From: Sinohyriopsis cumingii
Taxonomy: Eukaryota > Mollusca > Bivalvia > Unionida > Unionidae
NCBI GenBank assembly: GCA_028554795.2
Contig: CM068825.1
Span: 90,578,951 to 90,642,950 of the forward strand
Reading direction: 5' to 3'
DNA: 64,000 bases
Under the pieces are notes generated by a model. That model ran no database searches. It worked only from the letters and a program-made list of their open reading frames with translations, and was not told the DNA's origin. Of this stretch, positions 1 to 64,000 are shown piece by piece (position 1 is the stretch's first letter; each line of letters begins with the position of its first letter). The translations under genes were made by a program, and so were the position numbers.

Positions 1-130
1 CTTGCATCCCTTAGACAAAACACTAGTATCTACAAGGATATTCTTAACTTGCATCCCTTAGACAAAACACTAGTATCTACAAGGATATTCTTAACTTGTA
101 TCCCTTAGACAAAACACTAGTATCTACATA
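1..130. repeat. 47-bp tandem repeat, right end of an array
   Basis: About 2.8 copies of a 47-bp unit starting CTTGCATCCCTTAGACAAAA, nearly identical between copies. It begins at the window edge, so the array extends left. Confidence 0.95.
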
Positions 131-990
131 TATTGAACAGCATGTACCTAATTTTAATACAAATTATTCAAGAAATGGAGTGAAAAAGGACACAAAAGTG
201 GAGAAATATGCAACATGCACCTGGGAAATGCTGAAGAAAGAAGGATAAACAGCATGTCACCAAAGAAATTGGTATGGCACACAAACAAAAATGCTATCAT
301 GCTAAAAGTGGGTAGGAGAAACACTGCTATCTACATATATGCTCCATCATCAGCCGTAAACTTCATTTTCCTCCATTAACAGATGAATTTTGTTGTTACT
401 GTGTACATTTTTACCATTAAAATGTTAAAAGAATTGGCATATGAGTAATAATCATTTTACAGCATATCTACTTATCTCTTACAAGGGTTCTCACACTGTG
501 TGAAACAATTTCAGAGCTTTTCCAGGATTTTTCCCTGGATGAGATGTATTATTTTAAGGTTCATATTTTTGCCTTTACTACATAGGATCACAACAATTTG
601 GCACAGAAAATATGCATTTTTAAAACCAGTCTGCTGCTTTAAGACACTTTCATAAAAACCAAGAGTTCCAAGCAATTGGATCTTGTACGAAACACATGTA
701 TAACATGAAACAAGTCTATCTATAATGACACCAATATAACTATACATCTTTTGAACAATACAGGATACATGTTTAAGCTTTTAATAATGTGCTTCTGGGA
801 TGAAGAAATAATAAGGAATGAACACCTGAAGGCATTTTGCTTTCTTTCTTCTCAATGATTTTAATTCTGAAGCCCAAAAACTAAAAATATAAATATGTAG
901 GAAATTTAACAGGAGTCCATCAAGGAATTTTCAAGGAAACCAAGATAAGGACATTTCTTCTCTTTAACTGCTGAGTGCAAAAACCATTTC
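131..990. other. Intron 14 of TTC27, no gene seen
   Basis: AT-rich sequence. A 78-codon minus-strand open frame at 511-747 shows no family resemblance and no flanking splice logic. Around 907-985 there is a diverged copy of the 'CAAGGAATCC' dispersed repeat also seen near 12850, 33110 and 48380. Confidence 0.6.
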
Positions 991-3775
991 TAAAAATAAT
1001 AATAATAAAAATAATAATGAAGACTTTGTATAGCGCCTAATCTTTAGAAGCTCTAAGCGCTTTACAACATTAGACAACACCTATAAGATAAGAAACATAA
1101 CAATATTATTACAAAAAGAAACAACATGAAATTAGAAAAACATTAAACAATAAAAAACATGCTGAAAATATTTCAGGTAGGAAACATTATTAGATCTTTA
1201 AGTTTGTTCTTGCAGTCAAAATAAGTCAGTTTTGAGAGCCCTCTTGAATGTGATCACTGTGTCTTTGTGTCTAAGTTCAGTGGGCAATTCATTCCACGTT
1301 GCTGGGCCCTGGTATGCAAAAGAACGCTGTCCACATAACTTTGTTTTCATACGTGGGAATAATGAGTATACAATTGTCAGAAGAGGAGTGTAAGTATCTT
1401 GCTGGTGTGTACACATGGGTGAGGTCAGATAGGTATGTTGGACTAGAGTCCGACGGTGAAATGTAGCACAGAGAACAAATTTTGTGTTTGATTCTGGATC
1501 GAATGGATAGCCAGTGTTGGGTACAGAGCAGTGGGGAGGTGCGCTCTGTTCGTGGTACTCTAAGGATGATCCAAGCTGCTGTGTTTTGAACTTTCTGAAG
1601 TTTCTGGAGTAGATATTGAGATGAACCAGACAGAATTGAGTTACAATAGTCCAGTCTTGAAAGTGCTAATGAACACACAAGTGTTTTAGTGGCATCAACT
1701 GAAAGATATTTGCGAATTGAGCTGATGCGTCTCAGCTCAAGATATGCAGCCTTGCATATGTTCATGACATGTTGGTGCAATGTGAGAGTACTGTCCAGAG
1801 TAACACATAGGTTTCGTACTGATTGTGTGAATTTAATGTTGGCGTTGCTGATATTTATTGTTTGAGGTAAAGAATGTGAATAAGAAAGTCTTTGTGTCGT
1901 GATCAGAATGGCCTTGGTTTTATCATCATTCATCTGCAGCTTGTTACATGTCATCCATGATTTCACATCAGAAATGCACCTCTCTAAACCTTGGATGGTA
2001 GCATCAACTTCAGTTGCGTGGCTAGATTTGTATATTTGGGTGTCATCAGCGTACAACTGGTGAGACATTGGATGATGATCTATGACATTTGAGAGCGAAT
2101 GAGTGTACAGAATAAAGAGAACAGGTCCAAGAACAGCCCCCTGTGGAACACCACAACATAGATCAACTGGGCTGGAGTGTATTCCATTTGCAGATACAAT
2201 TTGTGTCCTGTTGACCAAGTAGGACTTGAACCACAGTAAGGCTGTATCATGAATGCCAAATACATGCTGGAGACAGTGAAGTAATATATCATGGTCTATT
2301 GTGTCAAACGCTGCAGACAAATCAAGGAGGGTGAGGACTGTAATCTTTCCGCTATCCAACGCAGAGAGAATGTCATTAGCTACTTTTAGAAGAGTAGTTT
2401 CAGTACTGTGGCAAGGGCGATATGCAGATTGTACATTGCTAAAAAGACTATTTGAATTTAGATGAGATACAAGCTGGGATAGAACAACCTTTTCTACGAT
2501 TTTTGAAATGAATGGAAGATTAGAAACTGGGCGGTAGTTCTTTAAATCGTTATGGTCTACTGTTGCTTTCTTCAGCAGAGGCTTTACAATGGCAGTTTTG
2601 AAAAATTACGGGAATTCCCCAGATGAGAGAGAGGTATTAATAACATCAGTTAGTGAAGGTAACACTGGATCTAAGCACTCAAGCAGCAGTGATGTTGGAA
2701 TTGGATCAAGTGCACATGACTTTGGTGCACTCTTCATCATGATTGTACGTACGAAATTCATAGAGACAGGTTCAAATGCTGCTAATGGTTGCCGCTCAAA
2801 TTCTGTATCCCAACTGTATGGTGACGACGAGTCAATTGAAATTGTGGTGTCAAGCTTATCTCTAATGGTTTGTACTTTGTCATGGAAGAAATTTGCAAAC
2901 ATGTCCGGAAGGTCGACTGGAGAGAAGGTAGTTGGAAGTGGTGTTGATTTGTTCCTTGACATTAGCTTTTTAGTAATCTCGAAGAACTCTTTGCAGCTGG
3001 AACTTCCCATGATCTTAGTAGTGTAGTGGGCTGATTTCGCTGCATGGACTATATTTGTGACATTCTTCTTAGCGACTTCATAGATTTGCTTATGAATAGT
3101 GAGTCTGGTGGAAAGCCAGAGCCTCTCAGCTTTACGGCGGTCTCTTTTAGCAGTGCGAAGCTGGTCCCTAACACTGCTATACCATGGAGAACACTTTTGA
3201 ATTGATACTCTGCACTTGGTAGCTGGGGCATGTTTGTCAAGTAATGAACGCAGACAGTTATCGAGTTGTTCTGCGGTAGGAGGTAAGCAAGTTGTTAGGT
3301 TAGCTTGGATGTCGTGTATTAGTTTGGTTCTATTTATCATATGGAGGTTTCTCTTAGTAGCAGATAAAGGTGGAGGGTTAGGGACTGATACGTCAAGATG
3401 ACATATAATGCAGAGGTGATCTGATGCAAGGTCATGGGATACCAGGGAGGACCATAGAATGTTATCATCAGGTCTATGAAGAATCCAGTCTAAAATGTGA
3501 CCATGTTTATGGGTGGGTTGGTTAACTGACTGTTTGAGGTTGAAAACGTTAATGGAATCTATGAGTTTTGATGTATTTGAGTTTCCGGGACAGTCAAAGT
3601 GAAAGTTGAAATCTCCAAGAATAATCAGGTTGCCACCTGTCGAATTTCCATAGTCCAGAAGATTCGGAAACTGCTCCAAAAAGAGAGAGTCAGCCAGCTT
3701 GTTTTATCTACTAGGAGGAGGGTGGTATAGGCAGAAAAAAAATGGACTGACCTTTGCTCCAGTGTGATTGTGGTT
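991..3775 (-). mobile_element. L2/CR1-group non-LTR LINE, 5'-truncated, decayed
   Basis: Read on the minus strand, this holds the second half of an apurinic endonuclease domain (LIILGDFNFHFD at about 3600, SDHLCIIC at about 3400). A reverse transcriptase follows: NYRPVSNLPFISKIVEKVV near 2500, DLSAAFDTIDHDILLH near 2310, GVPQGAVLGPVLF near 2130, YADDTQIY near 2030. The C-terminal block is SFAYQGPATWNELPTELR near 1300, with the stop at 1216. The 3' UTR ends in a GTAAAGCGCTT / GGCGCTATA motif and a (TAA)n tail at about 991-1018, typical of L2-like LINEs. One in-frame stop (2606-2608) and a frameshift near 1360 break the frame. The start of ORF2 is missing, so the copy is dead. Confidence 0.92.
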
Positions 3776-3789
3776 TGGACTAGTTATAC

Positions 3790-4030
3790 TGTGCAATTAA
3801 AAGATTTCCAAGATGGCCAAAGTGGTAGCCATATTGTATATGAGATTGGTACCATTTTCACTTAGGACAAACTGGACATCATAACATCCACATGACCATC
3901 CATTTAGAAGTTGTGATAAGAAGACTTTTAAAAATTGCCAGCATAGTGGCATAAAAAAAAATTCAGTGAAAAACCCAAGCTGAAATCTGTTCAAAAGAAG
4001 TAGTAATAACGAGATTTCAATATTCATATT
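3790..4030 (+). repeat. Dispersed 'AAGATGGC' repeat family, one copy
   Basis: Shares the succession CAAGATGGCC, ACCATTTTCA, GACATCATAA and ATGACCATCCATT with blocks at about 12945-13370, 34255-34660, 46015-46660, 50700-51640, 52500-52620 and (reverse) 61845-62070. The copies read in an internal period of roughly 150-190 bp. Class unknown; no terminal structure recognised. Confidence 0.6.
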
Positions 4031-4084
4031 TGACAGATTTTTAACTTTTCAACCATGTAAACAAATAATAAAGAGAAAGCTAAC

Positions 4085-4573
4085 CTGAAGATTTCATCCT
4101 CATGCTAAGAACTTCATCAGCAGACTGATTCAATCTCTACTGACTGTTAACATCACTCAATGGAATGGTGAGTGATGTTAACAAATTGTCCCAGATATGC
4201 AGCAGGTTGTAACGGCCCTCATCCCTATTCAGTGTCAGTTTGTGCCCATGGATGTAAATCGATTCCTTAACCACCTGCTCAAACCAGGCTTGTTCTCAAT
4301 CTAGGATATTTGCTGAGTTCCAAGTTACAGTATGGCCAGGGCAAACACTGGGATGTGCCATGATACTTCAGAATAGCTTGAACTTGGTCTTTTATGTTCA
4401 TTAAATCTTGCTTTCAGTGTCCTTTCCATTATATAGACCAATATAGTCATAATGGCATTGACTTTCACCCTGTCCTTCACACCTAATGTGATAGATAGGT
4501 CCACAAATATCTCTCTTATCAGACTTATCCTTGTTTCAGGGTCCAGAATAGTCTGAAACATATTAATTTTCAT
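4085..4573 (-). mobile_element. Penelope-like element, decayed GIY-YIG/C-terminal segment
   Basis: Minus-strand translation contains ERTLKARFNEHKRPSSSYSE and VSWHI, then in other frames HTVTWNSANILD, EQAWFEQVVKESIYI and LNRDEGRYNLLHIWDN. These are the R-L-EH, H, W-R-KE-I and LNRD-G-Y-L blocks of the GIY-YIG endonuclease region of Penelope-like elements. The reverse transcriptase is absent and the frame is broken, so this is a remnant. Confidence 0.75.
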
Positions 4574-4767
4574 ACAGGATCAACTAGACTGTGAACTGAA
4601 TATGCGTGTAAAGTTTCATGGTAATCCAATAAGTAGTTTACATGGAACAGCCACCACAAACTGGTGATGATGGATAGACAAATGATGAATGACAGACAAC
4701 AGGCCATTCAAAAAACTCTTCTGGTCTATGATCAGAAGAGATAAAATTACTGACATGTCCCTAAATT

Positions 4768-5345
4768 CAAATCAAGTTGTCTACATAATGCCAGTAAGAC
4801 AATAAGGCCTATCAAATTGTCTACATAATGCCAGTAAGACAATAAGGCCTATCAAATTGTCTACATAATGCCAGTAATACAATAAGGCCTATCAAATTGT
4901 CTACATAATGCCTGAAATACAAAAAAGGCCGATCAAATTGTCTACATAATGCCAGTAAGACAATAAGGCCTATCAAATTGTCTACATAATGTCAGTAATA
5001 CAAAAAAGGCCTATCAAATTGTCTACATAATGCCAGTAATACAAAAAAGGCCTATCAAATTGTCTACATAATGCCTGAGATACAAAAAGGCCTATCAAAT
5101 TGTCTACATAATGCCTGAGATACAAAAAAGCCTATCATATTGTCTACATAATGCCAGTAAGACAATAAGGAGTATCAAATTGTCTACATAATGCCAGTAA
5201 TACAAAAAGGCCAATCAAATTGTCTATATATAATGCCAGTAATACAAAAAAGGCCTACCAAATTGTCTACATAATGCCAGTAATACAAAAAGGCCTAACA
5301 AATTGTCTACATAATACCAGTAATACAAAGAGGCCTATCAAATTT
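4768..5345. repeat. 40-bp minisatellite, about 14 copies
   Basis: Unit begins CAAATTGTCTACATAATGCC and continues AGTAAGACAATAAGGCCTAT. Subvariants (AGTAATACAAAAAAGG, TGAGATACAAAAAGG) are interspersed. A TTTCATTTGTCTACCTCAAG half-copy follows the right end. Confidence 0.95.
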
Positions 5346-6040
5346 CATTTGTCTACCTCAAGCACTTTTTGGTTAATCATGTTTACAGGATTTTGTTAAG
5401 ATATCAAAGTCAACAATTTTTTAAATATGTACAAAACATAAAAATTGTTAAAAAGGTTGAAAATCTAATCAGGCCATCTAAATATTAATACAAAGAAGGT
5501 TACCAAAATGTATTTGTCTTCCGCAAGTGATTTTTGCTTCAATGTACATAATACTAGATATTTCTCCAAAATGTTCAAAACAGTATATAAAAATATATTG
5601 AATAAATTGCTATAATGTCCTGAACATCTAACTAAAGCATCTGCTTTACAACATAACAAATTTGATATTCCTAATTCAAGTAATTGTTACTTAAATGTGC
5701 TTACAAGGATTTTGTCACCCCCAAAAAGATAAAGTTTACTGTCATCCAGTTCTAATCAGGTACTGAATCAGGCACTGGGACCCACCCTAGATATCCGAAT
5801 CAGGTACTGGGACCCACCCTAGATATCTGAATATCAAATTTGGTCTGGCTTGGCAAATAGTTTTTAAGCTATCCTGCTGATAATAATGTGTCAGGGATGG
5901 ACTGACAGCACAAGCCCCTGGGGTTGGGGGGAGGAGACAGAACAGAATGAGAGTTGTCACATTAAAAAACACAATTAAATGTGACATGACAAAGACATGA
6001 AATTATCTTCTTTACGCACTGATATGCTTATTCTTATCTG
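5346..6040. other. Intron 14, no gene seen
   Basis: Contains a short direct repeat (AGGTACTGAATCAGGC / AATCAGGTACTGGGACCC) at 5757-5827. Several short open frames show no family resemblance. Confidence 0.5.
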
Positions 6041-6043
6041 ACA

Positions 6044-6355
6044 AAAAGAGGACCTTGCAAGGACCAAAAGCTGTAATCAGATAATGTACAAAAAGAGGAC
6101 CTTGTAAGGACCAACAGCTGTAGTCTAATAATGTACAAAAGAGGACTTTGTCAACACTAACAGCTGTAATCAGATAATGTACAAAAAGAGGACCCTGTAA
6201 GGACCAACAGCTGTAGTCTAATAATGTACAAAAGAGGACTTTGTCAGCACTAACAGCTTTAGTCAGAAAATGTGCAAAAAGAGGACCTTGTAAGGACCAA
6301 CAGCCGTAGTCTAATAATGTACAAATAGAAGAATTTGTAAGCACTAACAGCTAGA
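6044..6355. repeat. 47-bp minisatellite with alternating subunits
   Basis: About 6.5 units of TGTACAAAAAGAGGACCTTG followed by TAAGGACCAACAGCTGTAGT. Two subtypes alternate: 'GACCTTGTAAGGACCAACAG' and 'GACTTTGTCAACACTAACAG', giving a roughly 94-bp dimeric period. An isolated unit lies at 6858-6905. Confidence 0.92.
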
Positions 6356-6443
6356 GTAAGAAAATGTACTTTTCAACTTATTTAGAAGCTCTGTAGAAAA
6401 TGGAAGTCTTCTGTCATAAAATCACGATATAGAGCATATAAAA

Positions 6444-6446
6444 GTT

Positions 6447-6475
<29 letters not shown>
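6444..6475. repeat. (GA)n microsatellite
   Basis: Uninterrupted GA dinucleotides over about 25 bases, then an imperfect tail. Confidence 0.95.
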
Positions 6476-6477
<2 letters not shown>

Positions 6478-6584
6478 CACAATGAAACAGGAAATTGACT
6501 AGTTTACTTCTTTAGTTAGCCTTAATGCATCCAATAATGTCATAGATTTGTTTTATTATTAGCAATTTTAACAAGCTTTAGCTG

Positions 6585-6765
6585 CAAAAGCTTGTTCTGA
6601 CTGATGGATCAAATCCTGCATGTCTCTTGTGACATACATTCAGGGGGACATGTACACAGCCCATTCCAAAATTAGAAACAGTACTGCCTTTGCAGAACAC
6701 TACATCAAACTGGGAGACATTTTCAAGGTCTTGTAACAGCATATGATCCACATACAAAGTAGAAC
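6585..6765 (-). pseudogene. Unrecognised protein-coding fragment, probably a pseudogene
   Basis: The minus strand reads LYVDHMLLQDLENVSQFDVV, FCKGSTVSNFGMGCVHVPLN in one frame, after a TTGTTTTGCTTTCCAG acceptor-like stretch. It then continues as VTRDMQDLIHQSEQAFAAKA in a second frame after a 4-nt offset at a GTATGT repeat, and stops. The composition looks like conserved protein sequence, not random open frame, but I cannot name the family. It is not part of TTC27. Either a pseudogene or an exon with a misplaced junction. Confidence 0.35.
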
Positions 6766-6857
6766 TGGAAAGCAAAACAAATGTCACTTGACTTTGATGG
6801 AAACATACTTGGAAATAGAGAGTTTGCATGATTGTAAACAGCCACTTTCCATGGACC

Positions 6858-6905
6858 TTGTAAGCACCAACAGCTGTAATCAGATAATGTACAAAAAGAG
6901 GACCA
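6858..6905. repeat. Solo unit of the 6044-6355 minisatellite
   Basis: One unit (ACCTTGTAAGCACCAACAGC, then TGTAATCAGATAATGTAC) sits 500 bp from the array and is bounded by CATGG on both sides. Confidence 0.8.
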
Positions 6906-7139
6906 CATGGAACCGCGCACAAAACGTGAGCCACTTTATCAAATGGTTTGAAACTGTTCTCATGTATTGTTCTTAGTACCCTTATCAGAAGTCTGATATT
7001 TGTGCAGTACACTTTCATTTTTTCTTCTTTCAATTCTGCTGTTTGTGCAGTACACTTTCATTATTTTGACATGACTAACATTATGTTTTTGCTGTAACTT
7101 GATGCTCATTGTTATGAGAAAATTGTCTGATGGAGATTT

Positions 7140-7610
7140 CTTGACCACTAGTCTGATATATGCACAAAATTACACAGAAATTTCTTGACCACTAGTCTAT
7201 AATGTGTGCCAAGTTACATAGAGATATATTGACCAGTAGTCTAACGTATGTACCAAGTTTCCATGAGAAATGTTGACCACTAATCTAATATTTGTACCAT
7301 GTTCATGGACATATATGTTGACTGCTAGTCTAATATACATACTAGGTATTGCAGAGATATCACCACTAGTCTAATATACATACTAGGTATTGCAGAGATA
7401 TCACCACTAGCCTAATATACATACTAGGTATTGCAGAGATATCACCACTAGTCTAATATATATACTGGGTATTGCAGAGATATCATCACTAGTCTAATAT
7501 ACATACTGGGTATTGCAGAGATATCACCACTAGTCTAATATACATACTAGGTATTGCAGAGATATCACCATTAGTCTAATATACATATATGGTATTGCAG
7601 AGATAGTCTA
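7140..7610. repeat. 41-bp minisatellite
   Basis: Core of about 7 near-identical units GAGATATCACCACTAGTCTA + ATATACATACTAGGTATTGC, preceded from about 7140 by older, diverged units (TTGACCACTAGTCTGATAT). Homogeneity rises to the right, a sign of directional expansion. Confidence 0.93.
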
Positions 7611-8227
7611 GTACATATTTTAAGCTTCAATGAGATACCTTAAGTTACTGTATACTATGATCTGGAAATAAAAATGTAAATGATGGATGAATGGATGAAC
7701 AAACAAACAGATAAAACCATTAAAAAATATTTGAAATTGAGGAATGCAGAAAGCTAAAGACACATCAACAACCCTAGTTCAACAGGTGTAATATTCAACA
7801 GGTATAATAAATTTCACTGAGATATCATACATGATTTTGGAGTTTGCACTAGAATACAAGTGTGCATGGTAGATAGATGAATGGACAGACAAAAAAGAAA
7901 AAAACAAAAACAAAATGAAACTAAACAATTGTGCATAGTAAAAGGTACAGCTGGACTGCTAGTACAATATATGTACTAAGTTTTTGAGTGATATCTTAAT
8001 TGGTTTGGAGTTATGCTCTAGAAATGAAAGTGACAGACACAGTGAATCTGTTGTCATGTCCTCTGTAATCTCAATTTGTGGAGGATAAAAAAAAATATGA
8101 AAAAAATGACCATAAATTTAAAATTTTAGCAAAGTTGTCCTCAATACATAGCAAAAAAAAAAGAGCAAAAATAATTCACACATTGTTATAGATAACAAGA
8201 ATTCATGGACCAGGTAAATGTGGTCCT
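7611..8227. other. Intron 14, no gene seen
   Basis: AT-rich with diverged dispersed-repeat traces (GATGGATGAATGGATGAAC near 7681; GATAGATGAATGGACAGAC near 7871). No coding signal. Confidence 0.5.
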
Positions 8228-8485
8228 AGGGGCCCTGAGTGGCCAAGTGGTCTAAAGCGCTCGCCGTTACAGATCACTGCCATCTCACCTCTGTCTGCGT
8301 GAGTTCGAGTCTCAGCCTCGGCTAATGTTGGTACGTGAGAAAGCCTGCCAGTAGCTTCTCGTGGGTCATTGGTTCTTACCAGGGTTTTCCAGGGTTCTTC
8401 CTCCACCAATTATACTGGCCGCCATGTATAGCCTATCTTGTGCTGAAAAATGGCATTAAACCACACAACAACTACAAAAACAAAC
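8228..8485 (+). mobile_element. tRNA-derived SINE, family 2, full length
   Basis: Head GTGGCCAAGTGGTCTAAAGC (A-box region) and GAGTTCGAGTCTC (B box) resemble a tRNA with a long variable arm (Leu/Ser type). The body includes ATACTGGCCGCCATGTATAG and the tail is TGCTGAAAAATGGCATTAAA followed by (ACAAC)n. Flanked by an 8-bp target duplication GTGGTCCT (8220-8227 and 8486-8493). Five relatives occur in this window. Confidence 0.9.
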
Positions 8486-8689
8486 GTGGTCCTTATGAAC
8501 ATGTGATCTTTGTGATTTGTGTACAAATATGATTGATTAAACTTAACTTTTATGCGCAGGTAGTTACTATATGCAGGTAGTCACTAGTTAGTTTTGTCTG
8601 TAATCACCGTCATGCACATAGCAATTAAAGTTATACAATAGAGGATTTCTGTATTCTAAAATATGCATGATACTCTTGTGAAGCCTTAC

Positions 8690-8863
8690 ATTTTCCTGCC
8701 TGAAGAATACATATCCCATACATCTCTGTGCCCTGGCACTTCTGTGTCCTGATATCTCCCAGGCTTTCTCATAATATTTTATTCTGTTTGTAACATCGCC
8801 CAGGTAGCACCACATGTTGGCAGTCTCCTTCACTTGAAGTTGCTCTCGGATCAGACTCTCAGC
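8690..8863 (-). CDS. TTC27: TTC27 exon 14
   Basis: 174 nt, 58 codons in phase 0, acceptor TTTTCAG, donor AAT|GTAAGG. Encodes AESLIREQLQVKETANMWCY, LGDVTNRIKYYEKAWEISGH and RSARAQRCMGYVFFRQEN, matching human ETPSLYCLLGDV and RSARAQRSKALLHLRNKE. This is the last TTC27 exon visible. Confidence 0.96.
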
Positions 8864-11800
8864 CTGAAAAATGAAGTTTTTTGAGTGATGAGAAACTGCA
8901 TATACTGTTGCCCACCCAATGTGGTTACAGCTGCCCACTAAGTACAGTTACATACCACCCATTGTGGTTACAGCTGGCTACTAAGTACAGTAACAGCCCA
9001 CCCAATGTGGTTACAGTTGCACACTAAGTACAGTAACAGCCCACCCAAGGTGGTTACAGTAAACAGTACAAAATACAATTCCTAGTAAAAGTACACAAAA
9101 CAGGAAATTGTTACAAATAGTAAATCGCTCTTTACAGTCATGAAAGCTCAAATAATGAGTCATCATACAAGCAATTTTCATACAAGCATAACATTGCATA
9201 AACAAATGCGGAAATATGGTTTAAACTTAGAATTTTAATCATGACATGAATTATTATCTTATTATCCATACTAAATCCAAGTTTAGAATCAAATTAATGA
9301 TGTAACTTGCACCAAACTGTCCACTTGGCAATAAACCAGCAATGACTTAGCAACATCATGAAATGAACTACTAATATTGTTTTTACAAAGAAAACTTACA
9401 AAAATAGAAAGACCCAGAGTACTGAGAAAGTCCTATACTGTAATAAATATACAAGAAAATTCTGCTTAAAAGAGTATAAAAAGAAAGACTTTTGATTATA
9501 GCTTTACATATATAAAATATGCATTACTGCAATAACATATTTTCTTTTAAATTTATCATTAAGCTCATCATTTGCAAAAGTCTTGCAAAGACAGTCATAC
9601 TAGTTACCTTTTCTGACTTGCCCAGCCTTTGACAACACTTGATGACGTCCTCCCAAAGCTGTAGCTGCTCAAAGACTTCTAATGCTGACCCAACAGCTCC
9701 CAGACTTAACAGCAAGTCAGCTAGGGTTTTCTAGTGGACACAAAAATGAAACAGACCAAACATAAAGCAGTTCCTGAAGAAAATATCAGCCTGATTAAAA
9801 ATACAATTTAGTTCTAACCTCTAAGTTTTTATTTTTAACCTCTGACTCAAGAATATTTTCAAAGAAAAAAATTAATATGTCGATTAAGATTAAAAGATTC
9901 TGCAAAAATAAAAAACAACTGTTATTAATATCAAACGTACTCTCAACAAAACATTTTCCTAAGAAAATAAACCATCTTATTTGCAATTATCATATATCCA
10001 ATTAAGAAAAACCTTACCACATGTATTAGTTTTCTAAGCAATTTGTGTGCACTCATTCCATTTGTTATTACCAGAAATTTCAGTCTGTAATGAGGTGTAT
10101 CCATAGGCTAATTGAACTAATACCTGAATTATCCATTTAGGCGGTATTTTGACAGCATAGAACAAAACTAATCGATGGTGACTCTCTGGTTTTTCTCTTT
10201 TCATCTGATTCAACAGTTCCTAAAAAGTACAAAATATCACAAAATACAAAATAAAAAAAATAACTCCAATATTCCATTGTAAATTATGTTAAGAAACAAA
10301 ATAAACAAAAATAACTCCAATATTCTGTTGTAAATTACGGAGAGAAAAAAAATTACTCGGCTTACTATTACTCTTTACTAAAGCCTGTAGATATGTTTCA
10401 TTCAAACACAATAATACCAAATTACAATACTGTGTCTGGCACCCATTTCAAAATTCATTTTCTCTGGGTTTTTGGTCCTATTTTCCTTATTAGTCACCCC
10501 AGATACCTCCTCCTTCCAAAATAGAATGATTTCATACTGGGATTTTATAGGATTTGGTTCATGTCAATTTTTTTTGGATTCTTTTTTAGGGACCATCCAT
10601 ACATTAAAAGGACTCATATAGCTTTGGCACTTGACAAAAAATAAATATTGGTATTACACTCAAATCAGACAAACAATGAATATAGGTATTACATTCACAT
10701 CAGACAAAAAATGTGTCTGTGTATGTGTAATTTGGACTTATTTAACGTAGCTTTAACAATTTTTCAGCCATATCGCTACGATGTCTGCAGTGTGGCAGTT
10801 TATAGTGATATCTAGCACTGGGGCATTGTTTGTGTGATGTGAATGTGTCACATTATCCTGACACCAGGCCGACCAGTCCTAACACTAACCTCTTAATGCT
10901 GAGCGCCAAGCGAGGCAGCTGTTAGTATCATTTTTGTAAGTCTCTGGTATGACTCGGCCGGGGAGCGAACCCACAACCTCCCGCATCCGAGGCGGATGCC
11001 CTAACCACTAGGCCACCGGAGCGGTTGACAAAAAATGAATATAGGTATAACATTCACATCATACAAACAATGAATATATGTATTACATTCACATCAGACA
11101 AAAAATGAATATACGTATTACATTCACATCAGGCAAAAAATGAATATATGTATTACATTCACATCATACAAACAATGAATATAGGTATTATATTCAAATC
11201 AGACAATGAATATAGGTATAACATTCACATCACACAAAAAATGAATATACGTATTACATTCACATCATACAAACAATGAATATATGTATTACAGTCACAT
11301 CACACAAACAATGAACATACGTATTACATTCACATCACACAAACAATGAATATAGGTATTACATTCACATCACACAAACAATGAATATAGGTATTACAGT
11401 CACATCACAAAAAAAATGAATATACGTATTACATTCACATCAGACAAACAATGAATATAGGTATTACATTCAAATCAGACAATGAATATAGGTATTACAT
11501 TCACATCACACAAACAATGAATATAGGTATTACATTCACATCACACAAACAATGAATATAGGTATTACAGTCACATCACACAAACAATGAATACGTGTAT
11601 TACATTCATATCACACAAACAATGAATATATGTATTACATTCACACCACACAAACAATGAATATAGGTATTACAGTCACATCACATAAACAATGAATATA
11701 GGTATTACAGTCACATCACACGAACAATGAATATAGGTATTACATTCACATCAGACAAAAAATGAATATAGGTATAATATTCACATCAGACAAACAATGA

Positions 11801-12644
11801 ATATATGTATTACAGTCACATCACACAAACGATGAATATAGGTATTACAGTCACATCAAACAAACAATGAATATAGGTATTACATTTACATCAGACAAAA
11901 AATGAATATAGGTATAATATTCACATCATAGTTTGCATATAGTTTGAATATAAGTATAATATTCACATCAGACAAACAATGAATATAGGTATTACATTCA
12001 CACAGGTTCATACTCCATCAATCTTTTATATCATTCAATGTTTTTCAGTATTTTTTGTAAAATTACACAGCGAGTGTGTGTGATTTTGACTTTTAATGTA
12101 GCTTTAAAATTTGTTAGTCATATCACTATGATGTCTGCAGTGTGGCAGTTTATGGTGATTTCTAGCACTGGGGCATCATGCCGTAGACATGTAGTCACAT
12201 GCTGTTTTTGTTGTAGGGTTTAATGCCATTTTTCAGCACAAGATAGGCTATACATGGCAGCCAGTATAACTAGTGGATGAAGAACCCAGGAAAACCCCAG
12301 GAAGAAACACCAACCCACGAGAAGCTATTGGCAAGCTTTCTCATGTACCCATGTTAGCCTAGCCTAAGACTCGAATCCACACAGACAGAGCTGAGATGGC
12401 AGTGATCCATAAGTGCTTTAGATCACTCAGCCACTCAGGTCCCCCACCCAGTCACACTATCTTGACACCAGGCCGAACAGACCTAACACTAACTTCTTAA
12501 TGCTAAGTGCCTAGCGAGGCAGCTGTTAGCACCATTTGATAATTTGTTTTGGTATGACTCGGCTGGGTACAAACCTGTGACCTCCTGCATCCGTGGCTGA
12601 CGCTCAAACCACTAGGTCACCAGAGCAGTTTTCACATTTCCTAC

Positions 12645-12683
<39 letters not shown>

Positions 12684-15600
12684 AGGTTATGAACCATATA
12701 AATTAACAGATCTTAACCACTGGGTCTGTACTAAACATTCTTTGACATCAATTATAAAAATTCATCACTTTTAGGCATCTCATCTGGTAAAACATTTTGT
12801 CACCTCTAACTAACAAAAGTCATTCAAAGACACTGAAGTGCTACTGGCTGAAAAGAATTTCAAGGAATCCATCAGAAAACCATTTCTTCTTTATACTGCT
12901 GAGTGACAAAATGACTTGTGATATTCCTGAATGATAAGAATATCAAAATGGCCATTGAGGCAGGTATACTGGATTAAGACCAGCACCATTTCATTTAAGA
13001 CCAACTAGATATTAGAAATCTTTAGATAAAATCCCCATGTCAATATGATCATCCAACCAGAGTAAAGAAAATAATTTCTAGATGGCTGCAATACTGTATG
13101 TCAAAATGACATTGTTTTCTTTAGGATCAAACTGATATCAATGGATGTCTACTGATGAAAGTCCCAGGTCAATATGACAATTCCCTAGAAGGAGAAGCAC
13201 TAAACAGATTTTAGAAAATACTGCAATACTGGGGGTCAGATCAGCATAATTTTGGTTTGGGATCATCTTGAAATCACAAGAAATCTTCTCGTCAAAAAGT
13301 CCTGTTGATATGACTTTCTGTTCACAAGATTTTCAAGATGGCTGTAGTAGTGAATATAATGTATGTATATGTCATTTTAGATATTATAATTACCATAAAC
13401 TATAAAGTTAAAGACATTAAATACAACACCCTACCCACACCCCTTATATATAATGGGACTCCATTTTTGCCATGAACATATCCACAAATGTAAGTATCAA
13501 TAAAAATGACAAACTGTCTGTAAAACCACAAAAAAATAATACCAACTGAAAAATCAATGAATGAAAAGTGTATAAAATAAAGTGGAGACATAACAATGGG
13601 AGACAAACACTGATACCTGTTACCATATTTACAGTATATATCAGGACACAATAAATTAATTTTTAAAGTAAATTTTTTTTGTGCACTGTATGTTCTGGGA
13701 TACATCATTTTTTCGAGTAAATTACATGTCAGTAAATGCATACAAACTTAAATTTTATTTTTTAAAATATTAAAGTGTGTACTTGAGATAAAACATTTTA
13801 ACCCACAGCAGCATCTCCTCATCAACCTAACCCTGCACACATACGATCCATACTTTTGATACATTACTATTTTTAGCTTCCTCATGCCGTGATAAATTAT
13901 CATTGGAAAGAACACAACTCCTCAAACAGAAAATGCAAGAGCAAAATTAAGAATTTTTATCTGCACCAGTCATGAAAATTCTCACACTTTTACCCCCCTT
14001 CTTATCAACAAACAATGAATATTGGTATAACACTTTTAACCCCTTTCTTATCAACAAACAATGAATACTGATACAACACTTTTAACCCCTTTCTTATCAA
14101 AAAACACTTTTAACCCCTTTCTTATCAAAAAACAATGAATATTGGTACAACACTTTTAACCCCTTTCTTATCAACAAACAATGAATATTGGTACAACACT
14201 TTTAACCCCTTTCTTATCAACAAACAATGAATACTGATACAACACTTTTAACCCCTTTCTTATCAAAAACACTTTTAACCCCTTTCTTATCAAAAAACAA
14301 TGAATACTGGTACAACACTTTTAACCCCTTTCTTATCAACAGTCCCTCCAGAATAAAAGTACATCAGAGTTTCATCCATCTCAATGATCATATTGTCAAT
14401 GAAATTATCTTTTTCTCTTCTGGCCTTCACAAATTCATCGAATGATATTTTTTTCATGGTCTCCTCCAAATCTTCTGGGAAACACTGGGTCATCAATGTC
14501 CATGCACAAATCACTATACTGTGTCATTTTAAAAATTGTTCCATTGTTTCAATTTATTTTAAAAATTTGCATGAATACATGTAAAAAGGAACCAAAGTTG
14601 GCTTTTCTATGTTGGCCAAGATGGTATTTCAATTTAAAAAAATCAGCATGCTTCTAAAGTCTTCTGAGGTTGGCTTGCTTTGTAATAAAATAACTTCTAT
14701 ATCTGATATCCTGTCGGTAAATTCAAACAGTGAGTTTACTGCATCACTGCCAGTTGTGTTTATTCACTACTCCAGATTCTATCTGCGTGCCTAATGTAAT
14801 CAGAATTGATACAATTGGGCATTGATGCTTGCAGGATAAATAGTATACACAGCAATAACTTGCATTAATAATACTTTTCGTAACCTATACTAGTGAAAAG
14901 ATTGTCATTTGCATTCACAGTGAATGTATTTTAAGATAATGATTTTAATTTGCGAGATATTTTTATATAGTTAACCTTGATACAATCAAATATTGGTTAT
15001 TTTGCACCTTACACCATGTTATGTGTGAATGGCAGGTGCCTCAAAAAATCAGTTCATATTTTGCTCTCTTTTTCTCATTTCCCATTTTGGATCGAGTTTT
15101 CAGTCTGATAACATATTCAAATCTTGGAGTACAACCAAACATAATTCATTTCTCTATATTCACGTCAATGAACAATGTGTCATGTGTTGTCTGACATAAG
15201 CGATACAGTATGGATGCATATGCGACATATACAGAGCTCGTTGACATATTATAATTTAATTAAATGAAATTTTTTCAAAGCCAAGTAGGGAGACTGAATA
15301 CAAAAAATAGAGATTGGGACTTAAAATTGGGAGGTTTTTCATGGCATTTTTAAAGCCTTGTTTTCACAAAATATTGATTGATCTTCCTGGTTCAATATGA
15401 ATGAAATTCGCAAAAAGACTTGTTGTTTCTCCCTGTGACATGTCCTATTTTCCTCCAGGATATGCCCTATTTTCATATTCTGGTCAGCTGTGGTCAAACT
15501 GCACAATAGCTAAAGATTAGTCTTAAATAAACAAGCAAGAAAACCAGCGCGACTAATTAAAAGTTAATCCATATCCATGCAACTATTTTGTGAAAACAAT

Positions 15601-18600
15601 TGGCCCTCGGCTCTAATTCAAAGAAACCTCATTCTACACTATTGTATGTTACGCAAGCACCAGCAATTGATTGGCAAATAAAGGATTCCCAATTTTGTTG
15701 AACTAAAGGTACCAAAATAGACGTCCTCATGGTACCATACATGTGGCAACTATTTTCCCCTCTTTGTATATCCGACCATATTCCCTTATTGTCAACTTGT
15801 AAAGCATTTAGTATTGTTTATTATAAAATATGTATTCTGAATTAGTTTTCTGAGGACACATTTGCTGCGTAGTATGTATTTTCATTCCTTCTTTTAATTT
15901 AACGATGGTAATTATCATTGGCATATATGGTATAAAAATGCCAGGTGTTCACTCGTGTAAGTTTCTTTCGTGGGAATGGCGCTATAGCAGATGGAGTTAC
16001 AGCATTCATAGTGATCATTCTTGGGATTGAAATTAATTGTGGACGATTTTATTGTTGTGGTTTACTTTTTTGTTCTGGATTATTTTTTTATTTTTTATTA
16101 TTGTAGAGGTAAAAAAAATCATTAATATACGTGAACAATGTTTAAACTTAACATTCTATTTAGTGAAGAAGCAAATTCTTTATAGTAAAAAATCGCTTAA
16201 TTGCATAGATTGCTTAAGTGCATAGCGAAAGTATGGTCCCATTTTTCCTTCATTAATATGCATAGTAATCAATATCGTATAAATGCATATCAGTTAAATG
16301 CATAAATCGTTTGATTGCATACAATTTGCTGGTCTCAACCATTGACTTTATACGTATTTAACACCGCTTAATTGCATAACATGGTCCATACATCTAAAGT
16401 GGAGGTCAAGGCTGTATACGTGTAGACTGCTATCCCAAAGATCGTAGAAAATTGTAGACTGGTGCCACGGCCGACCTCTGCTCTCATCAGCTAAGGCGTT
16501 ATTAATGCCGATGCACTGGCTCTAGAGCTAGAAATTACTGCCAGCTGGCAGCAGCCAGATGATCACATTATGAGTCATTAGTCACAGTAATCTCAGTGGT
16601 TAACACAAATTCCTAGTTGGCTGGCAGCCTAGTCCCTAACCCTGCTTTGGATCAAGTTTCTTGTAAAACTCCTGAACAAAGCAATGTAAATTCAACCCAC
16701 TGACCAAATCTAAAATGGCTAAGCGAACATGTAAGACATTATCATTGGTGGATCGTGTGGAAGTGAGAAAGAAGTTAGATAAAAAAGAAAGTCAGTCGTC
16801 GATTGCACAGTTGATTGTGGAATGAAATGTATACGTAGATGTTTAATACACTGAAACACATTTATATAGCATATAAGCTTTGCTTGTATGATTTTCCATT
16901 TTACAAGTACATGTACATTGAAATATACATGAATTACACTTAAATGCATACTCCGTTTATATGCATAGCTTGGGTCCGGTCCTGAGGCTATGCATATAAG
17001 CGGAGTTGACTGTAATTCTCAGATGATAAACAGAACATGTAGGACTTTTCTTGCTTAGAAGAAATGAAAATTGAATACATAATGTAATAATCGGGAGTTC
17101 TTTGCAAAAATCGGAAGATATTAAGAAATCGGGAGGTAGGCATGGAGCAAACCCCAAAAATGGGAGTTTTTTTTCCCTCCCGGCATGAAAGCTGACAGGT
17201 ATGGTGTAAGCTCGCTTACATCAAAGCAAACTACAACTCGGCTTTTACGGTATTAGCATCGAACCATATTGTTTGTTTGATGTCATACTGTGATTACATT
17301 TTAATGAGTTAGGTATTTACAATTTCAAACAAATAGAATCTGGTAGAATTTCTTTGATTCTTGCAATTATGTGAATTTACGGTTTGATCACTGCAGAGCG
17401 ATTCCTCATGCAACTGCCTGAGGATATGAGATTTTCAATGGACAAATCTATACTCACCTTGCCATCTTTAATATATAAAAAAGGACCCATTTCATGCTGG
17501 TGTCAACATTTCAATCTTTCAGAATTTGTGGTTGTGTCCTATGTCTTGTCTGGAGCAGTATTTGAGTCTGTGGCAGCAGGGTGCTTTGGCTGGAGGTCAT
17601 GGTGCGAATGCTCCTTTTCTGTGGATTCCATGGGATGCCTGTTTAGTAGAGAACTTTTTGGTCATACCTGATGGTCCTGCTGGTGCTCCAGGGCTTCGAT
17701 GTGTAAAACTTTTCTGGTCATTTGTTTCATATTGGAACAGCCGCATCTGCAGCTGGAGTTGGTACGGAGGACCATTTAATTAAGACTTTAGGACAATAGT
17801 CTTCGTCATGTTATATGTGCATCATCAGAGTTCTCCCTGACCATCTTCTTTCTGCTCAAAACAGTTGGGTACATACATTTAGTGTCATGTGCTTTGGACA
17901 CCATTCCTTCCAAACGGACTGTCACATTCAAACTGGCATCCTCTTTGGGGCCTCTGATTTGATATATTTTATAAATGAGTACACAAAACTCTTATTACAA
18001 ACTACTTGTGCGCTGGCTTCTTATACTTTTGTGCGATGTGGATAATTTGCAATTCGTGGAGTCCATTTTTCTGCAACAAATAATCTGTGTATTGGATAAA
18101 CACCAATTCATTCTGCATCGTAGAGCATCTAAGACGTTTTCCGTCAAGATGTGGATATCATATTTATGACATGAACTATGATGTCATTTTATGTCCTATC
18201 CATGTGATGAGGAAATTCCAATGTATTCAGATATTAGCTGGAGCTCACCTTTGTAATCCACTGTTGCTCATGTCATGCCTTAAGTAGAACTTTTGTTATG
18301 ACTACCATAAAGGCTGTTTTGCTCAAATTAGGTTAAGAATCACATCGTTATAATGGACAGACCTTCCACATAGGGGCAACTACCAGTGCTGCTAAGACTG
18401 GAATTATAGACCATCTTTTCCAACCTTTTCATATAGAAAAAATTCAGAGCTTGGCTGGTGCAGTGTGATGCGACAGGACTTGTTTTTCTTTAAAAATTGC
18501 TCATGATGAACAAAGAAGAACATATGATAACAATATAAGCTTAGTTTGTTTCATTTTATTATCAAATAAGCGTTTTGTTTATCTATGTTATTGTAACATG

Positions 18601-21600
18601 CATTGCTGGGGGGGGGGTGGCAATTTCAACACAAATTTATTTCATTTCTTAAGTCTTGGGACACATGACCTAGGTGAAAATAAGTTTCACCATATTTTCT
18701 GAGACAGGAAAAAAATTAATTATTTGATTCTGTCCCAATATATATGGTAAATATAGTATGCAGTATGCGAAACCTTGCAAAAAACATACCTCTATCTGCA
18801 TCATGGCACGCTCAACATGACGTTTGCTGCCCACTTCCATGCTGGATCTCTGGTAGAGTGCTGCTACACAGATGCTCCATCTTTTGGCTTGTGGCAAGAC
18901 ACACTGAATAGTATAATAATTCACAACTTTAAAACATTCATGAAGTTTGGAATATTTTAAAAATAAATGCTATTAAATATGTTTTTCAAAAAGTATTGTT
19001 TTACAGGTCAAAGAATATCCATCTCAGACAAGTGTGTTGTTTTCATGGCAACTGATCAAAGACATATAACGGCCATAAGAAAAATACCCTTTTGATGACA
19101 TTTTTAATAATGAAATTAACATATTATTAGTCTTTAATTTAAAGCAAATGTGTGTGTGTGTGTGATTTGTATTTTTAACCTTGCTTTTTCAATTTTTCAG
19201 TCATATCGCTATGACATCTGCAGTGTGGCAGTTAATAGTGATGTCTAGCACTGGGGCATCATGCCGCAGACATGTAGCATCATGTCACACCCAGTCACAT
19301 TATCCTGACAGCAGGCCGACCAGTCCTAACACTAACCTCTTAATGCTGAGCACCAAGTGTGGCAACTGCTAGTACCATTTTTATAAGTCTCTGGTATGGT
19401 TTGGCCGGAATTTGAACCTCCAACTTCCCACATTTAAGGTGAATGCTCTAACAACTTAAGGCACCGGAGCGGTATTTATTCAATGCATCTAATTAAAGTA
19501 TTGGATGATTTGTTTGAAGCACTGCTCAACTCCATGCCATGGCAAAGCAATCCTTAATATTCTACCTTCTAACAGGTCTGTACATCTCTACCTAAAAAAT
19601 GAATGACTGAATAGTATTGGCCCTGTAAGACCCTGTATAAAGCTGTATGTACAAAATGTATGAGACTGAATAAAACAGGCACTGTAAGACTGTATAAAGC
19701 TTGCTGTATGTACAAAATGTACGAGACTGAATAAAACAGGCACTGTAAGACTGTATAAAGCTTGCTGTATGTACAAAATGTATGAGACTGAATAAAACAG
19801 GCACTGTAAGACTGTATAGAGCTTGCTGTATGTACAAAATGTATGAGACTGAATAAAACAGGCACTGTAAGACTGTATAAAGCTTGCTGTATGTACAAAA
19901 TGTATGAGACTGAATAAAACAGGCACTGTAAGACTGTATAAAGCTTGCTGTATGTACAAAATGTATGAGACTGAATAAAACAGGCACTGTAAGACTGTAT
20001 AAAGCTTGCTGTATGTACAAAATGTATGAGACTGAATAAAACAGGCACTGTAAGACTGTATAGAGCTTGCTGTATGTACAAAATGTATGAGACTGAATAA
20101 AACAGGCACTGTAAGACTGTATAAAGCTTGCTTACAATAGTTCCTATAAAATGTATGAGACTGAATAAAACAGGCACTGTAAGACTGTATAAAGCTTGCT
20201 TACAATAGTTCCTATAAAATGTATGAGACTGAATAAAACAGGCACTGTAAGACTGTATAAAGCTTGCTTACAATAGTTCCTATAAAATGTATGAGACTGA
20301 ATAAAACAGGCATTGTAAGACACTGTACAATGCCCATTTTGCCAAGGTAAAGTGCTGTTACAAATTTACTAGATTAATAAACAATTTTGTTTAGTTATTT
20401 AAGTACTTTACTTGAAATTCACATTTAGATTTAAAAATCCACATTTGGTCAACATTATGTGATCTAACCTAACCAATGAGTTTTTGTTATTTTCTAAATT
20501 AGGTTGTGTTTAGGTTGTGTTAATGCAAACTTATACATCCTAACTTTACAATAATCAATCCTGATGGAACAAGATTCTGTTATGTGTCCATGTGATATAA
20601 AAATTGGAGGGGGATGCAACAAGATAGTAAGTTACATCCATGCTTGACATGATTGTTTCCATCATAATTCTCTGTAATCTTCCATGAAATGAGATATGAT
20701 TAAAACAATACATTTATATTTTAAAAAATCGTATTTTATTGTTTGTATAGAAAATATTCACTCAGTCTGGATCATTTGTACCTGCTGTATATACTTGCTT
20801 GTAAGTTGAGTCCATCTGCAAATAACATAGGTCCTGATCTACCATCACATAATAAGCCAGCAGATCAAGGTCTATGTTGTATGTTCTCCTGATTACTCCT
20901 AACAAACTGCATAGATCTGCTAACACATTATGCAACAGCAGATCTGGATCTGTTCAATATGTGGTTTGACTCATCTTACAAGCGAGTATATACAGTACTA
21001 CTTCCACAAATGTATATATATTTATAGTATGAACACAATTTTTGAGTTTTTAAGTTATTAGTTAATTTTTCTCCAAATTATTTGGACTCTCAAAGAATAA
21101 TTAGTTTCTCTGGAAATATTATTGTATTCATACAGAATTGTTGAACAAGGACATTTATTGAAAACTGTTTCAATTTCCAAGACTGGAGGATAAATTATTG
21201 TGTTTGTACAAGGAACTGTAGATGTCAACACAGTACAGGCTACAGCATACGTCATCACCTTCCATCTTGGATTCTTCGTCAGGACTCAAACTTGAAATCA
21301 CTAGAACATTTCAATATTAGGACTGCAAAATCTTATTTGTGGATTATTCTTGTATTAATTTTGCATTCGATTCTGGAAACCATAAGTTCTATTTTTTGGT
21401 TTGTTTTTACAGTATTTTTCCAGGGAAATAAATTATTTGTTATCTTTTTCAAAGCTTGTTGTTTTCACTCTTTCTTGTGTTACTGTTTATTCGAGCCTAA
21501 ACACATAACATAAGACCAGATTTTGCCTAAACAAAATGGTACATATATACTCAATTATAGGCACATTATTCTTCAGTATATATGGAATATTCTGTGCAAT

Positions 21601-24600
21601 GTTTAATTAAGGAGACTGATCAATCAAAATTTAACTAAATTATGGTGAAAGATGCAAAGTTCAACTAACCATAAGTAACTCCCACTAAATTACCTTGCTC
21701 TGTACCAATAACAAATAATTTATGCATGGTTATGAGAACTCTCAGTCATGAGAAACAAATATTTTAGTGTCTGCTTTCTAGAATGTATACAAAAAATGCT
21801 AGGATTACATCAGTCTTAAATCAACCACTTCTCCACTCTTTAAAAATGGTAATTTTTAAAAAGCTCTGCTCCTTTTTTGGTGAGAATATATAAATAAAAT
21901 TACAAACACCAAGCAACGTAAGAAATATAAATTTTTAACATTCACTGCAATGAATTTTCCTAGGTGAAATTTTAATATGCAAGCTATTAACTCACTGAAA
22001 TCATGCCCAATAAATTAATTAATAAATAAATTCAGGGATAAATGAACAAACGGAATAGGACAAGAAAGAAAAATGACACATCAATTCTATCAATACAATA
22101 ACAAGACAACCATGGTACAAAGACATATTTGCGAATCAAAATTGTTTAAGCAGTGAAGAAAGTTCAAATTTCACTCTGCAAATTATACAGATTGTATCAG
22201 ATAGGCATCAATCTGTATCAAGTTATTGCACAGAAAATATATACTTACAACCAAAGCTATTTTTGGTTGCATCAAAAAGGCTCACTACAACTGGCTTAAT
22301 AGTAATATCAGGAAATATGGACTTTTAAGCATCATGACCCTCTAAATGATGACATGGAATGCTTGAAGTAAATCCATCAAGGTTTCATCAATAGTGGCAA
22401 CATTCCAGGAAAAGATCTGATTGGCAGGGGCCATAGCTCTGTTCTAAATTGTGTAGAGGAGTCTAAACCCACAAACGGCACATCTAGATTTAGGAGACAA
22501 AGTTCTTATCGAATTTCAAAATTGAATATGTTGAATGGTTCTTGAGCTATGTTGACTACAAGCAACTTTCCAATCTTTCATGCGAAGACAAGAATTTTCT
22601 TGACAAAGAGCATAACTCTGTCCAAATTAGAGAAGAGGACACAATGAGAAAATCCATTTAAAAAAATCACCTTTATCTCTGGAAAAAAGGGCAAAAACTT
22701 CATAAAAATTAGACTGGAAAAGACGAAACACTTAAAATACACATGTAACAGACCATTCATCTAACACAAGGCATCCTATTATGGATGTGCATATGACTAG
22801 ACACAAAAGATAGTTACTATATGACTGATACACAAAGGCCATAAAATATTGGGATGCATTATTTTTTATGATCTGTTCTGGATTTAATGAATAGAATAAA
22901 ATAAACTTACTGAGAGATAGGCTTCTACTTCTTCATGGAGTAAATTATCTTCACTGGCAACATGACTGTGAATGTGTTCCTCCCTAAAGAAAAGTTTACC
23001 AAAGTTAAAATGCATCAACTTTATAGAATTTTTCAATATGTCTTAAGTGACCACCTATATAAAATAACCATCTGTGATTAAAGGTCAATTACAAAAGGTT
23101 CCATCTTGAGACATATCAATATATATTTACTGGTATTAAAAAACAAAGTTCCTAAGAAGTTCTTCAAAATGGGAAATTACTTACTGGTTTCTGACTGCAT
23201 GAAGTATGAAGTTATTAATGAATAAATAAGACCATGATTGTAACTGCTTTCTAAAGTGACAGGAAAAACATAAAATATTCTGGCCATGAGCAAGAAACAT
23301 TGTATTGGAAATGATACAATAAACAGCAAATTGATGTTTACTAAATCCATAACATTTGTACTGAATATCAAATCTAAAAATAATTCTAAAATATAAACAG
23401 GTTGATTTGTGCAAATATTTCACATACAGTTCCATTCATATATCAAGCTTAGATTGTACATGCATATGTACTACACTATGTGCATCTTTCTTGATATATA
23501 TTATATTGGAAAAAATGAAATGCTGATGTCAAATAAATCTTTGAAACCCTTAACAACTGTAACAACTCTTTCAGTGGTGATTGATATTACCTAAATTTAG
23601 TCTGTGGTACAGAGTGGTGGCTGATATTACCTAAATTTAATCTGTGGTTCATGGTGGTGGTAGATATTATCTAAATTTAGTCAGTGGTACATAGTGATGA
23701 CTGATATTACCTAAATTTAGCATTTGGTTCATAGTGGTAGCTATTACCTAAATTTAGCATTTGGTTCATAGTGGTAGCTGATATTACCTAAATTTAGTCT
23801 GTAGTTCATGGTGGTAGCTGATATTACCTAAATTTAGTCTGTGGTTCATAGTAGTGGCTGATATTATCTAAATTTAGTCTGTGGTTCATAGTGGTGGCTG
23901 ATATTACCTAAATTTAGTCTGTGGTTCATAGTGGTGGCTGATATTACCTAAATTTAGTCTGTGGTTCATAGTGGTGGCTGATATTACCTAAATTTAGTCT
24001 GTGGTTCATAGTGGTAGCTGATATTACCTAAACTTAGTCTGTGGTTCATAGTGGTGGCTGATATTACCTAAATTAAGCATTTGGTTCATAGTGGTAGCTG
24101 ATATTACCTAAATTTAGTCTGTGGTTCATAGCGGTGGCTGATATTACCTAAATTTAGTCTGTGGTTCATAATGGTGGCTGATATTACCTAAATTTAGCAT
24201 TTGGTTCATGGTGGTAGCTGATATTACCTAAATTTAGTCTGTGGTTCACAGTGGTAGCTGATATTACCTAAATTTAGTCTGTGGTTCATAATGGTGGCTG
24301 ATATTACCTAAATTTAGCATTTGGTTCATAGTGGTAGCTGATATTACCTAAATTTAGTCTGTGGTTCATAGTGGTGGCTGATATTACCTAAATTTAGCAT
24401 TTGGTTCATAGTGGTGGCTGATATTACCTAAATTTAGTCTGTGGTTCATAGTGGTGACTATCACCTAAATTTAGCCTGTGGTTCATAGTGGTGGCTGATA
24501 TTACCTAAATTTAGCATTTGGTTCATAGTGATGGCTGATATTACCAAAATTTAGTCTGTGGTTCATGGTGGTGGCTGATATCACCTAAATTTAGTCTGTG

Positions 24601-27600
24601 GTTCATAATGGTGGCTGATATTACCTAAATTTAGTCTGTGGTTCATAGTGGTGGCTGGTATTACCTAAATTTAGTATGTGGTTCATAGTGGTGGCTGATA
24701 TTACCTAAATTTAGCATTTGGTTCATAGTGGTAGCTGATATCACCTAAATTTAGTCTGTGGTTCATAGTGGTAGCTGATATTACCTAAATTTAATCTGTG
24801 GTTCATAGTGGTGGCTGATATTACCTAAATTTAGTATGTGGTTCATAGTGGTGGCTGATATTACCTAAATTTAGCATTTGGTTCATAGTGGTAGCTGATA
24901 TTACCTAAATTTAGTCTGTGGTTCATAGTGATGGTTGATATTACCTAAATTTAGTCTGTGGTTCATGGTGGTGGCTGATATTACCTAAATTTAGTCTGTG
25001 GTTCATAGTGGTGGCTGATATTACCTAAATTTAGTTTGTGGTTCATAGTGGTGGCTGATATTACCTAAATTTAGTCTGTGGTTCATAGTGGTGGCTGATA
25101 TTACCTAAATTTAGTCTGTGGTTCATGGTGGTGGTTGATATTACCTAAATTTAGTCTGTGGTTCATAGTGGTGGCTGATATCACTTAAACTTTATCTGTG
25201 GTTCATAGTGGTGGCTGATATTAAATAAATTTAGTCTGTGGTTCATAGTGGCGGCTGATATTAAATAAATTTAGTCTGTGGTTCATAGTGGTGGCTGATA
25301 TTACTTAAACTTCATCTGTGGTTCATAGTGGTGGCTGATATTACTTAAACTTCATCTGTGGTTCATAGTGGTGGCTGATATTACTTAAACTTTATATGTG
25401 GTTCATGGTGGTGGCTGATATTACTTAAACTTTATCTGTGGTTCATTCAAACAAACTTTGCCCCAATTTTCATTTGCAGAAATTTGCTTAAAACATTTAT
25501 GGTTTAAACAATCTCTGAACAGTCTCTGAAAATAACTGATATCAATTTAGTTCTAAGAAGTGATTCAAATTGGTAAATTATCATTCCTGATAATTAATCC
25601 TTGAACAGTGTGTTACATGAGGTTTATCTTACAACAACATCTACATAATATCATGACATCCGTAACTTCTTACAGCCATTAAAAATCACATCTATCTACC
25701 CTTATAACCTCAAGTCAAACAAATATGTCATGCGGTCTAGTGATCTAAAAGAATAACATAACCATTGTTATGTGCAAAATTTGAAGTCACTTTATAATAT
25801 ACAATTTAAATTTTGGTATATTAAAACACATTAAGTTGACATCATTTGGTAAAAACAATATATACTGTACTAAATATATAACAAAGAAAAAGTAAAAAAT
25901 TTGTGGTCTCCTGATATATATAGTCAATATATGGAATCTTTCATTCAGAAATAGTTGACCATAGGACAGTCCTGGCCACTTTACTTGCCCTTTCTTTACC
26001 TTTCTAACCAATGTGACAATGTAGCCAACAGTACAGTTTACTTTTTCCACATTTTTACAAGCAGATTTGGAATTAGTAAATGGTTAAAAGTTTGACGATT
26101 TTGTTAGGTTTTCACAATGGAAAGGGAATCCCAAGCTGTGTTTCTGTGTGGTTTCTATGTAGTTCAAAGATTTCAGTATGACTAATATCTGTGGTAAAAA
26201 TGCAAGCTTTGGTCAGCAGCCAGCTTGAGATGGTACTAACTCAATCTTTTGGTCAGTAACCAGCTTATGTTGGTACCATAAAGTGCTACACCAGCAAATG
26301 AAGCACTAACTGCATCTTTTGAACTGTCTGTATTTTGGATGTATGACAGGAGGCTTGATCTTAATGAATTTACTCTGAAATACAGGAGGATTAATGGATT
26401 AGACAATTTTTTGGTAGCATACTGAAAAGCCAATGTCATTTGTCTGAGATTAAGTCATGGTTCATTTTACTTCAGCATCAATGATTTCTGAAGATTAAGT
26501 TCTAACTGACCAATGAGGCCACTGGTCCACTCTTTTTTAAGGGCTGGAACTAATGGTAGTGTTGTGTTCCTCATTTATCGACCAGTTACTCTGATTTACT
26601 GTGCTTTCTGCTTCACTTATTGAGTGGCTGATTACATGAGTTTGTGAGGCACCAAGACTATAAGTTGGTCTTGTGCTGTGGCCAGGAAATGTCTGCCTGA
26701 GAATAGACACATTTTGTGGAGGATTTTTTTGTCACTTGAGCTGCATTCGTAATAGAATTTTCCAGCAATATTAAATGGCTTCATAAACTATTTGGCCTCA
26801 GGGAAGCTAAGGCATTTCTCCTATATACCCACTTACCCTTTTCATGCTCCACTTAGAGCAGTCGCTAGAGCAAAAGTGGTTGCCCTGCCTATTCACATTT
26901 GGGATTTTTTCTTTCTCCATGATTGCCCATTGTGGCACTCCCATCCACATCTGGGGTTTTATGATTTTCTCTTGTAGTGAACTTTGTGGTGACCATATTT
27001 GTGGTGGTTCAAGCACTACAAGGGATTAGAGATGAAAGGGTCTACTGGAACTATGATCAAGCAAAGTTGCAAATTCAATCATCAATAACTAAGTTTTGGT
27101 GAGAACCAACTTGTTGTTTTGGTAAATGTTGATTAATTTAGTTTGGACAACATAGGTTTTCATCTATTGTGGGCTCACTGTAGCCATAAAGAACCAACAA
27201 CATCTCTACATGGTTTCAGAGACTTATGCAGAGATACTTTGTTGGGGATCTCCACAAACTGCTTTGTGTAAGCAGATTATCAGAGTGAGCTTCACAGCTG
27301 CACACTGCTTGTAATTGACCTGAGCTGAGGTTTAACACTCTTTGGCTCTCCATCCAGACCCTTAAGGAATTTTGTTATAAACTTGGTTGTGGGTTACATA
27401 ATGAGAAAATGCAGGCAATTGCCTTGACTTAGAACAGTTTCTTTATCCAAATCAAGGGTCAATTTATTTCTGGTTCATTTTTATTGGGGTGGCCAAGTGG
27501 TCTAAGGCCATTGTCTACACAAATCACATACATATTACTTCTATCCACATGAGTTCAAGCCTTGCTATGGCCAATGTGGGTATACAAGATAGCTTGCCAG

Positions 27601-30600
27601 TAAATTCCCATGTGTTGGAGGTTCTTTCTGGGGTCTTGGTGGGTTATTCTTCCACTAAATATACTGGCCACCATGTATAGTCTATCATGTGCTGAAAAAT
27701 GTCATTTAAATCCACAAAACTGAAAACCTAGTAGACCAGGCCTTCCATTATGGTTTGTTTGGCATGTTTTCCCATAATGGAAGAAAATTATTTCATTACC
27801 TGAACCTCCCACACTGCCCTGGAGCCCAACAAAGGGACAGAGTGTTATTCTGCTTTATTGTATTTATCATGTCAGAGCTATTACTTGAGTCTTGAGTAAT
27901 TTAGAATGCTTCCTTGACTGACCACTGCTGCCATCCTCATAGGCCATGTTGTTTGTAATGTTTCCAAATTAACAGTATCAGTTTTCCTAAATTGTAATAG
28001 TGACCTTTTCAAGTTAGGAGACGTAAGACAACTGAAGCTTGACATGACTAGACAATTGATCAGACTGGGCCTTTCTGATTGCCATCTAACCTGAAGCTGA
28101 GATTTAAGTAGTGTTTTGGACTGTAATGGCAACAACCTAGCCTCACCTCTGCTCAACTGCCAGGATCATCTCCTAAACTGACATGCAGTGCAACTCATTA
28201 CAAAGAGGTTTCCTGTTTATTGCCTTGCACAACATGTATGTGGGAGTATCAAGACTATTCTTCATCGCCAAGTCCAGGGTGATGGCAGGACTTTCCTGTT
28301 TAAATTTCAAATAAACTTCCAAGAAATTATGCATGACACGGACTATACCCTTACATGCTGGCTAAAATGACAGCTTGTTCTATGGCACTAAGGTTTGGTA
28401 CGAGTTCCAGGCTCTTGTCTTCAAAACTGATAGAATCCATCAATGTGTCATCATCCAACCTCAGCACCTGCAACAGTCAATTATAGAAGGTTATGCAAAT
28501 AAACATTATGGCCTACCTAGACTGCAGTAACATGCTCACAAGGCACTTCTGAGTCTCAGCTTTGATCCCTGCACTTGGATTGTGAGAGGGTCATCAATCC
28601 TAAGTTAATGTTCCTCTATACTATGTCTTCCCACCACAAAAGTTAATTACCCCACTATACTATGTCTTCCCACCACAAAAGTTAATTGCCCCTCTATACT
28701 ATGTCTTCCCACCACAAAAGTTAATTACTCCTCTATACTATGTCTTCCCACCACAAAAGTTAATTACCCCATGGCTACTGATCAGGGTCTATGTTGATTG
28801 CAGTTGGACTCGACTTATAACTGAATATATATGATACTATATACCATCAGGCAGGCAATGGATAGCACTGAATGGCTTATAATACAATAATGTTAGACAG
28901 TTATGTGCAAAACTGTGATGAAGACAGAGCAAGACTTAGAACAAGCTTTTGTTTGAACAACATGTCCTCCCCCAGCCTCAATGCCACTTGAAGTTTAAAA
29001 AACTTCATGAAAATTAGAAAATTATTCCAATGGCATGAAAATGTTTCAATGTCAGGCACTTATGCATTAACATGTCTCCCAAATGTCATTTGTCTCTAGT
29101 GTTTTTTTTCTAAAATAATTTTTTTCAAACCAAAAGTGCAAAATCCAAAACATTAAAAAAAAATTCAACACATACAAAAAAAAATTCTATAATGGACTGA
29201 AAATCTTAAAGGTCCTCTACATACACAATAATAAAATAAGCCATTTTCTTTGGTCCACCTCAAGTGGGTTTGTCTAAATTGTGCTAACAAGGTTCTTCAC
29301 AAAAATAATAGTTTTATGAAGTAGTAAAAAAATGTGTAAAACAATACAAATTGATATATTGGCCTGAGAATCTAATCAAGTCATCAGTATATAAATTTAA
29401 ATAAGTTACCAAACTGTACTTACAAGTCCGTTTCAAAAAGGGTCTAAATGCACAAAGTTCAAAAAGCTGGCAGCCTTTCTGTAATGATCTGAAATTCTAA
29501 TCAGGTCAACTACATACTGATGCAGATATGGTACTAATATTGAATGTGTCTATGTTTAATAGTCTGTGTGCGATCCTGTCACAAGATGTTGGGACTGATG
29601 GACAGATGTACTAACAGATGGAATGGCATGACCAAATGAATATGTTCTCCATTTCAAGGGATGGGAGCACATAAATAGATGTATACTCCCCACTGCTGCA
29701 AGTGATGGGCAACAATCCCCTACATTCATTTATCACCTATGAATGCATGTGTGTAGATTTCCTCATTTCTCAAGAATATGTACAAAGCTGATAAAACAAT
29801 CACTGTGAGTATAAGCAAAACTTCCTTGTCACTGTGACCCAACATCAACTGTCATACTCTTTGAATGAGCCAATCAAAGTTTCTCTTTCTAACACGGTTA
29901 AGTATTGACACAATGATCATTTTTTCACTGATGTGTAGAAGACTGTTACACTGTGTCCTTGATGACGTATTTTTTTTCATGCATTCTCATGAAAAGTTAG
30001 GAAATCTCTGCATAAGCAGCCACAAATGACAAAGAAGCACAGCAGATTTACAAATAACTTTATGTAAAAAAAATACTTCTCCGAGTTCAGAAAACTAGAA
30101 GAAATTACTCCAATGATATAAAGGCACAAGGAAAGCAGTCACGATGATGACATAGAATCTGGTACCAATGTCTCTATGCTAGGGGAGACCACTCTAGTAT
30201 GACAGAACTGGGCAAGTGGATGACCTTTTGGTGGCACTCCACAGTTATGTAATCTGCATAGAGTTACATATTTTTTAGAAAAAGAATTTCCCCAATTTAC
30301 TTCAATGGTTATTCTGGCTATTTAAAAAATACCCTGTATATCTTAGGTATTATTAAAGAACTTTTATTTTGGTGTATGATTAATGGGTGTAATTGTGTTA
30401 CTGAATCAAAGGATAGGCCTTACTTCACATGTGCACTAAACATGGAGACCAGTGTAAAATGGAATAAAAATCAGGAAAACCCCCCTGTAAGAACCACCCA
30501 TCCATGGGAAGCTACTGGCAAGTTATCTCACATGCCACATTAATGGAGCCCAAGACTCAGACCTACACAAACAAGTGAATAGCAGTGATTGGTAAAGGTG

Positions 30601-33600
30601 AGTGCTTTAGACCAATTGGCCACACAGGTCTCTGATGTCATGCTCCTATGTGACTGCAGGCAAGAGTATCAAAGAAACTTAGCAAACACAAAACCAAATC
30701 TACAGACACTAAGCTCATCATACACAGGTAAATCAATCATGAAATATGTCACAGTGACCTAATTTTCAATAAGGGCTGTAGTACTTCTATGGAAATATTT
30801 ACATATAACATCATGTGGCTCTAAAAACAATAGCATCTGAGAAAATGACATAAATGTAAACCCTATCCTTAATGTTTATACCAGACATGTGGATGGATGG
30901 TTTGATAGATGGACAGATGCCATCAATCCGTAAACCAGAATCACTTTGCAATCCAGCCCATAATACTGCAGTCTCCAGTGGCAAAAAAAGACTTATGACA
31001 TGTCTTCAACCCATCGCCAGATCCCAACCTCTACCAATGCAATATAGGAATGCCAGCGTTATAAAAAACACTGAATCTGAACATCAAACTGGAAAACTAT
31101 GAATTTAATTTAAAGTATTAAATATAATTTAACAAAGTTTTTCTGTTGGAGTGTGCTTCCTAGTCATCTTTCCCACCATGTAACATGCATAATTCCATCT
31201 AGATGAAGTGCATGGTATTCATTCCAATGTTAATACCTTTCATATTCCAATTAGAATGTCTGTATCACAAATCTTTTTATCAAGTTATAAGCCTCATTGG
31301 TCACTTTCAATTGGACATCTTTCTTTAATTTTCTCAGATGGACCAGATGTGATTTTTATTTGGCAGTATTCAACTGTCAAACAAGTTCTTAAGTGTTCCT
31401 TAGCAACTGTAGTCAGGCATAACAAGCATTTCTAGATGTATTGGTGATCATATTGCAGTTCACCTTAACAAAGTTATATCTGACCTGAAAATCAGAATCT
31501 GACAAAAGTGGTAGTGGTGTAATTTGAGGTCAAAAATAGGAATGATTCTGCCACAACTGGAATGGTTGGCATATCTGCTGCACACACTAATACACACATG
31601 CAAAATGAAAGGTATTATCACACAGTCTTGTTCTTGTTTTTTTCCCCGAAGAAGGTTGGGATGATTAAAAAAGTTACATATACCTTAGGCAGATATTCTG
31701 GTAGTTGGGCTGTCAAAGTTTCAGTGCTGAGTGGCTGGCCAGTACCCTCCCTGCTGACATTCAGAATTAGCTGTGCCTTGCTCTCCTGCTGGAACCGTGT
31801 TCGTTTCCCCATGGCACCTGAAATCCAATCCTCAAGTGAGTAGAAAAAGGTTTAAGTTTTCACAGGCCTGTTAGTGGTGCATTAAAAAGACTTGCACTTT
31901 CTCAAAGGGCAACTGTTGGGTGGGATTCTGACCTTGTACCTTCAGATTATCAGCCTACAGTGCCTACCCCTAGGGCCAAACACATTATTATAGGTCATGG
32001 AAATGACAGCTGGCATCTCAATTAGATAAGCTGTTTTAGCCTAGACAATCAACATGCAAGTCACTTTTGCCAAACAAGTGAAACCAAAAGAGAGATTAAC
32101 CAAACAATAAATAACATGTAAACTGACGATGCTAGTTTTATCAATCTGCTATAAAAATTAATCAAATTTAAATTATTGCATGATTACAATGTTAGAACAC
32201 TTGTTTGGATATTATGTATGTGACATCAGTGTTTGCATAAGTATAGGCATGACGACTTCTGAGTTAACATCACTATCAGCATAATGTTCTGTACATGTTT
32301 TTTTTTTTGTTTCCATATGTATCATCATGATGTTCTGTACATGATTTCAGTGTTTCCATAGGTATCATTATGATGTTCTGTACATGACTTCAATGTTTCC
32401 ACATCATCATGATCATAAGTACACGACCAATGTTTCCATATCATCATGATGAGACTTCAAAGTTTCCAAAAGTATAATCATGCTATTATATAACAAAGAA
32501 ATATAACACAAGTGTTTTCATGGTCATGTAATTTTTTTTAAAGTAAGCCCATGATGAAGGAAAAAAATTTCAAAATTTTTTTTAACGGAAGAAAGATCAG
32601 TGGTTATGATGCAGATGAAATACTGTAATTCATAATATTCAGTAAAAATTATCATTTCCAAATTTAGAAACTTTAAAAAAAAACCAAAATTTTCTACATT
32701 ATCAGTTGAAAATATGTGAAGTAAAGACACTGAAAATGTAAACTGAAAATATGTGATTTAAACTTTTCACATATTTCCAGCTAAAAATCTGTCTATTGAA
32801 CAGTGACACACCAGAATATTTTTCAAGATGCATTACCTTTAAAAGAATAAGTCTATGCTGAAGTACAGTTCTGTACTTAAAATCATGTAAGCCACACATA
32901 ATGTCCTGTTATTTGTTGTACACATGTTTAAATGATGACTAAAATATGTACAGTTTCACTTTAATCCTTCAAGGTTGTGAAACCTGTTACCTTTCATAGA
33001 TTATGATGGACAGAAGGATGAACATGAGGAATCCTATATGCCCCAGCCTTAAATGTGCGAGTATAACAAGAGTACCTCAAAAAGATTTACAATTTAGTGG
33101 TCATGAAGAATTTCCAGGAATCCAAGATAAATCCGTTTAATTTTTTGTAAACTGCTGTCAGAGTACTGACACCATCTCTGACATACCTGAAAAACTTCAA
33201 CATACCAAATTTAGTAACAAAAATATTTTCTTACACTTGAGGTAACACTTTTACAAGATAAATTTAAGTGCAGTATAAAATTCTATGATAAGGTCTTGGA
33301 TCATGGCAGAAAGATCAACAAATTTGTCTCCAACAATTTTGAGATAAAACACACATGCTAAGTTTGGTTAAATCTACACATAATATTTTGGGGAAAGAAA
33401 AACCACAAAGTTTTTGAAGTGGTATCATTCAAGGTATTTTTTCAAATATATCTACAAATTAAGTTAAACGACAAAAATCGATTCATATTTGTTTGTGTTA
33501 TCATACTCACAAGATGGTACAGCTAAAACATGTGTCAAGATCTTGGACTTTAAAGTCATGTCAGTGCTGAATATGAATGCAACTAAATATAAAGTCTGGT

Positions 33601-36600
33601 CAAAATTTTACTACATAATTTTATTTACAAGTCACTGTGTTCATAAACCATGTTTTCATAAATCTATAATTAAGTATTTTTGGGGAGAAAAAAACCAAAG
33701 TTATTTAAGTGGGATCATTCAAGGTGTTCAAACTTTAACAAAAAACCATTCATACCTGTTTGTGTAATCATACTCTCAAGCCAGAACAGCTAAAACTATG
33801 TGTCGAGATCATGTACCTTGAAATTAATGTTGGAGTGCTGACAATCAACGCAACTACATACAAAGTCCTTGGACGTGAAAATCAATTCAGAGTGCCGATT
33901 ATAAATGCAACTACATACAAAGTCCTTGGACCTTATAATCAATTTCAGTGCCGATTATAAATACAATTAAATACAATGTCCTTGGACGTTAAAATCAATG
34001 TCAGAGTGCAGACTATCAACTTTCTGTTTAAGATGCAGCAAAATACAAAGTCCAATCAAAATTCACTTGAATATGTACAGGTTACAGTGTGCATAAACTC
34101 CATGAAGTACAAATGACTTAACTCCAAAGTCAATTAGGCTGATCTTCATCAAAATGTGGATATATCCTATCTGCACTGTTTTCATTCACAGAAAAAAACA
34201 AAACAATTTATGTTGTACAAAAGTGTCAAAGCCAACATTCATTCAAGAGTAGTGGTGACAACAAGCTTTTCAAGATGGCCACAACATTTGCCATGATCAT
34301 GATGAGATAAGAACCATTTTTGTTCAGAAACAGTTATGTATTGCAATACTGGCCATATGGGTCATCCAACCGGCACTATGTTCATTTAGGTCACACAAGA
34401 CACAATATGAAATCTTTTGGTGAAAACTCCATTTTGCTAAGCTCATCCACTTAGAAGAAGGAGTGATAACAAGACTTGGCAGCCATTTTGCAGGTCAAAT
34501 CAGCCCCATTTTCATTCAGGACTAAGTAGACACAAGAAATCTTTTAGTAATTACAAATGTCAATTATCAAGAAGAGTAGAAAAACCAAGATGTTGGACGT
34601 TATATCAGCACCACTTTCATGTAGGACCAATTAGACAGTGTAAGAACCTATGGTATATATAGTTATAAACCAAGATCTCCCAATATATAACCACCTTTTC
34701 TGATTGGAATTACCTGCTAGTTCCACAACTAGTCCTGTCATTTTTAAGGCTGTGTTAACATGGAAATACCTGTTAGTTCTACAACTAGTCTGTCATTTTT
34801 CTGACTGTGTTACTATGAAAATATCTGCCAGCTCCACAACTAGTCCTGTCATTTGTATGGCAGGGTTAACATGGAAATACCTGTTAGTTCCACAACTAGT
34901 CCTGTCATTTTTATGGCCGTGTTAACATGGAAATACCTGTTAGCTCCACAACTAGTCCTGTCATTTTTCTGACCATGTTAACATGGAAATACCTGCTAGT
35001 TCCACAACTAGTCCTGTCATTTTTATGGCTGTGTTAACATGGAAATACCTGTTAGTTCTACAACTAGTCCTGTCATTTTTCTGACCATGTTAACATGGAA
35101 ATACCTGTTAGTTCCACAACTAGTCCTGTCATTTTTATGGCAGTGTTAACATGGAAATACCTGTTAGTTCCACAACTAGGCCTGTCATTTTTCTGACCAT
35201 GTTAACATGGAAATACCTGTTAGTTCCACAACTAGTCCTTTCATTTTTACGGCAGTGTTAACATGGAAATACCTGTTAGTTCCACAACTAGGCCTGTCAT
35301 TTTTCTGACCGTGTTAACATGGAAATACCTGTTAGTTCCACAACTAGGCCTGTCATTTTTCTGACTGTGTTAACATGGAAATACCTGTTAGTTCCACAAC
35401 TAGTCCTGTCATTTTTCTGGCAGTGTTAACATGGAAATACCTGTTAGTTCCACAACTAGGCCTGTCATTTTTCTGACCATGTTAACATGGAAATACCTGT
35501 TAGTTCCACAACTAGGCCTGTCATTTTTCTGACCGTGCTAACATGGAAATACCTGTTAGTTCCACAACTAGTCCTGTCATTTTTATGGCAGTGTTAACAT
35601 GGAAATACCTGTTAGTTCCACAATTAGGCCTGTAATTTTTCTGGCAGTGTTAACATGGAAATACCTGTTAGTTCCACAACTAGGCCTGTCATTTTTATGG
35701 TAGTGTTAACATGGAAATACTTGTTAGTACCACAACTAGTCCTGTAATTTTTCTGACCGTGTTAACATGGAAATACCTGTTAGTTCCACAACTAGGCTTG
35801 TCATTTTTCTGACCGTTCTAACATGGAAATACCTGTTAGTTCCACAACTAGTCCTGTCATTTTTATGGCAGTGTTAACATGGAAATACCTGTCAGTTCCA
35901 CAACTAGGCCTGTCATTTTTCTGGCAGTGTTAACATGGAAATACCTGTTAGTTCCACAACTAGTCCTTTCATTTTTATGGCAGTGTTAACATGGAAATAC
36001 CTGTTAGTTCCACAACTAGGCCTGTCATTTTTCTGGCAGTGTTAACATGGAAATACCTGTTAGTTCCACAACTAGTCCTGTCATTTTTCTGGCAGTGTTA
36101 ACATGGAAATACCTGTTAGTTCCACAACTAGTCCTGTCATTTTTCTGGCAGTGTTAATATGGTCCTTGGCCTTCCTATAGTCAAAAAACATGTAGCTGAG
36201 AAAGGCAGCCTCCAGGTAAAAGTGAATGATCAGATCTCTGCAATAAATAAATTAAAAAATTACACCATACTTCAACCTAACCTATCAAATACAAAGCATT
36301 AATACAAATTTTATTGCCAGAATTATTTTCAATACAAATTTTATTACCGGATCTTAATAATTCCATTCTTCACAAAACAATTTTTTCTATTACAAAAGCT
36401 CCATTATATTTACTTGAACTTCCTCGAGATAACTGACCCTATGGCTAATAAGTGACTATATTCAATGACCCTACTATGATTCTTATAATGCAGTATTCAT
36501 TTCCAATCGCAACCAACCCAACTACATACAAGAGATTGACTATCCAATAGCAATCCATGGTATCCAACCCAACTACAAGAACTAGACTGAAATCTAAAAT

Positions 36601-39600
36601 AGATGAATTTTCCTGAATCATGACTATAGGCAAAAATCTGATGTTCAATTTTCACAATACACTGATTACATCTATATACATTTAATCCTTTAACTAATTA
36701 GCAATTTAAAATTTTAAGGCCATTCAAAGTACAATTTTAAAAGATGACCAGAAATTATCTCTGTTTGATGTAAAATTATCCCGACCTGTTGTAATTAAGG
36801 CAAAAGGTAAAATTATACTGACCTATTGTAATTAATATATGATGTATAATTATACTAACCTACTCTAATCAAGGCACAATGTATAATCTTACTGACCTAT
36901 TGTAATCAAGGCATGCTATATAATTATACTAACCTATTGTAATCAAGGCAATGTAAATTTATCCTGACCTATTGTAATCAAGGCATGCTATATAATTATA
37001 CTAACCTATTTTAATCAAGGCAATGTACAATTATCCTGACCTATTGTAATCAAGGCAATGTACAATTATCCTGGCCTATTGTAATCAAGGGATGCTATAT
37101 AATTATACTAACCTATTGTAATCAAGGCAATGTACAATTATCCTGACCTACTGTAATCAAGGCATGATGTATAATCATGCTGACCTATTGTAATCAAGGA
37201 ATGATGTATAATTATCCTGACCTATTGTAATCAATGCATGATGTATAATTATCCTGACCTATTGTAATCAATGCATGATGTATAATTATCCTGACCTATT
37301 GTAATCAATGCATGATGTATAATTATCCTGACCTATTGTGATCAAGGAATGATGTATAATTATCCTGACCTACTGTAATCAATGCATGATGTATAATTAT
37401 CCTGACCTATTGCAATTAAGGCATGATGTGTAATTATACAGACCTGTTGTTATCATCTGTCATCAAAGGCTCTTTTTTCTGCACTGAAATAAAGGACATT
37501 AAATAATATAATGTATATACTTACAAGTCAGGACCAAACTGAATGGATTCAGATATGTAGATACATTATCTAATGTCAGATCAGGGTCTATATTGTTTGT
37601 AGTTAGGCCTGATTTATAAGTGAGCTTAGACAGTACTTTTTTACACACATTTACTGAGAGAAAAAATATGATAATGTGCTATCAATCGTGTAAAACCAGA
37701 ACTAATAATAATGGGTGCATCACAAACAGCCCTGTTTCTGTTTAAACCTAACTTAAGACATGTTTTGGTCTTCCATAAAAAAACTGAATTTTTTAAGGGG
37801 TGTTTGGGATCCTCCCCCAACAGGATCTCGAGGGGCAGCATATTTTATACTTATAAAAAACTGCTCCTGGTGCAACTTATCATAAAAGAAACCCCAAAAA
37901 AATCATCTGAAAAACTAATAAACTTACCAAAAATGTTCAACATGACTTCAATAATTTCACAACATTTATAGTTACATGAATTTGTTCTCCAATACTATTG
38001 AAGCTGAAGTTATTTTGTGTGCATGTCAGTGTTCATAAGGGTCGTTATGGAATGGGAGCGGACACACCGTTCTTAAAAAACCACATCAGAAATGATATAA
38101 AGAACGGACTATATCAAAAACATCTGATTCAAGTCAGGAGAAAAGAGGAATTCTGCTTTGAAATGGAGAAAAATCATGTCTGTAATTTTGAATCTTCTAT
38201 CCCTGAAAACTCGGTACTAATTATTTTTGTCACTATACATTTCTACTGTATCATTTAAGACTCATTGCATTTAAAAGTTTAAAAGTATAGCCCTTACAGG
38301 TATTACCTGTCCCTGATATACAATAACCTAAATAATATGTCTAAATCTTTTTGTCAAAGTTAGAAGGCTCTGCAATGATCTGATCACCTGGCAAAAAATG
38401 TGGGTGATCAGTATGACCTACTCAGAAAGCTCTAGTAGTAATTCTTGGTTGAACACATTATAACTGGTTAATTAATATTTTCTGTCTCGTTCATCATCTA
38501 GAACATTAAATAGAAAACTAGATCCCTTCTTGTATTTTTGGTCACAATTTAGAATCACATGACGTACACAACCTGTCGTATTTACTTGAAATGACCATGC
38601 AGCTGATACACATGTACTTCAGTGGCTGGTGAGCATATTTTAGAATGATGTCACACATAGCAGTAAACTTAAAATTGTGGGTAATTTGGACAATCTTACT
38701 CTTCATTAATTTTAACTGCAAATTTCAAGACTTTGCTTGGAGTAATTTAACTGAAAAGAGATGGTTTTTAAGCTACATAATGTTCTACAAAAGATATTAC
38801 AAATTTTAATTTTGAAGATTTTCTCCAAAACTAACCTTTAAATAGAGGAATTTGTTTGGAAAACAAGGTCTGGAGAACAGTGGCATTCAGCATTCAGGGA
38901 TGTAAATGACACCATGGAATGTTAAAAATCCAGGCAACATCCAATGTATGAAGAAAAAAAAGATGTGAAACTGATTGACAAGGACCATAACTCTGTCTAA
39001 AATGGAGCAAATGAGACACAGGTCTGAAACAATGTTCACATCAAATTGAATCAGAATATGTTCAATGTAATTAGCATTCCACGTGAAGATATAAAGATGA
39101 CTGACAAGAGCCATAACTCTGTAAAAATTGGTTTTGATGAGGCAAAACTCATAAAATGCACATCAAGATTTAAAAGACAATGTCCAAGAAAATTCCATCA
39201 AAGCTGGTTCAATGGTGTTTAAGCTATAATTACAAACATCATTCCAAGTTTCCATGTGAAGATAAGAATAAGAACAAATAAGTTATATCTCTCCAGATTG
39301 GAGTGGATGAGACTAAACTCATACAAGGCACATTCAAGTCGATGAGACAATGTTCATACCATATTTCATCAGAATATGTAAAATGGTTCTTGAGCTATGC
39401 AGGTTACAAACAACATCTCACATGATGACATGAACTTAATTGTCTAAGGTCATGACTCAGTATGACAAAAGTCCATCGGAGTTGCACTCTACTGGCCAAA
39501 ATGAATTTCAAAGAATACAAGAACAGACTAATTCTTACTTTTTATTTTCAATATGGCTACTGTAGAGACCATAAAAGATGTCAGATCAGCACCATTTTTA

Positions 39601-42600
39601 TTTAAGACCATCAAAATAAGTATCTTCTGGTGAAATACCAACATTAATATGACTTTTTCTGTTCAAACAGAGTTGTGATAAAATGATTTTTAAAATTAAA
39701 GATGGTATAAAATGGTGGGGAAACAAATTCTTGTAACATTTCAATAATATAAAGCTAAAGAAAACTGCTTCAGATCTGACGAAATCATCGTACTGCAAAG
39801 GTGATAAACCAAAATTTGGCAAAAGAGCTCTACTCCATCAGTTAATGATATTACAACCTTTCAAATAATCTCATGAGAAAAAAAGCTGATGGCTGAACAC
39901 TAAACTCATCTAAGATGTTGTTATTGTATGGTTTAATGCCATTTTTCAGCACAAGATAGGCTATACATGGCGGCCAGTATAAATGGTGGAGGAAGAACCT
40001 GGGAAAACCCTGGAAATAACCACTAACAACCCATGATAGGCTACTGGCAAGCTTTCTCAGATACCCACATTGGCCGAATCTGAGACTTGAATCCATGCTG
40101 ACAGAGGTGAGATAGCAGTGATTTGTAACGGTGAGTGCTTTTGACCACTTGGCTACTCTGGGCCTCTATCTAGGATATCATTAATATAAAACTACACATC
40201 AAACAGAACTGACATCCAACATTCATCAACATGATCAAACTTTGGAAACCAATCTAGGGTGAAGGGAAATCAGGGGCCATAACTCCTCTACCTAAGGACT
40301 TGTAAAGCCAGAAATGAGACTCATCTGAGGTTTTACTGATTTCAACTGCATACCAAATTTAGCTAAAATCAAACAATCATTGGTGAAAGTAAGCTGCATA
40401 AACTAAGATTAACAAAGATTGGCAATCTGGACTATAATGACTCAAATGAAGCAGCTGCATGCTAAAAATGGACGTCATCCAAGATTTTCTCAAAAAGGTG
40501 GTGTTCTACTGTTTTCATATTTTGCATAGGGTTAGATTTTTTTAAAAAGAAACAAATTTCCCCACTTTTCCTCCCTGGTTATACTAGCCTATTTAAAAAA
40601 TATATAAAGAATATATGAGAATATAAAAATATTGTACTGAATTTATAAATTCCCTTTATTCTGGTGTATGATTGACTGGTGCAGTATAGGTTGTATAGAA
40701 CACAGAACATAACAAAAACTGCTAGCTCCGCTTGGTCATTTCACTTCCTGGACTTCAGAGGTAAATTGTACAAAAGAGTGCAGGTAACTTTTTTACATAT
40801 TATATTGTTGGTAATTCATTCATTGCACATTCAGAAGTTCATATTTTCTGGTGTAGCAAACTTCATTTTCCCCATTTTAATAGCTGCTAAAGATAGTACA
40901 CTTTAGATTAATTCAGGATGATTTTTTCAAGCAAATGGGAGCAGTCATTTTGGTTAGCTGTGTGCTTAGATCGAATAGAATTTCTGCAATATTCAAAGAA
41001 ATTTCAGCCACTGTACATAAAAGTAGCATACAGGTATGCCAACATTCTGTCCACTGTGCATGCTGCAAATGCAAAAAACCTCACCTTACACCTGTCACTC
41101 TCTCATAACTTCATAATACCCACAGAGTGCCCCCAAAAGTTGATATCCCACAAACCCAAGTAAAGTCGTCATGCTTCAGAAATCAGGATAAGAACTGGCA
41201 ATCAGGGGCCCATAACTCCTTTACACAAAAAGGTGGAAGGCTATAAATCCAACTCCTTCAAGGTCTCAACGGTGTAAAAGATGCATGCAAAATTTTAGTG
41301 GAAATGCAACTAGTGCTATTCCCTAACTTGAAAGTCAAAAATAAAGCAATACATTAATTAAATCAGGAGTCTTAAACATATGGCCTACCATGCTATATCC
41401 TGTGGCCTACACATTGATTGGCATCACAAAAGATAACAAAGGTGGTGTGGCCCTTGGGCCATCAAAAATGCCCTAATGGGGCACTCAGGGTGGTTTTTGA
41501 GCTAGAGACCCCTGATTTAAATGATGATACTTTAATCAAACTCATGCAAGGTCTCATCAATGAAAAAAGCTGCATGCCAAATTTTACTGACATCAAGCAG
41601 GGGTCTTGGTAAAGAAATGGCGCTGAAACCAAAGTCAGGGGGTTGGCAATCAGGGTCAATAATGCCAGTGAATGAACACCTGAAAATGACGATAAGGACT
41701 GCTGAAAATTTAAGTCATTCAAGGTTGTATCAATATAAAGCTGCATGCAAAAGGTGAGCTGTCAGAAATCTGTAACAATAATGAAAATAATTCTCAAAGA
41801 AAAGGTTCCTACAATAATTACAGAACAATTAAATAAGCAGTTCAGTTTTTTTTTTTTACTCCTGCACTTAAGTAACACTGAAGCTTTTAAGCTTGTCCTT
41901 TCAGTGTGACTTTACAAGTGCATCTTGCGGTACGAGATAATCTGGTTCTTATCATAAAAAAATAAGACATGTAACAAAAGAATCCAAGTTAGAAGAAAAA
42001 AGCCTTTTCCATTTCATGTGCCAGGCATTTGTGAGGTTTCATGGAATGGAAATGTTGACTGACTAAAACCAACCAAATCTGCACAAGATTTGAGAAAATT
42101 ACTGACAGATATCAATCAGCTCTGCAACAGTTTCCTTCAGTGTGGGTGATTTGTCGTCAAGCAGACACTGATGTACACCAATACATCTCAACAGCCACCA
42201 GTCTGCAGTCTGAAATAATAAAAAAAACAAAGAAGCTAGAGCTGCATACTCAAAAATTATCAAATTTAATTATATATTTGACTTAATTTTGGAAAATCAT
42301 TATTTAACAGTCAAAATGACTGCCTCATATGCATTAAAATGGTGTGTTTATTATCCGTTAAAACAAAGAAGAAAAAAAATTAAAGATAATTTTCCAAAGG
42401 TTGAAATTTTCAGCTGAGTGCATGCCCAAGCTTAAAAGTTTTACAAAAGTTATGCCAGATTTTATTTTTATTTTTTTTAAGAGAATTTTATGAAAAAATG
42501 GTTAATTTCACGTCAGTTATTTACATCTGTCAATTTATATCAGGTACTCTTGAAAATGTAAAGGGTAGCTAAAACTCCTAAGAAAATAAAACTATATGAC

Positions 42601-45600
42601 TCAACAATCACTGGTCTTTGGAACTGATGGCTCTTTCTATTTATGGGGTTGCAAAGAAGCAAAGCAAGTTTGTCACCACTTTATTACATGTATTGTTTGT
42701 AACAAGTTCACTCTTGAGGTCCCTAAGTATCAGGTATGTCAAAACCACTATTTAGGTTGGCATCATTGCACTATTTAGGTGCCAAAGTTTGTTAGTAGTG
42801 CACTATCTAGGACCAATATTTGATACCATTGAACTGTGAAGCCTGCAAGCTTGTTACAACTGTTGCACTATTTACACCTAATTTCTTACAAATGCACAAT
42901 TTAGGCCCCTAAATTTGTCATAATTGCCCAATCTAGGCCTCAAATTTCTCAAAACTGCACAAGTTAGACCTTTAAGTTTGTCACCACTACATTATTTAGG
43001 CATCTACATTTGTTACTACTGTACTTACACTATCCTGGCCCCCATATTTGTAACCACTAATCAAGCACTATTCTGGCCCCCATGTTTAAAATCACAACTC
43101 AAGCCCTATTCTGGCTTCCATGTTTGTAACCACTAATCAAGCACTATTCTAATCTCACATCTGTAACCACTACTCAAGCACTATTCTGGACCCCATGTTT
43201 GAAATCACTATTCAAGCACTATTCTGGCCCCCAGGTTAGTAACCACTACTCAAGCACTATTCTGGCCTCCATGTTTGTAACCACTACTCAAACACTATTC
43301 TGGACCCCATGTTTGAAATCACTACTCAAGCACTATTCTGGCCCCCATGTTTGTAAACACTACTCAAGCACTATTCTAGCCCCCAGGTTAGTAACCACTA
43401 CTCAAGCACTATTCTGGCCTCCATGTTTGTAACCACTACTCAAACACTATTCTGGACCCCATGTTTGTAAACACTACTCAAGCACTATTCTAGCCCCCAG
43501 GTTAGTAACCACTACTCAAGCACTATTCTGGCCTGCATGTTTGTAACCACTACTCAAACACTATTCAGGCCCCCACATTTGAAATCACTGCTCAAGCACT
43601 AATCTGGCCCCCATGTTTGTAACCACTACTCAAGCACTATTCTGGCCCCCGTGTTTGTAACCATTACTCAAGCACTATTCTGACCCCCAAATTTGAAATC
43701 AATGCTCAAGCACTATTCTGGCATCCCATGTTTGTAACCACTAATCAAGCACTATTCTGGCTCCCATGTTTGAAATCACTACTCAAGCACTATTTCTGGC
43801 CCCCATGTTTGTAACCACAACTCAAGCACTGTTCTGGTCACCTGTTTGTAACCACTACTCAAGCACTATTCTGGTACCACATTTGTAACCACTACTCAAG
43901 CACTATTCTGGCCCCCACTTTTGAAATCACTACTCAAGCACTATTCTGCCCCCCACTTTTGAAATCACTACTCAAGCACTATTCTGGCCTCATGTTTGTA
44001 ACCACTACTCAAGCACTATTCTGGCCTCATGTTTGTAACCACTACTCAAGCACTATTCTCGTCACACGTTTGTAACCACTATTCAAGCACTATTATGGTC
44101 GCATGTTTGTAACCACTACTCAAGCACTATTCTGGTCTCACATTTGTAACCACTACTCAAGCACTATTATGTCCCCCATGTTTGAAATCACTACTCAAGT
44201 ACTATTCTGGCCTCATGTTTGTAATCACTATTCAAGCACAATTCTGTCCCTATGTTTGTAACCATTACACAAACACTATTCTGGCCCCCATGTTTGTAAC
44301 CACTGCATCATCAATATTCTGGAACATGTTTGTAACCACTGCACTAGCACCATTCTGGCTCCTATATTTGTAACTACTGCACTATTTAAGTCTTTCACCT
44401 TGTTACCACTGTACTATTTAGGCCTTTACCCTTGTTACCACCACACTATTTTGTTACCAAAAACTATTTAGGTCTTTAACCTTGTTACCACCACACTATT
44501 TATGTCTTTACCCTTGTTACCACTACACTATTTATGTCTTTACCCTTGTTACCACTACACTATTTATGTCTTTACCCTTGTTACCACTACACTATTTAGG
44601 TCTTTACCCTTGTTACCACCACACTGTTTAGGTCTTTACCCTTGTTACCACTACACTATTTATGTCTTTACCCTTGTTACCACTACACTATTTATGTCTT
44701 TACCCTTATTACCCCTACACTATTTAGGTCTTTACCCTTGTTACCACTACACTATTTAGGTCTTTACCCTTGTTAACACTACGCTATTTAGGTCTTTACC
44801 CTTGTTACCACTACACTATTTAGGTCCCCAAGTGTGCTATAGCTGCATTATTTAGGCTTTGTTGGGCTTATTGAAGAAAGTGATGTTTGCTGAAGAACAT
44901 GTGACACTTGTTTCGGTTGGCTGACTTTAGCCAATGAAATATAGCAAGTTCAAAACTTAAATCAATCACAATTGTTGTTGCACACTATGTTGGCTTGTAG
45001 GGTAATGGCTACTACATAAATTAAAGGTTAAGAAAAGTTTACAGTTAACTGACAGTTTCAATGGTGGTTTAGAGTATGGTAGCAGTTTTATTAATCTGTG
45101 GCATGACACAGTGATTTAGGAACATGGTTTTTAAAGCTGGTTGCACAGGAACAACCATGAATTTTCAAAATTTGTCTACCCCTATTAACCTCATAGTTAA
45201 CAACAATAGATGACATTTCATTTTTTTGTAAGGCTTTATCAATTCAACAAATCTGAAAAATCTGGTGCATCAAAATCTTAAAACAAAAATGTCAAATTCC
45301 TGACCCCAATATAAGGCTCTTAAGATTTCCTTTTTCACCTGAAGATTTTGAAGTTTTCCCCGACAATCTAGAAGGATACATCTTGCTAAGTATAGGTATT
45401 CCAAATGTACAGCCAAAGAATAGACTGGTTCACCATCAAAACTCAGCTCACTTTTGATTTCCTCTTGTACTTTGTTAACCTGAAAATGAATGAATGAGAG
45501 TAATAAATGAAAATGACTAGCAACACATGGCATCCATTAAGCCCTTGTTTGGAATACAGCCTTAATTTGAGACAACAAATGGCAGACCAAAATGAAAAAG

Positions 45601-48600
45601 ATTAACAACACATGGCATCCACCAAGTTCTTGTTTGGAATACTGCCTTAGCTCTGAAACTATATTCAAAATGATTCACTCAAGCAGAAAATTGTGTTATC
45701 ATTTCAGTTTGAAGCAAGTAGTGAAGCTGTTTTAAACCTGTTCCATAAGACAGAATATTAGACTTAGCTGTTTTCCACTGAAATGAGTGCATGGATTGCA
45801 ATATAGAAGAATGGCCAAAAATTTGCATTTTAAAGAGAACCAGCCAAGGACAGCTCAACAAAAATGTTACTTATTAATGAATTTAGGATTTGAGATCATA
45901 TTCACTTTTAAAAAATCTTCTGTTTCATACAGGTAAGTAATAATTCCCAATATCTCTGATAACTCCCCAAAGATAAATCAGGATTCTCAATTCCCCAAAA
46001 CACACCCATTTAGGACCAACTAGATATTGAAGACGTCTTTTCATGAAACCTCATGTTGATATGATCATCCATTTAGGAAGTGTAGTGATGACAACAATTT
46101 CAAGATGGCTGCCAAAGTGGTCATACGGGAGATTCAGGTTAGCACTATTTTTATATTGGACCAACTATACTTCATAAGAAGTCATCTGGTGAATATCACA
46201 TGGTGATATGTCTTTCCATTCAGGAGGAATAGTAATAAGCATGTTCTCAAGCTGGCTGCAGTGGTGGCCATAATGGATGTCAGACAGACTGGCTGCAGTG
46301 GTGGCCATAATGGATGTCAGACAGACTGGCTGCAGAGGTGGCCATAATGGATGTCAGATAGACTGGCTGCAGTGGTGGCCATAATGGATGTCAGATAGAC
46401 TGGCTGCAGTGGTGGCCATAATGGATGTCAGACAGACTGGCTGCAGAGGTGGCCATAATGGATGTCAGACAGACTGGCTGCAGTGGTGGCCATAATGGAT
46501 GTCAGATAGACTGGCTGCAGTGGTGGCCATAATGGATGTCAGATAGACTGGCTGCAGTGGTGGCCATAATGGATGTCAGACAGACTGGCTGCAGAGGTGG
46601 CCATAATGGATGTCAGACTGGCACCATTTTCACTATAGACCAACAAGATAGTGATAACCCGATGCAAGTATTAAGAAAGATTGCCACCAGTGCATTTGGT
46701 TGCTTAACATTACTGAAAGTTTAAAGTTTTAGTGTGTTACACTTAAGTTTCTGGGAAAACCTTAGTATCAAATGGAGTAAATGAGCACTCAGCGGATATA
46801 TATACCTGCCGAGTACTTATTTACTCCATGTCTATACAAAGTTGACCCTGAAAATTAATGATCAATGGGTATCAATGACCTGGTCCTTAAGTTAGTATAT
46901 GCAGTCCTAACTAAACTTTTTGTGCAGAACTTTTTTTAAAAATTTTAAAAATTGTATTACTAAAACTATGACCTCTGACCTTTAAACCCCAAAATTAATA
47001 GGCTTTTTCCTTACCTGAAAAGCAAGCCAGCCACAAAATTTCATCCAGGTATCTGATATAGAAATAAAGTTATGTGCAGAAACCACTTTCCTCATTTTAA
47101 TGACAGTGATTTTTACTTTGGATCTCAAAACCAATAGCTTTCTTCCTTCACACAAAACAAGTCATTAACAAAGTTTTGTTTCCAGGTCTTTTGCCTTTCA
47201 AAGTAAAATAACAAAACAACTGAACATACTAACCCCATGTGAACTCTGAATAAGGTGGCAGCATTTAATTTATTTGCTGCAATATCTAATTTGATTTATA
47301 ACCTTGCTCTACTATTCTCTAGAACTGCACATCACTGGGATAACAGACAGCTAAGTCTGGATTATGTAACTGATGCCTCTGCTGTGGGGGGAAAATTGTT
47401 TCTCATGACTGTTTCACACTTGCTACCATCATTAGGTGTAACAATTCAGCCTCTTAATCTACCAGTACATGGAATAAAGGTCTATTCTAGGATAAGTAAT
47501 TCTGGGATTCATGTCCAGTGACACAAACTTACACTAAAAAATCAACTGAATGCATGGAAATTGAATAATATTTTTAAACCATACATTTACTTCTGCTTTA
47601 AATCAATCTCATATTCAGAAAAATACCAATGTTTTTTTAAATGGAGGGGGAAATACTTCTCATAAATTTTCAGTTTTAGAAAAGACCCTGTGAAGTATTT
47701 CAATAAGTGTTATCTTGAACAAAATTAGTCATCCATGTCACCTTAAAAGGTATTAAGGTACCAGTAAGAAATATTAGGTCCCCTAAAAAGACATAAGAAT
47801 GGATCGATGGAAATCCATCAAGATTTCTTCTTCTTCCTTGAATGGTACCAGACACAAACATTGTCTACAGGGTATTCTAAAGGACATGCAAAATTAATTA
47901 TTTAACCATGGCAAAAAAAAACCTACACCAATTTAAGAAGTTTGCAGCCTGAAAAACAATGGAAGCAAAATCCCATTACCTGTTCTTGGGACTGAAGATC
48001 CAGTGGTAGAGTAACACTGGTCAGGTCATCATCAAGAGGGGGACCAAGCCAGTTGCTCTGCACAAACAGCTGTAAACAGCTTGCCGCCAGCACCAAAACA
48101 TCCAACTCTCTAGGGAGACACAAAAGAATATAATTAAACAGTACTGAATATAATCAAATGCTGAACATAATCTTAATATAATGAACTCAGCTGAGTAGTA
48201 TACATATTTTAAGAACAGAAATAAATCTGCAAACTATTGGTGTTCATTCTGTCCAACATTATTAATCCAATTTTATTTCCATTAAATACATGGCATTAGC
48301 CTGACCATAGGGTCAAGAGTTGATTTTATTATCAGTTCATGTTAAAACAACTCTCTCAAAAGGCTCATGCTGTACTGGGCTGAAAAGAATTTCAAGGAAT
48401 CCACCCTAAGTCTGTTCCTTCTGTCTAATTAACTGCTGCCATACCAGATATTCATGAAAAGCTTTGCCATACCAGATAGTCATAAAAAGCTGTGCAAAAA
48501 TTTGGTAACAAAAATATTTTCTTATAAATCAGAGTCAGCCTTTCTCACAAAAAACTCTTTGTCATGGCGTCTCACCTTATACCTGATATCCTATGTTAGA

Positions 48601-51600
48601 TACAGCATTAACAATAAAACTTACAAGGGACCAAAGATCTCAAAGAATCATGACATGGAATACACGACTGATTCAAATAATTTGCAAAATTCAATTAAAC
48701 AGGTATTAGAAATTAAAGTTTATAGCCATCTGTTTTATCACTTTATCCTTTTTTCAGCAAATGCTGTGCTTTTTCACGTGGGAAACAATTAATTTCAAAT
48801 CAGAACTTCTTATACAACCAACTGGAATTTCTCTTTTTTTATGCCTAAAGATCAATATAAAAACTTACACAGTGTAATGTGAGAAAACTGATAGCCCTTG
48901 GGACCAAACAAATTTTGGTTTTGATAAGTTTTCAGTTTACTGAGGCTTACAGAGATTTGTAAAAATATCAGAGAGAGACAGACAGATAGATCTTTGTGAA
49001 AGAGTGCACAAAACTAAAAATGCTATTGGGTTTTTTATTATTATTAATTACATGCATTTAATGGATGATTAGCTGAAGAACATATTTTCCATCCTGAATC
49101 ACATATTGTCACATAAATAAATACAGTCATTCCACATATAAATAAAAGGCAAAGTGAGGCCACATGCCTGGTAAATAAAGCCCTGATATTTAATTAAATA
49201 ACCAGCAATAAATGTACTACTGATCATGTATACAAATGAATAGATAATGTGTGTGTGTGTGTGTGATATGGATATTTAACGTAGCTTAACAATTTTTCAG
49301 TCATATCGCTACAATGTCTGCAGTGTGGCAGTTTTAGTGATGTCTAGCACTGAGGCATCATGCCACAGACATGTAGCATGATGTCCCATCCAGTCACATT
49401 ATCCTGACACCAGGCTAACCTGTCCTAATACTAACCTCTTAATGCTGAGCACCTAGCAAGGCAGATGTTAGTACCATTTTTTAGAAGTCTTTGGTATGAC
49501 TTGGCCGGTCTTCGAACATGCATCTAAGATAGACACTCTAACCAATTAGGCCACAGGAGCAGTCCAGAATAGATAATAAGCAGCTAAATAAAATATTTCT
49601 TAAATGGCTTACCTACAAGCATTTAGTTATTAATAATTTGCCTTAAAAGCTGGCATTCTTTTATGGTACATAGACTTTAGATTAGCTTACTTCTAGCCCT
49701 AATATGTGTCTGCATGTGTCATGTATTGTATTAACATTGCGTGCCTGCAGGTGTCAGGAATTTAGTAGCAAAAAGTTTGAACTGAAATTTGGTTTTATGG
49801 GTTTCTTTTAAGTGTAAAATTGAAATCTTGGAATAAAATATGTTTCAGTATAAAGAGTTGAGGGGTTTCGGTTTACTGAGGAAATAATCAGTATATTAAA
49901 AAAGAACAATGCAGGACTCCATAATAATTTCAGTCCTATGGGGATTCCAGCATACTGGTGGGGGGGTTTCAATTTTGAGGAGTTTTACTATGATAATTAC
50001 ATATAAGATAAAACTTCGAAAATTTGCATTTCACATTTTTCTACAAAAATGTTTATGAAAAAATATGGTTGAGAATCTTAAAACTACCATACAAATACTG
50101 ACAGTCTTTTAAAAACAGTATACAGCACACGCTGACTTTTTGCTTTTCATATACTGAGCACTGGATGAATTAAATTACCTTTCAGTTTTTTTAATGCAAA
50201 CTGCAAATATTTTATGTATTGTGTCAAAATATGAAAATTATAAATAAAATTACTGATCACAATTATCTGAAAACTAAAGGCACATTGATAATTGTTTCCC
50301 AAAAAAATTAAGGGTGGACAAATACTCGGGTTGCCTGAAAATTAAAGGTAAAGATGGCAATATTTTTTTTATAAAAAAAACAACTCAGTTAATGAACTTG
50401 CATCATGTAAGGTATTCTTTACATATCTGCACAAGCTGGGTTTGCTAAAAAATCTATGCATACTTGTTTGTGTTATGAAGCTTATAAGCCATTATAGATA
50501 ACCTGAAACAAGACCTAACCTCTGACCTTAAAATAAATGTCAAAGTATTATTGACTTGTTTACTGAAAAACAACAAAATATGGCTTTTGAAAATTAAGTT
50601 CTACATGTAAGTCACTGGGTTCTTAGAGCTCACAGAAACATAAAAGTTTCAGCAATGACCTTGACTTGACCTCAAGAGCAAGTAGGTCTGCTTTTTAAAC
50701 ATGTTCACAATATAGTGGACATGTTGTTTGGCAGATTTACACCATTTCATTCAAGACCAAATTACATAATACAATAAGTGTTTTAGTGAAAAGCCCATGT
50801 CAAGTCCACCATTCAAACAAGCGGTGTATACAAGTTACATCAGCACCATTTTTATTCAGGACCTTCTTAATACAGTTATAGTGCTTTTGTTTCAAGTCCA
50901 TGTCAATACAACCATCGATTCACAATTAGCCATAAAAAGATTCTAAAGATGGCTATCAGTTTTCATGACAATCATCTAAGAAGTTAAGAAAAGCAGGGAT
51001 TAAAAAACATAGACAGACAACAGACACAGGCCCATCAAATAAGTTTATTTGGTATTCTACCAGTCAAGCTACAAATGCTTCCACTCGTGTCACCATAGTT
51101 ACAGTGAATCATATCAATATAGATCTGAATAACAAGATCATACTGTTGACAAGAGTCCTTGAAAGGACTGATGCTCTACTGGCATAACAATCTTTCCTGC
51201 AAATCAGAAAGAGTAGCAACAACAAAATTTTCAAGATGGCCATATTAGATGTGAGATCAGTATCATTGTCACAAGTGACAACTAAACATCATAAGTAGTC
51301 TTCTGGTGAAAATCCCATGTTGATATGACTTTCGTGTTAGGATGAAAAGCAGTAACACAATTTTCAAGATTGCCACCATACTGGTGGTCAGATAATCACC
51401 ATTTTCATTTAGAACCAACTCCTATGTCATAAGGACTTTCCATTAGAAGCCATATCAGTAACAAGATATTCTGCACATCTGATCATTACCATTTTCATTT
51501 AACACCAATCAGATATCATAATATGTTTTTTTAATAAAATCTCCATGTCAATAATGATCGTCATTTCATAAGTAGTAGTGAGAAACAGATTTTCAAAAGG

Positions 51601-54600
51601 ACTATGTTGACAGCCATATTGGATATCATATCAGCACCATTTTCATTAGGACTAACTAAATAGCACAGTGAGAACTCCATGTCCATACAACCATTCCTCT
51701 TCGTGCAGAAGCAGACCTGGAAACCCTGATGAGTCTGTCTCAGTAAGGCAGCTGATTTTTTCCATAAGACTGACCAGTTTTTAGCACAGTGTAACAAAAT
51801 ATCAATAACTGCTATTGTAAAGCTGGAAAATGTAATAAAAAGTTTGATGCATTGACAATAAACATTATATTCAACTGAAAAGTTTTTCAAGTACACATAG
51901 ACTTTATTTACCACTAATACAGTTGCACAAACTCGAGTTCCAAACCCTATGCAGCTTAATGACTTGCTGCTATCTCTCAACTTGACATAATTCTTGGAAA
52001 TTCTTTTCCATTTCACATGACGACGGCAATCATATCTCCCGCCAAGAGACATACTCAAATTGGCATGTGATGTCCAATAAACATAATTGTTTCTTTTCAA
52101 GCTTTTATTCACAAGAATCTGAATACTGCTTTTCTTCTTCCGTGTTGATTATTAACACTTTTCTAGAAGCTTATTTTCCCTTTCATCTTAAACATGCATC
52201 ACTTTCTGGATGCCATTTAAAAAAATCTATAATCAACAGTTTGATCATACAGACGCTTCTCATGAACAAATAGGTGCAGTTTTAAGCATCTGGTGTGCTG
52301 CTGTAAAGTTAGTCTGGTTCCCTGGCTAATTTCACTAATTCTAAGATGAACCCCAGATCCAAATAAAACACGAATGAACCAATTATTCAGAATTTTTAGC
52401 AACCAATATTTTTCTGTAGTTTTGCTAGTAAGACCATATATTAAGGGTAATTTTCGTAAAACTTACAGTATGGCAAAATCGTAAGAGTTGGCAGGTCTGC
52501 AGTAGTGCTAACAAAGATTTTGAAAATGGCTTCTGTGGCAGCAATACTGGATGCTCAAGGGGCACCATTTTTAGTTAGGATCAACTAGACCATGGGATAA
52601 ATGTTTCTGTAAAGTTTGGTGCCATTCCTCTCTGTAGTTTATGAATAACAAAAACAAACTTGTGCTAATGATGCTGGGTGACTGCTGAAAGACCATCACA
52701 TAAACTCTGCTGGTAAATACCCTGCAGAACTGAACTAAAATGTCACAAAACCATGAAAATTACTTCCAACTGAGATAGTTTTGGTATGGTAAAGTTACTC
52801 TGAGATGCACACTGCCATAGTTTTTCACAAGGTTTAGCAACTTTTAACAAGCTGTACTTTACCTATATAACAATTTTCATAAGTGGGGGTGAAACAGAGT
52901 TGACAACACTAAAGATGTAATGAACAAATACCTGAAAACGCAAAAGTCATTCAAGCATGCCAATTAATTTACAGTTTACATGGCTGAGTTACTCTTCATA
53001 CCAATGTTCATATATAGAGGCAAAATAGGGTTTTAAATATTGCAGAAGAAATAAATGAATGAACAAATGAATAAATAAATGGGCAAAATGTTATATCCCA
53101 TTTCCAATTCCACTGGCAAATTGATAACAAAGCATAATTTTAAAGCATAAAGCCCATCCCTTTGGATCTTGCCTCAATGTTACCGAGATAAGTCTTACAT
53201 GTAAGTCATGACTTCAGACATTTGATTGGTCTGTTTTAAATCAGACCTAAATTTTAGACAATTATATGACTGGATTATAAACTTAAATTTCTGTTCTGCT
53301 TGTAAAATTATGGCTAGTTCATGAATAAAATGAATAAATGTTTACTACATCGTCCAAAAGATGTTTATGTAATACAGTAAAACCTGTCTTGAAAGACCAC
53401 TGTTGTGAGACCACCTGTCTTGAGAGACCTTATTCTCAATGCACATATTTATTGATTATATAGTGTTACAACCTGTTATTAGAGACCACCTGTCTTGAGA
53501 AACCATAATTGTTCAGCAGAAGGGGTGGTCTTTCAAGACAGGTTCTACTGTAGTATCTCAAATTCAGAATCCCTACTTACATAGAATTTACAATAGTAAG
53601 CATACATGTAACCCAGCTGATAGTGTAAATCTGCAGCACTAAGAGGCAGGGCAATGTTAAGTGGTTAACAACATAACCCATACCTGATTCTAATGTCTCC
53701 TTCATTTGATGTGGGGAAGGAAAGAAACTTCTCCACATTCTTGACTATCCTTGCTCCAAGTTGGTGGGGACCCTCCTCAGACCCCCTCTGTAGAATCTGC
53801 TGTCCTATACGACTCCTAAGTACTCCATCATACTGACCTCGACAGAACAGCCCCACCAGGTCCTCACTGACCAAACCTACAATTATCACTGTTAAAACTA
53901 CAGATCACAAAACTTTAACCATAGTATGGATACAAAATTTCCATTGAATATCATCTATATGAATTGGTGATGTACAATAATTGATAAATTTATCAGGAAC
54001 ATTACGTCCTGAATTAGCTTTGTCTTTATGTGTCAAAAAGAAAACTGAAACATTATGAAGCTGATCATAGTAATCAGACTGAATCAGATTGATCTCTGCC
54101 AAAAATAAGATTTCAAAATCAAAGAATTTACTTTTTCATAAAAATTATCTATTAATGGAGTATTATTTATTGAAAGCATGTTTGAAGAAATCTTGACTAA
54201 TTAAAACCCAATTTAAATAGTAGATAATAAACACAAATATGTGCTTCAAACAAATGTTGATTATATAATAGAACCATATTTATTTATTTGATGAATGTCT
54301 TTTCATTAAGTCTATTTCTAACTTTAAGAAGAAAAAAAACTTACATGTAAGATGTAAATAAGAGTACAGTGAACAGTACCTTACACACAAGAAAATTCAT
54401 TGTCTTCAAGTATCAAATACAAAATTTTACCTAATGATGATGGAATTAATTTTGTTTGACCGCTCCAGTGACCTATTGGTTAGAGCATCCACCTCAGATG
54501 CAGGAAGTAGTGGGTTCAATCCACGGCTGAGTCATGCCAAAGACTTACAAAAGTGGTACTAACAGCTGCCTCGATTGGCGTTCAGCATTAAGAGGTTAGT

Positions 54601-57600
54601 GTTAGGACTGGTCAGCCTGGTGTCAAGATAATGTGACTGGGTGGGAAATCATGCTACATGTCTGCGACATGATGTCTAAGTGCTAGGCATCACTCTAACT
54701 GCCACAATGCAGACATCATAGCGATATGACCAGGGATCATCCTGGGCTTCGCCAATGTCGCAAAGTGCTATTTTTTTTCCTTATTGGCGACAAAAATATC
54801 CTATCTGGCGATTTTTTTGGTGACAGACTTTTTGGTTATTTAATTTGTACATACAGTCATGGATTTGGACTGGATAAATTAAAAGGGAGAATGAAAGGAA
54901 GCCACAAACTTGACTAAGCAATGCATTGGAATCAATCTGTTACACAAACGATCCTTTGTTTGTATTGACAACCCCATCTTTACAGTGCACTGTTACATCA
55001 TAATCTGCTTATGCTGACATCTTGGCTGAGTACTGTATGCTGTGATACAGTCAATCATGCTACCGAACTATACCTACAACTGGCCGACTTTTGAAGACGC
55101 CAATAGAACAGATACAATTAATTGAATGGCTAATCCTTCTGTTGGTTTTTTTTTTACATATACCAATACAATAGTTTTGCAGAACCTTTATAAAAAACTG
55201 ATAACCTTTGAGGTACCGACTATTGTGTATAAATACAAAGCAAATGGAAAAAATCTCAATCACAATTATGTCTGTCGCCAGTGCAGCATTTTACTCATTG
55301 ATCTTTTCCTTTTGCCATCAATCCGTGTTACGGCTGCTGAGATTTAAACTCCGCAACAAGAAATAGCACAAAAACCCCCAGTTTTGCATCATTAATAATA
55401 ATTATTTATTTCTCAAAATACAGGAGTGAAAGAATCTCTAAATTGGGTATGAATTTATGCTTATATATACGGTCCAATATTGCCAGGTGTTGAGTCGTGT
55501 AAATTTTATTCGTGGGAATGGAGATCCTATTTTGCTTGTCGAGAAAATTTATACAGCATTCAGTGATCATTCTTGGGATTTAGGAAGCAATTCGCTACAA
55601 GCTTTGTAAAGCTAGCCATAAGGGGGGGGGCCTGCTGATAGACTACTGGTGTCACCTGTCAGCACTGTGGACTGTGAACGTGGATTCAGTAAGATTAACC
55701 TCATAAAAACTGACATCAGAAATAAACTCTGCATCTCATCTCTCAAGAATTTCATGAGAATCAGCATGTACAGATGTGAAAAATTAGACTTTGAAACTGC
55801 ATTCAACAAGTGGGCAGCCTAAACTCGTGATGGATCTTCAGGTAACACTTTGTAACATTTTGTTAATGCTTGTTGTAATTAAAGTATTAGCTAACCCATC
55901 GTTTGTAATTGCATTGCCTGTTACATTAATAGACTAAATTAACACTTGGAAAAATGTACACTACTTGTTCTGGCGACACTTTTTGAAAATTGTCGACAAA
56001 ATATTGAGGTTGGCGATTTTTTTGGCGACAGCTTTTTAAAAGCCAGGACCATCCCTGTATGACTGAATTTTTTTAAATGCTATGTTGAAAATCCAAATCA
56101 CAAACAAACACACACACATGGTAGTTTAAAACCCAATATTATGAAACAATAGATATCTGGCCATTGAGCTAAATGAAGGTGGGACATCTTGCAAGAATAT
56201 GAAACTTTTAATCTGTTCAATAGTTTCATTTCCCTATGAATAGCTTCATCCCCTTGGTAGCCTCATCATCATGGTAGTTGTCTCTGGCAGACCAAAATCT
56301 AGGCTAATTTAAGTACATGTACATGTAGCATATAAACAACTATACAGTCACGTGCTACTATGATAATAAACATCAGAGTGAATTGTTTCGGGAAACATGT
56401 TAGTTGACTATGGGATATAGATAAAACAAGGACTACCATTTTTTAAATATAAGTTTTAGTTGTATTTTCAAATGGGATTTGACTGATACATGAATTTTCT
56501 AACATTTGATCAAATACTCAAATTCATGGACTTTTCATATGCATGAATATTATTTAACCCTTTACCTCATAGAGCATAGTGACAAAGTGCAGCACGCTAT
56601 AAATAGAACACCTGCTACCTAGCAGACCGCATCCGCATAGGCATGCCTGTGAATTGTTAAGCAATGTAGTGGTGTTACGTTTAACAGCAGTTTTAACCAT
56701 TTTACGTTTTAGGTAGACATCTATTATATATGGAAAAATTGAAGAGTAAAGTCCGAATTGTTATAGCTGTGTAATTATTTTTCACAGAAGAATATTTAAT
56801 GTGCTTTAAAATTGAGAGAGAACTCATTCACCGTCATGTCAGTGAGGCCGCGTGACCGACCGTAGCTGCCATTTCCCATACTCGAAATTTACACGTTTTT
56901 CGTCTGCGTCTACATCGCTAAGTCATCTGAATTTGATAATCAATAAAAACTAATTGCTGCTTACATAAATATCAGAGCCTTTACCTTAGTTACTGAATCT
57001 TTCGTGGTTGTGATTCTACTCGTGAAAACTTCGTAAGTACTGAATGAAATCCTGCCTGTGAACTATTAAGCAATTTAGTGTATCTTATGTTAAACAACAA
57101 TTTTAACCATTTTACATTTTTGGTACACATATATTATATGTGGACAAATTTAAGAGTAATGTCCGATTGTTATAGCTGTGTAATTATTTTCCACAGAAGA
57201 ATTTTTTTATGTGCTTCAAAATCTTGAGAGAACTCGTTCACCGTCATGTCCGTGAGGCCGCATGACCAACCGTAGCTGCCATTTCCGATACTCGAAATTT
57301 ACAAGGTTTTCGTGTGCGTCTATATCACTAAGTCATCTGAATTTGATAATTTATAAGAACTAATTGCTGCCTACATTAATATCAGAGCCTTTACCTAATT
57401 TATTGAATCTTTCGTGGTTGTTATTCTAATTGTGAAAACTTCGTATGTACTGAATGAAATCCGTGGCTGCCATTTTGGAGAGTGGAGATTACAACCCAGT
57501 TACTTTAAATAGCAGATATCGACCAGTGCATGAATAGCGACCACGTGATCTGACGTAATCGTCATTTGCAGAAATGAATGTAGTATGTAATAGGGGGGTT

Positions 57601-59437
57601 TTCCCCGAAGGTGGCAATACGAAAACTAGCTCAAAATGGCTGATGTTTACAGCAGGCGTCAAAAGGCGCTTCTATGCGAATGGAGTAGAGGCGTCCAAAG
57701 ACGCTTGTATGAGGTAAAGGGTTATCACAATATTAAGTGTACTACACAAATGAAAGTTGTCAATATACAAATATATTTCAGACTAGTTGTCTTCATTTAA
57801 TTAAAATTTCCAATTTTCTTTCTCTGCATAAATCCTAGTCACTGATGACAGGTCATCTTGTATGCAAAATTTCAATTTATTTTCAGCCCATGCCCCCTCT
57901 TACTTATGTAAACATCCACTTATGTTGACAATATTACCTTGGTCCCGAGGATATCAAGATAAACAGATAGTGCTGTATTATGAAAATGGCGACATTTTTG
58001 AAAATTGGCCAAAAAATATTCAGGTTAGCATTTGTTTTGGCAACAACTTTTTTTTAAAGCCAACACCATTTCTGTTATAGATACTTCTTAACTTTAAAAA
58101 AAGAAATGAAAAAGAAAACAAAGAAAAAATTTACAACGGGCTCATATCATTGCTTACAATTGACCTGTCATACATACACTATATAATAACTACAAGGAGC
58201 ACACTTGCTTCCTTGCTCGCACTACCTATTTAAGAATAAATGCTGATATTTCAAGCTATGCTTTGTGTAGAAATCTGGTATCGATATTTAGCTCAGGCAT
58301 TCGACTGTGTATCCCTATCAAAAGTTTGACTTAATATCATACCTTTAAGGAATGCCAAATCATTTTCCCATGCTCCTGCTCGATTAGGCCATGACTGCAC
58401 CGGCTTAATATGCGCGGGCGTGATCAGGGCCATGTCGAGCAAGAGCATGGGAAAATGATTTGGCATTCCTAAACTCATTAACCCCTGGATTTTCGTTTTC
58501 ATCTTATTTCTGAACACTGCCTAATACATCGACTTCCAAGAGATTTTCCATTAGCATAATGCCTAGTTGTGTTAGAAACATTGCTTTCTATTTGTCATTT
58601 TGCTCACGCATGAGCAGAAAGGTAAAAGTTGGGAGTTCTTTTATTATTATTTTTGCTTAATGGACCCATAATTTTTTTTATCAGGACCCTACTCTTTATT
58701 CCAAATGCTCACCTTATCCTACTCTTTGCAAAGGTTCACCTGTCTGTGTGCAGTTCAGACCTGTATGCCTTAGATCTGAGGCCAAAAAGTATAAAATCCT
58801 GACACAAAATCGGATTCTGACCATGGACGAATTTTGGGGTGAAAAAATTATTTTTTTCCCTCTATTTTGTAGTCCAACTTGACGCTACAGAGCTCGGCAG
58901 TAGGCTACTACCTCCTGCCACGTAAACGCGGCGCCAGGGATTAAAGAGTTAAAGATATGATATTAAATCAAACTTTTCATAGGGATACACAGTCGAATGC
59001 CTGAGTTAAATATCGGCATCAAATTTATGTAGCTTGAAATATCAGCGTTTATTCTTAAATAGGTCCCGCGAACAAGGAGATAAGTGTCCTCCCTTGTAGT
59101 TATTATATAGTACATGTATGATAGGTCAATTGTAAGAAACGATCCAAGCCCATGTGCTTAACATCCAGTTATTGTGATAAAAATAACACATAACAATTTC
59201 CTGGTTATATATCACAACTGAGCTCTTTAAAAACATTCGTTTCTTTCTATCTCTATTTTGCACGAATGGACTCTGAATGCAAGGGAGCTTTACAAAAGTT
59301 ATTTCCACGGAAATAGATGACATGTCTCGAATTTTGGTGATAGTATCATGCTTACCATGATGTGATACGTCTATACCATACTCTTGGGAAAGAAGTGATA
59401 TTTCAAGAACTCGCAATCTTTTTATGATTGCCTCCAT
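8690..59437 (-). CDS. TTC27: TTC27 (Emw1-like) TPR-repeat protein gene, exons 1-14; C-terminus off window
   Basis: Fourteen coding exons on the minus strand join in phase into 547 codons that follow the animal TTC27 protein from its start methionine to the middle of the TPR region. Recognisable blocks, in order, are LQLFVQSNW-GPP (exon 3), FDGEPVYSL (exon 4), DWWLLRCIGVHQCLL (exon 5), FYLEAAF and YRKAKD (exon 7), GKRTRFQQ and AQLIL (exon 8), VERAM (exon 11), ALEVFEQLQLWEDVI (exon 13), YEKAWEISGHRSARAQR (exon 14). TTC27 is the metazoan counterpart of yeast Emw1, an essential TPR protein; its human form has been reported with HSP90/R2TP-type assembly of U5 snRNP, so a chaperone-adaptor role is likely. 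About 300 C-terminal residues (the canonical TPR array) are expected left of base 1; I searched 1-8689 for them and found none. Introns are large (123 bp to 8.6 kb) and full of repeats. Coordinates are the coding span visible here, introns included. Confidence 0.95.
8911..9060. repeat. 43-bp tandem repeat in intron 13
   Basis: About 3.5 units of CCCACCCAATGTGGTTACAG + TTGCACACTAAGTACAGTAA, ending 48 bp upstream of the exon 14 acceptor (in gene direction). Confidence 0.9.
9608..9730 (-). CDS. TTC27: TTC27 exon 13
   Basis: 123 nt, 41 codons in phase 0, acceptor CACTAG, donor AAG|GTAACT. Encodes KTLADLLLSLGAVGSALEVF, EQLQLWEDVIKCCQRLGKSE and K, a TPR-like helical pair (human LASLLFELGCTSSALQIFEK and MWEDVV). 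Confidence 0.95.
10124..10219 (-). CDS. TTC27: TTC27 exon 12
   Basis: 96 nt, 32 codons in phase 0, acceptor TTTTAG, donor CAG|GTATTA. Encodes ELLNQMKREKPESHHRLVLF and YAVKIPPKWIIQ, matching human ERLKIFYCCQVPPHWAIQ. Confidence 0.92.
10620..12003. repeat. 36-bp minisatellite, split by a SINE
   Basis: About 29 units of AACAATGAATATAGGTATTA + CATTCACATCACACAA in intron 11, interrupted at 10714-11026 by a SINE. Copies to the left of the SINE continue in register after it. Variants ATATACG, ATATATG and CAGTCACATC are mixed. Confidence 0.95.
10714..11026 (-). mobile_element. tRNA-derived SINE, family 1, full length
   Basis: On the minus strand the head reads CCGGTGGCCTAGTGGTTAGG (A box) and TGTGGGTTCGCTCCCCGGC (B box), with a perfect 5-bp anticodon-like stem GCATC/GATGC. 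The middle has GACTGGTCGGCCTGGTGTCA and the 3' end is a TGAAAAATTGTTAAAGC block with a CA-rich tail. Flanked by a perfect 11-bp target duplication GACAAAAAATG (10703-10713, 11027-11037), so a recent insertion into the 36-bp array. Confidence 0.93.
12051..12631 (-). mobile_element. SINE family 1, interrupted by SINE family 2
   Basis: Left part (12051-12204) carries the GTGTGTGTGATTTTGAC tail and GATGTCTGCAGTGTGGCAG core. The right part (12446-12631) carries CTTGACACCAGGCCGAACAG and the tRNA head ending CACCAGAGCAG. The pieces are collinear with intact copies at 10714 and 49249. Confidence 0.88.
12205..12445 (-). mobile_element. SINE family 2 nested in SINE family 1
   Basis: Shows GGTTTAATGCCATTTTTCAG, CTATACATGGCAGCCAGTAT, and a tRNA-like head ending CTCAGCCACTCAGGTCCCC. 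Removing it restores the family 1 body around CACATG...CACCCAGTCACA. Confidence 0.88.
12646..12682. repeat. (TA)n microsatellite
   Basis: About 17 TA dinucleotides. Confidence 0.95.
12820..13380 (+). repeat. Dispersed 'AAGATGGC' family, tandem diverged copies
   Basis: Starts with the associated GAATTTCAAGGAATCCATCA motif, then three degenerate units containing AAGATGGCC / TAGATGGCTG / CAAGATGGCT, ACCATTTCATTTAAGACCAA and GTCAATATGA. Confidence 0.6.
13990..14345. repeat. 47-bp minisatellite derived from Tigger transposase sequence
   Basis: About 8-9 units of CACTTTTAACCCCTTTCTTA + TCAACAAACAATGAATACTG. On the minus strand the unit reads TTGATAAGAAAGGGGTTAAA + AGTG, i.e. (V)DKKGVKSV. That is the motif that follows MDETLMYF in the adjacent Tigger fragment, so the array grew out of that gene's DNA. 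Confidence 0.85.
14330..14514 (-). mobile_element. Tigger/pogo transposase DDE fragment
   Basis: Minus-strand frame CFPEDLEETMKKISFDEFVK, ARREKDNFIDNMI, IEMDETLMYFYSGGTVDKKG, VKSV. MDET...TVDKKG.KSV is the first-aspartate region of pogo/Tigger DDE transposases, with the usual LPEDLEE and F-KARKE-N upstream. Only about 60 residues remain. Confidence 0.85.
14515..16182. other. Intron 11, old transposon debris, no gene
   Basis: 15950-16030 shares with 55470-55585 the series GCCAGGTGTT, TCGTGTAA, TTCGTGGGAATGG, ACAGCATTCA and TGATCATTCTTGGGATT. This block is therefore an interspersed repeat. Nothing coding was recognised. Confidence 0.55.
16183..17012 (+). mobile_element. Nonautonomous Tigger/pogo element with TIRs and transposase N-terminus
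   Basis: Left end TAGTAAAAAATCGCTTAATT and right end (reverse complement) CAGTCAACTCCGCTTATATG are imperfect terminal inverted repeats, flanked by TA on both sides (16181-16182, 17013-17014). Inside, the plus strand at 16714-16826 encodes MAKRTCKTLSLVDRVEVRKK and LDKKESQSSIAQLIVE before a stop. This is the CENP-B/pogo N-terminal helix-turn-helix. The remaining transposase is absent, so the element is an internally deleted derivative. Confidence 0.85.
17015..18789. other. Intron 11, no gene recognised
   Basis: Contains short open frames at 17384-18290 on the plus strand that show no family signature and lack mutual splice logic. A (G)10 run occurs at about 18609-18618. Confidence 0.5.
18790..18903 (-). 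CDS. TTC27: TTC27 exon 11
   Basis: 114 nt, phase 0 at both ends, acceptor ATTCAG, donor GAG|GTATGT. Encodes CVLPQAKRWSICVAALYQRS and SMEVGSKRHVERAMMQIE, matching human SCLLSQPKFWAIQTSAL and RRVERAMRQ. Confidence 0.93.
19148..19473 (-). mobile_element. SINE family 1
   Basis: (TG)n tail at the left, GACATCTGCAGTGTGGCAG and CACATTATCCTGACAGCAGG in the body, and a decayed tRNA head (TTTGAACCTCCAACTTCCCA) at the right. More diverged in the head than the 10714 copy. Confidence 0.88.
19620..20325. repeat. 61-bp minisatellite, about 11.5 units
   Basis: Unit ACTGTAAGACTGTATAAAGC + TTGCTGTATGTACAAAATGT + ATGAGACTGAATAAAACAGG + C. The last three units at the right (20120-20290) replace TGTATGTAC by TTACAATAGTTCCTA. 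Because 61 is 1 modulo 3 and the unit has no minus-strand stop in any frame, the array is open in all three minus frames. Confidence 0.96.
20326..20784. other. Intron 10, nothing recognised
   Basis: AT-rich; short TTAGGTTGTG direct repeat near 20500. Confidence 0.5.
20785..20997. mobile_element. MITE with GTATATAC-type terminal inverted repeats
   Basis: Left CTGTATATACTTGCTTGTAA and right (reverse complement) CTGTATATACTCGCTTGTAA are almost identical over 25 bp and enclose about 160 bp without coding capacity. A relative is at 37511-37632 and a partial one near 28775-28840. Superfamily not assigned. Confidence 0.75.
20998..22910. other. Intron 10, dispersed repeats, no gene
   Basis: 22330-22760 is a tandem-like block of the 'CCATAACTCTG' dispersed family (GGGGCCATAGCTCTGTTCTA, then AGAGCATAACTCTGTCCAAA about 170 bp later). 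The rest shows nothing. Confidence 0.55.
22911..22983 (-). CDS. TTC27: TTC27 exon 10
   Basis: 73 nt, acceptor TCTTTAG, donor TCA|GTAAGT. The first base completes the ATG codon split from exon 9; then EEHIHSHVASEDNLLHEEVE and AYLS follow. It corresponds to the human HTLTEVELLAFTS region. Confidence 0.85.
22984..23565. other. Intron 9, nothing recognised
   Basis: AT-rich spacer between exon 10 and the 40-bp array. Confidence 0.5.
23566..25447. repeat. 40-bp minisatellite, about 46 copies
   Basis: Unit GCTGATATTACCTAAATTTA + GTCTGTGGTTCATAGTGGTG in intron 9. A GCATTTGG variant replaces GTCTGTGG at regular places; between about 24070 and 24400 it recurs mostly every third unit, a 120-bp higher-order period. 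On the gene's strand each unit contains TTTAG|GTAATA, a donor-like motif. Right-end units drift to ACTTAAACTTTATC. Confidence 0.96.
25448..27484. other. Intron 9, no gene recognised
   Basis: Short open frames only. 26217-26285 has a local duplication (TTTGGTCAG.AGCCAGCTT.). Otherwise nothing supported. Confidence 0.45.
27485..27721 (+). mobile_element. SINE family 2
   Basis: GGGGTGGCCAAGTGGTCTAA head with GAGTTCAAGCC B box, body ATACTGGCCACCATGTATAG, tail GTGCTGAAAAATGTCATTTA. Diverged copy. Confidence 0.85.
28355..28467 (-). CDS. TTC27: TTC27 exon 9
   Basis: 113 nt, acceptor TTGCAG, donor AT|GTAAGG. Encodes VLRLDDDTLMDSISFEDKSL, ELVPNLSAIEQAVILAS and 2 nt of a methionine codon. Aligns with human NLELNDDTILNDIKLAD and the following AEEIAIILG. 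Found by family alignment; it contains no long open frame of its own. Confidence 0.9.
28610..28769. repeat. 39-bp tandem repeat, 4 copies
   Basis: Unit CCCTCTATACTATGTCTTCC + CACCACAAAAGTTAATTAC, nearly perfect, 140 bp upstream of exon 9 (gene direction). Confidence 0.95.
28770..30439. other. Intron 8, no gene recognised
   Basis: 28775-28840 holds a fragment related to the 20785 MITE (GATCAGGGTCTATGTTG). AT-rich remainder. Confidence 0.45.
30440..30637 (-). mobile_element. SINE family 2, truncated
   Basis: Plus strand shows AGGAAAACCCCCCTGTAAGA, GGGAAGCTACTGGCAAGTTA and a head with TTTAGACCAATTGGCCACAC. The 3' tail is lost. Confidence 0.75.
30638..31683. other. Intron 8, no gene recognised
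   Basis: Nothing with coding or repeat character beyond short open frames. Confidence 0.45.
31684..31817 (-). CDS. TTC27: TTC27 exon 8
   Basis: 134 nt, acceptor TTTCAG, donor AAG|GTATAT. Encodes (G)AMGKRTRFQQESKAQLIL, then NVSREG, matching human [20 protein letters not shown]. Ends in phase 0 with PEYLPK. Confidence 0.95.
31818..33340. other. Intron 7, dispersed-repeat debris
   Basis: 32200-32470 contains a degenerate tandem with CATGATGTTCTGTACATGA and GTTTCCATA blocks. 33100-33200 is a copy of the 'AGGAATCC...ACTGCTG' dispersed motif. Confidence 0.5.
33350..34110. repeat. About 275-bp dispersed repeat, tandemly duplicated
   Basis: Two long diverged copies share TTTTGGGG.AAAGAAAAACCA, TCATTCAAGGT, TTGTGT.ATCATACTC and CAGCTAAAACATGTGTC. 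A partial third follows with AACTACATACAAAGTCCTTGGAC. Relatives occur near 46900-47100 and 50440-50620. Confidence 0.7.
34255..34660 (+). repeat. Dispersed 'AAGATGGC' family
   Basis: TTTTCAAGATGGCCACAACA, CACTATGTTCATTTAGGTCA and GACACAAGAAATCTTTTAGT in the family's order, about two units. Confidence 0.6.
34709..36162 (-). repeat. 56-bp minisatellite = exon 7 3' end plus its 5' splice site, about 26 units
   Basis: In gene direction the unit is CCATGTTAACACTGCCAGAA + AAATGACAGGACTAGTTGTG + GAACTAACAG + GTATTT. The first 50 nt match the last 50 nt of TTC27 exon 7 (36113-36162), with one difference (GTTAAC for ATTAAC), and GTATTT is the exon's donor. The functional exon end is the first unit. 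About 25 further units run through intron 7. The donor GT is preserved in almost all; the unit near 34824 has lost it. Variants CTGACCATG/CTGGCAGTG/ATGGCAGTG form higher-order patterns. Confidence 0.95.
36113..36237 (-). CDS. TTC27: TTC27 exon 7
   Basis: 125 nt, acceptor TTGCAG, donor AACAG|GTATTT. Encodes DLIIHFYLEAAFLSYMFFDY, RKAKDHINTARKMTG and LVVELTG, aligning without a gap to human YRKAKDQLDIAKDISQ and IDLTG. The last 50 nt of this exon and its donor hexamer are the repeat unit of the 56-bp array that fills the start of intron 7. Ends in phase 1 (GGT glycine split with exon 8). Confidence 0.95.
36780..37470 (-). repeat. 37-bp minisatellite homologous to the exon 6/intron 6 boundary
   Basis: About 18 units; in gene direction TTGATTACAATAGGTCAGGA + TAATTATACATCATGCC. 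The microexon 6 boundary itself reads ATGATAACAACAG|GTCTGTA and then TAATTACACATCATGCC, so the exon end is a diverged first unit. Every unit therefore carries an AG|GTCAGG donor-like site. Units lacking CATGATGT (about 31 bp) occur on the left side. Confidence 0.88.
37444..37483 (-). CDS. TTC27: TTC27 exon 6, a 40-nt microexon
   Basis: Only 40 nt between acceptor TTTATTTCAG and donor AACAG|GTCTGT. Joined to exons 5 and 7 it encodes LQKKEPLMTDDNNR, then DLIIHFYLEAAF from exon 7. This fills exactly the gap against human QNLFVDDSGRYLAIQFHLE (shared DD and R, then the conserved FHLE/FYLE). The phases (2 nt in, 2 nt out) are satisfied only by this choice. No ATG-bounded open frame of useful length covers it. 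Confidence 0.8.
37511..37632. mobile_element. Short MITE related to 20785-20997
   Basis: Left GTATATACTTACAAGTCAGG and right (reverse complement) GTACTGTCTAAGCTCACTTA + TAAATCAGG are imperfect inverted repeats; interior GATCAGGGTCTATATTG is shared with the fragment near 28790. Confidence 0.6.
37633..38880. other. Intron 5, no gene recognised
   Basis: Open frames at 37711-37971 and 37998-38258 resemble no family. Nothing else seen. Confidence 0.45.
38880..39620. repeat. Dispersed 'CCATAACTCTG' family, about three tandem units
   Basis: GACCATAACTCTGTCTAAAA, GAGCCATAACTCTGTAAAAA and GTTATATCTCTCCAGATTGG recur about every 130-180 bp with TGAGACA..., TTCA(C/T)ACCA and GAATATGT.AAATGGTTCT motifs. 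Such families are abundant in mollusc genomes (recollection, not checked). Confidence 0.6.
39917..40167 (-). mobile_element. SINE family 2
   Basis: Plus strand TGGTTTAATGCCATTTTTCA, CTATACATGGCGGCCAGTAT, head ending TTGACCACTTGGCTACTCTG. Bounded by a 9-bp target duplication with one mismatch (ATCTAAGAT 39908-39916, ATCTAGGAT 40168-40176). Confidence 0.9.
40205..41760. repeat. 'CCATAACTCC' dispersed family block
   Basis: AGGGGCCATAACTCCTCTAC (40272) and GGGGCCCATAACTCCTTTAC (41206) head diverged units with 'CATGC(C/A)AAATTT' motifs. 41420-41640 is a third, older unit. Confidence 0.5.
42107..42209 (-). CDS. TTC27: TTC27 exon 5
   Basis: Acceptor TTTCAG; encodes TADWWLLRCIGVHQCLLDDK then SPTLKETVAELIDI, matching human [20 protein letters not shown]. 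The donor is chosen at ATCT|GTCAGT, which leaves 1 nt and reads through the next microexon as LQ, as in human KLQNLF. A donor 4 nt further on (GTCA|GTAATT) does not fit the phase of exon 6. Confidence 0.85.
42735..44870. repeat. Large composite minisatellite: 38-bp units passing into 32-bp units
   Basis: 43040-44360: about 35 units of CACTACTCAAGCACTATTCT + GGCCCCCATGTTTGTAAC (38 bp). 44380-44870: about 14 units of CACTACACTATTTATGTCTT + TACCCTTGTTAC (32 bp). 42735-43040 holds degenerate forms. Both unit types share CACTA...CACTATT...TTGT.AC, so they are length variants of one ancestor. In intron 4. Confidence 0.93.
45339..45479 (-). CDS. TTC27: TTC27 exon 4
   Basis: 141 nt, 47 codons, phase 0 at both ends; acceptor TTTTCAG, donor CAG|GTGAAA. 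Encodes VNKVQEEIKSELSFDGEPVY, then SLAVHLEYLYLARCILLD, aligning with human TLDGESIYSL and LLLLARIILVN. Confidence 0.92.
46015..46660 (+). repeat. Dispersed 'AAGATGGC' family copy with internal 37-bp array
   Basis: Family blocks CACCCATTTAGGACCAACTA, TTTCAAGATGGCTGCCAAAG and TTCAGGAGGAATAGTAATAA flank an internal expansion at 46252-46620. That expansion is about 10 units of CTGGCTGCAGTGGTGGCCAT + AATGGATGTCAGACAGA (37 bp). The unit is the family's own TGGC...GGATGTCAGA segment, amplified in place. Confidence 0.88.
46773..46832. repeat. Hairpin (inverted repeat)
   Basis: TGGAGTAAATGAGCACTCAG at the left pairs with the reverse complement of GAGTACTTATTTACTCCA at the right across a short AT-rich loop. 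Confidence 0.8.
46900..47979. other. Intron 3, no gene recognised
   Basis: 46950-47110 relates to the 275-bp dispersed family (TGACCTCTGACCTTTAAACC). Nothing else. Confidence 0.45.
47980..48109 (-). CDS. TTC27: TTC27 exon 3
   Basis: 130 nt, acceptor CCCTAG, donor CAG|GTAATG. Encodes (R)ELDVLVLAASCLQLFVQSNW followed by LGPP, the most conserved N-terminal TTC27 signature (human SSLQLFVQSNWTGPP). Ends in phase 0 with LQSQEQ. Confidence 0.95.
48110..49248. other. Intron 2 (distal part), no gene recognised
   Basis: 48375-48440 is an 'AATTTCAAGGAATCC' dispersed motif copy. The open frame at 48454-48792 has no recognisable family or splice context. Confidence 0.45.
49249..49566 (-). mobile_element. 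SINE family 1
   Basis: (GT)n tail, ACAATGTCTGCAGTGTGGCA core, CACATTATCCTGACACCAGG, tRNA-derived head ending GCCACAGGAGCAGT. Target duplication GAATAGATAAT at 49238-49248 and 49567-49577 (11 bp, perfect). Confidence 0.92.
49578..50440. other. Intron 2, nothing recognised
   Basis: AT-rich; no repeat or coding signal. Confidence 0.5.
50440..52620 (+). repeat. Block of dispersed families (275-bp type, then 'AAGATGGC' type)
   Basis: 50440-50640 matches the 275-bp family. 50700-51640 contains about five diverged 'AAGATGGC' units (ACCATTTTCATTTAG.ACCAA, CATAAG.AGTCTTCTGGTGAA, CATGTTGATATGACTTTC). 52520-52620 is a further unit. Confidence 0.6.
52621..53374. other. Intron 2, nothing recognised
   Basis: No coding or structural signal. 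Confidence 0.45.
53375..53550. mobile_element. Mariner/pogo-type MITE
   Basis: CAGTAAAACCTGTCTTGAAA at the left is matched by the reverse complement CAGTAGAACCTGTCTTGAAA at the right. TA flanks both sides (53373-53374, 53551-53552). A second, internal pair 'GAGACCACCTGTCTTGAGA' repeats the motif. No coding capacity. Confidence 0.9.
53684..53876 (-). CDS. TTC27: TTC27 exon 2
   Basis: 193 nt, acceptor TGTAG, donor CAG|GTATGG. Encodes GLVSEDLVGLFCRGQYDGVL and continues to FLSFPTSNEGDIRI+R. This matches the human segment with LLLEGNYEAIF and the following helix. Starts in phase 1 and ends in phase 2, compatible with both neighbours. Confidence 0.9.
53877..54458. other. Intron 1 (distal part), nothing recognised
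   Basis: AT-rich, no features. Confidence 0.5.
54459..56125 (+). mobile_element. SINE family 1 split by a hAT element
   Basis: 54459-54730 carries the tRNA head (CCGCTCCAGTGACCTATTGG, GGGTTCAATCCACGGC), body (GTGTTAGGACTGGTCAGCCT) and core up to AGCGATATGAC. 56058-56125 carries the 3' end TATGACTGAATTTTTTTAAA and a CACACACA tail. The two pieces are collinear with intact copies. Confidence 0.9.
54731..56057 (+). mobile_element. hAT-superfamily DNA transposon, internally deleted
   Basis: Left terminus CAGGGATCATCCTGGGCTT and right terminus (reverse complement) CAGGGATGGTCCTGGCTT are inverted repeats. Inside both ends, subterminal TTGGCGA/GCGACA motifs repeat. At 55655-55822 the plus strand reads PVSTVDCERGFSKINLIKTD, IRNKLCISSLKNFMRISMYR, CEKLDFETAFNKWAA and a stop, the hAT C-terminal dimerisation domain. 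The catalytic part is missing. It is inserted in a SINE; TATGAC is repeated on both sides, compatible with an eroded 8-bp hAT duplication. Confidence 0.9.
56126..56557. other. Intron 1, nothing recognised
   Basis: No repeat or coding signal. Confidence 0.5.
56558..57721. mobile_element. piggyBac-type nonautonomous element with internal duplication
   Basis: Ends CCCTTTACCTCATAGAGC and (reverse complement) CCCTTTACCTCATACAAGC are inverted repeats. Flanks are TTAA on the left (56554-56557) and TTAT, one change from TTAA, on the right, as expected for piggyBac. The interior holds two diverged tandem copies of about 410 bp (about 56648-57052 and 57053-57462), each with CACCGTCATGTC.GTGAGGCC, CGTAGCTGCCATTTCC and ATCAGAGCCTTTACCT. 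No transposase. Confidence 0.85.
57722..58152. other. Intron 1, nothing recognised
   Basis: Short open frame at 57862-58080 with no family resemblance. Confidence 0.45.
58153..59136. mobile_element. Foldback element with about 195-bp inverted arms
   Basis: 58153-58349 and 58942-59136 are inverted copies (CTTACAATTGACCTGTCATA, ATTTAAGAATAAATGCTGAT, GGCATTCGACTGTGTATCCC, AATATCATACCTTTAA). The arms are about 85-90 percent alike by eye, with homology running further as TTAACCCCTGG / CAGGGATTAA. The left arm is interrupted by a second small element. No coding capacity; superfamily not assigned. Confidence 0.85.
58350..58469. mobile_element. 120-bp PIF/Harbinger-like MITE inside the foldback arm
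   Basis: Perfect-looking inverted ends GGAATGCCAAATCATTTTCC + CATGCTC over nearly 40 bp, starting with GG and flanked by TAA on both sides (58347-58349, 58470-58472). A 3-bp TWA duplication is the PIF/Harbinger hallmark. The opposite arm shows the uninterrupted site. Confidence 0.8.
59356..59437 (-). CDS. TTC27: TTC27 exon 1 (start codon)
   Basis: 27 codons plus 1 nt, beginning MEAIIKRLRVLEISLL and ending DVSHH+G before a GTAAGC donor. Human TTC27 has a similar short start (about 25 residues to the EG/VV block). Phase 1 joins exon 2, which starts with the remaining GT of a glycine codon. The ATG is the first in the open frame and lies 227 bp from the ARMT1 start on the other strand. Confidence 0.85.
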
Positions 59438-59664
59438 CGCTGAAATGTTATAAATTAATCATTAGAGCAACTATTATGCATCAAACAAATGCAATTTGTA
59501 AAACGAGGAGTGTCAGTTGCGGACACATGGAAGTGTTTACATCCATTCGATTGGTTCCTTCTATATGTCAACTTGAAACAATAGTTTTGATAGTTGTTTG
59601 CGAACCAGTCTAAATAAGTTACAAATTTTCGGTGACAGCGTGCCTCCCTAATCAAAACCTGAAA
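59438..59664. promoter_or_regulatory. Divergent TTC27/ARMT1 promoter region
   Basis: The 227 bp between the two start codons must hold both 5' UTRs and core promoters unless there are upstream noncoding exons. A GATTGGT at 59549-59555 is a CCAAT box on the minus strand, a common element of bidirectional promoters. A TTATAAATT run near 59446 is too close to the TTC27 ATG to serve as its TATA box. No transposon is seen inside this interval, unlike the flanks. Inference from position. Confidence 0.6.
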
Positions 59665-59705
59665 ATGACTTCATTGCCAGAGCCGCTCTCAGCAAAAGAT
59701 ATAGA
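59665..59705 (+). CDS. ARMT1: ARMT1 exon 1 (start codon)
   Basis: 13 codons plus 2 nt: MTSLPEPLSAKDI and GA, then donor GTACAC. The frame and the LSAKDID/LSGQDVG alignment with human support both the start and this somewhat weak donor. Confidence 0.8.
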
Positions 59706-60924
59706 GTACACCAGTTTCTTATTATGATGTCATAAACACTGTAATTTGTGGGCGACGGGTATCAATGTTGTAGGATAGCGTTATGGCTGTATGGTAATAT
59801 AGTGGCTATATACGAGGTAGTCGTGTGTATAATATTTGCAGTTATATCCTGGAGTCAGCGGTGTTCGCGCACTTTAGAACTTATCGTCACCTCATTAAAA
59901 ATTAATCACAGGTTCATCTGACCCTTCTCACCCCTTTTTCATAGTTGGACATTTATGTTGGGGTGTTTGTACATCACATATTTAATTGGAATAGCCAAAC
60001 AACCATCCCAAAATGAATGTCCAGATATAAAAAAGTAGGATGGTAAGAAAAAGAGGAAACTCGGATTAATCAGAAACGTACATCATTCATACCCATAATT
60101 TTAGTTAAGATGCATACAGATAAAATGACAATGAGGCGATTTCCAATATTCTTGTATGCATGGTTACAACCAAACTATCAAATGCCATTTTTGTCAAAAA
60201 TGTGAAGAACAATAGAATTCGCATACCCTCCCATTCCTTTGTACCCTCATACAAAAACAAAAAGCATAAAGGATACTTGGTTATTTTATTCATCAGTACA
60301 CTGGCTATCCAGCAAAATCATAAACCCATTAATAGTGACTTACAGTAACTGTACTGTACTGTATCTAGTTATTTACTTGACCAGTTACCACAGAATAAGG
60401 GGCCCCAGGTGGCTGAGTTGTCTAAAATGCTCGGCGTTATGGATCATTGCCATCTGTGTGGGTTCAAGTCTCGGGTTCAGCCAATGTGGGTATGTGAGAA
60501 AGCTTGCCAGTAGCTTCTTGTGGGTCGGTGGTTCTTTCTGGGGTTTTCTCGGGTTCTTCCTCCACCATTTATACTGGCTGCCATGTATAGCCTATCTTGT
60601 TTGCTGAAAAATGGCATTAAACCCAACAACAACAACCACAGAATAAAGATAATGGTGTAGGTACAAACAGAGTTTTTCTTGCACTTGTAAAAGGAAGCAA
60701 GAGTTTTAAAAATTTCAATTCATTTTCTACATTTAACTCTAACTATGAATATGCAAGTGTTAGATTTTTGTTTTTGGATGCTAGTCTTTAGTTACCAGTA
60801 ATTATCTTTTCTTTGCAGCTCCTTTGCATACTACACAATCAAGGATCGTCTTCCAGTGATATTGGCCAAAATAGCAGATACAGTTTACAGGCTAAAAAAT
60901 ACAATTAGGGAACAACACGGAGAA
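59665..60924 (+). CDS. ARMT1: ARMT1 (DUF89 damage-control phosphatase) gene, exons 1-2; remainder off window
   Basis: Two plus-strand exons join in phase to MTSLPEPLSAKDI, D, SFAYYTIKDRLPVILAKIAD and TVYRLKNTIREQHGE. This follows the N-terminus of human ARMT1 (LSGQDVGSFAYLTIKDRIP, then KHGE) closely. ARMT1 is a metal-dependent DUF89-family phosphatase acting on sugar phosphates such as fructose 1-phosphate, and has also been reported as a protein-glutamate methyltransferase. Only about 48 residues, before the catalytic part, are inside the window; I found no further exon up to 64000. It is head to head with TTC27. Span given includes intron 1. Confidence 0.9.
60399..60635 (+). mobile_element. 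SINE family 2 in ARMT1 intron 1
   Basis: GGGGCCCCAGGTGGCTGAGT head, GGGTTCAAGTCTCGGG B box, ATACTGGCTGCCATGTATAG body, GCTGAAAAATGGCATTAAAC tail with (AAC)n. Perfect 11-bp target duplication CCACAGAATAA (60388-60398, 60636-60646). Confidence 0.93.
60819..60924 (+). CDS. ARMT1: ARMT1 exon 2
   Basis: 106 nt, acceptor TTTCTTTGCAG, donor GAA|GTATGA. The first C completes an aspartate codon; then SFAYYTIKDRLPVILAKIAD and TVYRLKNTIREQHGE follow in phase 0. SFAY-TIKDR-P-IL is the conserved entry into the DUF89 protein. Confidence 0.93.
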
Positions 60925-61844
60925 GTATGATCAGTTCGAAATATCGTTTGTCTGTGTTTTTTGTAACCAACATATTCTATTGAAATGTCTTATTGCATTG
61001 CATGCATCCGTTCATCACATGTACATTCCGCAAGTCCCAAGTTTCACTTCAGATTGATTACTGTTTAGATGTTTTTATTATTTATCCCATACCAAATTTG
61101 ATTTCATCCACAAAGTACTTAAGTCAGATTTAAGTTTCCCATTTTCACTCCAAAATGTAACTAAATTAAGGCCCTATTTTGATGTGAAAGTTGTGTCCTT
61201 GCATCATTAAAACCATATTGGCATGGGCAGTAATGTCCTCTAGCTATATTTCTTGTTTATCATTTACTCTTACTACATTATATCCCTGATATGGAAATAA
61301 CTTGGATAGCTATTTTCTTTTTTGGCAAAGACAGAGAAACTCAGAATTTATTTATCATTTATAAAGTATAATATGCATATAAGCAGAATTATAAGCACTA
61401 GCTATGCTTAATTCAATCATATTAAATATTAAGGGGCTAACTTATTTGCTTCATTCCAGGGTTCCTTTATCTTAGGTACTCATGAATTATTAAACATAAT
61501 TTTATTGCAAATATCTACATTGTTTGCCATAAGAAGAACATATTAATATAGTTAATACTATTGCTTCACTTAATTTGATAGGTATAAAAATTGTCATGAT
61601 TTGATGAAAAATGCCATTTTTGTCAGGACTTAAGTTGCAGATTGGCAAAAAGGTCACTGTTGTTTTCATGTGATGGTAATGGCTCATTGGGTGTTTAAAT
61701 TCACAAAATCCACGAAAATGATATTTATTGAAAAAGTAGTGAATTCATAATAAAAGGAAAAAATTATGAATATAGAAAGGAATTTTAATTGAAAGAAAAT
61801 GATCATTTTGATTTTTAGCAGTCATTTTGATAATCTTCTTGTGG
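60925..61844. other. ARMT1 intron 2, nothing recognised
   Basis: AT-rich, no repeat or coding signal. Confidence 0.5.
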
Positions 61845-62070
61845 TCAGTAATATCAGTATGGGGTTTTCACCAAAAGACTTCTTGTGATGTTTAGTTGGT
61901 TTTAAATCAAAATGATGGCAATCTGACATTCACTATGGCCACAATGGCAGGTATCTTGAAATATGTTTATTGCTACTCATCCAGAATTGATGGTCATATT
62001 GACATTATTTTTCCCCCCAAATCTCTTGTGATATCAGGTTGGTCCTAATTGAAAATAGGGCCCTACAGAC
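61845..62070 (-). repeat. Dispersed 'AAGATGGC' family, reverse orientation
   Basis: TTTTCACCAAAAGACTTCTT, ACTATGGCCACAATGGC, ATCTTGAAATATG and GGTTGGTCCTAATTGAAAAT match the reverse complement of the family in order. Confidence 0.6.
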
Positions 62071-62364
62071 ATTCAGTATTGAGGGTGATTAGAGGCCACA
62101 TTTGGGCCTTGTGTTTACACCAAAATAGCTTTTTTAAAAAAATTCACTAGATTTCTTTTTCAAAATTTCCAATCAAACAGTAGTTGGCAATAGAAGTAAA
62201 CTAAAGAGCTGGCTCTAAAGTTTTGAAATAGTATCACTCCATACACAAGGAATGCTAGGTCAGAAGAAAGAATGACATGGGAAAATTCATTCAGTTCTTT
62301 GTACAGAAAAGAAAGTATGATAAAAATGAAAGTAACTTTTTGCACTTTGTCAAACACCTTAGGG

Positions 62365-62574
62365 CAGAGGTTCTCAAACTGTGGTATGTGAACCACTGGT
62401 GGTCCATGATCAACATTTAAGTGGTTTGTGGAATGGTTTACAGTAGTTAATTAATGGTACAATCAGTATTAGAAAAGATCATTAAGTGGTCCACTGAGAC
62501 CCTCAGCAATCATTAAGTGGTCTGCTAAGACCCTGAGCAAAAGTGGTGCATGAAAAAATGTTTGAGCACCACTA
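62365..62574. mobile_element. hAT-type MITE
   Basis: Ends CAGAGGTTCTCAAACTGTGG and (reverse complement) TAGTGGTGCTCAAACATTTT carry the hAT-type G-T/GCTCAAAC terminus. 8-bp duplication CCTTAGGG / CCTTAGAA with two mismatches (62357-62364, 62575-62582). An internal TTAAGTGGTC...GAGACCCT segment is doubled. Confidence 0.85.
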
Positions 62575-62714
62575 CCTTAGAAGAAGTTTGTTACATTTCA
62601 GTAAAGGATTATCCAAAGTGTTTACATAAAGTCATCTTTCACCCACCAGCCCACCTTTCCCCAAAAGCATAGTTGCAAACTCTAATCATTTCTGCTTCAT
62701 ACTAAGCAATACTA

Positions 62715-63085
62715 CAAAGAATGAGTCATTAAATAACAGTGAGTTATAAATACTCATTGAGTCATTAAATAACAGTGAGTTATAAATACTCATTGAGTCA
62801 TTAAATAACTGTGAGTTATAAATGCTCATTGAATCATTAAATAGCAGTGAGTTACAAACACTCATTGAGTCATTAAATAAGAGTTATAAACACTGAGTAA
62901 TTAAATAACAATGAGTTATAAACACTCATTGAGTAATTAAATAACAATGAGTTATAAACACTCATTGAGTCATTAAATAACAATGAGTTATAAACACTCA
63001 TTGAGTCATTAAATAACAGTGAGTTACACTCACTGAGTCATTAAATAACATTGAGTTATAAACATTCATTGAGTCATTAAATAAC
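62715..63085. repeat. 36-bp minisatellite, about 10 copies
   Basis: Unit CATTGAGTCATTAAATAACA + GTGAGTTATAAATACT, with shortened units near 62880 and 63030. In ARMT1 intron 2. Confidence 0.94.
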
Positions 63086-63115
63086 TTCTGTGATACAAAA
63101 TCAACAGAAATCAGA

Positions 63116-63409
63116 ATGGGTCTACATGAGAAAAATATCCACGCTGAGAGGTACGTTCCAGGACAGACTGCCAACAAATATTTGTTCTTGGGGAAAACTG
63201 AATCATTGCTGGTAGATCTGAATCAGGGGATAGAAAAATCCATTGCCCAGGATCTCAGAACAAACCAAATATTAATGCTGGACAACCATATTTTCCAATG
63301 TGTAAAATTCTCCGGGTGTCCAAAAAGATTCCCAATATTAAAAATTGGACATGTTAAACATTATAATGGAATCCTTATATTTTCCAGTGACAAACATATG
63401 ATCGTTTAG
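63116..63409 (+). CDS. Unidentified open frame, 97 codons
   Basis: Starts MGLHEKNIHAERYVPGQTAN and ends HVKHYNGILIFSSDKHMIV. Composition is protein-like and the frame is open through non-repetitive sequence right after a minisatellite. No family recognised, not ARMT1. Downstream in another frame GTYTKVTKLFPYNSVVESCV reads open to about 63490, so this may be one end of a decayed gene or mobile element. Function unknown. Confidence 0.2.
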   Translation: MGLHEKNIHAERYVPGQTANKYLFLGKTESLLVDLNQGIEKSIAQDLRTNQILMLDNHIFQCVKFSGCPKRFPILKIGHVKHYNGILIFSSDKHMIV

Positions 63410-63489
63410 TTGATCCTAAGGGTACCTACACTAAGGTGACCAAGTTATTTCCATATAATTCAGTAGTTGAGAGTTGTGTGATTGCTGTA

Positions 63490-64000
63490 GGTAAGAAGCC
63501 ACACTAATCCACAGGTGTCAGGTACTCATTATTATCTTTTATTTGCTGATCATAAATAAATTAAATAAGCATGTAAATTTTGTGTGGCACTTTATATTAA
63601 CATCACTACAGCACTCGTGACTTACAAGAATTGTGTGCAGATAGGACTTAGTAAATGTTTGCATGCAGGCATGTATGTGTCTGTGTGAGTGTTGAATAGG
63701 TTTGATTAGAAGCAATCTTGGAGGGGGGAATCACAGTAATTTTTCCAAGCAACCAGATTTTCAGAGCTGATTGCCATTGGGTTTTCAGTCTTTCTACCCT
63801 TGTAAGTGACTATAATCTTTAATTCTTTATGTTGGGAACATTTTAAACAAAATATGCCCAACTAAGAAATACCCTTATAAAAGTTGCCAAAATAACTGAT
63901 ATTTCAAACTGCTGATTTCATTTGTTAAAAGTCACTATTTCATCATGAGAGAAGAATTTTCTAACCAGAAAAAAATATAACAAATAATAAGAAATGTATG
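63490..64000. other. ARMT1 intron 2 (continuing), nothing recognised
   Basis: No ARMT1 exon found; AT-rich sequence to the window end. Confidence 0.45.

Follow-up and report, generated by a model that had tools for sequence, protein, structure and literature searches.

A tandem array that repeats the end of an exon together with its own splice donor lies in the TTC27 homologue of the bivalve Sinohyriopsis cumingii, within the window examined here (the whole analysed stretch of 64,000 bases). This raises two questions, namely how such an array came into being and which of its many donors would be used when the transcript is spliced.

The TTC27 homologue and its repeated exon end

The gene was identified with a human TTC27 probe. 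With this probe, tblastn returned ten exon matches, which run collinearly along the minus strand between 48111 and 8690 and display 35 to 67% identity to the human sequence. Eight of these ten had E values below 0.001, those at 28476 (E 0.042) and 10216 (E 0.072) being weak alone, and six more weak rows outside the array (E 1.1 to 4.2) were set aside as chance matches. The exon from which the array extends, exon 7 in the numbering of the initial annotation (Table 1), reads DLIIHFYLEAAFLSYMFFDYRKAKDHINTARKMTGLVVELTG and matches the probe at 36239-36111 (E 4e-7). It is separated from exon 8 by an intron of about 4.3 kb, and joining 36236-36113 to 31817-31684 gives ELTG-AMGKRTRFQ with the frame unbroken. 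The ten collinear matches and this in-frame join bear out the assignment to TTC27 made in the initial annotation. No Pfam family scored above the cut-off in either the piece comprising exons 7-8 or that comprising exons 11-13; a TPR match was absent from exons 7-8, and exons 11-13 gave TPR_8 with an E value of 0.00037, yet under the Pfam cut-off. Searches against the PDB returned no match for exon 7 alone and 35 matches up to E 10 for exons 11-13; the 15 matches of the latter piece below 0.001 were without exception TPR and PPR proteins that had been designed, engineered or built as consensus sequences.

The existence of the array is beyond doubt. Its 56-bp unit consists of the last 50 nt of exon 7 followed by GTATTT, the start of intron 7, and 25 extra copies were counted, in agreement with the composition and the approximate number (about 25) given by the initial annotation. 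TRF reported a period of 56 at 34705-36162, with 26.1 copies, 90% matches and a score of 2363. The unit ends are spaced by 56 bases in 24 of the 25 intervals and by 55 in the other, one extra copy having a 1-nt deletion and one copy lacking the GT. The GT is hence present in 24/25 extra units, that is, in nearly all of them, as had been claimed. Over the nine donor bases, these units read CAG/GTATTT (22 units), CAA/GTATTT (one), CAG/ATATTT (one), and CAG/GTAATT (one). As in an exon-boundary minisatellite, the array starts in the exon end, the donor is repeated, and the unit combines exonic and intronic bases. Elsewhere in the 64-kb window, blastn aligned at best 12 nt of the unit (E 0.77), and an exact 28-nt pattern from the unit was found neither in viral_contigs nor in genome_contigs (0 occurrences in each), as expected for an animal. 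A higher-order repeat of 112 bp was considered for units 1-22 but not retained; lag 2, one among six lags, gave P 0.033, and adjacent units resembled each other less than after shuffling (lag 1, P 0.976).

Table 1. Positions in the window of exons 7 and 8, the unit copies and the sites mentioned in the text
Feature	Position	Strand	Remarks
TTC27 exon 7	36113..36237	minus	125 nt; acceptor TTGCAG; 3' end ACTAACAG
CCAT	36159..36162	minus	left edge of duplicated segment
Exon 7's own unit copy	36107..36162	minus	50 nt of exon end plus GTATTT
25 further unit copies, head to tail, in intron 7	34708..36106	minus	directly 3' of exon 7's own copy; TRF
First intron base per unit	36056, then each 56 bases to 34824, then 34769, 34713	minus	A replaces G at 34824
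Common premature stop GAA AAA TGA, first extra unit	36081..36089 (TGA 36083-36081)	minus	counted on sequence
TTC27 exon 8	31684..31817	minus	acceptor TTTCAG/GTGCC

As judged from the unit sequences, the array derives from exon 7. The 25 intronic units have a consensus that equals the exon copy at 55 of the 56 columns; the differing column lies directly after the CCAT junction, and unit 24 retains the exon's base there. With that column left out, the exon copy, unit 1, and unit 13 were jointly closest to the remaining units (mean of 3.12 differences). Because, in addition to this identity, low distance and retained base, the encoded peptide agrees with human TTC27 and exon 7 joins exon 8 in frame, the exon is considered the ancestor, so that the earlier proposal of exon capture withstood the comparison of units to exon. 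The CCAT of the left edge also occurs at the first unit junction, and the array's right edge bears CCA (TTCCAATCAG), which suggests a founder duplication between short matching CCA(T) ends. An age gradient along the array was considered and rejected; the distance to the exon copy increased with unit number when all 25 were counted (rho 0.48, P 0.014, the first column being excluded), whereas units 1-22 gave no significant increase (rho 0.28, P 0.20), so that the signal is due to the degenerate far end.

Contact between an array and an exon end is unremarkable, as the window is rich in minisatellites, with 16 arrays covering about 10,100 of its 64,000 bases (hand-picked from TRF, with about 4 copies or more, dinucleotide runs excluded and the exon 7 array included). 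Random placement of one founder unit per array resulted in at least one of the 20 exon-match ends being straddled in 18% of the trials, with 10% for the ten donor-side ends, seven exons having splice-site ends and three bare tblastn limits in this model, in which unfound exons would raise the figure. A second period-56 array (33850-34016, 2.9 copies) occurs in the same intron, where the exon-derived unit had no blastn match. Other arrays are a 40-bp one of 47 copies (23573-25446), located after the exon match that ends at 28355 and before the one that starts at 18903, and a 37-bp one of about 19 copies (36766-37455), upstream of exon 7. The window also contains, at 1292-3703 on the minus strand, a retroelement that is non-LTR by make-up, with matches to an endonuclease (PF14529) and a reverse transcriptase (PF00078) in two open stretches that have a stop between them.

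Donor strength, predicted transcripts and selection on the units

The exon 7 donor is of moderate strength, its duplex with the 5' end of U1 amounting to -7.2 kcal/mol versus -14.0 kcal/mol for the consensus. Among the seven donors of the gene that were examined, it is joint strongest by duplex energy and ranks sixth of seven by a frequency matrix. The initial annotation had spoken of nearly perfect donors throughout the array; this is right relative to the exon's own donor, as 22 of the 25 extra donors match it at all nine bases and stand in near-identical exonic context, but not relative to the consensus, given the moderate strength of that donor itself. Of the 179 GT sites in the rest of intron 7, 8 are at least as strong as the exon 7 donor according to the matrix, and 4 according to duplex energy. 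Since other DNA of the window contains about 3.5 donors with at least the matrix score of the exon 7 donor per 1.45 kb, the array donors represent a real excess that the spliceosome must ignore. Predicted accessibility provides no advantage for the first donor (0.016, compared with 0.003 to 0.115 for the array donors).

The possible products were obtained by joining exon 7 plus k units to exon 8 in silico (k = 0 to 25), whereby the join for k = 23 is formal only, the end of unit 23 having lost its GT. Only k = 0, corresponding to the first donor, keeps the frame open (ELTGAMGKRTRFQ). All 25 later unit ends yield one premature stop (LTGISMLTLPEK followed by the stop), irrespective of copy number, every form with k = 1-25 reading GISMLTLPEK and then the TGA of the first extra unit. 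The earlier argument that a unit length of 56, not being a multiple of 3, would let a frame shift decide the outcome is wrong in detail, because every distal form meets this same TGA. All distal-donor forms would thus encode one truncated protein and, with six further exons identified downstream, are likely targets of nonsense-mediated decay.

Regarding selection, 18 non-synonymous and 6 synonymous distinct changes were found in the exon-derived columns, with 99 and 36 possible, respectively, so that there is no visible protein constraint on the intronic units. Units 1-22 show no variation in any of the ten intronic columns (P 0.0098), whereas exon-derived columns do vary, and the longest invariant run is 14 (P 0.027). 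Over all 25 units, four of the ten intronic columns vary (P 0.36) and the longest run is 4 (P 0.92). The 9-nt donor is not significantly conserved in units 1-22 (P 0.11) or in all 25 (P 0.23). As the last three units were left out only after they had been inspected, selection on the donors is not claimed.

Origin and probable handling of the array

The best explanation, to which a probability of about 75% is attached, combines a founder duplication and its expansion with a dominant first donor, low nonsense leakage and an array that is mostly a tolerated passenger. A 56-bp segment over the exon 7/intron 7 boundary was duplicated in tandem, with short CCA(T) matches as the probable endpoints, and the array then grew to 25 extra units, presumably by slippage or unequal exchange. 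The first donor, being the sole one that keeps the frame, would supply nearly all functional TTC27 mRNA. By analogy with ABCA7 and IFI6 of human, one or two units directly following might act as low-level donors giving a premature-stop transcript that is probably destroyed, and the remaining units would mostly be removed as intron. The array is most likely tolerated because the first, true donor would still do the work; it may represent mostly passenger DNA, the length of which could slightly tune TTC27 output. Dominance of the first donor, with rare nonsense leakage into the next units, is a prediction, as is the splicing behaviour of the array in general. In classical experiments in vitro on competing equal donors, the one closest to the acceptor is reported to prevail, which counts against first-donor dominance. 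The frequent skipping of the next exon in ABCA7 implies that a dominant canonical TTC27 transcript is not assured, and the distal preference in CBS 844ins68 may be said to be a counter-example to a simple first-site rule.

Alternatively, the array may be a length-dependent regulator, the donors of which compete for U1, with copy number setting the share of premature-stop and exon 8-skipping transcripts and the TTC27 level. The many donors that match the true one and have almost its exonic context, the nonsense character of each distal form in the in silico joins, and the association of ABCA7 repeat length with exon 19 skipping and lower expression (PMC5954066) speak for such a role. It is nevertheless unlikely, as unit retention in ABCA7 is independent of length (same source) and the donor columns lack significant conservation over all 25 units. 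A copy-number rheostat, whereby about two dozen donors would divert a length-dependent share of transcripts to the one nonsense form and the invariance in units 1-22 would reflect selection for working decoys, is judged distinctly improbable.

There is a slight chance that the copy number, or a portion of the array, reflects an assembly artefact; tandem arrays are often miscounted in assemblies and 7 of the 25 units belong to three groups of identical copies, but 21 distinct units are present among the 25, the period is maintained and both flanks adjoin unlike sequence. Recursive splicing would use the unit ends CTAACAG/GTATTT as acceptor plus donor, the array being removed stepwise with the donor restored and no trace left in the mRNA. 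CTAACAG/GT does occur in most units, which places a branch-like motif just upstream of AG/GT. However, the 21 nt through this AG contain 8 pyrimidines, versus 10, 12, and 14 at the acceptors of exons 8, 9, and 7, respectively, and the branch-like A is too near the AG, making this scenario scarcely credible. The locus is a natural test bed for the choice of the spliceosome between 23 donors of one sequence (the real donor plus 22 copies), which share a near-identical 50-nt upstream context and differ mainly in their distance from the acceptors on either side.

Comparison with human CBS, ABCA7 and IFI6

The layout is already known from a few human genes, namely CBS, ABCA7, and IFI6, the grouping of which is our own. 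A search confined to the open-licence literature gave no direct match for a tandem minisatellite as splice donor at an exon-intron boundary. The 31-bp VNTR of CBS is reportedly described in a primary paper by Lievers et al. 2001. It is designated c.1444_1467+7(16_21), by name 24 exon and 7 intron bases in 16-21 copies (PMC2630376), and is tabulated as 'exon 13-intron 13' (PMC1395315). The TTC27 unit likewise spans an exon end and an intron start, and the CBS units too vary by single bases. In contrast, the TTC27 unit measures 56 bp instead of 31 bp, and length polymorphism is shown in CBS, whereas TTC27 is represented by one sequence. The TTC27 case shares the anatomy of CBS, but with a longer unit. 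In the CBS 844ins68 variant, a splice-site region is duplicated, and PMC2630376 describes a strong preference for the more distal site; it terms these sites donor sites, whereas the title that it cites says 3' splice site.

The VNTR in intron 18 of human ABCA7 starts at the exon 18 donor and has a 25-bp unit from the donor GT, with 23.7 copies in the reference and alleles of up to 9711 bp, and is linked to disease (PMC5954066, as for all that follows on ABCA7). Use of its next donor, through which one unit is kept, results in a nonsense transcript amounting to 2 +/- 1%, alike in all tissues measured, and the nonsense forms increase with cycloheximide. Repeat length tracks exon 19 skipping, the extent of which varies between tissues (12 to 45%), as well as lower expression, whereas unit retention is independent of it. 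The TTC27 unit differs in carrying 50 exon bases, none being described for the ABCA7 unit. Both arrays begin at an exon's donor end and repeat its GT from unit to unit (in TTC27, in 24 of the 25 extra units), with similar copy numbers (25 versus 23.7).

The minisatellite of human IFI6 (6-16) is said to have a short unit and to give coding isoforms. Two of its downstream repeat units serve as donors, as stated in PMC4526556, citing Turri et al. 1995. Similarly, the TTC27 minisatellite would supply multiple splice donors, the use of which is a prediction, and the layout reported from human in the cited papers is now extended to another animal.
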